A stretch of 43,623 nucleotides of DNA from Alphaproteobacteria bacterium (GTDB lineage Bacteria > Pseudomonadota > Alphaproteobacteria > Bin95). The stretch is taken from the NCBI GenBank assembly GCA_022826185.1, contig JAJDVH010000059.1:1-43623 (forward strand), read 5' to 3'. Position 1 is the stretch's first letter. Each line of letters starts with the position of its first letter. Both the position numbers and the translations under genes were made by a program. Under the pieces are notes generated by a model. It was not told the origin of the DNA, did not search any database, and was given only the letters and a program-made list of their open reading frames with translations. Below are positions 1 through 43,623 of the stretch, piece by piece.

Positions 1-52
1 ACAGTACGCTTACACTGGCCTGATCCCGGCTTGCGCACTCCGGGTCGAGGCC

Positions 53-2140
53 ATGCCGCAACACATTGAAAATAAATCAAAACCTCCCGCTACCGAAGGC
101 AGATTCCGAATAGGGGTGGACATTGGCGGCACCTTCACGGACCTCGTCGCCGTTGACCGCAAGGGCGAGACCCGGGTCGCCAAGGCGCCCTCGACACCGG
201 CGGACCAGTCCCTCGGGGTGCTGGACGGGCTTGAACGCCTCGCCGGGTCGATGGGGCTCGACGTCGCGACCCTGCTCGGCAGCACCGAGCGGATCGTACA
301 TGGCACCACGGTCGCCACCAACGCCATCCTGGAGCGCAAGGGCGCCACGGTGGGCCTGCTGACGACCGGAGGCCACCGCGACGTGCTGGAGATGCGCGAG
401 GGCCTGAAGCCGGATCGCTACAATCTCCGCCTGGCGCCGCCGGACCCGCTGGTGCCGCGCCGCAGACGGCTCGGTGTGACGGAACGGCTGCGCGCCGACG
501 GCGCCGTCGAAACGCCCATCGATCCGGCCTCGCTGGACGAGGCGGTGGAGACGCTGCGCGGGCAGGGCGTCGACTCGGTCGCCATCTGCTTCCTTCACGC
601 CTGGTGCGACGATGCGCACGAGCGCGCGGCGGCGGATGCCGTGCGCCGGGCCATGCCGGGAGCCTACCTGTCGCTGTCCTCCGACGTGTTTCCGCAGATC
701 AAGGAGTTCGAGCGGGTCTCGACCACCGTGGTCAACGCCTATGTCGGCCCCGCGCTTTCGGGCTATCTGGGCCAGCTTGCCGCCCGGCTGGCGGAGAACG
801 GCTATGCCGGCCCGCTGCTCATCATTCTGAGCCATGGCGGCGTCGCGCCGCTGGAGGAGGCGATCCGGCTTGCGGCGGGGACGGTGCTGTCGGGGCCGGC
901 AGGCGGTGTGGCGGGCGCGCGCTATTCGGCCCGGCTGCTGGGCTCGGGCGACCTCATCCCGTTCGACATGGGCGGCACGAGCACCGACATCTCGCTCATC
1001 TCCAAGGGCGAGGCGGCGCTGTCGTCCGACCGGGGGATCGCCGGGGAGCGGATTGCGCTCTCCTCGCTTGACATCGCCAGCATCGGGGCGGGCGGCGGCT
1101 CCATCGCCCATGTGGATGCGGGCGGCGTGCTGCATGTTGGCCCGCAGAGCGCCGGCGCCGATCCGGGACCGGCCTGCTACGGGCGTGGCGGCACCTCGCC
1201 GACCGTGACCGATGCGAGCCTGGTGCTGGGCTTCCTCGACCCGGCGAACTTCCTCGGCGGGCGCGAGCGGCTCGACACCGGGGCGGCCGAAACGGCCCTC
1301 GACGGTCTCGCCGCCGAACTCGGGGTGGAGCGCATGGCGGCGGCGGAGGGCGTCCACCGGGTGGTGCATACCAACATGGCGGAGGGCATCCGCCTCGTCT
1401 CCGTGCGCCGCGGCGTGGACCCGCGGCGCTTCGCGCTGCTCGCTTTCGGGGGCGCCGCCGGCATCCATATCACCGATGTCGCCCACCAGCTGGATATCTC
1501 GCGGGTGGTGGTGCCGAGGGTCGCGTCCGTGCTTTCGGCCTGGGGGATGCTGGCGACGGACCTGCGCTTCGAGGCCTCCCGCACCCATATCGGCGACGCG
1601 GCGGCGCTGGACGGGGCGGGCGTGCGCGCCGTCTATGACGAGCTGGAGGCAGCCGCCCGGGAACGCCTTGCCGCCTGCCATTCGGGCGAGGTCGCGGTGC
1701 AGCGCGCCGCCGACATGCGCTATGGCGAGCAGATCTTCGAGGTGGATGTCGGGCTGGACGGGCTGGACTGGCAGGCGGACGACCTGCTGGAGCGCATTGC
1801 GGACCGCTTCCACGACCGTCACGAGGCGCTGTTCACCTACGCGCTGCGGGAGGACGACGTGGTGCTGGTGAACGCCCGCACCGCCGCGGTCGGAAGCCTG
1901 CCGGGCCTCCCGGAAGAGCGCGTGCCGGACGCCGGGTCGGACGCGGCCCCCCGCGTACATCGCCGCGTCCATATGGGCGGCTGGCTGGAAGCGCCGATCT
2001 TCGACTTCGCCGCGCTCAGGCCGGGCCAGGTGCTGGAAGGGCCCGCGATCGTCGAGAGCGACCTGACGACCGTCGTCCTCCGCCCGGGCGACCGCGCGAC
2101 CGTCACCCCGCTCGGCTGGCTGGATATCGCCCTCGGATAG
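53..2140 (+). CDS. hyuA: Hydantoinase/oxoprolinase family protein, subunit A (HyuA type)
   Basis: This 695-residue protein belongs to the ASKHA-fold family that hydrolyses hydantoins or 5-oxoproline with ATP. It shows the N-terminal phosphate-binding signature GVDIGGTFTD at residues 21-30, a VHGTTVATNA segment near residue 86, and the second phosphate-binding signature DMGGTSTD near residue 305. The middle carries GAGGGSIAHVD and GADPGPACYG, both typical of the family. The length fits the A subunit. The B subunit (HyuB) usually lies directly downstream, but here the next gene is on the opposite strand, so the partner is either upstream of the window or absent. ATG at 53 was chosen because it puts the signature close to the N terminus. 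The substrate (hydantoin, N-methylhydantoin or oxoproline) cannot be told from sequence. Confidence 0.9.
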   Translation: MPQHIENKSKPPATEGRFRIGVDIGGTFTDLVAVDRKGETRVAKAPSTPADQSLGVLDGLERLAGSMGLDVATLLGSTERIVHGTTVATNAILERKGATVGLLTTGGHRDVLEMREGLKPDRYNLRLAPPDPLVPRRRRLGVTERLRADGAVETPIDPASLDEAVETLRGQGVDSVAICFLHAWCDDAHERAAADAVRRAMPGAYLSLSSDVFPQIKEFERVSTTVVNAYVGPALSGYLGQLAARLAENGYAGPLLIILSHGGVAPLEEAIRLAAGTVLSGPAGGVAGARYSARLLGSGDLIPFDMGGTSTDISLISKGEAALSSDRGIAGERIALSSLDIASIGAGGGSIAHVDAGGVLHVGPQSAGADPGPACYGRGGTSPTVTDASLVLGFLDPANFLGGRERLDTGAAETALDGLAAELGVERMAAAEGVHRVVHTNMAEGIRLVSVRRGVDPRRFALLAFGGAAGIHITDVAHQLDISRVVVPRVASVLSAWGMLATDLRFEASRTHIGDAAALDGAGVRAVYDELEAAARERLAACHSGEVAVQRAADMRYGEQIFEVDVGLDGLDWQADDLLERIADRFHDRHEALFTYALREDDVVLVNARTAAVGSLPGLPEERVPDAGSDAAPRVHRRVHMGGWLEAPIFDFAALRPGQVLEGPAIVESDLTTVVLRPGDRATVTPLGWLDIALG

Positions 2141-2155
2141 GGCGGGGTCGGGGGA

Positions 2156-3772
2156 TTACCGCGCGTCCTCCAGCACCATCGCGGCGGCCTTTTCGCCGAT
2201 CATGATGGCGGGCGCGTTGGTGTTGCCGGCGACGATGGCAGGCATGATCGAGGCGTCGGCGACCCGCAGCCCGGCGATGCCGTGGACGCGCAGTCTTGCA
2301 TCGGTCGCGGAGTCCGCCTCCGGCCCCATGCGGCAGGTGCCGACCGGGTGGTAGTTGGCGACGGCGCGCGCCCGCACGTCGGCCAGCAGCTCCTCGTCGC
2401 TCTCGCAGGCCGGGCCGGGCAGCACTTCCTCGGCGACGAAGGGCGCGAGCGCCGGCTGGGCGGCGATCTTCCGGCACATGCGGATGCCGTGGAGGATCGC
2501 CTGCCGGTCATATTCGCTGCGCAGGAACTCATAGCGGATGACGGGGGCCGCCAGCGGGTCCGGGCTGCCGAGCCGCACCGATCCGTCGCAGTCCGGGCGC
2601 AGATGCACCGGGCTCAGCGTGAAGGCGGAGAAGGGATGCGGCACGATCGTGTCGGGCGTCCGGCTGGCCGCGCTCCAGCTCAGCATGTTGATCTGCAGGT
2701 CCGGGCCGTCGAGGCGCGGGTCGCTGCGGATGAAGGCGCCGGCGCAGATGCCCGTGCTGGCGAGCGGCCCGTCGCCGAACAGCAGGTAGCGCGCGCCGGC
2801 GGCGAGGCGGCGCGGCAGGCTGCGCGCCAGGTCGTTCGCGGTCACCGGCCGGGTGCACCGGAAGCCGATATAGGTGTTGAAATGGTCGCGGAGGTGGGCG
2901 CCGACCCCCGGCAGGTCCCGCACCGGCTCAATGCCCATTTCACTGAGATGCGCCGCCGGGCCGATGCCGGAGAGCTGGAGCAGGTGGGGAGAGCCGAACG
3001 CGCCGCCGGAAACGACGATCTCGCGCCGGGCCCGCGCCCTCCTCGGGCCGCTTGGCGACTGGTATTCGATGCCCGCCGCGCGGCCGTCCTCGATGAGCAG
3101 CCGGCGCGCCTGGGCGGAGGTCTCGACATGCAGGTTGGCCCGTTTTCTGGCGGGAGCGAGGTAGGCTTTGGCCGAACTCCAGCGCCGCTTGCGCGAGGCG
3201 GTGAACTGGTAGAAACCGGTTCCTTCCTGCTCGGGCCCGTTGAAGTCCGGATTGGCGGGGATACCGGCTTCCACCGCGGCCGCCACCATGGCGCGGTGCA
3301 GCTCCCACTCGGTCGGCACATCCGAAACCCGGAGCGGGCCGTCCGCGCCGTGCAGCGCGTCCGCGCCGCGCTCGTTGTCCTCGGCCTTGACGAAATAGGG
3401 CAGCACCGAGTCCCAGTCCCAGCCCTCCAGCCCGCGCTGGCGCCAGCCGTCATAGTCGCGGGGCTGGCCGCGCATGTAGATCGTGCCGTTGATCGAGCTT
3501 GAGCCGCCGAGCACGCGCCCGCGCGGCTGGAAGAGCCGGCGTCCGTCCAGCGCCTCCACCGGCTCGGTCTCGAACTTCCAGTTGACCCGCTCGTCGGTGA
3601 ACAGCTTCGGGAAGCCGAGCGGAATGTGGATCCAGAGGTCGGTGTCACGCGGCCCCGCCTCCAGCAGCAGCACGCTATAGCGACCGGATTCGCTGAGCCG
3701 CGCGGCCACGGCGCACCCGGCCGAGCCTGCGCCGGAGACGATGAAGTCGAACTCCGCGCCGTCCGCCAGCAT
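2156..3772 (-). CDS. GMC-family FAD-dependent oxidoreductase (choline dehydrogenase-like)
   Basis: This 538-residue flavoprotein is of the glucose-methanol-choline oxidoreductase family, which oxidises alcohols and passes electrons to an acceptor. The FAD-binding Rossmann motif GAGSAG lies at residues 14-19 and is followed by LLLEAG. The GMC signature GRVLGGSSSINGTIYMRG follows at about residue 80. Near the C terminus come NYHPVGTCRMG, whose His is the conserved catalytic base, and GNTNAPAIMIGEKAA. The open frame runs far upstream on the minus strand, but ATG at 3772 places the FAD motif at the usual distance from the N terminus. The gene converges on the hydantoinase gene with a 15-base gap. 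Substrate unknown; family members act on choline, polyethylene glycol, sugars and other alcohols. Confidence 0.92.
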   Translation of the reverse strand: MLADGAEFDFIVSGAGSAGCAVAARLSESGRYSVLLLEAGPRDTDLWIHIPLGFPKLFTDERVNWKFETEPVEALDGRRLFQPRGRVLGGSSSINGTIYMRGQPRDYDGWRQRGLEGWDWDSVLPYFVKAEDNERGADALHGADGPLRVSDVPTEWELHRAMVAAAVEAGIPANPDFNGPEQEGTGFYQFTASRKRRWSSAKAYLAPARKRANLHVETSAQARRLLIEDGRAAGIEYQSPSGPRRARARREIVVSGGAFGSPHLLQLSGIGPAAHLSEMGIEPVRDLPGVGAHLRDHFNTYIGFRCTRPVTANDLARSLPRRLAAGARYLLFGDGPLASTGICAGAFIRSDPRLDGPDLQINMLSWSAASRTPDTIVPHPFSAFTLSPVHLRPDCDGSVRLGSPDPLAAPVIRYEFLRSEYDRQAILHGIRMCRKIAAQPALAPFVAEEVLPGPACESDEELLADVRARAVANYHPVGTCRMGPEADSATDARLRVHGIAGLRVADASIMPAIVAGNTNAPAIMIGEKAAAMVLEDAR

Positions 3773-3894
3773 CCCGCGATCCCCCCGCTCCTCCGAAGCC
3801 GCCGGAAGCCTGTTGGCGCCCCCGCGGCTTGTCAATCGGCGCCCGGTGCGCGTCCGTGTGCATTTCCGCGACTTGGAGCCGCGTTGAATGCGGC

Positions 3895-3924
3895 GGCGGA
3901 CGGGATAGGTTTCCCGCATCCGCC
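3895..3924 (+). promoter_or_regulatory. Candidate serC leader RNA hairpin
   Basis: Bases 3895-3900 (GGCGGA) pair with 3919-3924 (TCCGCC), and 3902-3905 (GGGA) pair with 3912-3915 (TCCC). The result is a two-part stem with a small internal bulge and the 6-base loop TAGGTT. It ends 17 bases before the serC start codon. A structured RNA called the serC motif is known upstream of serC-serA in Alphaproteobacteria. This hairpin sits in the right place, but I could not compare it with the covariance model. Confidence 0.4.
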
Positions 3925-3941
3925 AGACAGTGCGAGACGCG

Positions 3942-5093
3942 ATGAAACCCTCGGTTCGCCCCGCCAATCCGAACTTCTCCTCCGGGCCCTGCACCAAGCG
4001 GCCGGGATGGTCTCCGGCTGTCCTGGCCGACGCCCTGGTGGGTCGGTCCCACCGCTCCGCTCCCGGCAAGGAAAAGCTGGCCGGGGTCATCGCCCGGAGC
4101 CGCCGGCTGCTCGGAATACCGGACGACTGGCGGCTGGCGATCGTGCCCGCTTCCGATACCGGCGCCGTGGAGATCGCCCTCTGGTCCCTGCTCGGCGCGC
4201 GCGGCGTCGATGTGCTGGCGTGGGAGAACTTCGGGGCGCAATGGGCGGTGGATGTCCGGGGCCATCTCGGTATCGAGGACGTGCGCCTGTTCGAGGCGGA
4301 ATACGGCGCCCTGCCGGACCTGTCGCAGGCGGACCCCGACCGCGACCTCGTCTTCGTCTGGAACGGCACGACCTCCGGCGTCTGCCTGCCCGACGGAGAC
4401 TGGATCGCCGGGGACCGGCGCGGCCTCGCGATCTGCGATGCGACCTCGGCCGTGTTCGGCCTCGACATGCCCTGGCCGAAGCTCGATGTCGTCACCTGGT
4501 CCTGGCAGAAGGCCATTGGCGGGGAAGGGGCGCACGGCATGCTGGCGCTCGGCCCGCGTGCGGTCGAGCGGCTGCTGACATATGTGCCGCCGCGCCCGCT
4601 GCCCAAGGTTTTCCGCCTCGTGCGCAACGGCGCGCTGATCGAAGGCATATTCCGCGGCGAGACGCTGAATACGCCGTCCATGCTGTGCGTCGAGGATGCG
4701 CTCGACGCTCTGGCCTGGGTGGAAAGCGTCGGCGGCCTCGCCGGAACCCTCGCGCGCACGCAGGCCAACGCCGCCGTGATCGGGGACTGGGTCTCCCGGA
4801 CGGCCTGGATCGACTTCCTCGCGCGCGACCCGGCGGCGCGCTCGCCGACTTCGGTGTGCCTTGCGTTCGCCGATCCAAGGATCGCCGGCCTGCCGGCCGA
4901 CGGGCGCAGAGCCTTCACGCAGGCGCTGGCGGCGCGTCTGGAGGCGGAGGGAGTCGGGCACGACATCGCCAACCACCGGGACGCCCCGCCGAGCCTGCGC
5001 ATCTGGGCCGGCCCCACGGTGGAGCGCAGCGATCTTGAGGCGCTCATGCCCTGGCTGGACTGGGCGTTCGAGGCCGAAGTCGGGAAGCTCTGA
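3942..5093 (+). CDS. serC: Phosphoserine aminotransferase
   Basis: This 383-residue class V PLP aminotransferase converts 3-phosphohydroxypyruvate and glutamate into phosphoserine and 2-oxoglutarate, the second step of serine synthesis. N-terminal RPANPNFSSGPCTKRPGW is typical of the alphaproteobacterial SerC subtype. The cofactor Asp is in CDATSA (D166), and the Schiff-base Lys is in SWQKAIGGEGAHG (K190). A GTG four codons upstream (3930) is in frame, but ATG at 3942 matches the usual N terminus. Only 8 bases separate it from serA, so the two form an operon. A hairpin directly upstream may regulate both. Confidence 0.95.
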   Translation: MKPSVRPANPNFSSGPCTKRPGWSPAVLADALVGRSHRSAPGKEKLAGVIARSRRLLGIPDDWRLAIVPASDTGAVEIALWSLLGARGVDVLAWENFGAQWAVDVRGHLGIEDVRLFEAEYGALPDLSQADPDRDLVFVWNGTTSGVCLPDGDWIAGDRRGLAICDATSAVFGLDMPWPKLDVVTWSWQKAIGGEGAHGMLALGPRAVERLLTYVPPRPLPKVFRLVRNGALIEGIFRGETLNTPSMLCVEDALDALAWVESVGGLAGTLARTQANAAVIGDWVSRTAWIDFLARDPAARSPTSVCLAFADPRIAGLPADGRRAFTQALAARLEAEGVGHDIANHRDAPPSLRIWAGPTVERSDLEALMPWLDWAFEAEVGKL

Positions 5094-5101
5094 GCGCGGC
5101 C

Positions 5102-6679
5102 ATGAAGAAGGTGCTGATCGCCGACCGCCTGAGCGCCCGCGCCGGAGAAATCCTCCGCGCGGCGGGGCTGGAGGTCGAGGAGGCGCCGGACCTCACGCCG
5201 GAAGCGCTCGCCGCGCGGATGGCGGGCGTTCACGGCCTGGCGGTGCGTTCCGCCACGCAGGTCACGGCGGACCTGCTCGACCGTGCGCCCGACCTGGAGG
5301 TCGTCGGCCGCGCCGGGATCGGCGTGGACAATATCGACATTCCGGCGGCCACCCAGCGGGGCGTCGTCGTGATGAACACGCCCTACGGCAACACGGTCAC
5401 GACGGCCGAGCACGCAATCGCGCTCCTGTTTGCGCTGGTGCGCCGGATACCCGCGGCCGACCGATCGACCCAGGCCGGCAAGTGGGAGAAGTCCCGCTTC
5501 ATGGGCAGCGAGATTGCGGGCAAGACGCTCGGCGTCGTCGGCTGCGGCAATGTCGGGGCCGTGGTCTGCGCCCGCGCCCGCGGGCTCGCGATGCGGGTGC
5601 TGGTCTTCGATCCCTTCGTGTCGGAAAGCCGGGCGCGCGACCTGGGCGCGGTCAAGGTGGAATTCGGGACCCTGCTTGCCGAGGCCGACTTCATCACCCT
5701 GCACACGCCGCTGACCGACCAGACGCGCGGCATGATCGACGCGGACGCGATTGCGCGGATGAAGCCGGGTGTACGCATCGTCAACTGCGCGCGCGGCGGC
5801 CTCGTCGTCGAGGCGGACCTCTGCGCGGCGCTCGACAGCGGCCATGTGGCGGGCGCGGCATTCGATGTGTTCGAGGTGGAGCCGGCCGAGGAGAGCGTCC
5901 TGTTCGGCCGCGACAATGTCGTGGCAACGCCCCATGTCGGCGCCTCGACGGAGGAGGCGCAGGAGAATGTGGCGGTCGAGGTGGCGGAGCAGATGGCTGC
6001 GTTCCTCAATACGGGCGCCGTCGTGAACGCGCTCAACGCCCCTTCCGTCACGGCCGAAGAGGCGCCTAGGCTGAAGCCCTATATGGGCCTTGCGGACGCG
6101 CTCGGGCGCTTCGTCGGGCAGCTCTGCGACGACGCGATCACCGGCATCGACATCGCCTGGCGCGGCGACATGGCGCGGCTGAACACGCGCCCGCTTTCCG
6201 GCCTGGTCCTGCAGGGCGTGCTGTCCAGCCAGCTCGATTCGGTCAACATGGTGAACGCGCCGCTCATTGCCCGCGAACGCGGAATCGAACTTCGCGAAGC
6301 CTCGAGCGGGGAGGCCGAAGGCTACAGGGCCCTCATCGAGGTCAGGGCCGCCATGGGCGAGCGCAGCCGGACCGTGGCCGGCACCCTGTTCGGCGACCGG
6401 GTCCGCCTCGTCCAGGTCCAGGACATCCATTTCGAAGCGGCGTTCGGACCGATCATGCTGTTCGTGAGGAACCATGACCGGCCGGGCGTGATCGGCAAGA
6501 TCGGCACGATCCTGGGCGAGGAAGGCGTCAACATCGCCAATTTCCATCTCGGCCGGCCGGTAGCCGGCGGACATGCGCTCGCGCTCATCGAAATCGACGA
6601 GGACTGCCCGGACCGCGTCCTGGAACGCATCGCCGCGCTGCCGGACACCATCGCCCGCCCCCTGGTCCTCCGGTTTTGA
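5102..6679 (+). CDS. serA: D-3-phosphoglycerate dehydrogenase
   Basis: This 525-residue NAD-dependent enzyme oxidises 3-phosphoglycerate to 3-phosphohydroxypyruvate, the first committed step of serine synthesis. It feeds SerC, encoded 8 bases upstream. The order of parts is an N-terminal substrate-binding domain, a Rossmann segment with VVGCGNVGAVV, the catalytic Arg in NCARGGLV, the catalytic His in TPHVGASTEEAQ, an intervening domain, and a C-terminal ACT domain beginning near FVRNHDRPGVIGKIG. The length and the intervening plus ACT domains fit the long form of PGDH, often under serine feedback control. ATG at 5102 begins MKKVLIADRLS, the normal start. Confidence 0.97.
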   Translation: MKKVLIADRLSARAGEILRAAGLEVEEAPDLTPEALAARMAGVHGLAVRSATQVTADLLDRAPDLEVVGRAGIGVDNIDIPAATQRGVVVMNTPYGNTVTTAEHAIALLFALVRRIPAADRSTQAGKWEKSRFMGSEIAGKTLGVVGCGNVGAVVCARARGLAMRVLVFDPFVSESRARDLGAVKVEFGTLLAEADFITLHTPLTDQTRGMIDADAIARMKPGVRIVNCARGGLVVEADLCAALDSGHVAGAAFDVFEVEPAEESVLFGRDNVVATPHVGASTEEAQENVAVEVAEQMAAFLNTGAVVNALNAPSVTAEEAPRLKPYMGLADALGRFVGQLCDDAITGIDIAWRGDMARLNTRPLSGLVLQGVLSSQLDSVNMVNAPLIARERGIELREASSGEAEGYRALIEVRAAMGERSRTVAGTLFGDRVRLVQVQDIHFEAAFGPIMLFVRNHDRPGVIGKIGTILGEEGVNIANFHLGRPVAGGHALALIEIDEDCPDRVLERIAALPDTIARPLVLRF

Positions 6680-6755
6680 GCGGGGCGGTCCGGCGTGCAA
6701 CATTCCGGCCAAACCGTGTAGCCTTGGGGTGGCGAAAGTTCGGGCCGGGGATTCG

Positions 6756-6962
6756 ATGAAACGGATGCAAGAGGCAGGGAAAAGCAAGGGTCAGGGTGGC
6801 ACCGAGGTAGCGCGGACCGAAGACGAGCCGGCGGTCGATGCCGATTTCGACAAGGGTGAAGCGGAGCCTTCGGCCTTCGGCATGTGGAAGGACCGCGAAG
6901 AAATGGCCGACGTCGATGCCTGGGTCAGGAATCTGCGCCGGGGCCGCTTCGATGCCTTCTAG
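6756..6962 (+). CDS. Small protein of unknown function with an antitoxin-like C-terminal tail
   Basis: A 68-codon open frame lies between serA and hisZ. The first 45 residues are charged and low in complexity, probably disordered. The last 25 carry FGMWKDREEMADVDAWVRNL followed by a basic end. That tail resembles, from memory, the toxin-wrapping C-terminal segments of VapB/Phd-like antitoxins, but no DNA-binding domain and no toxin gene are present. ATG at 6756 was chosen because frame further upstream lies inside serA. The Shine-Dalgarno match is weak (a run of G before the start). It is probably co-transcribed with serA and hisZ. Function unknown; the resemblance is weak evidence. Confidence 0.6.
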   Translation: MKRMQEAGKSKGQGGTEVARTEDEPAVDADFDKGEAEPSAFGMWKDREEMADVDAWVRNLRRGRFDAF

Positions 6963-7013
6963 GGCGAAATCCTTTCGGATTGCACCCGGTCCCGGGCCGG
7001 GGCGACGTTCCCG

Positions 7014-8138
7014 ATGACCGACAGAGCCTTGCTTCCGGCGGGACTGCGCGATGTCCTGCCTCCTGACGCCGCGTTCGAGGCGGCTGCCGAAGCGCGGCTG
7101 CTGGAGTTGTTCGCGCTGAACGGCTACGAGCGGGTGGACCCGCCGCTCGCGGAGTTCGAGACGAGCTTCCTCGCGGACGAGGGCGCGGCGATCGCCGCCG
7201 ACACCTTCCGCATCATGGACCCCGTTTCGCAGCACATGCTGGCGCTGCGCTCCGACATGACGCTCCAGGTCGCCCGGATTGCGCGCACCCGGCTCGCCGG
7301 CGAGCCCCGCCCGCTGCGGCTCGCCTATGCGGGGCAGGTGTTGCGGGTCGGCGTCTCCCAGCTTCACGCCGAACGCCAGGTTGCCCAGGCCGGGGTGGAG
7401 CTGATCGGCGCGGAAAGCGTGTCGGCCGACGCCGAGGTCGCGCGGCTCGCCTTCGAGGCGCTGGAAGCGCTGGGCGTGCCGGGGGTGAGCATCGACCTCG
7501 GCGCGCCGGCGCTGGTGCGGGCGCTCCTCGGCGATGCAGGGCTCGAAGACGATACGGCGCTCGGCGACGCGCTTGGCCGCAAGGACGCCGCGGCGGTCGC
7601 CGCACTGGCCGGTCCGCCCTTCCCGGCCCTGATGGCCGCGACCGGTCCCTGCGAGACGGCGGCGCCGGCGCTGGCTTCGCTCGACCTGCCGGCGGAAGCG
7701 GGCGCATTGCGGGACCACCTGCTCGAAGTCGCGGCAGCGGTGGCGGCGGCGGCTCCGGGCCTCCGGATCACCATCGATCCGGTGGAGCACCGGGGGTTTC
7801 AATATTATTCGGGCGCGGCCTTCAGCCTGTTCGCAAGCGGCGGCCGCGGGGAAGTCGGACGCGGCGGCCGGTACCGCGCGGAGGGCGAGGCGGGCACGGG
7901 CGTCACGCTCTATCTCGACGCCATCCATCGCATGCTGACCCCGCCTGCGCCGCGTTCCCGCCTCTTCCTGCCTCACGGCACGGACGGCGCGGAACGCCGG
8001 CGCTGGCAGGCCGACGGCTGGATTACGGTGCAGGCGCTTGCGCCGGCAGCCGATCCCGAAGCCGAAGCGCGCCGCCTCGGCTGCAGCTATTTTCTGGGGG
8101 CCGGCGGCCTCGAATCCCTGGACGGAGACCCGCAATGA
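7014..8138 (+). CDS. hisZ: ATP phosphoribosyltransferase regulatory subunit
   Basis: This 374-residue paralogue of histidyl-tRNA synthetase has no aminoacylation role. It forms a complex with the short form of HisG and is needed for the first step of histidine synthesis. The class II synthetase-like core is visible as [14 protein letters not shown] at the N terminus, [25 protein letters not shown], and a motif-3-like [13 protein letters not shown] followed by GRGGRY. The length is shorter than a true HisRS, and the anticodon-binding domain is missing. The last 4 bases overlap the purA start (ATGA at 8135-8138), so translation is probably coupled. hisG is not in the window. Confidence 0.93.
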
Positions 8139-9424
8139 CCAATGTGGCCGTCATCGGCGCGCAATGGGGCGACGAAGGCAAGGGGAAGGTCGTGGACTGG
8201 CTCGCCGAGCGGGCCGATGTCGTGGTGCGCTTCCAGGGTGGGCACAATGCCGGCCACACCCTTCAGGTCGCCAACGAGACCTACAAGCTGTCCCTGCTGC
8301 CCTCCGGCGTGGTGCGGGGCACGCTTTCGATTATCGGCAATGGCGTGGTGGTGGACCCGTGGGCGCTGATGGAGGAGATCGAGCGGGTCCGCGGGCAAGG
8401 TATCCCGGTTTCGCCCGACATGCTCAGGCTTGCCGAGAACGCAACGCTGATCCTGCCCTTCTACGGCCGGGTGGACCAGCTCCGGGAGCAGCGGCGGGGG
8501 AAGGGCGCCATAGGCACGACCGGGCGCGGCATCGGCGTCGCCTATGAAGACAAGGCCGGGCGGCGCGCGATCCGCGTGGCCGACCTGTATGACGACGCGA
8601 CGCTCCGGGACAAGGTCGGCCATCTGCTGGAGCATCACAACGCCCTGCTCCGGGGCTGGGGCGCGGAGGAAATTGCGCCGGAAGAGCTCATTGCCGAGCT
8701 GAAAGAGATTCGCGGCCCGCTGACCCCTTATGTCGATTGCGTATGGGAGCGGCTGGACGGGCTGCGGCGGTCGGGCAGGCGGATCCTGTTCGAGGGCGCG
8801 CAGGGCATCCTCCTCGATGTGGACCACGGCACTTACCCGTTCGTCACGTCTTCGAACACGGTCGCGGCGGCTGCTGCAGTCGGCAGCGGCATGGGGCCGG
8901 GCGCCGTCGGTTATGTGCTCGGCATCGCCAAGGCCTATACGACGCGCGTCGGCGGAGGCCCGTTCCCGACCGAACTGCAGGACGAGGTGGGCGTGCGCCT
9001 GGCCGAGCGGGGCAGGGAATTCGGAACCGTGACGGGCCGGCCGCGGCGGTGCGGCTGGTTCGATGCCGCGGCGGTGCGCCAGGCCGTGCAGCTTTCGGGC
9101 ATGGACGGCATTGCGCTTACCAAGCTCGATGTGCTGGACGGGATCGAGAGCCTTGAGGTTTGCACCGGATACCGCATCGGCGACCGCATGCTCACCCGTC
9201 TGCCCGCCAGCCAGGCCGAGCAGGCGGCGGTCGAACCGGTCTACGAGCGCCTGGAAGGCTGGTCGGAAAGCACGGCGGGCGCTACGGGCTGGGCCCAGCT
9301 GCCGGCCACGGCCGTCAAGTATGTCCGGCGCGTCGAGGAACTGATCGGCTGCCCGGTCGCGATGCTTTCAACCGGGCCGGACCGCGAGGATACGATAGCG
9401 ATGTACGATCCGTTCGCGGATTAG
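8135..9424 (+). CDS. purA: Adenylosuccinate synthetase
   Basis: This 429-residue enzyme joins IMP and aspartate, using GTP, to make adenylosuccinate on the way to AMP. The P-loop-like GDEGKGK is at residues 12-18, with catalytic D13, and GGHNAGHT follows with catalytic H41. Further on are [47 protein letters not shown] and a [10 protein letters not shown] segment, all diagnostic. The start overlaps the hisZ stop by 4 bases. The stop overlaps that of rpmB on the other strand by 4 bases. Confidence 0.98.
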
Positions 9425-9729
9425 GCGGCCGCTTCGCGGGCTTCGCGCTTCGCCTTGGCCTTTTCGATACGGCGCTTGATGCGCCGGGCTTCGACCGTCA
9501 GCTTCGAGTCGGGCCGGCCGAGCAGGAAGGTGTCGAGGCCCCCGTTCTTCTCGACGGTTCGCAGCCCGTGGCCCGAGACGCGCAGCCGCACCGGCTCGCC
9601 GAGGATTTCGCTCAGCAGGGTCCGCGACTGCACATTCGGCAGGAAGCGCCGGCGGGTCTTGTTGTTGGCGTGACTGACATTGTTGCCGGTCATCACGCCC
9701 TTGCCGGTGATCGCGCAGCGCCGCGACAT
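9421..9729 (-). CDS. rpmB: 50S ribosomal protein L28
   Basis: This 102-residue basic protein of the large ribosomal subunit begins [20 protein letters not shown] and contains [10 protein letters not shown], the standard L28 hallmark. The long Lys/Arg/Ala-rich C-terminal tail is usual in Alphaproteobacteria. A strong Shine-Dalgarno (AAGGAG on the minus strand, bases 9739-9744) lies 9 bases before the start, and a good promoter lies upstream. It is monocistronic and convergent with purA. Confidence 0.97.
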
Positions 9730-9773
9730 CGCATTTCACTCCTTGCCGGAATCCGTCTCGCTCGGAACGCGGC

Positions 9774-9802
9774 TGTATAGGGACGCAGCCGAAGCGGGTC
9801 AA
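9774..9802 (-). promoter_or_regulatory. Sigma-70-type promoter of rpmB
   Basis: On the minus strand TTGACC (9797-9802) and TATACA (9774-9779) are separated by 17 bases, close to the vegetative consensus. It reads towards rpmB, with the start codon about 45 bases downstream of the -10 element. A strong promoter is expected for a ribosomal protein gene. It was called from sequence pattern only. Confidence 0.65.
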
Positions 9803-9815
9803 GCGCCCGGGCGCG

Positions 9816-10634
9816 TCAGCTTCCCAGTTCCCGGGAACGATTGGCCGCCGCCACGACCGCCCGCCGCATCAGCGCCGCCAGCCCGTCATCCGCCATCAGC
9901 ACGTCGAGGGCGGCCGCCGTAGTCCCCCCGGGGCTGGTGACGTTGCGCCTCAGCGTGTCCGCGCTCTCCGGCGACCGGTTCAGCAGTTCCCCGGCGCCGG
10001 AAACGGTGGCGCGGGCGAGGCGCATCGCCATGTCTGCCGGCAATCCTTCGCGCTGGCCCGCCGCGGCCAGCGCCTCGACCAGGTAGAACACGTAGGCCGG
10101 TCCGCTGCCGGACACGGCCGTCACCGCGTCCATGGCCGCCTCGTCGCCGAGCCAGACGACCTCGCCGACCGCCTCGCAGATCGTCTGGCAAAGCGTCATC
10201 TGCGCAGGATCGACATGGCGGTTGGCGGTGAGGGCCGCAATGCCGCGGCCGACCGCCGCCGGCGTGTTCGGCATGGCGCGGACGACCGCTGCGCCCCGGC
10301 CCAGAATTCGTTCGAAGAACGCAACCGGAGTGCCGGCGGCTATCGAAAGAAAGACGGGCGCGCCATGTCCCGTATACCTGCCGTAAGCCGGAACGACTTC
10401 GTCCATGACCTGCGGCTTGACGGCGAAGATGACCGCGTCCGGGCGCACCCGGTCGGTGACGTTTTCGAGAGCCGTCGTGATATGGACGCCGGGCTTGCCG
10501 TGAAATTCCTGCGTGGCCGCTTCTTCCGGTTCGACGACCACGATCTGGTCGGCGAAGCGCCGCTCCAGCCAGCCCGTCAACAGGGCGCCGCCCATCTTGC
10601 CGCAGCCGACAAGGATCAGGTTAGGAGTGCTCAT
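9816..10634 (-). CDS. proC: Pyrroline-5-carboxylate reductase
   Basis: This 272-residue enzyme reduces 1-pyrroline-5-carboxylate to proline with NAD(P)H. The N-terminal Rossmann motif is LVGCGKMGGALL. AVKPQVMDEV follows, then RAMPNTPAAVGRG, and the C-terminal dimerisation domain has AVSGSGPAYVFYLVEAL and VTSPGGTTAAALDVL, all family signatures. The start codon overlaps the stop of the YbjN-like gene by 4 bases, so the two are probably translated together. That pairing recurs in Alphaproteobacteria. Confidence 0.97.
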   Translation of the reverse strand: MSTPNLILVGCGKMGGALLTGWLERRFADQIVVVEPEEAATQEFHGKPGVHITTALENVTDRVRPDAVIFAVKPQVMDEVVPAYGRYTGHGAPVFLSIAAGTPVAFFERILGRGAAVVRAMPNTPAAVGRGIAALTANRHVDPAQMTLCQTICEAVGEVVWLGDEAAMDAVTAVSGSGPAYVFYLVEALAAAGQREGLPADMAMRLARATVSGAGELLNRSPESADTLRRNVTSPGGTTAAALDVLMADDGLAALMRRAVVAAANRSRELGS

Positions 10635-11125
10635 GCCTCACCCATCGGATGGATCATGGCGGCGGCAACCGCCTTTGCCGGCGGCTTGCCGCCCCACAGC
10701 GCATGCTGGAACGCGGGATAGAATTGGTCCAGCCCGCCGGTGGCCGCATGCAGGACATCCTCGAACAGTTCCCGGGAGGCCGAAGCGCCGCGCAGCGGGA
10801 CGGCGTGGCGGAAGCAAAGCGCGCCCGCATCGCGGTCGAAGCAGAAATGCCCCATCGACAGGATATCGTTGGCGTAGATCAGCATTTCCCGCAGCGCGTC
10901 CTGTCCGTCCAGGGGCACCGGCAGCCGGCAGGCCGCGGCAATCTGCACGATTGCGGTGCGCGCGTGCCAGGCCGCGCAAACGGATGTGTCGCCCCAGTTT
11001 CCCTGAAGCTCGGCGGTGATGGTGTGCGGGTCGTCGCGGGCGTAGGTCCAGTCCCGGACCCGCGCAATATCTTCGACCAGATCGATGGGGTTCCCGGATC
11101 CGGCATGAGTGTTTTGCGCAAGCAT
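10631..11125 (-). CDS. YbjN domain-containing protein
   Basis: This 164-residue protein is of the YbjN family, which has a fold like type III secretion chaperones; its biochemical role is not settled. It shows the family pattern of an N-terminal region with VRDWTYARDDPHTITAEL, a central HARTAIVQIAAACRLPV strand block, and a helical part with LIYANDILSMGHFCFD. It ends by overlapping the proC start by 4 bases, suggesting a shared transcript and perhaps a chaperone-like link. ATG at 11125 was chosen; an upstream GAGG can serve as ribosome-binding site. Confidence 0.75.
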   Translation of the reverse strand: MLAQNTHAGSGNPIDLVEDIARVRDWTYARDDPHTITAELQGNWGDTSVCAAWHARTAIVQIAAACRLPVPLDGQDALREMLIYANDILSMGHFCFDRDAGALCFRHAVPLRGASASRELFEDVLHAATGGLDQFYPAFQHALWGGKPPAKAVAAAMIHPMGEA

Positions 11126-11240
11126 GAGGCCTCATACAGCACAATATGTCGTATTGCCAACGACTCCGGGGCCCTACTTGTGGAAAAATTCAACGGCACG
11201 AGCCGGTCGGAAGGCGGGTTCGGGCAAACGGTTCGCGGCG

Positions 11241-11268
11241 TTGTCATGCAGGCAGGACAGGCTATATT
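11241..11268 (+). promoter_or_regulatory. Sigma-70-type promoter for the pcm-tolC-popZ-valS block
   Basis: TTGTCA (11241-11246) and TATATT (11263-11268) are separated by 16 bases, about 30 bases before the pcm start at 11298. This is the only good promoter-like pair seen in the 172-base gap between the divergent YbjN-like and pcm genes. Confidence 0.55.
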
Positions 11269-11297
11269 CGCCGAAAGCGGGAAGCGGGCGGACGTCG

Positions 11298-11951
11298 ATG
11301 AGCGAATATGTCGTCCAAAGGGCGAATATGGTGGAGTGCCAGTTGCGCGCCGGCCGGGTCACGAATTCGGCATTGCTCGACGCGATGGGCAGCGTGGCGC
11401 GCGAGGAGTTCGCCCCGATAGCGTTGAAGCCGATGGCCTATGTGGATGAAGACCTCCGGTTCCGGGGCCGGGTTCTGGTGGAGCCGATGGTCTTTGCGCG
11501 CCTGGTGCAATGCGCCGAGCCGGGGCCGGACGACTATGTCCTCGATGTCGGCGCGGGGCTCGGCTACTCAAGCGCTGTTCTCGGCCGCATGGCGAGCGCC
11601 GTCGTGGCCCTGGAGAGCGACCGGGACCTCGCGGACCGCGCCCGCAAGGCGCTGGCGGAGACGGCCAGCGACAATGTCCTTGTGGTGGAAGGGTCCCTTG
11701 AGGCCGGCTGCCCGGAGGAGGCGCCGTTCAATGTCATCGTGATCGAGGGCGCCGTCGCATCCGTTCCGCCGGCGCTGCTGGAGCAGTTGGCCGAAGGCGG
11801 CCGGCTGGCGGCGGTCGTGCGTTCCGGCGACGGCCTCGGGCGGGCGACGATCTACGCGAAGCGGAGCGGCACGGTTTCCGCCCGCACCGTTTTCGACGCC
11901 GGCACACCCTATGTCGCGGGCTTCGAGCCCAAGCAGGAGTTCGTGTTTTGA
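11298..11951 (+). CDS. pcm: Protein-L-isoaspartate O-methyltransferase family protein
   Basis: This 217-residue SAM-dependent methyltransferase is of the family that repairs isoaspartyl damage in proteins. The SAM-binding motif I, VLDVGAGLGYSSAVL, starts at residue 81. VVALESDRDLADRARKAL is the next SAM-contact strand, and APFNVIVIEGAV corresponds to motif II. The N terminus (residues 1-20) contains NMVECQLRAGRVTN, common in the alphaproteobacterial form encoded before tolC, so isoaspartyl repair itself is not certain. Frame upstream of ATG 11298 is open but has no family similarity. The stop overlaps the TTG start of tolC. Confidence 0.85.
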   Translation: MSEYVVQRANMVECQLRAGRVTNSALLDAMGSVAREEFAPIALKPMAYVDEDLRFRGRVLVEPMVFARLVQCAEPGPDDYVLDVGAGLGYSSAVLGRMASAVVALESDRDLADRARKALAETASDNVLVVEGSLEAGCPEEAPFNVIVIEGAVASVPPALLEQLAEGGRLAAVVRSGDGLGRATIYAKRSGTVSARTVFDAGTPYVAGFEPKQEFVF

Positions 11952-13372
11952 ACGCTCGACGGTTCCGACGTGCGTCTCTCCCGGCCGTAGCGGCGGCGCT
12001 TGCGCTTGCCCTGCCTGCGGTCGCCGCCGGCGACACGCTGCTGGAGGCGATGGCGAAGGCCTATGTCGCGAATCCGCAACTGGAAGCGGAACGCGCGCGC
12101 CTGCGCGCCGCCGACGAGGGCGTGCCCCAGGCGCTGTCCGGCTGGCGGCCGACGGTAACGGCCAGAGGCAGCGTGGGTTATGGCCAGTACAACACCAGGA
12201 GACGGTCGGGTTCCCCCCCTATTATTCCTCTTCGCTGGAATGAAAGCACCCAATCGCGCAATCCGACGAGCGTGCGGGTCGAGGCGACGCAGCCGCTTTA
12301 TGACGGGAACCGGAGTACGGCCCGGCTGCAGGCGGCCAAGCACCGGGTTTCCGCCCAGCGTGCGCGCCTTGTGTCCATCGAGCAGACGGTCTTCCTCAGC
12401 ACCGGCGTCACATTCATGGATGTGGTCCGCGACCAGGCGGTGGTCGAACTCACCGTCAACAATGTCGCCGTGCTGCGCCGGCGCCTTCAGGCGGCGCAGG
12501 ACCAGTTCGAGGTCGGCGAGGTGACGCGCACCGATGTTGCGCAGGCGGAGGCGCGGCTGGCGCGCGCCATCGCCGAACAGGCCTCCGCCGAAGGCCAGCT
12601 GGAAGCGTCGCGCGCCGGTTATGAGCGCGTGGTCGGCGAGCTTCCCGGCCGGCTGGAGGCGCCCCCGCCGCTCGCCGGCCTGCCCGCGACGAAGGAAGAG
12701 GCGGTCGAGGCTGCCTCGCAGCAACATCCGGATGTGACGGCCGCTTCCTTCGAGGAGCAGGCGGCGCTGGCGGATGCCGACGCGATCCGGAGCGAATTGC
12801 TGCCGAGGGTGAACCTTGTCGGGACCGTCTCCCACGCCTCCGACGCCAGCGGGCGCGGGACCCGCAACAACGACGTGACCGTCGCCGCCACGGTTTCCAT
12901 GCCCCTCTACGAGGCGGGCAGCGTCACCTCCCGCCGGCGCGCGGCCATCGAAACCGCCTCGCGCATGCGCGCCGTGACCGAGGACCGCCGCCGCGTCGCA
13001 ATCGAACAGGCGGTCCGGGCATGGGAGAACCTTGCATCCGCGCAGGCCCGGATGGAGTCGCTGGAAACTGAGGTCCGGGCCTCGGAGATTGCGCTGGACG
13101 GCCTGCAGCAGGAAGCCGAGGTCGGCACCCGCACCCTGCTCGACGTGCTGGATGCGGAGCAGGACCTTCTGGATGCCCGCGTGAATGTGGTGCGCACCAA
13201 GCAGGCGGAGGCGGTGGCCAGCTACCAGCTGGCGGCCGCGATGGGCCGCCTGACGGCGGAGGCCCAGCAGGTGCCCGTGCCGCTGTACGACTACCGGGAA
13301 AACTACGACCGCGTCCGCTCCCTCCGGTGGGACCCGGGCGCAATATTCGGCGGAGGCCGCAAAGATGAGTGA
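11948..13372 (+). CDS. tolC: TolC family outer membrane efflux protein
   Basis: This 474-residue outer-membrane channel protein serves type I secretion or multidrug efflux. It begins with a signal peptide (basic MNARRFRRASLP, hydrophobic core to about residue 27, then AAGDTLLEAM). Two long helical OEP repeats follow, with signatures such as FEVGEVTRTDVAQAEARLA in the first half and GTRTLLDVLDAEQDLLDARV in the second. The start is TTG at 11948, supported by AGGAG at 11935-11939 with 8-base spacing; later ATGs would remove the signal peptide. It overlaps both neighbours, pcm upstream and the popZ-like gene downstream by 8 bases. Confidence 0.93.
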   Translation: MNARRFRRASLPAVAAALALALPAVAAGDTLLEAMAKAYVANPQLEAERARLRAADEGVPQALSGWRPTVTARGSVGYGQYNTRRRSGSPPIIPLRWNESTQSRNPTSVRVEATQPLYDGNRSTARLQAAKHRVSAQRARLVSIEQTVFLSTGVTFMDVVRDQAVVELTVNNVAVLRRRLQAAQDQFEVGEVTRTDVAQAEARLARAIAEQASAEGQLEASRAGYERVVGELPGRLEAPPPLAGLPATKEEAVEAASQQHPDVTAASFEEQAALADADAIRSELLPRVNLVGTVSHASDASGRGTRNNDVTVAATVSMPLYEAGSVTSRRRAAIETASRMRAVTEDRRRVAIEQAVRAWENLASAQARMESLETEVRASEIALDGLQQEAEVGTRTLLDVLDAEQDLLDARVNVVRTKQAEAVASYQLAAAMGRLTAEAQQVPVPLYDYRENYDRVRSLRWDPGAIFGGGRKDE

Positions 13373-13817
13373 TCCTGCAGGCGGCGGCGGACGCGGCGAG
13401 GACGAACGGACCATGGAGGAAATCATGGCGACCATCGGCAAGGCTGTGACCGAGGAAAGTCGAGGCAGCGGGGCTGCGGAGCTGGAAGCCGGCGACGACG
13501 ACGTGCTGGAACTCGTCGACGAAGTGCCGCCGGAAGGCGATGCCCCCGCCGCCGGCGCGGAGGCGGAAGAACTGGTTTCGACGGTGGCCGCGGCCGCGTC
13601 GGCCGAGGCGTTTTCCGGCCTCGCCAAAGCGGTGGCGCAGGACGAGACGGCGGCGCGGCGGCTGCCCGTCAGCGAAGGCGGGGAGACGATTGAGGATATG
13701 GTCCGCGCCATGCTCAAGCCGATGCTGAGCGAATGGCTGGACGCGCATCTGCCCGACATCGTCGAGCGTCTGGTCGAAGAGGAGATTCAACGCCTGTCGC
13801 GGTCCGGCAGGCGCTGA
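13365..13817 (+). CDS. popZ: PopZ-like polar organising protein (DUF2497)
   Basis: This 150-residue acidic protein has the layout of PopZ, the cell-pole hub that anchors centromeres and recruits cell-cycle proteins. The N-terminal helix DERTMEEIMATIGKAVTEE (residues 13-31) matches the short binding helix of PopZ. Residues 32-105 are Asp/Glu/Ala/Pro-rich and disordered-looking. Residues 108-146, from ETIEDMVRAMLKPMLSEW to VERLVEEEIQRL, match the C-terminal oligomerisation helices. It is rather short for the family, with a compact linker. The position between tolC and valS is the usual alphaproteobacterial one. ATG at 13365 overlaps tolC by 8 bases. Confidence 0.85.
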   Translation: MSDPAGGGGRGEDERTMEEIMATIGKAVTEESRGSGAAELEAGDDDVLELVDEVPPEGDAPAAGAEAEELVSTVAAAASAEAFSGLAKAVAQDETAARRLPVSEGGETIEDMVRAMLKPMLSEWLDAHLPDIVERLVEEEIQRLSRSGRR

Positions 13818-13850
13818 CGGGCCTTTCCCCTCCGATAGAACGGATTTCCC

Positions 13851-16472
13851 ATGCTGGAGAAGACCTACCGTTCCGACGCGGTGGAAGCGCCGCGCTATGA
13901 CGCCTGGGAGCGCGCCGGCGCCTTCGCCGCGGGCGTGAAGGCGGACGCGGCGCCCTACACGATCATGATGCCGCCGCCGAATGTGACCGGCAGCCTGCAT
14001 ATGGGCCACGGCCTTACCTTCACGCTCCAGGACATCCTGATCCGCTACCACCGCATGAGAGGCCGGGACGCGCTCTGGCAGCCCGGCACGGACCATGCCG
14101 GAATCGCGACGCAGATGGTGGTGGAGCGCCAGCTCGACGAGGAAGGCCTCAAGCGAACCGACCTCGGGCGCGACGGGTTCGTGGACCGGGTCTGGGAGTG
14201 GAAGGCGGAATCGGGCGGGCAGATCACCCGCCAGCTGCGCTCGCTCGGCGCGTCGGCCGACTGGGCGCGCGAGCGTTTCACCATGGACGAGGGCCTGTCG
14301 AACGCGGTCACCAGAGTTTTCGTGCAGCTTTACCGCGAAGGCCTGATCTACAAGGACCAGCGGCTCGTGAACTGGGACCCGGCGCTGGAGACCGCGATCT
14401 CGGACCTGGAGGTGCAGCAGACCGAGACCGACGGCCATCTCTGGTATATCCGCTATCCCGTCGAAGGCAGGGAGGGCGAAAGCCTCACCGTCGCCACGAC
14501 GCGGCCCGAGACGATGCTGGGCGATACGGGCGTGGCGGTGCATCCGGACGACCCGCGCTACAGGCACTTGATCGGCAGCCATTGCATCCTGCCGCTGGTC
14601 GGCCGGCGCATTCCCATCGTGGCCGATGCCCATGCCGACCCGGAACAGGGATCGGGCGCAGTCAAGATCACCCCGGCGCACGACTTCAACGATTTCGAGG
14701 TCGGACGGCGCCACGGGCTGGATGTCGTCAACATCTTCGACCGGACCGCGCATCTGAACGACACGGCGCCGGAGGCCTATCGCGGCCTGGAGCGGTTCGC
14801 CGCACGAGAGCGCGTGGTCGCCGATCTGGAGGCGGCGGGCGTGCTGGAGCGCGTCGAGCGCCACCGCCACACGGTCCCCTATGGCGACCGGGGCGGCGTG
14901 CCCATCGAGCCCTACCTGACCGAGCAGTGGTATGCCGACGCCGCGACCCTCGCGAAACCGGCCATCGAGGCGGTCGAGACCGGGCGCACGCGCTTCGTGC
15001 CGGAGAACTGGGCCAAGACCTATTTCGAGTGGATGCGCAACATCCAGCCCTGGTGCATCTCGCGCCAGCTCTGGTGGGGGCACCGGATTCCCGCCTGGTA
15101 CGGCCCCGAAGACTCGGTGTTCGTGGCGGAGACCGAGGCCGAGGCGAGGGCCGAGGCCGAGGCGCGTTTCGGACCGGGCGTGGAATTGCTGCAGGACCCG
15201 GACGTGCTCGACACCTGGTTCTCGTCCGCGCTCTGGCCCTTCTCGACGCTGGGTTGGCCCGAACCCGCGCCGGAACTCAAGCGCTACTATCCGGGCGATG
15301 TGCTGGTGACGGGCTTCGATATCATCTTCTTCTGGGTCGCCCGGATGATGATGATGGGCCTGCACTTCATGGGCGATGTGCCGTTCCGCACCGTCTATAT
15401 CCATGCGCTCGTGCGCGACCAGCACGGCGCCAAGATGTCCAAGTCCAAGGGCAACATCATCGACCCGCTGGACATGTGCGCGAGCTACGGGGCCGATGCG
15501 CTGCGGTTCACGCTGGCCGCGCTCGCCGCGCCCGGCCGCGACATCAAGCTCTCCGAAAGCCGGGTCGGGGGCTACCGCAACTTCACCACCAAGCTCTGGA
15601 ACGCCGCGCGGTTCTGCGAGATGAACGGCTGCGCCCCCCGGCCCGGATTCGATCCTGCCGGCGTCGAGCAGACGCTGAACCGCTGGATCGTCGCCCGCAC
15701 CGTCGAGACGCGCCGGCAGGTGGAGGCGGCGATGGACGCCTACCGCTTCAACGAGGTGGCCGACCTGCTTTACCGCTTCGTCTGGGGCGAGTTCTGCGAC
15801 TGGTTCATCGAGTTCGCCAAGCCGGTTTTCGCCGAGGGCGGCGAGGCCGCGGAAGAGACCCGCGCCGCCGCCGCCTGGGTGCTGGACCGCGTCCTGCGGA
15901 TGCTGCATCCGCTGATGCCGTTCGTGACCGAGGAGTTGAACGAGGCGCTCGACCTCGTGGAAGGCGGGCTGATCGGCGCGGCTTGGCCCGATGACGAAGC
16001 GGGCGAGGCGCCGGGCGAGATCGGCTGGGCCATCCAGTTGATCTCCGAGGTCCGCCGGGTGCGCTCCGAGCTCAATGTCCCGGCGGGCGCGAAGATCGAC
16101 GCCGCGCTTGTCGGCGCCGACGGGGAGACCGCCGCCCGCGCTGCGCGCAACGCGCCGCAGATACTCCGGCTGGCGCGGCTGGAAAGCCTGTCGGATGGCC
16201 CGGCGCCGGAGGGTTCGGTCGAGGTGGCGCTTCCCGGCGCGACGGTGGCGCTGAAGCTCGCCGAGGTGATCGACTTCGACAAGGAGCGCGAACGGCTGGA
16301 CCGCGAAGTCGCGAAGATCGATGCGCGGATCTCCGGCATCGACGGCAAGCTCGGCAATGAGCGGTTCCTCTCCCGCGCCCCGGCCGAGGTGGTCGAGGAC
16401 CAGCGGGAGCAGCGCAGCGAACTCGCCGGCCAGCGCGCGGCGCTGGAAGGGGCGCTCGCCCGGCTCGGCTGA
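13851..16472 (+). CDS. valS: Valyl-tRNA synthetase
   Basis: This 873-residue class I aminoacyl-tRNA synthetase charges tRNA-Val. The HIGH motif reads HMGH at residues 50-53, after PPPNVTGSL. The editing domain includes ATTRPETMLGDTGVAVHP. WWGHRIPAWYG precedes the second half of the Rossmann fold, and KMSKS is at residues 528-532. The anticodon-binding domain follows. The last 70 residues, rich in Glu/Arg/Lys, form the ValS C-terminal coiled coil. Complete, and last gene of the plus-strand block. No T-box-like leader is seen, as expected outside Gram-positives. Confidence 0.98.
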   Translation: MLEKTYRSDAVEAPRYDAWERAGAFAAGVKADAAPYTIMMPPPNVTGSLHMGHGLTFTLQDILIRYHRMRGRDALWQPGTDHAGIATQMVVERQLDEEGLKRTDLGRDGFVDRVWEWKAESGGQITRQLRSLGASADWARERFTMDEGLSNAVTRVFVQLYREGLIYKDQRLVNWDPALETAISDLEVQQTETDGHLWYIRYPVEGREGESLTVATTRPETMLGDTGVAVHPDDPRYRHLIGSHCILPLVGRRIPIVADAHADPEQGSGAVKITPAHDFNDFEVGRRHGLDVVNIFDRTAHLNDTAPEAYRGLERFAARERVVADLEAAGVLERVERHRHTVPYGDRGGVPIEPYLTEQWYADAATLAKPAIEAVETGRTRFVPENWAKTYFEWMRNIQPWCISRQLWWGHRIPAWYGPEDSVFVAETEAEARAEAEARFGPGVELLQDPDVLDTWFSSALWPFSTLGWPEPAPELKRYYPGDVLVTGFDIIFFWVARMMMMGLHFMGDVPFRTVYIHALVRDQHGAKMSKSKGNIIDPLDMCASYGADALRFTLAALAAPGRDIKLSESRVGGYRNFTTKLWNAARFCEMNGCAPRPGFDPAGVEQTLNRWIVARTVETRRQVEAAMDAYRFNEVADLLYRFVWGEFCDWFIEFAKPVFAEGGEAAEETRAAAAWVLDRVLRMLHPLMPFVTEELNEALDLVEGGLIGAAWPDDEAGEAPGEIGWAIQLISEVRRVRSELNVPAGAKIDAALVGADGETAARAARNAPQILRLARLESLSDGPAPEGSVEVALPGATVALKLAEVIDFDKERERLDREVAKIDARISGIDGKLGNERFLSRAPAEVVEDQREQRSELAGQRAALEGALARLG

Positions 16473-16475
16473 GGG

Positions 16476-17636
16476 CTATCCCTCTTTCCTGAACGGCGTG
16501 AAGTCCGCGAGGAACTCGATTTCGTCGCCGACGGCATCGCGCTCGCGCTCCAGATAGTCCGCGACCGCCCGGCGGAAATTGCGGTCAGCGATCCAGTGCG
16601 CGCTGTAGGTCTCGACGGGGACGTAGCCGCGCTGGATCTTGTGCTGGCCCTGCGCGCCGGCCTCGACCCGCTGGAGGCCCTCGCGGATCGCGTAGTCGAT
16701 GGCCTGATAGTAGCAGGCCTCGAAATGCAGGAAGCGGAAGCGCGTGTCGCAGCCCCAATTGCGCCCGTAGAGCGTGTCGGCGCCCCGCATGTTGAGCGCG
16801 CCGCAGACGATCCTGCCCTCGCGCCGGCCGACGATCAGCACCGTGTTGTCGGCCATGGTCTCGTGCAGGCGGAAGAAGAAATCGCGCGTGAGGTAGGCGC
16901 CGCCCCACTTCCGGTCCACCGTGTTGCGGTAGAAACGGTGGAACAGGTCCCAGTGCTCCTCGCGCAGGTCGCCGCCGGTCAGCGCTTCGAAGGTGAGACC
17001 CCATTCCTCCAGCGTGCGGCGTTCCTTGCGGATGGTCTTGCGCTTGCGCGAGTTCAGCGCGGCCAGGAAGTCGTCGAAGCTCCGGTAGCCGTCATTGTGC
17101 CAGTGATATTGCTGGCCGAGCCGCTTGAGGAAGCCGAGCTCGCCGAGATAGTCCCACTCCTCTTTCGGGAGGAAATTGACATGGACCGACGACAGGCCGC
17201 TCCGCCTCGCCACCTCGATCATCGCCGAGGCGAGCGCCGCGCGGGCCTGCTCCGCGAACTCGCCCGGCCGCACCAGAAGGCGCGGACCCGGCACCGGCGA
17301 GAAGGGCACGCCGCAAAGCAGCTTGGGGTAGTAGCGACCGCCGGCGCGCTCATAGGCATGCGCCCAGCCGTGGTCGAAGACATACTCGCCATAGCTGTCG
17401 CCGCGCGCATAGAGCGGCGCGACGCCGGAGACCCGGCCCTCATCGTCCTCGACCACGAGATGCTGCGGCAGCCAGCCGGTATCGGCCCCGACCGCGCCGC
17501 CGTCCTCGAGCGCTTTCAGGAAGGCGTGCGAGATGAAGGGATTATCGTCTCCGGCGCAGGCGTCCCAGTCTTGCGCCGGGACAGCGTCGATACCCGACGC
17601 GATACGAACGGAGATCGGTTCCTTGCCGTCGGGCAC
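16476..17636 (-). CDS. FemAB-like GNAT-fold protein (DUF482 / peptidogalycan biosynthesis type)
   Basis: This 386-residue protein of the FemAB_like family resembles acyltransferases with a GNAT fold. Characteristic segments are DNPFISHAFLKALEDGGAV near the N terminus, PFSPVPGPRLL, QYHWHNDGYRSFDDFLAALNSRKRKTIRKER in two adjacent pieces, WGGAYLTRDFFFRLHETM and HFEACYYQAIDYAIREGLQ. The family is widespread in Proteobacteria and its reaction is not established. The gene follows ridA with a 6-base gap and is probably in one transcript with amidase and ridA. It converges on valS. Confidence 0.85.
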   Translation of the reverse strand: MPDGKEPISVRIASGIDAVPAQDWDACAGDDNPFISHAFLKALEDGGAVGADTGWLPQHLVVEDDEGRVSGVAPLYARGDSYGEYVFDHGWAHAYERAGGRYYPKLLCGVPFSPVPGPRLLVRPGEFAEQARAALASAMIEVARRSGLSSVHVNFLPKEEWDYLGELGFLKRLGQQYHWHNDGYRSFDDFLAALNSRKRKTIRKERRTLEEWGLTFEALTGGDLREEHWDLFHRFYRNTVDRKWGGAYLTRDFFFRLHETMADNTVLIVGRREGRIVCGALNMRGADTLYGRNWGCDTRFRFLHFEACYYQAIDYAIREGLQRVEAGAQGQHKIQRGYVPVETYSAHWIADRNFRRAVADYLERERDAVGDEIEFLADFTPFRKEG

Positions 17637-17642
17637 GGGAGG

Positions 17643-18107
17643 TCAGTCGATCTCGAACACGGCATCGACCTCGACCGCGAAGCCCATGGGTAATGCCGGC
17701 GCGCCGACGGCGAACCGGGCATGGCGGCCCTTGTCGCCGAAAATCTCGACGATGAGGTCCGAGGCGCCGTTCACGACCTGGGGATGCTGGACGAAGTCCG
17801 GCGTGCTGGAGACGAAGCCGCCGAGCTTGACCACCCGCGCCACCCGGTCGAGGTCGCCGCCGCAGCCGGCTTTCGCCTGCGCGATGAGGTTGAGCGCGCA
17901 GGCCCTGGCCGCGGCCACGCCCTCGTCGAGGCCGAGATCGTCCCCGAGCCGGCCCTTGTGAACGCCCTGGTTGTTGCCGGAAACCTGCCCGGCCACGAAC
18001 AGCAGCTTGCCGCTCCGGACCCAGGGCACATAGTTGGCGGCGGGCGCGGGCGCCTCCGGCAGTTCGATGCCGAGTTCGGCGAGGCGGGCGTCGATCTTTC
18101 CGGCCAT
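17643..18107 (-). CDS. ridA: RidA family protein
   Basis: This 154-residue protein is of the RidA/YjgF family, trimeric enzymes that hydrolyse reactive enamine/imine intermediates. It shows YVPWVRSGKLLFVAGQVSG, AALN-type ARACALNLIAQAKAG, and RVVKLGGFVSSTPDF. The end, HARFAVGAPALPMGFAVEVD, matches the family's final strand. The length is that of the longer RidA subgroup, with an N-terminal KIDARLAELGIELPEAP extension. It lies 28 bases after the amidase and 6 before the FemAB-like gene. The pairing with an amidase suggests a role in cleaning up nitrogenous intermediates, which is inference. Confidence 0.92.
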   Translation of the reverse strand: MAGKIDARLAELGIELPEAPAPAANYVPWVRSGKLLFVAGQVSGNNQGVHKGRLGDDLGLDEGVAAARACALNLIAQAKAGCGGDLDRVARVVKLGGFVSSTPDFVQHPQVVNGASDLIVEIFGDKGRHARFAVGAPALPMGFAVEVDAVFEID

Positions 18108-18135
18108 GAAGGGGTCTCCGCTTGGGGTCAGGGGG

Positions 18136-19521
18136 TCAGGAGGCCGGCCGCGGGTCGATGGCCGGGAGGGCGCCGACCGCTTCCTCGATGGCGCGGCCTG
18201 CGGCGATCGCCATGTCCTCGCGCCTGACCGGCGCGACGATCTGGAGACCGACCGGCATGCCGTTCGGAGCGAGGCCGGCCGGGATCGCCAGGATCGGGCA
18301 GGAAGTCAGCACCGTGCCCCAGCATTGCTGGAACCAGGGCGGCGGCGCCTCGGACCATTCGTCCACCCGCGCGCCTCGTTCGTCGACCGAAAAGGCGGTG
18401 CAGCAGACCGTCGGCATGACGATGACATCGACCTGCTCGAAGGCCTGCGAGAGGCGCTGGAAGACGGCGGCGCGCTCGCGCTCGGCCCAGATGAAGTCCT
18501 CGGCGGTGAGCCTGTTGGCGTAGTCGAGCAGCAGCCCCAGCACGCGCTCCAGCTTGTCGCGGTTCCCGGCGATGAAGTCGGCGCGCTCGATCAGCGTGTT
18601 GTGGCCGATCATCACCGAGAACAGCCGGGCCATGTCGCCGAAATCGAGCGCAAGCGGCTCCACGGGAATGTCCAGCTTGCCGAGCGCGCCTTCCACCACG
18701 GCGGCGACATCGGGTTCGACGCCGCCCAGGCCGATATCGGCGACATAGCCGATCCGGGCCGGCCGCTTGCCTTCGGCCCGGAACGAGCCGGCGGGATCGG
18801 GCAGGCTCAGCGGATCGCTCGCCAGATAGCCCGCCATCGCGTCAAGGAACAGGGCGATGTCACCCACCGAGCGCGCCATCGGGCCCTGCACCGACATATG
18901 GTTGAAGCAGCGGTGGGAATGGGTGCGCGGCACCCGCCCGGGGCTCGGGCGCAGGCCGCACACGCCGGCAAAGGCCGCCGGGATGCGCAGGCTGCCGCCT
19001 ATGTCGGAGCCGTGGGCGAGCGGCACTTCGCCCGCCGCCAGCGCCGCCGAGGCGCCTCCCGACGAGCCGCCCGGCGTCGTCCCGAGGTTCCAGGGGTTGC
19101 GCGTGTGGCCGAAGACCCGGTTCGTCGTCACCGGCATCATGCCCATTTCGGGCGAGCTCGATTTGGCCACGACAATGCCGCCGCGCGCCTCCAGCCGGGT
19201 CACCAGCGGGTCGGACTTGTCCGCGACATTGTCGGCGTAGAGCGGGCAGCCATAGGTCGTGCGCATGCCTTCGACGTCGATCAGGTCCTTGATGGCGATA
19301 GGCAGGCCCGCCAGCAGGCCCCGGTCGCCGGGCGGAATGTCCTGAAGCCGCTTCGCATCGTCGCGGGCCCGCTCGAAACGGTGCAGCGGCAGCGCATTCA
19401 CGGCCCCGTCCACGGACTCGATCCGGGCTATCGAAGCGTCCACAAGCTCCAGCGGCGACACTTCGCCCGCCGTCAGCCGGCCAACCGCTTCCTCTGCAGA
19501 CAGCTCCCAGAGTTCGGCCAT
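18136..19521 (-). CDS. Amidase (amidase signature family)
   Basis: This 461-residue amidase signature enzyme hydrolyses a carboxamide. The Ser-cisSer-Lys triad is complete: K78 in GLPIAIKDLIDVEG, S154 in PGGSSGGASAALAAG, and S177 in GSDIGGSLRIPAAF. The full length and intact signature argue for an active enzyme. ATG at 19521 (MAELWELSAEEAVGRLTAGE) has a good purine-rich site (GGGGAG) just upstream; the frame remains open much further but overlaps the divergent gene. It is the first gene of amidase-ridA-FemAB-like. It is not close to GatA by context (no gatB or gatC). Substrate unknown. Confidence 0.93.
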   Translation of the reverse strand: MAELWELSAEEAVGRLTAGEVSPLELVDASIARIESVDGAVNALPLHRFERARDDAKRLQDIPPGDRGLLAGLPIAIKDLIDVEGMRTTYGCPLYADNVADKSDPLVTRLEARGGIVVAKSSSPEMGMMPVTTNRVFGHTRNPWNLGTTPGGSSGGASAALAAGEVPLAHGSDIGGSLRIPAAFAGVCGLRPSPGRVPRTHSHRCFNHMSVQGPMARSVGDIALFLDAMAGYLASDPLSLPDPAGSFRAEGKRPARIGYVADIGLGGVEPDVAAVVEGALGKLDIPVEPLALDFGDMARLFSVMIGHNTLIERADFIAGNRDKLERVLGLLLDYANRLTAEDFIWAERERAAVFQRLSQAFEQVDVIVMPTVCCTAFSVDERGARVDEWSEAPPPWFQQCWGTVLTSCPILAIPAGLAPNGMPVGLQIVAPVRREDMAIAAGRAIEEAVGALPAIDPRPAS

Positions 19522-19575
19522 GGTACTCTCCCCTCGCAACGCGGTTACTATAGCCCGAAAGGGGGAGCAGGGAAC

Positions 19576-21753
19576 GTGGCAGGCAGGCGCGAGGATGCCC
19601 GGTTCATAACGGGACGGGGCCGCTATCTGGACGACATCGAGGTTCCGGGCGCGCTCTGGGCGGCGTTCCTGCGCAGCCCGCACGCCCATGCCCGCATCCG
19701 GGCGGTCGAGGGCAACGGGGTGCAGATCTTCACGGCGGCGGACATTGCCGGCCTCGGGGGCCTGCGGCCCTACCAGCCCGCCAACATGCAGACCGGCGAG
19801 CCGTTCGACAGCGAGCCGCAGCCGCTTCTGGCGCGGGATGTGGCGCGCTATGCCGGTCAGCCGGTCGCTTTCGTGACCGGGGCCACGCCGGACGAGGCCC
19901 TGGACATGGCGGACAGGGTGCATATCGCCTATGAGCCGCTGGAGATGGAGCCGGAAAGGCTCTGCCTCGATTGGCGGACCGGCGATGCCGACGCCGTGGA
20001 AGCCGCATTTTCGCGCGCCGCCCACCGGGTCGGCGTCGCGCTCCTCAACCATCGCGTGGTCATCAACCCGATGGAGCCGCGCGGCGCGGCCGGCTTCTAC
20101 GATCCGGCGGACGGGCGCTACACGCTCCGGCTCTCCAGCCAGAACCTGCATGTCAACCGGGACCATGTGGCTGCGAGCTTGGGCGTGGAGCCCGCACGGG
20201 TGCGCTTCATCGCGGAGGATGTCGGCGGAGGCTTCGGCGTCAAGAATTTCGCCTATCCGGAGCATGTGCTTCTGCTCTGGGCTGCGCGCCGGCTGGCCCG
20301 CCCGGTGCGCTGGACGGCGACGCGGTCCGAACTCTTCCTGAGCGACCACCAGTGCCGGGGGCAGCGCGCCGAGGCCGAGCTCGCGCTGGACGGGGAAGGG
20401 CGCTTCCTGGCGCTGCGGGTATCGAGCACGGCCAATGTCGGCGCCTGGTTCGGCAATGTCGCGGGCGGCGTCCAGACCGGGCAGTTCGTCCATCTGGCCG
20501 GCACGGTTTACGCCATTCCGGCAGTCGCGCTGCATATCCGCGCCGTGCTGACCAATACGCCGCCCGAGGGTGTGACGCGCGGCCCCGGATTCGCCGAAAT
20601 GGTGAACATTCTGGAACGCCTGATCGACAAGGCGGCGGTAGAGACCGGCATCGCCCGCGAGGCGCTTCGCCGGCGCAACCTCGTGTCGCACCTGCCTATG
20701 ACCAATGCGCTCGGCTTCACGGTGGACAGCGGCGCGTTCCGGCAGGGATTTGCGCTCGCCGAACGCTCTGCCGAGGGTTTCGCGGAGCGCCGGCGCAAAA
20801 GCGAGGCGGCGGGCCTGCTTCGCGGGCTCGGCTTCGCCTGCCACATCAAGGCCACCGGCGGCTATCCGGAGGAGAATGTCGAACTGCGGTTCCACGGCGA
20901 CGACCGGGTCGACCTCGTGACCGGCACGCAGCATATCGGCCAGGGGCACGAGACCACCTTCCCCGAAATCGTGGCACGCTGCCTCGATTTGCCGAGCGAT
21001 TGCATTCGCCTCGTCCAGGGCGACACGGACGAGATCGCCATGGGCGGCGGCCACGGCAGCTCGCGGGCGACCTACATGGCCGGCACGGCGATCTTCCGCG
21101 CGAGCGAGATCGTCATCGAGAAGGGGCGTGCGCTGGCGGCCGACCGGCTGGAGGCGGCGGAGGGGGATATCGAATACGAAGCGGGCGCGTTCCGCGTCGC
21201 CGGCACCGACCGCGCGGTCGGCCTGTTCGAACTTGCCGGAGACGGCGCGCTCGACACCTATTACCACTGGGCGCGGGAGTGGATGACCTTCCCGAACGGC
21301 ACCCATCTGGCGGAAGTCGAGATCGACCCGGAGACAGGGGCCGTGCGCCTGGTGCGCTATGCGGCCTTCGACGATTACGGCGAGCATATCGACGACGCCA
21401 TCGTCGCGGGACAGGTGCATGGCGCCATCGCGCAGGGCGTTGGTCAGGCCTTACTGGAGGAGGCGGTGTTCGAGGCGGAAACGGGCCAGCCGCTAACGGG
21501 CTCGTTCATGGACTACGCCATGCCGCGCGCCGACGACCTGCCGCCCTTCGACATCGCGTTTACGCCGACGCGCTGCACGACCAATCCGCTGGGCGTCAAG
21601 GGCTGCGGAGAGGCAGGCGCCATCGCCGGATATCCCGCCGTGACCAACGCCATTCTGGACGCGCTGGCCCCGCTCGGCGTCACGCGCTTCGAGGGGGCCG
21701 CCAGCCCGTTCCGCATCTGGCGCGCGATCCGGGACGCGGCGGAGCGGCGCTGA
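19576..21753 (+). CDS. Xanthine dehydrogenase family protein, molybdopterin-binding (large) subunit
   Basis: This 725-residue protein is of the molybdenum hydroxylase large-subunit family (CoxL/XdhB type). It begins REDARFITGRGRYLDDIEVP, the standard N-terminal box. FIAEDVGGGFGVKNFAYPE binds the cofactor, GTQHIGQGHETTFPEI follows, and the catalytic Glu is in GVKGCGEAGAIAGYP near the C terminus. In the position where xanthine dehydrogenases have an RGAGRPE-like loop it reads PEGVTRGPGFAEM. GTG at 19576 is the start, with GGGAG at 19563-19567. The FAD and 2Fe-2S subunit genes that normally accompany it are absent from both sides. Substrate unknown. The gene diverges from the amidase with a 54-base gap. 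Confidence 0.88.
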   Translation: MAGRREDARFITGRGRYLDDIEVPGALWAAFLRSPHAHARIRAVEGNGVQIFTAADIAGLGGLRPYQPANMQTGEPFDSEPQPLLARDVARYAGQPVAFVTGATPDEALDMADRVHIAYEPLEMEPERLCLDWRTGDADAVEAAFSRAAHRVGVALLNHRVVINPMEPRGAAGFYDPADGRYTLRLSSQNLHVNRDHVAASLGVEPARVRFIAEDVGGGFGVKNFAYPEHVLLLWAARRLARPVRWTATRSELFLSDHQCRGQRAEAELALDGEGRFLALRVSSTANVGAWFGNVAGGVQTGQFVHLAGTVYAIPAVALHIRAVLTNTPPEGVTRGPGFAEMVNILERLIDKAAVETGIAREALRRRNLVSHLPMTNALGFTVDSGAFRQGFALAERSAEGFAERRRKSEAAGLLRGLGFACHIKATGGYPEENVELRFHGDDRVDLVTGTQHIGQGHETTFPEIVARCLDLPSDCIRLVQGDTDEIAMGGGHGSSRATYMAGTAIFRASEIVIEKGRALAADRLEAAEGDIEYEAGAFRVAGTDRAVGLFELAGDGALDTYYHWAREWMTFPNGTHLAEVEIDPETGAVRLVRYAAFDDYGEHIDDAIVAGQVHGAIAQGVGQALLEEAVFEAETGQPLTGSFMDYAMPRADDLPPFDIAFTPTRCTTNPLGVKGCGEAGAIAGYPAVTNAILDALAPLGVTRFEGAASPFRIWRAIRDAAERR

Positions 21754-21892
21754 AACCGGGAGCCGCGCGCGGGCTGCTTCGACGCCCGCCCGGCAGGCCC
21801 TTTGGCGATTCCGCCTGTTCCGGCAACCGCGATTCGCCTATTCTGTGGAGGGAGAGCGACGCTCCCGCGAACCCGTTGGAGAAAACCGGAAA

Positions 21893-22897
21893 ATGCTGGA
21901 CATGATACCTTTGTTGAGTCCGTTTTCGGTGTTCGTGCTCATCGTGCTGGTCTTCGCCGTGGCGCTCGTCTTCATGGGCGTGAAGACGGTCCCGCAGGGC
22001 TTCGAGTTCACGGTGGAGCGGTTCGGGCGCTACACGCGCACGCTGGCGCCCGGTCTGCACCTGATCGTTCCCCTCGTGGACCGCATCGGCCAGCGCCAGA
22101 ACGTGATGGAGCAGGTGACCGACGTGCCGTCGCAGGAGATCATCACCCGCGACAATGCGATGGTGACCGTGGACGGCGTCGTGTTCTTCCAGATCCTGGA
22201 CGCGGTGAAGGCGTCTTACGAGGTGCGCCGCCTCGAAATCTCGATCCTGAACCTGACCATGACCAACATCCGGACGGTCATGGGTTCCATGGACCTGGAC
22301 GAGCTGCTGTCGCAGCGCGACAAGATCAACGCCGAGCTGCTGAAGGTGGTGGACGAGGCGACTGCGCCCTGGGGCGTCAAGATCACCCGCATCGAGATCA
22401 AGGACATCACGCCGCCCACCCAATTGGTGGACGCCATGGCGCGCCAGATGAAGGCCGAGCGGGAAAAGCGTGCGGTCATCCTGGAGGCGGAGGGTGTCCG
22501 GCAGGCGGAAATCCTGCGCGCCGAAGGGCAGAAGCAGGCGGCGATTCTCGATGCGGAAGGCCGGCGTGAGGCCGCATTCCGGGACGCCGAAGCGCGCGAG
22601 CGCGAGGCCGAGGCGGAAGCGCGCGCCACCGAAATGGTCTCGAAAGCCATCGGCGAGGGCAATGTCCAGGCGATCAACTATTTCGTCGCCCAGAAATACG
22701 TGACGGCCCTTGAGGGCATTGCCAGCGCCCGCAACCAGAAGGTCGTGCTGATGCCGCTGGAGGCCTCCGGCGTCATCGGCGCTCTTGCAGGCCTGACCGA
22801 GATCGCGAGGGAAGCCTTCGGCAAGGACGGGGAGGGCGGCGGTCCGCCGGCTCCGGGCCGCCGAAGCTCCGTGCCGCCCTCCGGTTCCGGTGCCTGA
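21893..22897 (+). CDS. qmcA: SPFH/Band 7 membrane protein (QmcA/stomatin type)
   Basis: This 334-residue membrane-scaffold protein has one N-terminal membrane segment (about residues 11-29) followed by a Band 7 domain. That domain contains VPQGFEFTVERFGRYTRTL, PGLHLIVPLVDRIGQR and ITRDNAMVTVDGVVFFQI. A long Ala/Glu/Arg helical region (from about residue 185) follows, and then a Gly/Pro-rich end. The family forms large ring or cage assemblies with NfeD partners and affects membrane domains and quality control. ATG at 21893 is preceded by GGAG at 21878-21881; an upstream GTG at 21845 is possible but adds no family sequence. The NfeD gene follows directly. Confidence 0.92.
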   Translation: MLDMIPLLSPFSVFVLIVLVFAVALVFMGVKTVPQGFEFTVERFGRYTRTLAPGLHLIVPLVDRIGQRQNVMEQVTDVPSQEIITRDNAMVTVDGVVFFQILDAVKASYEVRRLEISILNLTMTNIRTVMGSMDLDELLSQRDKINAELLKVVDEATAPWGVKITRIEIKDITPPTQLVDAMARQMKAEREKRAVILEAEGVRQAEILRAEGQKQAAILDAEGRREAAFRDAEAREREAEAEARATEMVSKAIGEGNVQAINYFVAQKYVTALEGIASARNQKVVLMPLEASGVIGALAGLTEIAREAFGKDGEGGGPPAPGRRSSVPPSGSGA

Positions 22898-22907
22898 GGC
22901 CGGGTCG

Positions 22908-23402
22908 ATGGAAGCGTTTTCGCTCGCAGATATTTCCTACTGGCACTGGCTGGCGCTCGGCGTATTGCTGATGCTGGTGGAAATCCTGGTTCCGGGCGTC
23001 GTCTTCCTCTGGCTCGGGATCGCCGGCGTCCTGACCGGCCTGCTGCTTGCCGCCGTTTCGGACATGGGCTGGCAGGTTCAACTGGTCGTCTTCGCTGTTC
23101 TGTCTGTGATGTCGATCTTCCTCGGACGGCGCTTCGTGGCGTCAAGGCAGGGGCCGACCGACCATCCGACCCTGAACCGGCGCGGACGCAGCATGGTCGG
23201 CACGCGCGCCACGCTGCGCGATGCAACCGTCAGCGGCCGCGGCCGGATACGGATCGGGGACACGATGTGGGCGCTCCGCCTGGCGTCGCCCGACGGCGAA
23301 CTCCCGGCGGACACCGAAGTGACGGTGGTGGAGGTGGACGGCGTGACGCTCGTCGTCCGCGAGGTCCCCGAGGAGGATGTCGAAGAGGAACAGCCCGGCT
23401 AA
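22908..23402 (+). CDS. NfeD family membrane protein (short form)
   Basis: This 164-residue protein has two to three membrane helices between residues 10 and 73, including WHWLALGVLLMLVEILVPGV and FLWLGIAGVLTGLLLAAV. A soluble C-terminal OB-fold domain follows, with MVGTRATL and GDTMWALRLASPDGELPADT. This is the short NfeD type that pairs with SPFH proteins. ATG at 22908 has GAGG at 22896-22899. A GTG at 22890 would overlap the SPFH stop and is the alternative start. It forms an operon with the SPFH gene. Its stop overlaps that of the convergent transporter gene. Confidence 0.9.
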   Translation: MEAFSLADISYWHWLALGVLLMLVEILVPGVVFLWLGIAGVLTGLLLAAVSDMGWQVQLVVFAVLSVMSIFLGRRFVASRQGPTDHPTLNRRGRSMVGTRATLRDATVSGRGRIRIGDTMWALRLASPDGELPADTEVTVVEVDGVTLVVREVPEEDVEEEQPG

Positions 23403-24694
23403 CCCGGCGGCCCCAGGCGGCGCACCCGGATTGCCAGAATGGCGGCCTCCGCGCCGTAGCCGGCCATCCAGGCGGCCAGCCCGATGACGGCTCCGTTGCC
23501 CCCGGGCAGCAGCAGGCAGGTCGCCGCAACGAGGGTCGCGGCGGATATGCGGGCGATGCCCGAGACGGCGAGCGCGCCCGTTACCCTCGCACCCGCCAGA
23601 AGGCCGCGAAATACCGCCGACAGGCCCCAGAATGCGGCCATGACGAAAGCCGCCTGCATGGCAGGAGCGCAATAGGCCTCCAGCACCGGCTCCAGGCCCA
23701 TGGCGTCGGAGAGAATCAGGCGGTCGAAGGGCGTGTGGAACAGGAACAGGGCGACAGCCCCGAAGAACAGCATCTGCTGCCCGGCGAACTTCAGAATCAC
23801 GCGCCGGTCTTCGATCCGGCGCACGAGCGTCTGGGCGCTCTGCACCAGGTTGCGCAGCGGGCTGAGCATCAGGCCCGCCAGGCCATATACGATTGCGAAC
23901 GCGGCGAGCGCCAGATCGGGGTCCGGAAGACGGCCGAGAAACACGCTGATGGCGAAGACCATGCCCATCTCGGCCGAGGTATTAAGCATCAAGGGCCATG
24001 AGAAACGCCATTGCGCCCTCACGGTCGGCGGCGCTTCGCCATGCTCGGGCAGGCCGGCAAAGATGCGCCGGGCGAAAAAGACCGCCACCACGGTCTCGCT
24101 GAACATGGCGAAGACCAGCGCACCGGCCCCCACCGCTGCTCCCTCCAGCACCAGCGGCAACACGACAAGCGAGCCGGCAAGCGAGCCCAGCCGCGCGACG
24201 GTCGCCCAGGTGATGAAGATCGTCTTCTGGCCCATCATCAGCAGGCCGAAGGCGACCGACCGGCAGATCAGGATGGGCGCGCTGAGCGACAGCAGGAAGG
24301 TCGCCGTCTTCGCCTCGGCAACCGCGGCGTCGCTGATTCCGAACAGTGTCTGGAATGCGAAATCGCCGACGGGCGTGAAGGCAAGCACCTGCGCGACGGC
24401 CCAGGGGACAGCCACGATGACGCCCATGAAACGCAGCAGATGGGCAAGCGCGCGGCGGCTGCGGAGGTAGGAAAGCGTCAGGAGCGAGCAGACTTCCGTG
24501 CCGCTGGCGATGGAATAGTAGAGGGTGAAGGCGCTGTGGAAGGCCGCAAGCACGATGCTGCTGTCGTCCATGCGCGCGAGGAAGGCGTTGATGACCGATT
24601 TCGAGATCATGTTGAGTTCGGTCATGAAAATGAGCGGCACGAAAAACCGGTAGCAGGTTCCTAAAGTGATGCCCCCTGCCGCCGCCCCGCTCAT
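23399..24694 (-). CDS. MOP-superfamily (MATE/Wzx/ANK-like) membrane transporter
   Basis: This 431-residue protein is almost entirely hydrophobic helices, about 12, with no signal peptide. The start CYRFFVPLIFMTELNMISKS, repeated two-bundle layout and short charged loops fit the multidrug/oligosaccharide/polysaccharide flippase superfamily. The opening resembles progressive ankylosis-like proteins more than NorM-type MATE pumps, but this is from memory of the pattern. It lies alone on the minus strand, divergent from the enolase-family gene and convergent with NfeD. ATG at 24694 was chosen because upstream frame is not hydrophobic. Transported compound unknown. Confidence 0.65.
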   Translation of the reverse strand: MSGAAAGGITLGTCYRFFVPLIFMTELNMISKSVINAFLARMDDSSIVLAAFHSAFTLYYSIASGTEVCSLLTLSYLRSRRALAHLLRFMGVIVAVPWAVAQVLAFTPVGDFAFQTLFGISDAAVAEAKTATFLLSLSAPILICRSVAFGLLMMGQKTIFITWATVARLGSLAGSLVVLPLVLEGAAVGAGALVFAMFSETVVAVFFARRIFAGLPEHGEAPPTVRAQWRFSWPLMLNTSAEMGMVFAISVFLGRLPDPDLALAAFAIVYGLAGLMLSPLRNLVQSAQTLVRRIEDRRVILKFAGQQMLFFGAVALFLFHTPFDRLILSDAMGLEPVLEAYCAPAMQAAFVMAAFWGLSAVFRGLLAGARVTGALAVSGIARISAATLVAATCLLLPGGNGAVIGLAAWMAGYGAEAAILAIRVRRLGPPG

Positions 24695-24765
24695 GCGGCC
24701 ATTAGACAGGCCGGATGCAAGCTTGCAAACTCCCGCCCGTTCCCCGTGCGCCGGAGGTGGCCTGC

Positions 24766-25881
24766 ATGATCGTCGAGCGAATCGAAGCCATCCCGATAGA
24801 GATTCCACTGTCCCGGGTCTTCGGCGGCAGCGTCTATGCCGTGCCGAGCCGTTGCACGGTCATTACCCGGCTCACGGTCAGGGATGGGCCGACCGCGGAA
24901 GTCTATAACGGCGACAACCGCTCCGAGGGCCGGGAGATCGCCCGGCTGGTGGAGGAGGTCCTGGCCCCGTTGCTGGTAGGGCGGGACATTCGCGACTGGC
25001 GGCGTCTCTACGATGGCATGTTCGCCCGCGTGCCCGCTGCGGCCATGGCTCCGAAGCTGCTGCTGGAGGCCATTGCCTGCGTCGACAGCGCGGTCTGGGA
25101 CGGGCTGGGGCGCATCTACGGGGTTAGCGTTGCGCGCCTGATGGGCGGTGTCCGCGATTCGCTGCCGATCTTCTCCATCGGCGGCTATTACGAGGACGGC
25201 AAGACGCTGGACGATCTGGGCCGGGAAATGCGCCAGCTCCGGGATTGGGGCATGGCGGGCTGCAAGGTGAAGGTCGGCGGCCTGTCGCCCGAGGAGGACG
25301 CGGAGCGCGTAACCGCGTGCCGGGAGGGCGCCGGCCCGGATTTCATGCTGGCGGTGGATGCCAACCGGGGTTGGGACCGGCGCAGCGCCGAACGCTTTGC
25401 GCGGCTGGTGGAGCCACTCGACATTTCCTGGTTCGAGGAGCCGTGCCACTGGTTCGACGACGTGTCGGCGATGGCGGCCCTGCGCAATGCGACCTCGATT
25501 CCGATCAATGCGGGCCAGAGCGAGATCACCGCGCACGGGGCCCGCCGGCTGGTGGAGGCCGGCGCCGTGGATATGGTCAATATCGACGCCTCGGAGTCGG
25601 GCGGCCCGACCGCCTGGCTGGATGCGGCCGCCGTCTGCCGGCTGCACGATGTGCAGATGACCCACCATGAGGAGCCGCAGATCGCGCTGCACCTGCTGGC
25701 CGGCGCCTCCAACAGCTTCGCGGTGGAGTGCTTTGCGGACCCGGAGCGCGACCCGATCTGGCCGGGCATGTGGCTCGACCCGCCCGAACTCCGGGACGGC
25801 CGCCTGCACGTATCGGACCGGCCCGGTTTCGGCATCCGGCTCGACCCCGACAAGGTTGCGGCCTACAGGATCGACCGATGA
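24766..25881 (+). CDS. Mandelate racemase/muconate lactonising enzyme family protein
   Basis: This 371-residue enolase-superfamily enzyme forms an enolate from a carboxylate by removing the alpha proton. The metal and acid/base residues are visible: a KxK motif (K167, K169), metal ligands D198 in AVDANRGW, E224 in WFEEPCHW and E253 in NAGQSE, and a His pair at 300-301 in QMTHHEEPQ. K plus a downstream His favours the mandelate-racemase subgroup, mostly sugar-acid dehydratases or racemases. GGAGG at 24753-24757 supports ATG 24766. The next gene starts inside its stop codon (ATGA), so a hydrolase probably acts in the same pathway. Confidence 0.9.
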   Translation: MIVERIEAIPIEIPLSRVFGGSVYAVPSRCTVITRLTVRDGPTAEVYNGDNRSEGREIARLVEEVLAPLLVGRDIRDWRRLYDGMFARVPAAAMAPKLLLEAIACVDSAVWDGLGRIYGVSVARLMGGVRDSLPIFSIGGYYEDGKTLDDLGREMRQLRDWGMAGCKVKVGGLSPEEDAERVTACREGAGPDFMLAVDANRGWDRRSAERFARLVEPLDISWFEEPCHWFDDVSAMAALRNATSIPINAGQSEITAHGARRLVEAGAVDMVNIDASESGGPTAWLDAAAVCRLHDVQMTHHEEPQIALHLLAGASNSFAVECFADPERDPIWPGMWLDPPELRDGRLHVSDRPGFGIRLDPDKVAAYRIDR

Positions 25882-26690
25882 CCGAGGGCTATGTCGAGAC
25901 GGGCGGGAACCGTTTCTTCTATCGCTGGGAAGGGCGCGGCGACGGCCCGGTGGTGATGATGGCGCACGCCATGGGCACGAGCCACCGCATCTGGGATCAT
26001 CAACTGCCGGCGCTTTCCGGCCGCTACCGGCTGCTGCTCTACGACTGGCGCGGCCACGGCGCGAGCGATGCTCCGGAAGGGCCCTATTCGCTGGACGGCT
26101 TCGTCGCCGATGCCGTGGGCGTCATGGACGCGCTGGACATAGACCGGGTCATCTGGGTCGGCATTTCCACCGGCGGGATGATCGGGCAGGGCGTCGCCAT
26201 CGGGCACCCCGACCGCGTGCAAGCGGCGGCGCTCTGCAACACCATGGCGCGCGCAACGCCCTGGTACCGCCAATGGGTCGTCGAGCGACAGGCGGTCGTG
26301 CGCGCATCGGGCATGGCGCCGGTCTGGAACATGACCCACAAGCTCTGGTTCTCCGATGCCTATGCGGACGCCGCCGGACCCGACTACGCCGCCGTCCGCG
26401 ATGCTTTCAATGCGACGAACATTACCGGCTATCTGGCTGGCACCTCGGCCGTTGCGGAGCTCGACTATCTGGACCGGCTGCACCGTATCTCCTGCCCGGT
26501 GCTGGTGCTGGGAGCCGATGACGATCCTGTGACGCCGCCGGTGCGCGCGGAGGAACTTCGCGACGGGATCGCCGGCGCCGAACTCGTCATGCTGCCGGGG
26601 CTGCGCCACTTCTCCAATGTCGAATCGCCGGAGGCCTTCAACCCGCCGCTGCTGGCCTTCCTCGACCGGGTTACCAGCCCGCCGCGTTGA
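25878..26690 (+). CDS. Alpha/beta hydrolase (3-oxoadipate enol-lactonase-like)
   Basis: This 270-residue alpha/beta hydrolase has an intact triad: nucleophile S97 in VGISTGGMIG, an acidic residue in LGADDDPVTPP (residues 214-216), and H244 in LRHFSNVES. An oxyanion-hole region MMAHAMGTSHRIWDHQL lies near residue 30. It is closest in pattern to PcaD-like lactonases. Coupling by a 4-base overlap to an enolase-superfamily gene suggests lactone or ester hydrolysis after isomerisation or dehydration, which is inference. The last 20 bases overlap the 3' end of the convergent MFS gene. Confidence 0.87.
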   Translation: MTEGYVETGGNRFFYRWEGRGDGPVVMMAHAMGTSHRIWDHQLPALSGRYRLLLYDWRGHGASDAPEGPYSLDGFVADAVGVMDALDIDRVIWVGISTGGMIGQGVAIGHPDRVQAAALCNTMARATPWYRQWVVERQAVVRASGMAPVWNMTHKLWFSDAYADAAGPDYAAVRDAFNATNITGYLAGTSAVAELDYLDRLHRISCPVLVLGADDDPVTPPVRAEELRDGIAGAELVMLPGLRHFSNVESPEAFNPPLLAFLDRVTSPPR

Positions 26691-28032
26691 GCGCGACGCC
26701 GAGCGCCGAGCCGAGGGCGGTCACGGCCCCGGCCCGCGCGAGCGCGCGCCTTGAGAGGAGCTGGCGGCCGAACCGTGCGGCCAGGCCGGTCCACGCGCCG
26801 TCCACCGGCGGATTGACGAAGATGACGAAGGCGGCGAAGGACGGAACGGCGCCCAGCACGAATCCGATGCCGTAGGAGCCGGTCCAGGCAAGCAGCCCGC
26901 CATAGATCGCCGGATAGATCATCATGGCGATGGAGGTGAAGGCCAGCACGCCGCCGGTGACGCCGCCGACCTGGCCTTCCGGGGCGAGGCGGGCCGTTTC
27001 CGCGAGCAGGATGCCGTGCCAGCTCAGCGCCGTCATGTTGAAGACGATGGCGACCGCGGTGATTTCCCAGAAGCTCCACTCCGCCCCGTAGAGCGCGGTT
27101 GCGACTGCCGACAGCCCGGCCACCAGCCCGATGCCCGCCATGATGATGCGCGGCGACACGGCGCCGCCGCCGAGCGCGCCCCAGAGGATGCGCGCCCAGA
27201 CGGCGGAGAAGGATGCGATGGCGAAGGCGGAGCCGGCTTCGGCTTCCGAATAATCCAGCCCGTCGATCAGGAAGAGGATGAAGAAGCCGGAAAAGAGCGC
27301 CTGCAGTCCGCCGAAGGCGAAGGCCGCGAATGACAGGTCGCGCAGCGGGCGGATCGCAAGCACTGTCTTCAGCGTCGCCGGCAGGTCGCCGAAGGCGATC
27401 TTCATGTCGGGCCGGCGGTCCGCGTCGAAGAAGCCCCGCACCGGCTCCAGCGACACCATGACGGCAAAGACGACCAAGCAGGTGACGAACGAGGCGCCGT
27501 AGGGTCCGAGGCGGACCGACACGCCGAACGTGTCCGAATACAGGGCCAGCCCCAGCAGGAAGGGCACGAGCAGGCCCCCGATGAGCGCTCCCACCGGCAC
27601 GCCCGTCTGCTTGATCGAGAAGATCAGCGGCGCAAGGCGCAGCGGCGTCACCCGCGCCAGGATGTGCGAGCTTGCGGGCGTCGAGACGGAGGCGGCGCCC
27701 AGCAGCACCGCGCCCAACGGGAACAGCCATAACTGCGCCGACGCGGTCACCAGCAGGCTTGCGCCCATCAGCAGCAGGGCGACCTGACTCACCCGAAGCG
27801 GCCCGTAGCGCAGGATGAAACCGCCGCAGCCGACCGCCGCAATGATTGCAGCCACGTTCTGGAGAAAGAGGTAGAAGCCGAGCCAGGCGCGCGAGATGCC
27901 GAAATCCTCGGCGATTCGGTCGGCCAGGATCGGGAGCGCGATCTGGCAGACATAGGAGAAGGCCTGCTGGATCAGCATGGCGACGGTCGCCGCCGCCATG
28001 ATCGTGCGCGGGCTGAAGCGCGCGAGGTCCAT
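26671..28032 (-). CDS. MFS transporter
   Basis: This 453-residue major facilitator protein has about 12 membrane helices. It begins MDLARFSPRTIMAAATVAML, has the loop 2-3 region GGFILRYGPLRVSQ in place of the classic basic motif, and IFSIKQTGVPVGALIGGLL in the fifth helix, a segment typical of the drug/cyanate-type branch. The start codon overlaps the HlyD-family gene stop (TGATG), so the two probably form an export pair in the manner of EmrAB. The polypeptide C terminus (residues about 420-453) is Arg-rich then hydrophobic. Substrate unknown. Confidence 0.88.
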   Translation of the reverse strand: MDLARFSPRTIMAAATVAMLIQQAFSYVCQIALPILADRIAEDFGISRAWLGFYLFLQNVAAIIAAVGCGGFILRYGPLRVSQVALLLMGASLLVTASAQLWLFPLGAVLLGAASVSTPASSHILARVTPLRLAPLIFSIKQTGVPVGALIGGLLVPFLLGLALYSDTFGVSVRLGPYGASFVTCLVVFAVMVSLEPVRGFFDADRRPDMKIAFGDLPATLKTVLAIRPLRDLSFAAFAFGGLQALFSGFFILFLIDGLDYSEAEAGSAFAIASFSAVWARILWGALGGGAVSPRIIMAGIGLVAGLSAVATALYGAEWSFWEITAVAIVFNMTALSWHGILLAETARLAPEGQVGGVTGGVLAFTSIAMMIYPAIYGGLLAWTGSYGIGFVLGAVPSFAAFVIFVNPPVDGAWTGLAARFGRQLLSRRALARAGAVTALGSALGVALNAAGW

Positions 28033-29099
28033 CAGCGTATGCGGATGTTGACCGAGGCGCGCATCCCGGGCCAGACGGTCTTCTCCACCGCCGGAATGTC
28101 TATGAACACGGGAATCTTGCGCGCGCCGCTGCGGCCGTTCGCCTCGCCGCCATTGACGGTCGTGCGGCCGACGGCGCGCACCCGTCCCTCCAGGGTCTCG
28201 TCCGGCCATGCGTCGAAATCGACGGCGACCGCCTGCCCCGGCCGGATGTGCCGGATGTCGGATTCGTCGATATCGGCCTCGATCCATACCCGGTCCGGGT
28301 CGTGGATCAGGAATACGGCGTCGCCGTCCTCCACATAGGCGCCGGGATTGACATGGACCTCGTCGATGACGGCGCGGACCGGCGCGCGGATGTGCATGTC
28401 TTCCAGCCGTTGGCGCGCCTGCTCCACGCCGACGCCCGTCTTGTCGATCTCCCGGTCGATGACCGCAAGCCGGGTCTGGAAGAGCCGCTCCCGGCCCGCG
28501 GTGCCGGCCAGCTCTTCGGCCTCCCTCAGGTTCATGGCGATGCGGGTCTGGATGTCGCGGAGCTTGCTTTCCATCTCCAGCAGCTCGTCGCGGGCCTCGT
28601 CGATCCGCCGCTGCGGCACGACATCGCGTCCGAGCCGCCTGTTCCGCTTGAGATTGTCCTCCGCGATCTGCTTGCGGCGCTCCAGCGTCGCCAGCTCCAG
28701 GCGCAGCAGACGGACCGTTTCCTCCACCGTCGCGATCTTGTCGGCGAGTTCGGACTTGAAGAGCGCCAGTTCCGCTTCCACCTGGCCGCGTTGGGCCTTC
28801 TGTTTTTCCAGTTCGGCTTCGAGCCCGCGAAGGTCGAGCGCCGCAACGGTATCGTCCATGTCGGCAAGCGCGGCGCCCTTCTCGACAATATCGCCCTTGC
28901 GGACCCGGATCGCCGCGACGCGGGCGTTGACGCTGGAGGAGAGCAGGGTGAAATCCGCCGCCACGCGGGCATCGGGTTCATAGACATTGTGCCACCAGTG
29001 GATCGCTTCGTTCACGCCGACAGCGATCAATGCCACCGGCAAGGCCAGCAACAGGTAGCCGTAAGGCCGGCGGCGTTTCTTGACGGGGATTTCGGCCAT
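28032..29099 (-). CDS. HlyD/EmrA-family membrane fusion protein
   Basis: This 355-residue periplasmic adaptor has an N-terminal membrane anchor (residues 13-30, YGYLLLALPVALIAVGVN). A biotinyl-lipoyl-like half, VAAIRVRKGDIVEKGAALADMD, comes next. A long alpha-helical hairpin rich in Glu/Lys/Arg runs from about 80 to 230. The second half, IRAPVRAVIDEVHVNPGAYV, and a beta-barrel with VWIEADIDESDIRHIRPGQ follow. It overlaps the following MFS gene (TGATG), which supports an efflux pair that might use the TolC protein encoded at 11.9 kb. ATG at 29099 follows open intergenic sequence. Confidence 0.9.
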   Translation of the reverse strand: MAEIPVKKRRRPYGYLLLALPVALIAVGVNEAIHWWHNVYEPDARVAADFTLLSSSVNARVAAIRVRKGDIVEKGAALADMDDTVAALDLRGLEAELEKQKAQRGQVEAELALFKSELADKIATVEETVRLLRLELATLERRKQIAEDNLKRNRRLGRDVVPQRRIDEARDELLEMESKLRDIQTRIAMNLREAEELAGTAGRERLFQTRLAVIDREIDKTGVGVEQARQRLEDMHIRAPVRAVIDEVHVNPGAYVEDGDAVFLIHDPDRVWIEADIDESDIRHIRPGQAVAVDFDAWPDETLEGRVRAVGRTTVNGGEANGRSGARKIPVFIDIPAVEKTVWPGMRASVNIRIR

Positions 29100-29196
29100 T
29101 GGTGACGATTTATTCTATGCTGCGCGGGTATCGCGCGCCCGCAAACCTAGCACGGGCGGCGCGCGAGGCCAGACCGGGGACAGAGAGGCGATCGCG

Positions 29197-30051
29197 ATGA
29201 ACGACAGCGACTGGCGGCGAGCGCCGTGGCCGGACGACGCGCGAATCGCGCTGTCCCTGGTGGTGAATGTCGAGGAAGGCGCGGAAGCGCGCATCGACGA
29301 CGGCGATCCCTACCCCGAACCCGTGGACGAGCTGGGCGCCAGTCCGAGGCGGGCGGTCCGCAATTACGGCAATGAGAGCAACTATGCCTACGGCATCAGG
29401 GCGGGCGCGCCGAGGGTCATGCGGCTCCTGGAGGACCGGGGGCTGAAAGCGACCTTCACGGCGGCGGCCGTGGCGCTGGAGCGGGCGCCGGAGCTCGCGG
29501 CCAGGATCGCGGCGGGCGGTCACGAAGTCTGCGCCCACGGACACCGCTGGGTGCACCAGTTCCGCATGGAGGAGGAGCAGGAACGGGCGTTCATCAGGGA
29601 TGCCGCGGCCTCGATCGAGCGGACGACCGGCGCGCGGCCGAAAGGATGGCTCTCGCGCTACCTGCTGACGCCGAACACGAGGCGGCTGCTGATCGAGGAA
29701 GGCTACGCCTACCATATGGACGACTATTCGGACGACCTGCCCTTCTGGCACGAGGAGCCGGCGGGCCGGATCGCGGTCGTGCCCTACGCGCTCGACACCA
29801 ACGACATGAAGATGTGGACGGACCCCGCCTACACGCCGGAGCACTGGCTGGACTATGCCAGGGAGAGTTTCGACCGGCTCTACCGGGAGGGCGTCGAGGG
29901 CGCGCCGAAGATGATGAGCCTCGGCGTGCATCTCAGGATTATCGGGCGTCCGGGCCGCATCGGCTTCCTGGAGCGTTTCCTCGACCATGTGCAGGGGCAC
30001 GGCTCCGTCTGGGTCGCGTGTCGGCGGGACATAGCGGACTGCCTGCCGTGA
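29197..30051 (+). CDS. Polysaccharide deacetylase family protein (PuuE/allantoinase-like)
   Basis: This 284-residue protein is of the NodB-homology fold. The first metal motif reads NVEEGAE instead of TFDD, and the second reads AHGHRW, a combination seen in PuuE-type (cofactor-light) allantoinase-like members rather than chitin deacetylases. GLKATFTAAAVALER and RPKGWLSRYLLTPNT fit the same branch. GAGAGG at 29183-29188 supports ATG 29197; the frame is open further up, into the HlyD divergent region. It ends by overlapping the PaaK-like gene by 4 bases (GTGA). The likely substrate is a ureide or amide, not a polymer, but this is inference. Confidence 0.8.
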   Translation: MNDSDWRRAPWPDDARIALSLVVNVEEGAEARIDDGDPYPEPVDELGASPRRAVRNYGNESNYAYGIRAGAPRVMRLLEDRGLKATFTAAAVALERAPELAARIAAGGHEVCAHGHRWVHQFRMEEEQERAFIRDAAASIERTTGARPKGWLSRYLLTPNTRRLLIEEGYAYHMDDYSDDLPFWHEEPAGRIAVVPYALDTNDMKMWTDPAYTPEHWLDYARESFDRLYREGVEGAPKMMSLGVHLRIIGRPGRIGFLERFLDHVQGHGSVWVACRRDIADCLP

Positions 30052-31400
30052 GCGGCCTGCTCGGCCGGCTCGACGTGGCGGCCATGCTCCGGGACTATCC
30101 GATGGGCCGGGCGTTTCTGGAGGGGCCGGCGGCGCTCTCCCGCGATGCGCTGCGGGCGCTGCAGGAGCGGCGTTTCGCTGCTGTCATGGAGCGCGCCTGG
30201 CAGGTGCCCTTCTACCGCGACCGCTGGGCTGCGGCGGGCATGGAGCCGGGCGACATTTCCGGCCTGGACGACCTCGCTTCCATCCCGTCCTTCTCCAAGG
30301 ACGACCTGATGGCGAGCGTGGCCGAGGCCCCTCCCTTCGGAACATTCGACGGGCGCAACGCGGAAAATTCCTTCGCCGTCTTCCACACGACTTCCGGCAC
30401 GACCGGCGTCCCGCAACCGCTGTTTTACGGAGCCGAAGACCGGGAAATCCAGAACCTGCTGCTCGCCCGCGCCTACCGTCTGATGGGCCTCCGGGACGGC
30501 GATATCGTCCACTCGGTTTACGGCTTCGGCACGGTCAATGGCGGGCACTATGTCCGCGAGGCCGTGACGCATTTCACCGACGCCTTGCTCGTTCCGGCGG
30601 GAACGGGGCGGGACATGCCGTCCGAGCAACAGGTGGAAACCATGGCCCGGCTGGGCGCAACGGTGCTGGTCGGCTTCGGCGATTATGTCCGCCATCTTGC
30701 CGAGACGGCCGAGCGAAAGGGCCTGCGAATTCCCCTGCGCCTCGTGCTCGGGCATTTCGGGCGCGGCGACCGGCAGGCGGTCTCGGACGCCTGGGGCGGG
30801 GCTGCGGTCTACGATTGGTACGGGGTCGGCGATACCGGCGTCATCGCGGCCGAAAATCCGAGCCGGAACGGGCTGCATATCTTCGAGGACGCGCATCTCG
30901 TCGAAGCGCTCGACCCGGAAACCGGAGCACCCGTCGAGGACGGCCATGCCGGCAATCTTTGCGCGACCGTGCTCTTCAAGACGGGCATCTATCCGATCGT
31001 GCGCTTCGACACCAAGGACCTGACGACCCTGTCCGCGCCGGACGCGGAGTCCGGCATCGGCTTCCGTCGCATGTCCGGGTTCGAGGGCCGGTCGGACAAT
31101 ATGGTGAAGCTGCGCGGCATCAATGTTTATCCGACCGCCATCGGCGCATTTCTCGAAGAGTTCAAGCCGTTGACCGGCGAGTATGTCTGCCGCGTGTTCA
31201 GGGCCGGGGGGCGCGAGGAAATGGCCGTCGTGGCGGAGGCGCGCGAGCGGAGCGACCGTCTGGCCGGGGAGGTGGGCGAACGGCTGAAGCGGGGCATCGG
31301 CGTGCAGGTTGCCGTCGAGCTCGTCGGACCCGGCGAAACGGCCGCGCTGACGCAGATCAACGAACGGCAGAAACCGCTCAGGCTCGTCGATGAGCGCTGA
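30048..31400 (+). CDS. Phenylacetate-CoA ligase-like adenylate-forming enzyme
   Basis: This 450-residue protein of the PaaK branch of AMP-forming acyl-CoA ligases carries the ATP-binding loop HTTSGTTGVPQP near residue 120, the adenylation motif YDWYGVGDTGVIAAE, and VRFDTKDLT with GRSDNMVKLRGINVYP before the C-terminal domain. A conserved Lys is available in NERQKPLR at the end. It activates a carboxylic acid to its CoA thioester; which acid is unknown. The GTG start at 30048 lies in the stop of the deacetylase gene; an internal ATG at 30084 is the alternative start. It is part of a four-gene coupled set ending in an amidase. Confidence 0.85.
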   Translation: MSGLLGRLDVAAMLRDYPMGRAFLEGPAALSRDALRALQERRFAAVMERAWQVPFYRDRWAAAGMEPGDISGLDDLASIPSFSKDDLMASVAEAPPFGTFDGRNAENSFAVFHTTSGTTGVPQPLFYGAEDREIQNLLLARAYRLMGLRDGDIVHSVYGFGTVNGGHYVREAVTHFTDALLVPAGTGRDMPSEQQVETMARLGATVLVGFGDYVRHLAETAERKGLRIPLRLVLGHFGRGDRQAVSDAWGGAAVYDWYGVGDTGVIAAENPSRNGLHIFEDAHLVEALDPETGAPVEDGHAGNLCATVLFKTGIYPIVRFDTKDLTTLSAPDAESGIGFRRMSGFEGRSDNMVKLRGINVYPTAIGAFLEEFKPLTGEYVCRVFRAGGREEMAVVAEARERSDRLAGEVGERLKRGIGVQVAVELVGPGETAALTQINERQKPLRLVDER

Positions 31401-31430
31401 AACTCTCCGGCCCGAAGCGTAGATCCCGGT

Positions 31431-32702
31431 TTGCCGCCCGGCCCGGCTTTGCAATTCGATAACGGTCAGGAACCGGCCATCTACCGCGGCTGGTGGGTGG
31501 CCGCCGGCGGCTTCGTCATGGCGTTTTACGCCTGGGGTGTGGGGTTTTACGGCCACGGGTTCTACATGGTCGTTCTGGGCCGCTCGACGGGTTGGCCGGC
31601 CGCGACGCTTTCAAGCATGGTCGCGGGTTTCTGGCTTGCGAATGTCCTGTCCAGCCTCGCAATCGGGCGGCTGGCTGACAGGTTCGGCGCGCGCCCGGCC
31701 GTGGTTTACGGCGCGCTTGCCATGGCGGCCGGCTGTTTCGCGCTGGCGGCGTTCGAGTCCGGGTTCTTCAGGGCGGAGTGGCAGCTTTTCGCGGTCTTCG
31801 CCCTCATGGGCAGCGCCTATCCCGGCCTGGCGGCGATGGCCGTCAGCGCCTCCCTCGTCCCGTGGTTCAAGCGCCGGCTCGGGCTTGCTCTCGGCATCGC
31901 ATTGACCGGCGCGAGCGCGGGCGGCGCGGCCATACCGCCGTTGATGGCGTGGCTTTCCGCCCGTTACGGCTTCGCCTTCGCGATGACGGGGATCGGCGCC
32001 GCGCTGGTCCTCTCGCTGTTGCCGGTCGCGCTGTTGCTGGTCCGCCCGCCCGAAGAAGGGGAAGCCGCGAGGGAAATGGGAGCGCCCGCCGCTGCCGCCG
32101 AGGCGCATTGCAAACCGCCGACGGCGCGGTTTCTGGGGGATTTCCGCTTCTGGCTCGTTGCTTCGGCCTGCAGCCTGTCGCTCGGTGCGCAGGTCGGGTT
32201 CCTGATGCACCAGATACCGCTGCTGCAAGGCTCTCTCGGGCTCTCCGGCGCGGCCTATGCGGTCAGCGTCGCGGCCTTGAGCGCGGCTGCCGGGCGGTTC
32301 GTGCTGGGCGCGCTGAGCGGTCGTTTCTCCCTGCCGGCTCTCGCAGCCGGGTGCTACCTGATACAGGCGTTCGGCCTGCTGTTGCTGCTGGCCGGGGGAC
32401 CGTCCCTGCTGCTGTTTGCCGCCTCCGCGATCGCGGGCTTCGTCATTGGCTGCATCGTGATGCTGCCGCCGCTGCTGCTGGTGGACGGCTTCGGTGCGGC
32501 CGGCTACGGAACCGCATACGGCCTGACCGCGGCGGGCATGTTCGTCATGGCGAGCCTTGCGACGGCCGCGACCGGGTGGCTCTTCGACGCGACCGGCGCC
32601 TATGGCTGGCCGTTGATCGCGCTGGCGGCCCTGCATGTGCTGGCAAGCCTCCTGGTGCTGTGGCACGGTCGGCGGCAGCGAACCGGCGAGGCTGCGCGAT
32701 GA
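31431..32702 (+). CDS. MFS transporter (oxalate/monocarboxylate-like)
   Basis: This 423-residue protein has about 12 membrane helices. It shows the N-terminal box YRGWWVAAGGFVMAFYAWG, then AIGRLADRFGARPAVVYG, the loop 2-3 motif A of MFS, and WFKRRLGLALGIALTGASAG. These are seen in the OFA/monocarboxylate porter branch. No ATG precedes the first helix. TTG at 31431 (or 31449) must be used, and no strong ribosome-binding site is seen, so the true start is uncertain. The amidase start lies within its stop codon. Importer for the substrate of this cassette is the likely role. Confidence 0.82.
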   Translation: MPPGPALQFDNGQEPAIYRGWWVAAGGFVMAFYAWGVGFYGHGFYMVVLGRSTGWPAATLSSMVAGFWLANVLSSLAIGRLADRFGARPAVVYGALAMAAGCFALAAFESGFFRAEWQLFAVFALMGSAYPGLAAMAVSASLVPWFKRRLGLALGIALTGASAGGAAIPPLMAWLSARYGFAFAMTGIGAALVLSLLPVALLLVRPPEEGEAAREMGAPAAAAEAHCKPPTARFLGDFRFWLVASACSLSLGAQVGFLMHQIPLLQGSLGLSGAAYAVSVAALSAAAGRFVLGALSGRFSLPALAAGCYLIQAFGLLLLLAGGPSLLLFAASAIAGFVIGCIVMLPPLLLVDGFGAAGYGTAYGLTAAGMFVMASLATAATGWLFDATGAYGWPLIALAALHVLASLLVLWHGRRQRTGEAAR

Positions 32703-33943
32703 GCACCGAGTTTTCCCTGTCCGGACTCCGTGAGGCCTATGCGGACGGAAGCCTCGATCCTGTCGCGGTCACCGAGGCTTATCTCGACCGGATCGCGCAG
32801 GAGAACCCCCGGCTCAACGCCTATGTCGCCGTCACGGCCGAAGCTGCGCGGGAAGCGGCGGCGGCGTCTTCGGCGCGCTGGCGGGCAGGGCGGCCGGTTT
32901 CCGCCATCGACGGCGCTCCCATTGCGGTCAAGGACAATATCGACATGGCCGGCGCCGTCACCGCCAACGGCCTGCCGGGCGGGCGAAGGGCGGAGACGGA
33001 TGCGGCTGTCGTCGCACGGCTCCGCGAGGCGGGCGCGGTGCTGCTCGGCAAGACCAACCTGCACGAGGCCGCGTTCGGGACGACGACCTTCAACCCGCAT
33101 TGGGGCATGACCCACAACCCGCACCGGGAAGGCTGGACGGCGGGCGGCTCCAGCGGCGGCTCCGGCGCGGCCGTGGCGGCCGGACTGGCGGTTGCCGCGC
33201 TCGGCTCCGACACGATGGGCTCGATACGCCTGCCGGCGGCCTATTGCGGCTGCTTCGGCCTGAAGCCGACCCGGGGCGCGGTGCCGCTCGAAGGCGTCAC
33301 GCCGCTTGCGCCGAGCCTCGACCATGTGGGGCCGCTCGCCCGCACGGCCGAGGACGCGCTGGTTCTTCTGGAAGTTCTGTCGGGCCGTCCTCTGGGTCCG
33401 GAAGGAGACTGGCGTCCGGTCAGGCTGGCGGCGTTCGACGGCTACCCGCTCGAAGCGGAGGTCGAGGACACCTTGCCACCGCTCGACCTGCCGGCGCTCG
33501 ACTGGCCGGATTACGACCCCCCGGCGGCGCGCATGGCGGGCCTGCTGGTGATCGAGGCGGAAGCCTTCGCGGCGCTCGGCATCCCGGAGGGCGCATCGGA
33601 CGAATTGCGCGGCTATCTGGAGTACGGCGCGAAGCTGGCCCCGGAGCGGCTGACGGCGGCGCGCGAGACGCTCCGGCGTATCCGGGAGGACGCCGCCGAG
33701 CGCATCGGCGACGCCGTCATCGTCGCGCCGGTCGCGCCCTGCGGTCCGTTCCCGCGTTCGCGCAAGGCGCCCGCCAACCAGGGCGAATTACTGGCCTTCG
33801 CCAATCTCACCGGCCTGCCCGCGCTCGCCTTCCCCCGCGGACGGATGGCGAACGGCATGCCCTTCGCCCTGCAGGCGATAGCGGGGCCGGGGCGCGAAGC
33901 GGCGCTGGTGGCTGCGAGCCGGGTGTTCGGCCGGGCACTGTAG
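32699..33943 (+). CDS. Amidase (amidase signature family)
   Basis: This 414-residue amidase signature enzyme keeps the full triad: K78 in GAPIAVKDNIDMAG, S152 in TAGGSSGGSGAAVAAG and S175 in DTMGSIRLPAAYCG. The region between about residues 240 and 300 is short compared with typical members. The 4-base overlap with the MFS gene (ATGA) couples their translation. The C-terminal part, ANGMPFALQAIAGPGREAAL, is repeated almost exactly about 1.05 kb downstream in a decayed copy. Probably hydrolyses an amide imported by the upstream transporter; substrate not known. Confidence 0.92.
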   Translation: MSTEFSLSGLREAYADGSLDPVAVTEAYLDRIAQENPRLNAYVAVTAEAAREAAAASSARWRAGRPVSAIDGAPIAVKDNIDMAGAVTANGLPGGRRAETDAAVVARLREAGAVLLGKTNLHEAAFGTTTFNPHWGMTHNPHREGWTAGGSSGGSGAAVAAGLAVAALGSDTMGSIRLPAAYCGCFGLKPTRGAVPLEGVTPLAPSLDHVGPLARTAEDALVLLEVLSGRPLGPEGDWRPVRLAAFDGYPLEAEVEDTLPPLDLPALDWPDYDPPAARMAGLLVIEAEAFAALGIPEGASDELRGYLEYGAKLAPERLTAARETLRRIREDAAERIGDAVIVAPVAPCGPFPRSRKAPANQGELLAFANLTGLPALAFPRGRMANGMPFALQAIAGPGREAALVAASRVFGRAL

Positions 33944-33969
33944 CGTCCGGCCTCTATCTCATTCGTCAG

Positions 33970-33987
33970 CCCGGACTGCGGTCCGGG
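33970..33987. terminator. Perfect 7-bp hairpin after the amidase gene (terminator or repeat half)
   Basis: CCCGGAC (33970-33976) and GTCCGGG (33981-33987) pair around the loop TGCG, 27 bases after the amidase stop. No T run follows, so a classic intrinsic terminator is doubtful. The flanks (CGTCAG before, GATGAG about 30 bases after) resemble a worn copy of the palindromic repeat at 37983-38068. Both readings are possible. Confidence 0.4.
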
Positions 33988-34030
33988 ATAGGCTGCTGCG
34001 CTCCGGCGGGGATAACCGATGAGGTGGTAA

Positions 34031-34669
34031 TTATGGCCAAAGCGCTTTGATTTCCTCCCAACAAAGAATATTGTCCTCGACCATCCAACCTTGGCAAATC
34101 ATGAATTGAATTTGGTGATTGTTCTTGCTACCCCCTACAATGAATGGAATCACTTCTTTTTCGCATTTGCGCAGCCCAACGAGGATCTTGGCCATCACAT
34201 ATTGCCTGACAAGTTGATGCACGAGGACTAATTCGCTATTCGCACCGAAATTTGATTCGTGTTTAGCCTCTCCGATGAATAGATGATCGGGTGTTTCGAT
34301 AACAATATCTATCTCAGTGTTGATAAGATTGTTGCAAAGACTTTCCTCATTTCCTTTTGAAATATAATTCCCTGATTTCAATTCTCTAAATTTTCCATAA
34401 TCTTCAATACGATCACGAAGGCTTTGAAATTGAGAATCGTAACAATGGGCAAGCTTCTTCGGATTCCTATCCTCCTTGGTCTCATAAACATGATCTCGCA
34501 TTCCTTTCCAATACAACTCCAAACGGGCATCTGGAATTTCATTCTCCGGCTGCTTTAGAATCTTTTGCGCTAAATGAACGCCGCCATTTGAAAATAAAGG
34601 CGTGAAAAAGCGCGCCGTTTTCCAGTTTTCCGTCCTGTTGCGGATACCGAGAATGCCCTTGACGCCCAT
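34031..34669 (-). CDS. Stand-alone PD-(D/E)XK nuclease-like protein
   Basis: This 212-residue protein shows a restriction-endonuclease-like core: TEIDIVIETP with D121, and a following strand LFIGEAKHES with E134 and K136, i.e. D-x12-E-x-K. An acidic pair (E109, E110) lies just upstream and Q152 lies in the next helix. The gene is strikingly AT-rich against its neighbours: bases 34321-34380 hold only 18 G or C. This suggests recent transfer. ATG at 34669 was chosen; the frame stays open for 64 more codons through the amidase remnant without sensible sequence. Only a weak GGGA ribosome-binding site is seen. No methylase or helicase gene is adjacent. I do not recognise the exact family. Confidence 0.65.
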   Translation of the reverse strand: MGVKGILGIRNRTENWKTARFFTPLFSNGGVHLAQKILKQPENEIPDARLELYWKGMRDHVYETKEDRNPKKLAHCYDSQFQSLRDRIEDYGKFRELKSGNYISKGNEESLCNNLINTEIDIVIETPDHLFIGEAKHESNFGANSELVLVHQLVRQYVMAKILVGLRKCEKEVIPFIVGGSKNNHQIQFMICQGWMVEDNILCWEEIKALWP

Positions 34670-34741
34670 CTTTTGCCGTCTCCCTGTCGGTGCTGCGCGT
34701 CCGACATAAAGGAAAAATGCCTGCGAGGCCAAACGGTCATT

Positions 34742-34984
34742 GCCGGTGGGCGCCTGGGGAGGTGGGGCGCCGGCGCGGAACGCCTGCCGGCGGCCTGTTG
34801 CGGATACCCGCTGAAAGCGAATGCGGAAGACGCCATGCCGCCACTCGACCCGACGGCGCACTCCTTCGGCTGCGGTAGGGCGGCGAACGGCATGCCCTTC
34901 GCCCTGCAGGCGATAGCGGGGCCGGGACGCGAAGCAGCGCTGGTGGCGGCGAGCCGGATGTTCGGGGACCGGGTCGATGGCTGA
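34742..34984 (+). pseudogene. Remnant of a second amidase copy with three in-frame deletions
   Basis: The plus strand reads AGGRLGRWGA, then RLPAACCG, then YPLKANAEDAMPPLDPTA, then FGCGRAANGMPFALQAIAGP and on to a stop at 34984. Each piece matches the upstream amidase in order: AGGSSGGSGA, RLPAAYCG, YPLEAEVEDTLPPLDLPA and FPRGRMANGMPFALQAIAGP. Between pieces, blocks that in the intact gene cover VAAGLAVAALGSDTMGS, 64 codons and about 109 codons are missing, always in frame. Both catalytic serines and the lysine are gone, so it cannot be active. It sits next to the nuclease-like gene. Confidence 0.8.
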
Positions 34985-35651
34985 GATTACTGTTTGTTCA
35001 TAATTTCAGATTTATTTCCTGAAAAATAGATTGACTTCTCGGACATCTGCAACAATTTCAAGACCGGAGGAAGGGATCGGCATCCTGGGAGCCGCTCTGC
35101 TTCCTGCATTCGCGCCGGCGCGAAAAAAGCTCTGAAGAGCCGAAGGGAGATGTGCGTCCTGCGCTTGGGCCTCGCGCAGGCGCGGGCGCACCAGGGCGGT
35201 CAGGCACGCGGTTCGCGCCGCCGCGAAACGCGCGGGAGCGGGCGCGCAGGCGCCGGCGCGCATTATGCGCGAATCAGGGTCCCGCCGCGCCGGGCAGCCG
35301 GGCGGCGGGGAGAACAGAGCGAAGATGGATGGAAAGGAGAGACCCACGCCGAAAACGGAAAGAAGGGGGTACCCGGATGGAATGTCAGGAGCGGCGGCCC
35401 GAACCGACGGCTCCATGCCCGGAATGACTGCAGGCTATGCGCCGTCCGCATGCAAAACATGACACATCATGACACCGCGCGGCCCTCGCATGACAAAACA
35501 TGACATCTCATGACACTGTGCAGGAGGTCCTCCGGGCGGCATCTGTCGGAGGCCGGTCGCCGGCCCGTCGCTCCCGGGCGGCTCCTCGGGCAGCGGGCGG
35601 CCGGCGCGCGGCAAGTGGGCATCGCCGGCCGTCCGGGCTAAAGTCCCGCCG
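34985..35651. other. Gene-poor stretch between amidase remnant and CoA transferase
   Basis: The first 80 bases are AT-rich, like the nuclease gene. From about 35086 to 35420 the sequence is GC-rich with open frames on both strands (for example minus-strand 35012-35416), but none has a recognisable domain or convincing start site. Then comes the CATGACA repeat array (35454-35516), and after it very GC-rich hairpin-prone sequence up to the CoA-transferase start. No gene is called here. Confidence 0.6.
35454..35516. repeat. Five CATGACA repeats at helical-turn spacing
   Basis: CATGACA occurs at 35458, 35468, 35489, 35499 and 35509. The start-to-start distances are 10, 21, 10 and 10 bases, i.e. 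one or two helical turns. The array is built from a 22-base unit, AAAACATGACA followed by an 11-base TCATGACAC-type half, seen at 35454-35475 and 35495-35516 with two mismatches, plus one single copy between. It lies about 165 bases before the CoA-transferase start, so an operator is possible. Confidence 0.75.
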
Positions 35652-35678
35652 GTGCAGCACGGATGCGGGGGGTCCTGC

Positions 35679-36905
35679 GTGACGGAACGACTGCCTTTCG
35701 AGGGCCTGAGGGTCATCGACTTCACGCATGTCATTGCGGGGCCGCTGGCGACCTTCCAACTGGCGATGATGGGCGCGGACGTGGTGAAGATCGAGCCGCC
35801 GGGCCGGGGCGACCAGCTGCGGCGCATGGGCGGCGAACCCGGCCGGGTGGGGAGCGGGCTGGGCACGGCCTTCCTCGCCATCAATGCCGGCAAGCGCTCG
35901 CTTGCGCTGGACCTCAAGCGGCCGGAGGGGCGCGACGCGGCGCTCGGGCTGATTGGCGGGGCCGACGTGGTGACGGAGAACTTCCGCCCCGGCGTGATGG
36001 AGCGGCTCGGCCTCGGGGCGGAGGCGGTGCGGGAAATCAACCCCCGTGCGGTCTATTGCTCGCTCTCCGGTTACGGGCGCCATCCGGACTGGGCCTGGCG
36101 GCCGGCCTACGACCATATCGTCCAGGGCGTCGCCGGAGCCATGTGGACGCAGGGCGGGGAGGGCGACCCGCCCATCAAGATCGGCTTCCCGATGGCCGAC
36201 ACGGCGGCGGGCTACGCGGCCTTCACGGCGATCTGCGTGGCGCTGATCGAGCGGAACGCGACGGGCCGGGGCCGGCATATCGACGTTTCGATGATCGCGG
36301 CGACGCTCGCCATGATGGCGACGCCGGTTCACGGTTTTCTCGGAACGGGAGCCCTGCCGGCGCGGATCGGCAATACGGCCTTTTCGGGCTCGCCGGCCTC
36401 GGGCACTTACGAGACGGCCGACGCGCCGGTCGTGCTGACCGCCAATACGGAGGCGCAGTTCGCGGGGCTCTGCGCCGCACTCGGGCTGGAGGGGCTGGAG
36501 GGGGCTTCCGATCCCGTCGCGTGGCGGGACCCGGCGGTGGACCTCTCCCATGTGCGCCGCGCCGTCGCGGCCTGCCTGAAGCGGAAGGACGCCGCGCACT
36601 GGGAGCGGGTGTTGAACGAGGCGGGCGTGCCGACCGGCAAGGTGCGGACCGTCCCGGAGGCGCTGGCGGAAGCCTGCATGGCGGACCGGGGCTTCGTGTC
36701 GGCGGTGCCGGATCCGGAGCGGCCGGGCGAGGAATTCAGGCTGCACGGGACGCCCTATGCATTCGATGGCGAGACGCCGGCGCCCGCCGGCCCGGCGCCG
36801 CATCTGGGCGAGCATTCGCGCGCGCTGCTGGCGGAGGCGGGCCTGGACGCAGGCAGGATCGACGCCCTGTTCGCGGAGGGCATTGCGGAGGAGATGCAGG
36901 CATGA
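35679..36905 (+). CDS. CaiB/BaiF-type (family III) CoA transferase
   Basis: This 408-residue enzyme moves CoA between carboxylates. The N terminus LPFEGLRVIDFTHVIAGPLA is the family opening. GKRSLALDLKRPEGRDA is the CoA-contact segment, NFRPGVMERLGLG follows, and the catalytic Asp is D145 in RPAYDHIVQGVAGAM. GTG at 35679 was chosen because a run of six G (35667-35672) precedes it at the right distance; a GTG at 35652 would add nine residues outside the family pattern. It overlaps the dioxygenase gene by 4 bases. Substrate unknown; relatives handle carnitine, formate/oxalate and bile acids. Confidence 0.93.
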   Translation: MTERLPFEGLRVIDFTHVIAGPLATFQLAMMGADVVKIEPPGRGDQLRRMGGEPGRVGSGLGTAFLAINAGKRSLALDLKRPEGRDAALGLIGGADVVTENFRPGVMERLGLGAEAVREINPRAVYCSLSGYGRHPDWAWRPAYDHIVQGVAGAMWTQGGEGDPPIKIGFPMADTAAGYAAFTAICVALIERNATGRGRHIDVSMIAATLAMMATPVHGFLGTGALPARIGNTAFSGSPASGTYETADAPVVLTANTEAQFAGLCAALGLEGLEGASDPVAWRDPAVDLSHVRRAVAACLKRKDAAHWERVLNEAGVPTGKVRTVPEALAEACMADRGFVSAVPDPERPGEEFRLHGTPYAFDGETPAPAGPAPHLGEHSRALLAEAGLDAGRIDALFAEGIAEEMQA

Positions 36906-37912
36906 CGCTGAGGAAGCCGCTCGACCATCCGAGCGTCTGGCGGCGCGAGGACATGGAGGGGCGCGACGACTGGATACGGGTGTTCACGGACGCCGAACTG
37001 GACGAGATCGCCGCCGCACTGCCGCGCCGCTTCGGAGCCCCCGGTTTCGGCAGGGCGGACTTTCCCCTGCCGGTGCTCGGCCCCCGCCTCGCGGAGATGG
37101 TGGACGAGCTGGAGAACGGGCGCGGCTTCGTGATGATGCGCGGCCTCGACCGGCTGGGGCTCGACCGGCAGGGGCTCCGGGACGTCTATTGGGGCCTCGC
37201 CCAGCATATGGGGCGCACCATCTCGCAGAACTCGACCGGCGCGCTGATCGGCGAGGTGTTCGACCGGGGCCTCAGCTATGACGACAACAATGTGCGCGGC
37301 CACACCACCAACGCCGAGATCGGCCCGCATTGCGACACGGCCGATGTGGTGGGGCTGCTCTGCGTATACCCCGCGGAGGAGGGCGGCGAGAGCCTGATTG
37401 CGTCCTCCGCCGCGATCTACAACGAAATTCTCGCGACCCGGCCGCACCTGGTCGAGGCGCTTGCGGCGGGCTTCCGCATCGACCTCGCGGGGAAGGGGCC
37501 GACGGGGGCCGCAGACGAGGTGACGCGGTCCCGCATCCCGGTCTTCTCCTGGTACGAGGGACGGCTCTCCTGCCGGTTCAACCGCAAGCAGATCGAGGAC
37601 GGGCAGCGCAAGCTGGGGCGCACCCTCTCCGATGACGAACTCGAGGCGGTGGAGACGGTGGAGCGGCTCGCGCTCGACCCGCGCTTCCGCCTCGACATGG
37701 ACTTCCGTCCGGGCGACATCCAGTGGCTCAACAACCACGCCATCCTGCACGGGCGGGCGGGCTACCGGGACAGCGCCGACCCGGAACGGCACCGGCTGCT
37801 GCTTCGGCTCTGGATCAACATTCCGAACGGCCGGCCGCTGGCGCCGGCCTTCGCGGACCGGCTGAACACGGGCCCCCGGGGTGGCGTCTATGCAAGGGAA
37901 GCGAGGGCATGA
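36902..37912 (+). CDS. TauD/TfdA-family 2-oxoglutarate-dependent dioxygenase
   Basis: This 336-residue Fe(II)/2-oxoglutarate oxygenase has a clear metal triad: H143 and D145 in IGPHCDTADVVGL and a distal His (H283) in NNHAILHGRAGYRD. R302 in LLLRLWINIP is placed to bind 2-oxoglutarate. It probably hydroxylates a small carboxylic or sulfonic compound. ATG at 36902 overlaps the stop of the CoA-transferase gene (ATGA), so the product may act on the CoA-transferase substrate or product. Downstream lies a 209-base gap with a palindromic repeat. Confidence 0.9.
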   Translation: MTLRKPLDHPSVWRREDMEGRDDWIRVFTDAELDEIAAALPRRFGAPGFGRADFPLPVLGPRLAEMVDELENGRGFVMMRGLDRLGLDRQGLRDVYWGLAQHMGRTISQNSTGALIGEVFDRGLSYDDNNVRGHTTNAEIGPHCDTADVVGLLCVYPAEEGGESLIASSAAIYNEILATRPHLVEALAAGFRIDLAGKGPTGAADEVTRSRIPVFSWYEGRLSCRFNRKQIEDGQRKLGRTLSDDELEAVETVERLALDPRFRLDMDFRPGDIQWLNNHAILHGRAGYRDSADPERHRLLLRLWINIPNGRPLAPAFADRLNTGPRGGVYAREARA

Positions 37913-37982
37913 TGTTCCGGTTCCGAAGCTCATATCGTTTCGGTCCGGCGTGCCCGACAGCTATTGCGTCATGCCCTCATAC

Positions 37983-38068
37983 CGTCATGCCCGGACTTGT
38001 TCCGGGCATCTCCCTCGGGGCCATTGCGACGGCGGAAATGGATGGCCGGAACAAGTCCGGCCATGACG
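37983..38068. repeat. Long interrupted palindromic repeat element
   Basis: Two 28-base arms, 37983-38010 and 38041-38068, are reverse complements at 26 of 28 positions and are 30 bases apart. Each arm is itself a small hairpin (CCCGGA facing TCCGGG). This shape, beginning CGTCATGCCCGGAC and ending CCGGCCATGACG, is like the dispersed intergenic palindromes common in alphaproteobacterial genomes. It lies in the gap between the dioxygenase and nitronate monooxygenase genes. Confidence 0.8.
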
Positions 38069-38121
38069 AGTGGGGCGGCAGGGCCGAAGTCACGCGAACT
38101 TCAGAAGCGGGACAGTAGGCG

Positions 38122-39114
38122 ATGGCTCGAATACGGACCCCGATCTGCGAGCGGCTGGGCATCGAGCATCCGGTGTTCCAGGCGGGCATGGGCTGGGTCG
38201 CGCGCGCCGAACTTGCCGCCGCCGTCTCGGAGGCGGGCGGGCTCGGCGTCGTGGGCGCCGGCTCGACCATGGACGGGGAGCAGCTGCGCGCCGAAATCCG
38301 CCGGGTGCGGGCGCTGACCGACAAGCCCTTCGGCGTCGATATCCTGTTCGCGACCGTGCGCGCCGAGGGCGAGCGGGTGGCCCGTTACACCGATACGGTG
38401 CAGGGCATGGTCGAGGCCGTGCTGGAGGAGCGGGTGCCGGTGCTGGTCTCCGGCCTCGGCAGCCCGGCGGCGGTCGTGCCGGCGGCGCATGAGCGCGGCA
38501 TCTATGTCATGTCGGTCGTCGGTGCGGTGCGCCATGCCGAGAAGGCGGTCGCGGACGGCGTGGACGCTGTGATCGCGTCGGGCATGGACGGCGGCGGCCA
38601 TGTCGGGCGCATCGGAACGGCGGCGCTCGTGCCCGCTGTGGTGGATGCGGTGGATGTGCCGGTGCTTGCCGGCGGCGGGCTTGCCGACGGGCGCGGCCTC
38701 GCAGCGGCGCTCGCCTTCGGCGCCCAGGGCGTGTGGATGGGCACGCGGTTCATCGCCACGGCCGAAAGCCGCAGCCACGACAACTACAAGCACCGGATCG
38801 CCGCGACCGACGTGGCCGGCACGGTGGTGACGCGCGCCCATAGCGGCAAGCCCTGCCGGCTGATCGACAACCAATTCACGCGGGGCTGGGCCGGGCGCGA
38901 AGCGGAGATCAAGCCCTTCCCGCTGCAGGCGATGGAGGTCGGCCACCCGGCGTCCGAACGCGGGCGGATCGAGGGCGATGTGGAGGCGGGCGTACTGCCG
39001 GCCGGGCAGAGCTGCGGCATGATCGGCGATGTCGTGCCGGCGGGCGAGGTAGTGCGCCGGGTCGTCGAGGAGGCGGCTGCGGCGATGGAGAGGATGCGGT
39101 CTTTCGGAGGGTGA
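38122..39114 (+). CDS. Nitronate monooxygenase (2-nitropropane dioxygenase-like)
   Basis: This 330-residue FMN-dependent TIM-barrel enzyme is of the nitronate monooxygenase/enoyl-reductase-like family. Landmarks are GIEHPVFQAGMGWVARAELA, VSEAGGLGVVGAGS, DGGGHVGRIGT (with the conserved His), VPVLAGGGLADGRGLAAAL and GAQGVWMGTRF in the phosphate-binding region. Annotation as nitronate monooxygenase is by family; close relatives include FMN enzymes with other substrates. It starts about 50 bases after the palindromic repeat and overlaps the frame of the SDR gene at its stop. Confidence 0.88.
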   Translation: MARIRTPICERLGIEHPVFQAGMGWVARAELAAAVSEAGGLGVVGAGSTMDGEQLRAEIRRVRALTDKPFGVDILFATVRAEGERVARYTDTVQGMVEAVLEERVPVLVSGLGSPAAVVPAAHERGIYVMSVVGAVRHAEKAVADGVDAVIASGMDGGGHVGRIGTAALVPAVVDAVDVPVLAGGGLADGRGLAAALAFGAQGVWMGTRFIATAESRSHDNYKHRIAATDVAGTVVTRAHSGKPCRLIDNQFTRGWAGREAEIKPFPLQAMEVGHPASERGRIEGDVEAGVLPAGQSCGMIGDVVPAGEVVRRVVEEAAAAMERMRSFGG

Positions 39115-39122
39115 TCGAGACC

Positions 39123-39902
39123 ATGCGAATGAAGGACAGATGCGGGATCGTGACCGCGGCGGGCTCCGGCATGGGGCGCGCGGGGGCCATCCGGTTTGCG
39201 CAGGAAGGAGCGGCGGTCGCCGTCGTGGATATCGATGCCGAAGCCGTCGCGGCGGTCGTGGCCGGGATCGAGGCTGCCGGCGGGCGCGCGGTCGGGATAC
39301 CGGCGGACCTCACGCAGGACGACGACAGCCGGCGGATCGTGCGCGAGGCGGCGGCTGCGCTCGGCGGCATCGACTTTGTCTGGAACCATGTCGGCCATCC
39401 CGGCCCCGCCTCGGTCGAAGGCATCGAGATGAAGGATTTCGATACCGCCGTGACGCTCAACATGCGCACCGTGCTCGTCACCACCGATGCGGCGATCCCG
39501 GAAATCCGGGCGCGGGGCGGCGGCTCGCTGCTCTACACGGCCTCGACCTCCGGCCTGCAGGGCTCCCAGTTCAGCCCGGTCTATTCGGCGGTGAAGCATG
39601 GCGTGGTCGGCTTCGTGAAGGCGCTCGGCAAGCGGCTCGCGAAGGAGAACATCCGCGTGAACGCTATCTGCCCCGGCCCCATCGACACGCCGATGCTCAG
39701 GGTGTTCGTGTCGCGGCCGGACCAGCAATCGACGCACGGCCTCGACAAGGAGGAGCTGATCGCGAGGCATGGCGGCGCGCTGCCCATCGGCCGGCCCGGC
39801 AGGCCGGAGGAGATCGCCAATGCGGCGCTCTTCCTCTTGTCCGACGAAGCCTCCTTCGTCACGGCAACCACGCTGGCGGTGGACGGCGGCTCCACCGCGT
39901 GA
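39123..39902 (+). CDS. Short-chain dehydrogenase/reductase
   Basis: This 259-residue classical SDR has a somewhat altered cofactor loop, TAAGSGMGRAGA, in place of TGxxxGIG, the active-site YSAVKHG (Y154, K158) and a Ser in YTASTSG. The usual NNAG reads WNHVG. VDGGSTA ends the protein, as in most classical SDRs. Acidic residues after the second strand (VVDIDAE) favour NAD over NADP. ATG at 39123 is 12 bases after GGAGG (39106-39110); a GTG at 39111 overlapping the upstream stop is the alternative. It overlaps the MFS gene by 4 bases. Confidence 0.88.
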   Translation: MRMKDRCGIVTAAGSGMGRAGAIRFAQEGAAVAVVDIDAEAVAAVVAGIEAAGGRAVGIPADLTQDDDSRRIVREAAAALGGIDFVWNHVGHPGPASVEGIEMKDFDTAVTLNMRTVLVTTDAAIPEIRARGGGSLLYTASTSGLQGSQFSPVYSAVKHGVVGFVKALGKRLAKENIRVNAICPGPIDTPMLRVFVSRPDQQSTHGLDKEELIARHGGALPIGRPGRPEEIANAALFLLSDEASFVTATTLAVDGGSTA

Positions 39903-41065
39903 CGGCCTCCGGGGAGGGCGTAACGACGGGTGCCCTGCGGCATCCCGCGGCGCTGGCGCTGGCCGGCTGCCTGGCGCTGGCGGTCGCCATCGGGATCGGG
40001 CGCTTCGTCTATACGCCGATCCTGCCCTTCATGACGACCGGCCTCGGGCTCGGCAAACCGGAAGCCGGGCTGATCGCGTCGGCCAACTTCCTGGGCTACC
40101 TGCTGGGCGCGCTGGCGGCGGCATGGCGGCCGGTGCCGGGCGATGCGCGGCTCTGGCTGGTCGGCGCGCTTGCGGCGAGCGCGGCGACGACCGGCGCGAT
40201 GGGGCTGACGGAGGACCTGGGCGCGTTCCTCGCGCTGCGCTTCGCGAACGGGGCGCTGGCGGCGCTGGTGATGGTGCTGGCCTCGTCGCTGACGATGAAC
40301 CGCCTTGCCGCTTCCGGCCATGCGGTCTGGGCGGCGGGCATCTATGCGGGCGTCGGGGTCGGCATCGCGGTCTCGTCGCTGGCGGTTCCGCTCGCCGCTC
40401 TCGGCGACGGCGATTCGCAAGGGCCCTGGCTCGTCTGCGGCGCGCTTGCGCTCGCGCTGTCGGTCCCCGTCTGGATATTGTTGGGACGACGGGAGCGGGC
40501 GAAACCGGCCGAAGCCGCCGCCGCGGCGGGCGCAAGGGCGGAGGGCTTCACGCGCTTCGCCGTCGCCTATGGGCTGTTCGGCTTCGGCTATGTCATCACC
40601 GCCACCTTCATCTCCGACATGGTGCGCGCCGACCCGGTGCTGCAGCCGGCGGAAAACCTGGTCTGGTTCTTCGTCGGCCTGGCGGCGGCGCCTTCGGTCG
40701 CGTTCTGGGGCTGGGCCGGGCAGCGCTGGGGCAATGAGCGCGCCTTCGCGGCCGCCTGCCTGGTCGAGGCCTTCGGCGTGCTGCTGAGCGTGCTGGGCGG
40801 CGGCATCTGGATGGTGCTGACGGCCGCCGCCCTCCTCGGCGGCACCTTCATGGGTCTGACGGCGCTCGGACTCGTCAATGCCCGGCGCCTCTCCATCGGC
40901 GACCCGCGCCGCAACCTCGCGCTGATAACGGCGGCCTTCGGCCTCGGCCAGATGATCGGGCCTGCGCTTGCGGGTGTCCTGCACGACTGGACGGGCAGCT
41001 ACCTGGAGCCCTCGCTCATGGCCGCCGCCGTACTCGCCGCCGCCGCCATGCTCGCTGCACGGTGA
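39899..41065 (+). CDS. YbfB/YjiJ-family MFS transporter
   Basis: This 388-residue protein with about 12 membrane helices carries the family hallmark IGIGRFVYTPILPFM at the first helix and ANFLGYLLGALAAA after it. The middle segment RFAVAYGLFGFGYVITATF marks the start of the second half. It is a probable solute transporter of unknown specificity. The GTG start at 39899 overlaps the SDR stop (GTGA). The N-terminal 15 residues are soluble. It is the last gene of the plus-strand cassette that begins with nitronate monooxygenase. Confidence 0.87.
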   Translation: MTASGEGVTTGALRHPAALALAGCLALAVAIGIGRFVYTPILPFMTTGLGLGKPEAGLIASANFLGYLLGALAAAWRPVPGDARLWLVGALAASAATTGAMGLTEDLGAFLALRFANGALAALVMVLASSLTMNRLAASGHAVWAAGIYAGVGVGIAVSSLAVPLAALGDGDSQGPWLVCGALALALSVPVWILLGRRERAKPAEAAAAAGARAEGFTRFAVAYGLFGFGYVITATFISDMVRADPVLQPAENLVWFFVGLAAAPSVAFWGWAGQRWGNERAFAAACLVEAFGVLLSVLGGGIWMVLTAAALLGGTFMGLTALGLVNARRLSIGDPRRNLALITAAFGLGQMIGPALAGVLHDWTGSYLEPSLMAAAVLAAAAMLAAR

Positions 41066-41093
41066 GCGGGTCGTCTCGTGGATCGTCGGCAAG

Positions 41094-41129
41094 TGAACAT
41101 TTATGTTGACATGAACACTTGTGTTGACT
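41094..41129 (+). promoter_or_regulatory. hicAB operator: tandem palindromic 18-bp repeats with -35 element
   Basis: Two adjacent 18-base units, TGAACATTTATGTTGACA (41094-41111) and TGAACACTTGTGTTGACT (41112-41129), match at 15 of 18 positions. Each holds an inverted repeat: AACAT-TT-ATGTT at 41096-41107 and AACAC-TT-GTGTT at 41114-41125. The mismatches are compensatory, so the palindrome is kept in both. TTGACA at 41106-41111 can serve as a -35 element; no clear -10 is seen. The second unit ends 10 bases before hicA. It is the probable HicB binding site. Confidence 0.7.
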
Positions 41130-41139
41130 CAATCTGCCG

Positions 41140-41328
41140 ATGAACGCGAGTGAACTTCGCCGCTGGCTCAGGAAGCGGGGCTGCACGTTCGAGACCCACA
41201 AGGGCGGCAGCGGCCACTTGACCGTACGTCGCGGAAGCCGCACCTCGCAATTGCCGGTACACGGCGCCCGCAAGGAACTCGGCAAGGGGCTGGTGGCGAA
41301 GATCAAGAAGGACCTGGGACTGGAGTGA
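41140..41328 (+). CDS. hicA: HicA-type mRNA interferase toxin
   Basis: This 62-residue double-stranded RNA-binding-fold toxin has the catalytic His H26 in KGGSGHLTV and the family end KELGKGLVAKIKKDLGLE. The length is normal for HicA, which cleaves mRNA in the free state. The start is ATG 41140, immediately after the tandem operator. The stop overlaps the hicB ATG by 1 base (TGATG), so toxin and antitoxin are coupled. Confidence 0.92.
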   Translation: MNASELRRWLRKRGCTFETHKGGSGHLTVRRGSRTSQLPVHGARKELGKGLVAKIKKDLGLE

Positions 41329-41744
41329 TGCTCGACTATCCCGTTGAACTTACGTCCGATGACAATGGCACCTTGCTCGTAACCGCGCCGGACTTTCCGG
41401 AATTGACGACCTTCGGGGAGGATCGGAAAGACGCCCTGGCGCGTGCGGAGGACGCGCTGGAAGAGGCGATTGCCGCGCGGATTGCGCATCGCGACGACGT
41501 GCCTCGGCCATCGGGAGGGAGAGTGACGGTCACTCTGGGAAGCCTGACGGCCGTCAAGGTGCTCCTTTACCGGGGAATGAGGGAGCAGGGCGTCGGCAAG
41601 GCCGAGCTGGCGCGGCGGCTGAACTGGCACCTGCCGCAGGTCGATCGCGCGCTGGATATCGGGCACAAGTCGCGGCTCGACCAGTTGGACGCCGCCTTGC
41701 TTGCCATCGGCCTGCAGTTGCGGATAAGCGCACAGCACTGCTGA
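41328..41744 (+). CDS. hicB: HicB-type antitoxin with C-terminal DNA-binding domain
   Basis: This 138-residue antitoxin opens with the HicB partial-RNase-H fold (YPVELTSDDNGTLLVTAPDF, PELTTFGEDRKDALARAEDAL). The C-terminal domain has a helix-turn-helix pattern, GVGKAELARRLNWHLPQVDRAL, which should bind the tandem palindromes in front of hicA. ATG at 41328 is favoured over the GTG at 41325 on the basis of TGATG coupling. The pair appears intact; the acidic residues expected in a HicB surface are present. Confidence 0.9.
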   Translation: MLDYPVELTSDDNGTLLVTAPDFPELTTFGEDRKDALARAEDALEEAIAARIAHRDDVPRPSGGRVTVTLGSLTAVKVLLYRGMREQGVGKAELARRLNWHLPQVDRALDIGHKSRLDQLDAALLAIGLQLRISAQHC

Positions 41745-41770
41745 ACGGAACCGCGATGCCCGGCAGGGCT

Positions 41771-42523
41771 TCAGGCGAGATATTGTCCGCCGTTTATGTG
41801 GACCGTCTGGCCGGTGATGCGACGTGCGGCGGCGGAGGCGAGGAAGACCGCCAGTTCCGCCACGTCTTCGGGCAGCGTCAGCCCTTGCAGCGGAATGAGG
41901 CCGGCCGCTTCGGCTATCTCGTCCTCTGTCATCCCGTAGCGCGGCTGGGCGGTGTCCGCCAGGCCCGGCGCGATGGCGTTCACGCGGATGCCGTGGGGCG
42001 CGAGTTCAAGCGCGGTGGCGCGCGTCAGTCCGACGAGGCCGGCCTTGGAAGCGGCATAATGCGCCCCGCGCGGAGACGAGGTGAACGCCGAGCGCGACGA
42101 GATGTTCACGATGGCCCCCTCCCGGCCGGCGGCGGCCATGCGCCGCGCCGCGGCCGACGAGCAGAGGAACGGCCCCTTCAGGTTCACCCCGAGAAGCCGG
42201 TCCCAGTCGGCGACCGTCATGTCGAGGAAGGCCACGCGCGGGAAGATTGCGGCATTGTTCACGAGAATATCGACGCCGCCGAGACCGTCGGCTGCCGCCA
42301 TGAGGCGCTCGACCTCCTCCGGCTGCGAAATGTCGGCCTGCACGGCCACCGCTTCCGCGCCGGCCGCCCGCGCCGATGCAGCGACCCCGGCAGCGGCTCC
42401 GGCGTCATCCAGATAGTTGACGACGACCGAAGCGCCCGCTTCGGCGGCGGCCAGCGCAATGGCGGCCCCGATGCCCTGCTGTGCGCCGGTGACGACGGCA
42501 ACCCTGCCTGCAAGAACGCTCAT
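41771..42523 (-). CDS. Short-chain dehydrogenase/reductase
   Basis: This 250-residue classical SDR is complete: cofactor loop VTGAQQGIGAA at residues 11-21, NNAA at 89-92, Ser in NISSRSAF, and YAASK with Y156 and K160. VNAIAPGLADTAQPRYGMT and ITGQTVHINGGQYLA are standard. The neutral residues after strand 2 (VVVNYLDD) leave NAD or NADP undecided. Close in pattern to FabG-like/glucose-dehydrogenase types, so the substrate cannot be fixed. It diverges from the N-carbamoylputrescine amidase gene. Confidence 0.92.
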   Translation of the reverse strand: MSVLAGRVAVVTGAQQGIGAAIALAAAEAGASVVVNYLDDAGAAAGVAASARAAGAEAVAVQADISQPEEVERLMAAADGLGGVDILVNNAAIFPRVAFLDMTVADWDRLLGVNLKGPFLCSSAAARRMAAAGREGAIVNISSRSAFTSSPRGAHYAASKAGLVGLTRATALELAPHGIRVNAIAPGLADTAQPRYGMTEDEIAEAAGLIPLQGLTLPEDVAELAVFLASAAARRITGQTVHINGGQYLA

Positions 42524-42557
42524 CTGTCCCTCTTCCCGAAGTCGTTTCGCGAAGAGA

Positions 42558-42572
42558 GTAGCAAATCGCTAC
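42558..42572. promoter_or_regulatory. Inverted repeat GTAGC-N5-GCTAC between divergent genes
   Basis: GTAGC (42558-42562) and GCTAC (42568-42572) flank a 5-base centre in the 104-base gap between the divergent SDR and amidase genes. A second short palindrome, TTCGCGAA, lies at 42546-42553. The location suits an operator, but no regulator gene is adjacent and such short repeats can arise by chance. Confidence 0.3.
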
Positions 42573-42627
42573 GTTGTACGAGCGGCCGGCCGCGCAGGCC
42601 GGCGGCGTCGGACGGGAGGCTTCGACC

Positions 42628-43488
42628 ATGAAAGTGACGGTGGCGGCGGTCCAGATGTCGTGCTCGGACCGGGTGGACGAGAATATCGGGAAGGCGGACG
42701 GCCTCGTGCGGCGGGCCGCGGCGGCCGGGGCGAACATCGTGCTGCTGCAGGAAATGTTCTCCACCCGGTTCTTCGGCATGCTGGACTGGGATTCGGACTA
42801 TTTCTCCCTGGCGTCCACCGCCGGGGAAAGCGTTGCGGTCCGCCACATGGCCGCGCTCGCGGCGGAACTCGGGATCGTCCTGCCGGTCAGCTTCTTCGAG
42901 CGCGCGAACCAGTCCTATTTCAACAGCGTCATCCTGATCGATTCCGGAGGGACGCAGCGCGGGCTCTACCGCAAGTCCCACATGCCGCTCGGCCCGCCCC
43001 GGTGTTTCGAGAAATACTTCACCACGCCCGGCAATACCGGGTTCCAGGCCTGGGACACGGAGTTCGGCCGGATCGGGGTCGGGATCTGCTGGGACCAGTG
43101 GTTTCCGGAATCCGCCAGGTGCATGGCGCTCATGGGCGCGGAGCTCCTGTTCTATCCGACGGCGATCGGGACCGGCTCCCACGACCACTGGCAGATCGTC
43201 ATGCAGGGCCATGCGGGCGCGAACATGACCCCGCTGGTGGTGTCGAACCGGGTCGGGCCGGAAAGCGGGCCGTTCGGCACCACGGACTTCTGGGGAGGCT
43301 CGTTCATCGCCGACGAGAAGGGCGCAATTGCCGTGAAGGCGAGCCCCGACCGGGACGAATTCATCGCCGCCACATTCGATCTCGTGGCCATCCGCCAGCA
43401 GCGGGCCGACTGGGGCCTCTTCCGGGACCGGCGTCCGGATCTGTATCAACCGCTGTTGACCGTGGATGGCGGCGCGGGCGGCGTCTAG
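42628..43488 (+). CDS. aguB: N-carbamoylputrescine amidase-like nitrilase-superfamily hydrolase
   Basis: This 286-residue nitrilase-fold amidase has the Glu-Lys-Cys triad complete: E42 in LLQEMFSTRFFG, K116 in YRKSHMPLGP and C154 in GICWDQWFPESARCM. EKYFTTPGNTGFQAWDTEFG and LLFYPTAIGT are close to AguB-type N-carbamoylputrescine amidases, which free putrescine from its carbamoyl form. GGGAGG at 42614-42619 supports ATG 42628. The arginine-decarboxylase and agmatine-deiminase genes that would complete the route are not in the window. An insertion-sequence end begins immediately after the stop codon. Confidence 0.85.
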   Translation: MKVTVAAVQMSCSDRVDENIGKADGLVRRAAAAGANIVLLQEMFSTRFFGMLDWDSDYFSLASTAGESVAVRHMAALAAELGIVLPVSFFERANQSYFNSVILIDSGGTQRGLYRKSHMPLGPPRCFEKYFTTPGNTGFQAWDTEFGRIGVGICWDQWFPESARCMALMGAELLFYPTAIGTGSHDHWQIVMQGHAGANMTPLVVSNRVGPESGPFGTTDFWGGSFIADEKGAIAVKASPDRDEFIAATFDLVAIRQQRADWGLFRDRRPDLYQPLLTVDGGAGGV

Positions 43489-43513
43489 CCCGGATTTCTC
43501 ACCGGGTGTAGGT

Positions 43514-43587
43514 GCATCGGGGCTCTGCATGTGAGAAAGTACTTCTGCTTCAAAGACTTGTCCTGTTGCAGAGGAGCGCCCCGATGC
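43514..43587 (+). promoter_or_regulatory. Fold-back hairpin covering the transposase start
   Basis: GCATCGGGG (43514-43522) pairs with CCCCGATGC (43579-43587), and CTCTGCA (43523-43529) pairs with TGCAGAG (43567-43573), giving 16 base pairs with a 5-base bulge on the right. The right arm contains the ribosome-binding site (GAGGAG, 43571-43576) and the ATG. Read-through transcripts would therefore have the start masked. Confidence 0.65.
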
Positions 43588-43623
43588 GTACAGAGTGTAA
43601 CCTGACCCCGATGCGATTTGCAC
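43584..43623 (+). CDS. Partial transposase N terminus (IS1380-like)
   Basis: The frame reads MRTECNLTPMRFA and runs off the window. GAGGAG at 43571-43576 stands 7 bases before the ATG. The MRTEC opening is like the N terminus of IS1380-family transposases, which soon continue into a GR-VVA-FDGG-type segment not visible here. Identification rests on 13 residues and the terminal sequence. Confidence 0.5.
   Translation, partial: MRTECNLTPMRFA

Follow-up and report, generated by a model that had tools for sequence, protein, structure and literature searches.

A small, AT-rich reading frame lies alone among GC-rich metabolic genes in the window, the 43,623-nucleotide stretch of alphaproteobacterial DNA analysed here. 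The locus raises the question of whether this frame is a gene, how it came to its present position, and what its product does. An earlier note had described it as a transferred, solitary nuclease of the PD-(D/E)XK type that could serve in defence. In our reading, the gene encodes a stand-alone nuclease. Its most likely role, with a probability of about one half, is defence against phage or other foreign DNA.

A conserved gene of unusual base composition

The gene encodes a protein of 212 amino acids, named P0001 here. Its reading frame on the minus strand extends from an ATG start codon at 34667-34669 to a stop codon at 34031-34033 (Table 1), which confirms the open reading frame reported in the earlier note. 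The search for a dedicated promoter of the gene returned three promoter-like matches, all of which are intragenic, and none upstream of the ATG. The nearest genes of the window encode an AMP-binding ligase, an MFS transporter, an amidase, a family III CoA-transferase, and a TauD dioxygenase; they are GC-rich and metabolic. The nuclease gene has a G+C content of 42%, whereas the remainder of the window has 69%. The lowest-GC 636-nucleotide stretch of the whole window begins at position 34021 and coincides with the gene. The low G+C count given in the earlier note, 18 of the 60 nucleotides at 34321-34380, was confirmed. The absence of a methylase, helicase, or specificity partner, also pointed out previously, holds among the window genes scanned.

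The gene is real according to four tests: its relatives are open reading frames, an invariant motif is preserved, the structure prediction is confident, and the dN/dS ratio is low. Relative to a homolog from the same genus, with which the gene shares 169 codons, dN/dS is approximately 0.13-0.27. For most of the period after the two copies split, the nuclease sequence was therefore subject to purifying selection.

Table 1 Positions of the nuclease gene, its conserved motifs, and the surrounding amidase sequences in the window
Feature	Position	Strand	Basis
Solitary CDS of the predicted PD-(D/E)XK nuclease (212 aa; protein P0001)	34031..34669	-	ORF, translation, relatives, alignment A3, AF2 model
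Likely ribosome-binding site AGGGAGA, 9 nt 5' of the nuclease ATG	34679..34685	-	Read from sequence
NRTENWKT signature, N11-T18; N11, R12, E14, N15, W16, T18 invariant in 18 sequences	34616..34639	-	A3
First catalytic motif E119-I120-D121, start of core strand 120-125	34307..34315	-	A3, AF2 model
ExK catalytic motif G133-E134-A135-K136, on strand 129-135	34262..34273	-	A3, AF2 model
H151-Q152-L-V-R155, start of core helix 152-166; H151, Q152, R155 invariant	34205..34219	-	A3, AF2 model
Segment absent from the empty site of G400: amidase tail, nuclease and its upstream region, amidase remnants	33931..34965	.	Same-genus genome comparison
Amidase gene beside the insertion; last codons GRAL* match nuclease-bearing G401, not G400	32699..33943	+	
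Amidase remnants: pieces of 32, 59, and 110 nt	34772..34965	+	

A candidate family of stand-alone nucleases

Scans of Pfam, PADLOC, NCBIfam, and PHROGs with the single sequence of P0001 gave no credible match, and PDB sequence searches gave chance-level matches only. The PADLOC 2.0 scan returned zero families at an E-value of 1 or better, and P0001 is thus a member of no catalogued anti-phage system. No match above the curated cut-off was obtained for the NERD domain (PF08378), to which P0001 has no match at an E-value of 1 or better. Weak NERD matches were found in seven of 16 relatives (best E-value 0.013), and some relatives match NERD together with other nuclease domains weakly.

Among 84,980 species genomes scanned, 15 relatives of P0001 were identified, which belong to Alphaproteobacteria, Gammaproteobacteria, Chloroflexota, Acidobacteriota, and Bacillota; whole-genome surveys provided three more. 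Alignment A3 contains 18 sequences, and the relatives are 37-52% identical to P0001. Beyond the N-terminal signature (N11, R12, E14, N15, W16, T18), the residues invariant in A3 include E51, L52, W54, G56, D59, Y102, E119, D121, G133, E134, K136, H151, Q152, and R155. The residues E119, D121, E134, and K136, which correspond to the D...(D/E)xK catalytic residues of the PD-(D/E)XK superfamily, are preserved in 18 of 18 sequences; the numbering of D121, E134, and K136 in the earlier note is correct. The NRTENWKT-like signature is common to all relatives and is missing from a truncated copy of the same genus (locus L002). A search of the literature for the motif was negative. In the family tree, the window copy has no resolved position among copies that are mostly from Chloroflexota, and the tree does not assign a donor phylum.

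We read P0001 and its relatives as a putative new family of stand-alone PD-(D/E)XK nucleases, part of a known superfamily and absent from the profile libraries searched, based on sequence comparison and structure prediction. Such a compact nuclease family, missing from standard libraries, can be searched for with the signature NRTENWKT...GEAK...HQLxRQY.

Predicted structure of P0001

The AlphaFold2 model of P0001, calculated using alignment A1, has a pLDDT of 86.3 and a pTM of 0.88. The core is composed, in the expected order, of strands 120-125 and 129-135, helix 152-166, and strand 172-178. The catalytic residues E119 and D121 lie where the first strand begins, and E134 and K136 where the second ends. 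The motif is located on two adjacent strands that are followed by a helix and a strand, as in the PD-(D/E)XK core fold, and the block-mean pLDDT exceeds 90 over most of the core. The model thus contains a restriction-endonuclease-like core. The N-terminal 30 residues include several of the most conserved positions of the protein, yet they are modelled with only moderate confidence (block means 64-72); this segment would fit a binding surface.

In Foldseek searches against the PDB and viral structures, no match reached an E-value below 0.001. In the structure-comparison list, nearly all top places are occupied by PD-(D/E)XK nucleases. The matches include NucS/EndoMS with a Z-score of 7.1, VC1899 with 6.4, BspD6I with 6.2, and Can2 and Card1 with 5.0-5.7. 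SgrAI, Bse634I, FokI, McrC, and XisH are also among the top matches. All single matches have Z-scores of 7.1 or less, which is below 8, and values of such size can individually be due to chance. Despite the low single Z-scores, many separate members of one superfamily agree, and chance is therefore unlikely. P0001 very probably has the nuclease fold; the invariant motif, the confident model, and the dominance of PD-(D/E)XK nucleases among the structure matches all support the original assignment.

Recent insertion at an amidase gene

The nuclease gene was inserted recently beside the amidase gene. In the same-genus genome G400, the amidase gene (97% identity) is directly followed by the CoA-transferase gene, and window segment 33931-34965 is absent. 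Another same-genus genome, G401, also carries the nuclease gene next to its amidase. The last 110 nucleotides of the amidase remnants in the window, together with the sequence after them, correspond to the native end of the amidase in G400 (MFGDRVD). Since the amidase tail matches G401 and the end of the remnants matches G400, the nuclease most likely arrived with a foreign amidase tail through recombination at the amidase. The further amidase pieces at 34772-34859 are scrambled and resemble older remnants. The clean empty site in G400, combined with a nuclease gene whose AT content exceeds that of its flanks in all 19 loci, by 12 points on average, identifies the gene as horizontally transferred, as the earlier note had proposed from base composition. 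The gene debris that it had also noticed is real (34772-34965), but does not indicate a defence context, being amidase sequence left by the insertion. We rejected the idea that the debris marks a defence island, as its end matches the empty site of G400.

The copy in G401 (locus L002) lacks the first 43 codons and adjoins a palindromic repeat. The amidase of this relative is interrupted, at 10874-11013 of L002, by what we take to be the end of an IS66-type transposase. Empty and occupied alleles are thus present within one genus, and gene gain and decay are directly visible.

Two groups of repeats were observed in the vicinity. A REP-like palindromic repeat related to GTCATGCCCGGACTTGTTCCGGGCATC is located at 37969-38069 of the window; in L002, the N-terminal part of the nuclease gene has given way to a similar repeat. 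A cluster of CATGACA/TGTCATG-type repeats precedes the CoA-transferase gene at 35453-35521, and a similar cluster follows the amidase in the same-genus genome G402.

The mode of insertion bears on the possibility that P0001 is a selfish, self-mobilising nuclease that cuts empty sites, similar to a free-standing homing endonuclease. The gene moves without a recombinase gene, and the window copy was acquired via homologous amidase flanks, as such an element might be. However, a site-specific homing nuclease is expected at one kind of site, whereas the insertion sites of the relatives differ and most of them lack flank similarity. We consider this explanation improbable.

Patchy distribution across phyla

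The nuclease has a patchy distribution that crosses phyla. Of the 398 genomes sampled from the phylum, one carries the gene, as do two of the eight from the genus. In samples of Chloroflexota, carriers make up two of 400 genomes in the phylum of G484, and full-length carriers six of 247 in the order of G492. Three of 38 genomes of one order carry the gene, and another survey gave one full-length copy in 194. Two genomes contain two divergent copies each. Three Chloroflexi (L003, L006, and L007) share the same position of the nuclease, between what are presumably genes of a GMC oxidoreductase and a cytochrome P450. Scans of phage and plasmid collections and two scans of IMG/VR viral contigs found no relative, and a phage-borne origin is for this reason not claimed.

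Two confirmed carriers, SAR202 bin90 and bin22, originate from the sponge Aplysina aerophoba. According to a published study, restriction-modification and toxin-antitoxin genes are enriched in the symbionts of this sponge (PMC5649159). The sample names of the COS3, IRC1, CAR3, and APA bins suggest further sponge sources; no confirming paper was found.

A DUF2779 gene upstream of some copies

A DUF2779 gene is located directly upstream of the nuclease, on the same strand and with a gap of 23-46 nucleotides, in loci L004, L009, L012, and L075. The domain was called by Pfam in the first three loci and by a family-search match at that place in L075. The flanks outside the DUF2779-nuclease pair are unrelated, except for a 650-nucleotide stretch common to L009 and L012. 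In the order of G492, DUF2779 is encoded by five of six nuclease carriers and by 29 of 241 non-carriers (Fisher p=2e-4, a value that ignores relatedness within the order and overstates the strength of the association). DUF2779 also occurs without the nuclease and is absent from the window genome. No partner is shared universally across the nuclease loci, and most copies have no DUF2779 gene beside them. The term solitary, which the earlier note had applied to the nuclease, is therefore appropriate for the window and most relatives, but not for the four relatives that lie directly behind a DUF2779 nuclease gene. Among the neighbours, DUF2779 is a recurrent partner. We tentatively suggest that the nuclease could be the second component of an undescribed two-gene system with DUF2779 directed against foreign DNA, and that the window harbors a solitary, separately mobile version of the effector; we regard this extension as doubtful.

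The same gene pair could be read in a different way. The strongest rival to a defence effector is a nuclease of DNA processing or repair, which together with DUF2779, a combination of Cas4-like and DEDD-type exonuclease parts, would trim or resolve damaged or recombining DNA. Two DUF2779 loci adjoin what we take to be a DNA polymerase IV gene. The mismatch-repair endonuclease NucS/EndoMS is among the closest structure matches of P0001, and DUF2779 belongs to a clade of presumed 3'-5' exonucleases among RNase H-like proteins and contains the PD-(D/E)XK-like domain DUF83 (PMC3985635). A very patchy spread, recent transfer, and alien G+C content would, however, be unusual for a housekeeping repair gene, and most copies do not adjoin DUF2779. 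A role in repair is possible, but rather unlikely.

Defence genes near the nuclease

Restriction-modification or TmtA (Tiamat) genes are located within two genes of the nuclease in four of 17 loci. Locus L011 contains a Type ISP restriction enzyme near the nuclease, and L075 a fragment of one. In L013 (3027-9861), genes for type I specificity and methylase (HsdM) subunits and a KAP ATPase (candidate system PDC-S20) are followed by the nuclease at the contig end; no type I restriction subunit was seen in this stretch. In L077 (4306-7608), a full-length TmtA (Tiamat) gene, detected by PADLOC with an E-value of 8e-174, is 423 nucleotides away from the nuclease. Several, or most, of the loci have ordinary metabolic neighbours, and single neighbours can be wrong, as genes were called by simple ORF picking with codon-position GC. 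The neighbourhoods of the homologs are not consistently housekeeping operons. In 18 control loci from carrier genomes, treated in the same way, no restriction-modification model was present among the 25 listed of 28, and generic PADLOC models such as PDC-S01, Orf5, and HEC-06 match control loci too. Adjacency to defence genes in four of 17 loci, compared with no restriction-modification model listed for the 18 controls, is a borderline difference and at most suggestive of a role in defence.

Beside one copy, region 11100-13844 of L008 encodes a possible PD-(D/E)XK protein (PDDEXK_4 just below the cut-off) and a protein of the uracil-DNA-glycosylase family. The same region presumably also holds an endonuclease/exonuclease/phosphatase-like protein.

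The neighbourhoods also bear on two other functions. The nuclease could be an orphan type II restriction endonuclease, the methylase of which was lost or is located elsewhere in the genome. The small size of P0001, its PD-(D/E)XK core, and the presence of FokI, BspD6I, SgrAI, and Bse634I among the structure matches are consistent with such an enzyme. No cognate methyltransferase adjoins the gene in the window, though, and none recurs in the relatives: among 17 loci, a methylase is adjacent only in L013, and L011 and L075 have the Type ISP enzyme or fragment instead. We give this origin a slim chance. Equally, the protein might be a toxin-like nuclease that is controlled by an antitoxin, either unlinked or small. 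HEPN-nucleotidyltransferase or HEPN-type genes near the copies in L011 and L075 would agree with a toxin, but no small partner gene recurs and the window copy is alone, which makes a toxin highly improbable.

A previous study provides a measure of caution. Of 24 transcription units that were remotely homologous to defence proteins but had a low predicted defence score, a set that included six PD-(D/E)XK nucleases, only one conferred phage protection (PMC13092281). A PD-(D/E)XK domain alone therefore does not predict defence.

Proposed function of P0001

P0001 is predicted to be a compact, stand-alone, metal-dependent PD-(D/E)XK nuclease. Its catalytic site would be formed by D121 and E134-x-K136, probably with the assistance of E119 and of E14, which is positioned beside the N-terminal helix. 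The substrate would be DNA. The conserved NRTENWKT segment and the insert of residues 26-118 are candidate parts for recognition. We hypothesize that the protein acts as a single-gene effector against incoming phage or foreign DNA, and that in some Chloroflexota-type lineages it would act together with the DUF2779 nuclease encoded just upstream. If P0001 is a defence effector, it would represent a one- or two-gene system outside classical defence islands, present across distant bacteria, including some sponge symbionts.

Comparison with known nucleases

P0001 resembles the PD-(D/E)XK superfamily in the strand-strand-helix-strand order of its core and in the D...ExK catalytic residues. The new family differs in its invariant NRTENWKT-like N-terminus and in an insert of approximately 90 residues between helix 16-25 and strand 120-125, and P0001 matches none of the Pfam, NCBIfam, PHROGs, or PADLOC families.

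The defence protein Shedu (SduA) shares with P0001 the concept of a lone PD-(D/E)XK protein. The fold similarity is weak (8ps4, Z-score 3.9; 8ti9, 3.7), P0001 has no match to the Shedu profile in PADLOC, in which zero families reached an E-value of 1, and the flanking parts are different. The nuclease domains of Can2, Card1, and VC1899 are similar in structure (Z-scores 5.0-6.4). Unlike these proteins, the 212-residue P0001 lacks the CARF half that senses cyclic oligoadenylates, as no CARF domain was matched in Pfam, and no CRISPR genes were seen beside it.

DUF2779 (PF11074) is a different protein of approximately 450-550 residues, in which a Cas4-like part is combined with an RNase H-like exonuclease; it is linked to the nuclease through its position directly upstream in four loci and its co-occurrence in one order. 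The C-terminal domain of NucS/EndoMS is the best structural match of P0001, with a Z-score of 7.1 over 102 residues and 12% sequence identity. P0001 is devoid of the N-terminal NucS domain, and whereas NucS/EndoMS is conserved within lineages, the new family is patchy and has been moved horizontally.
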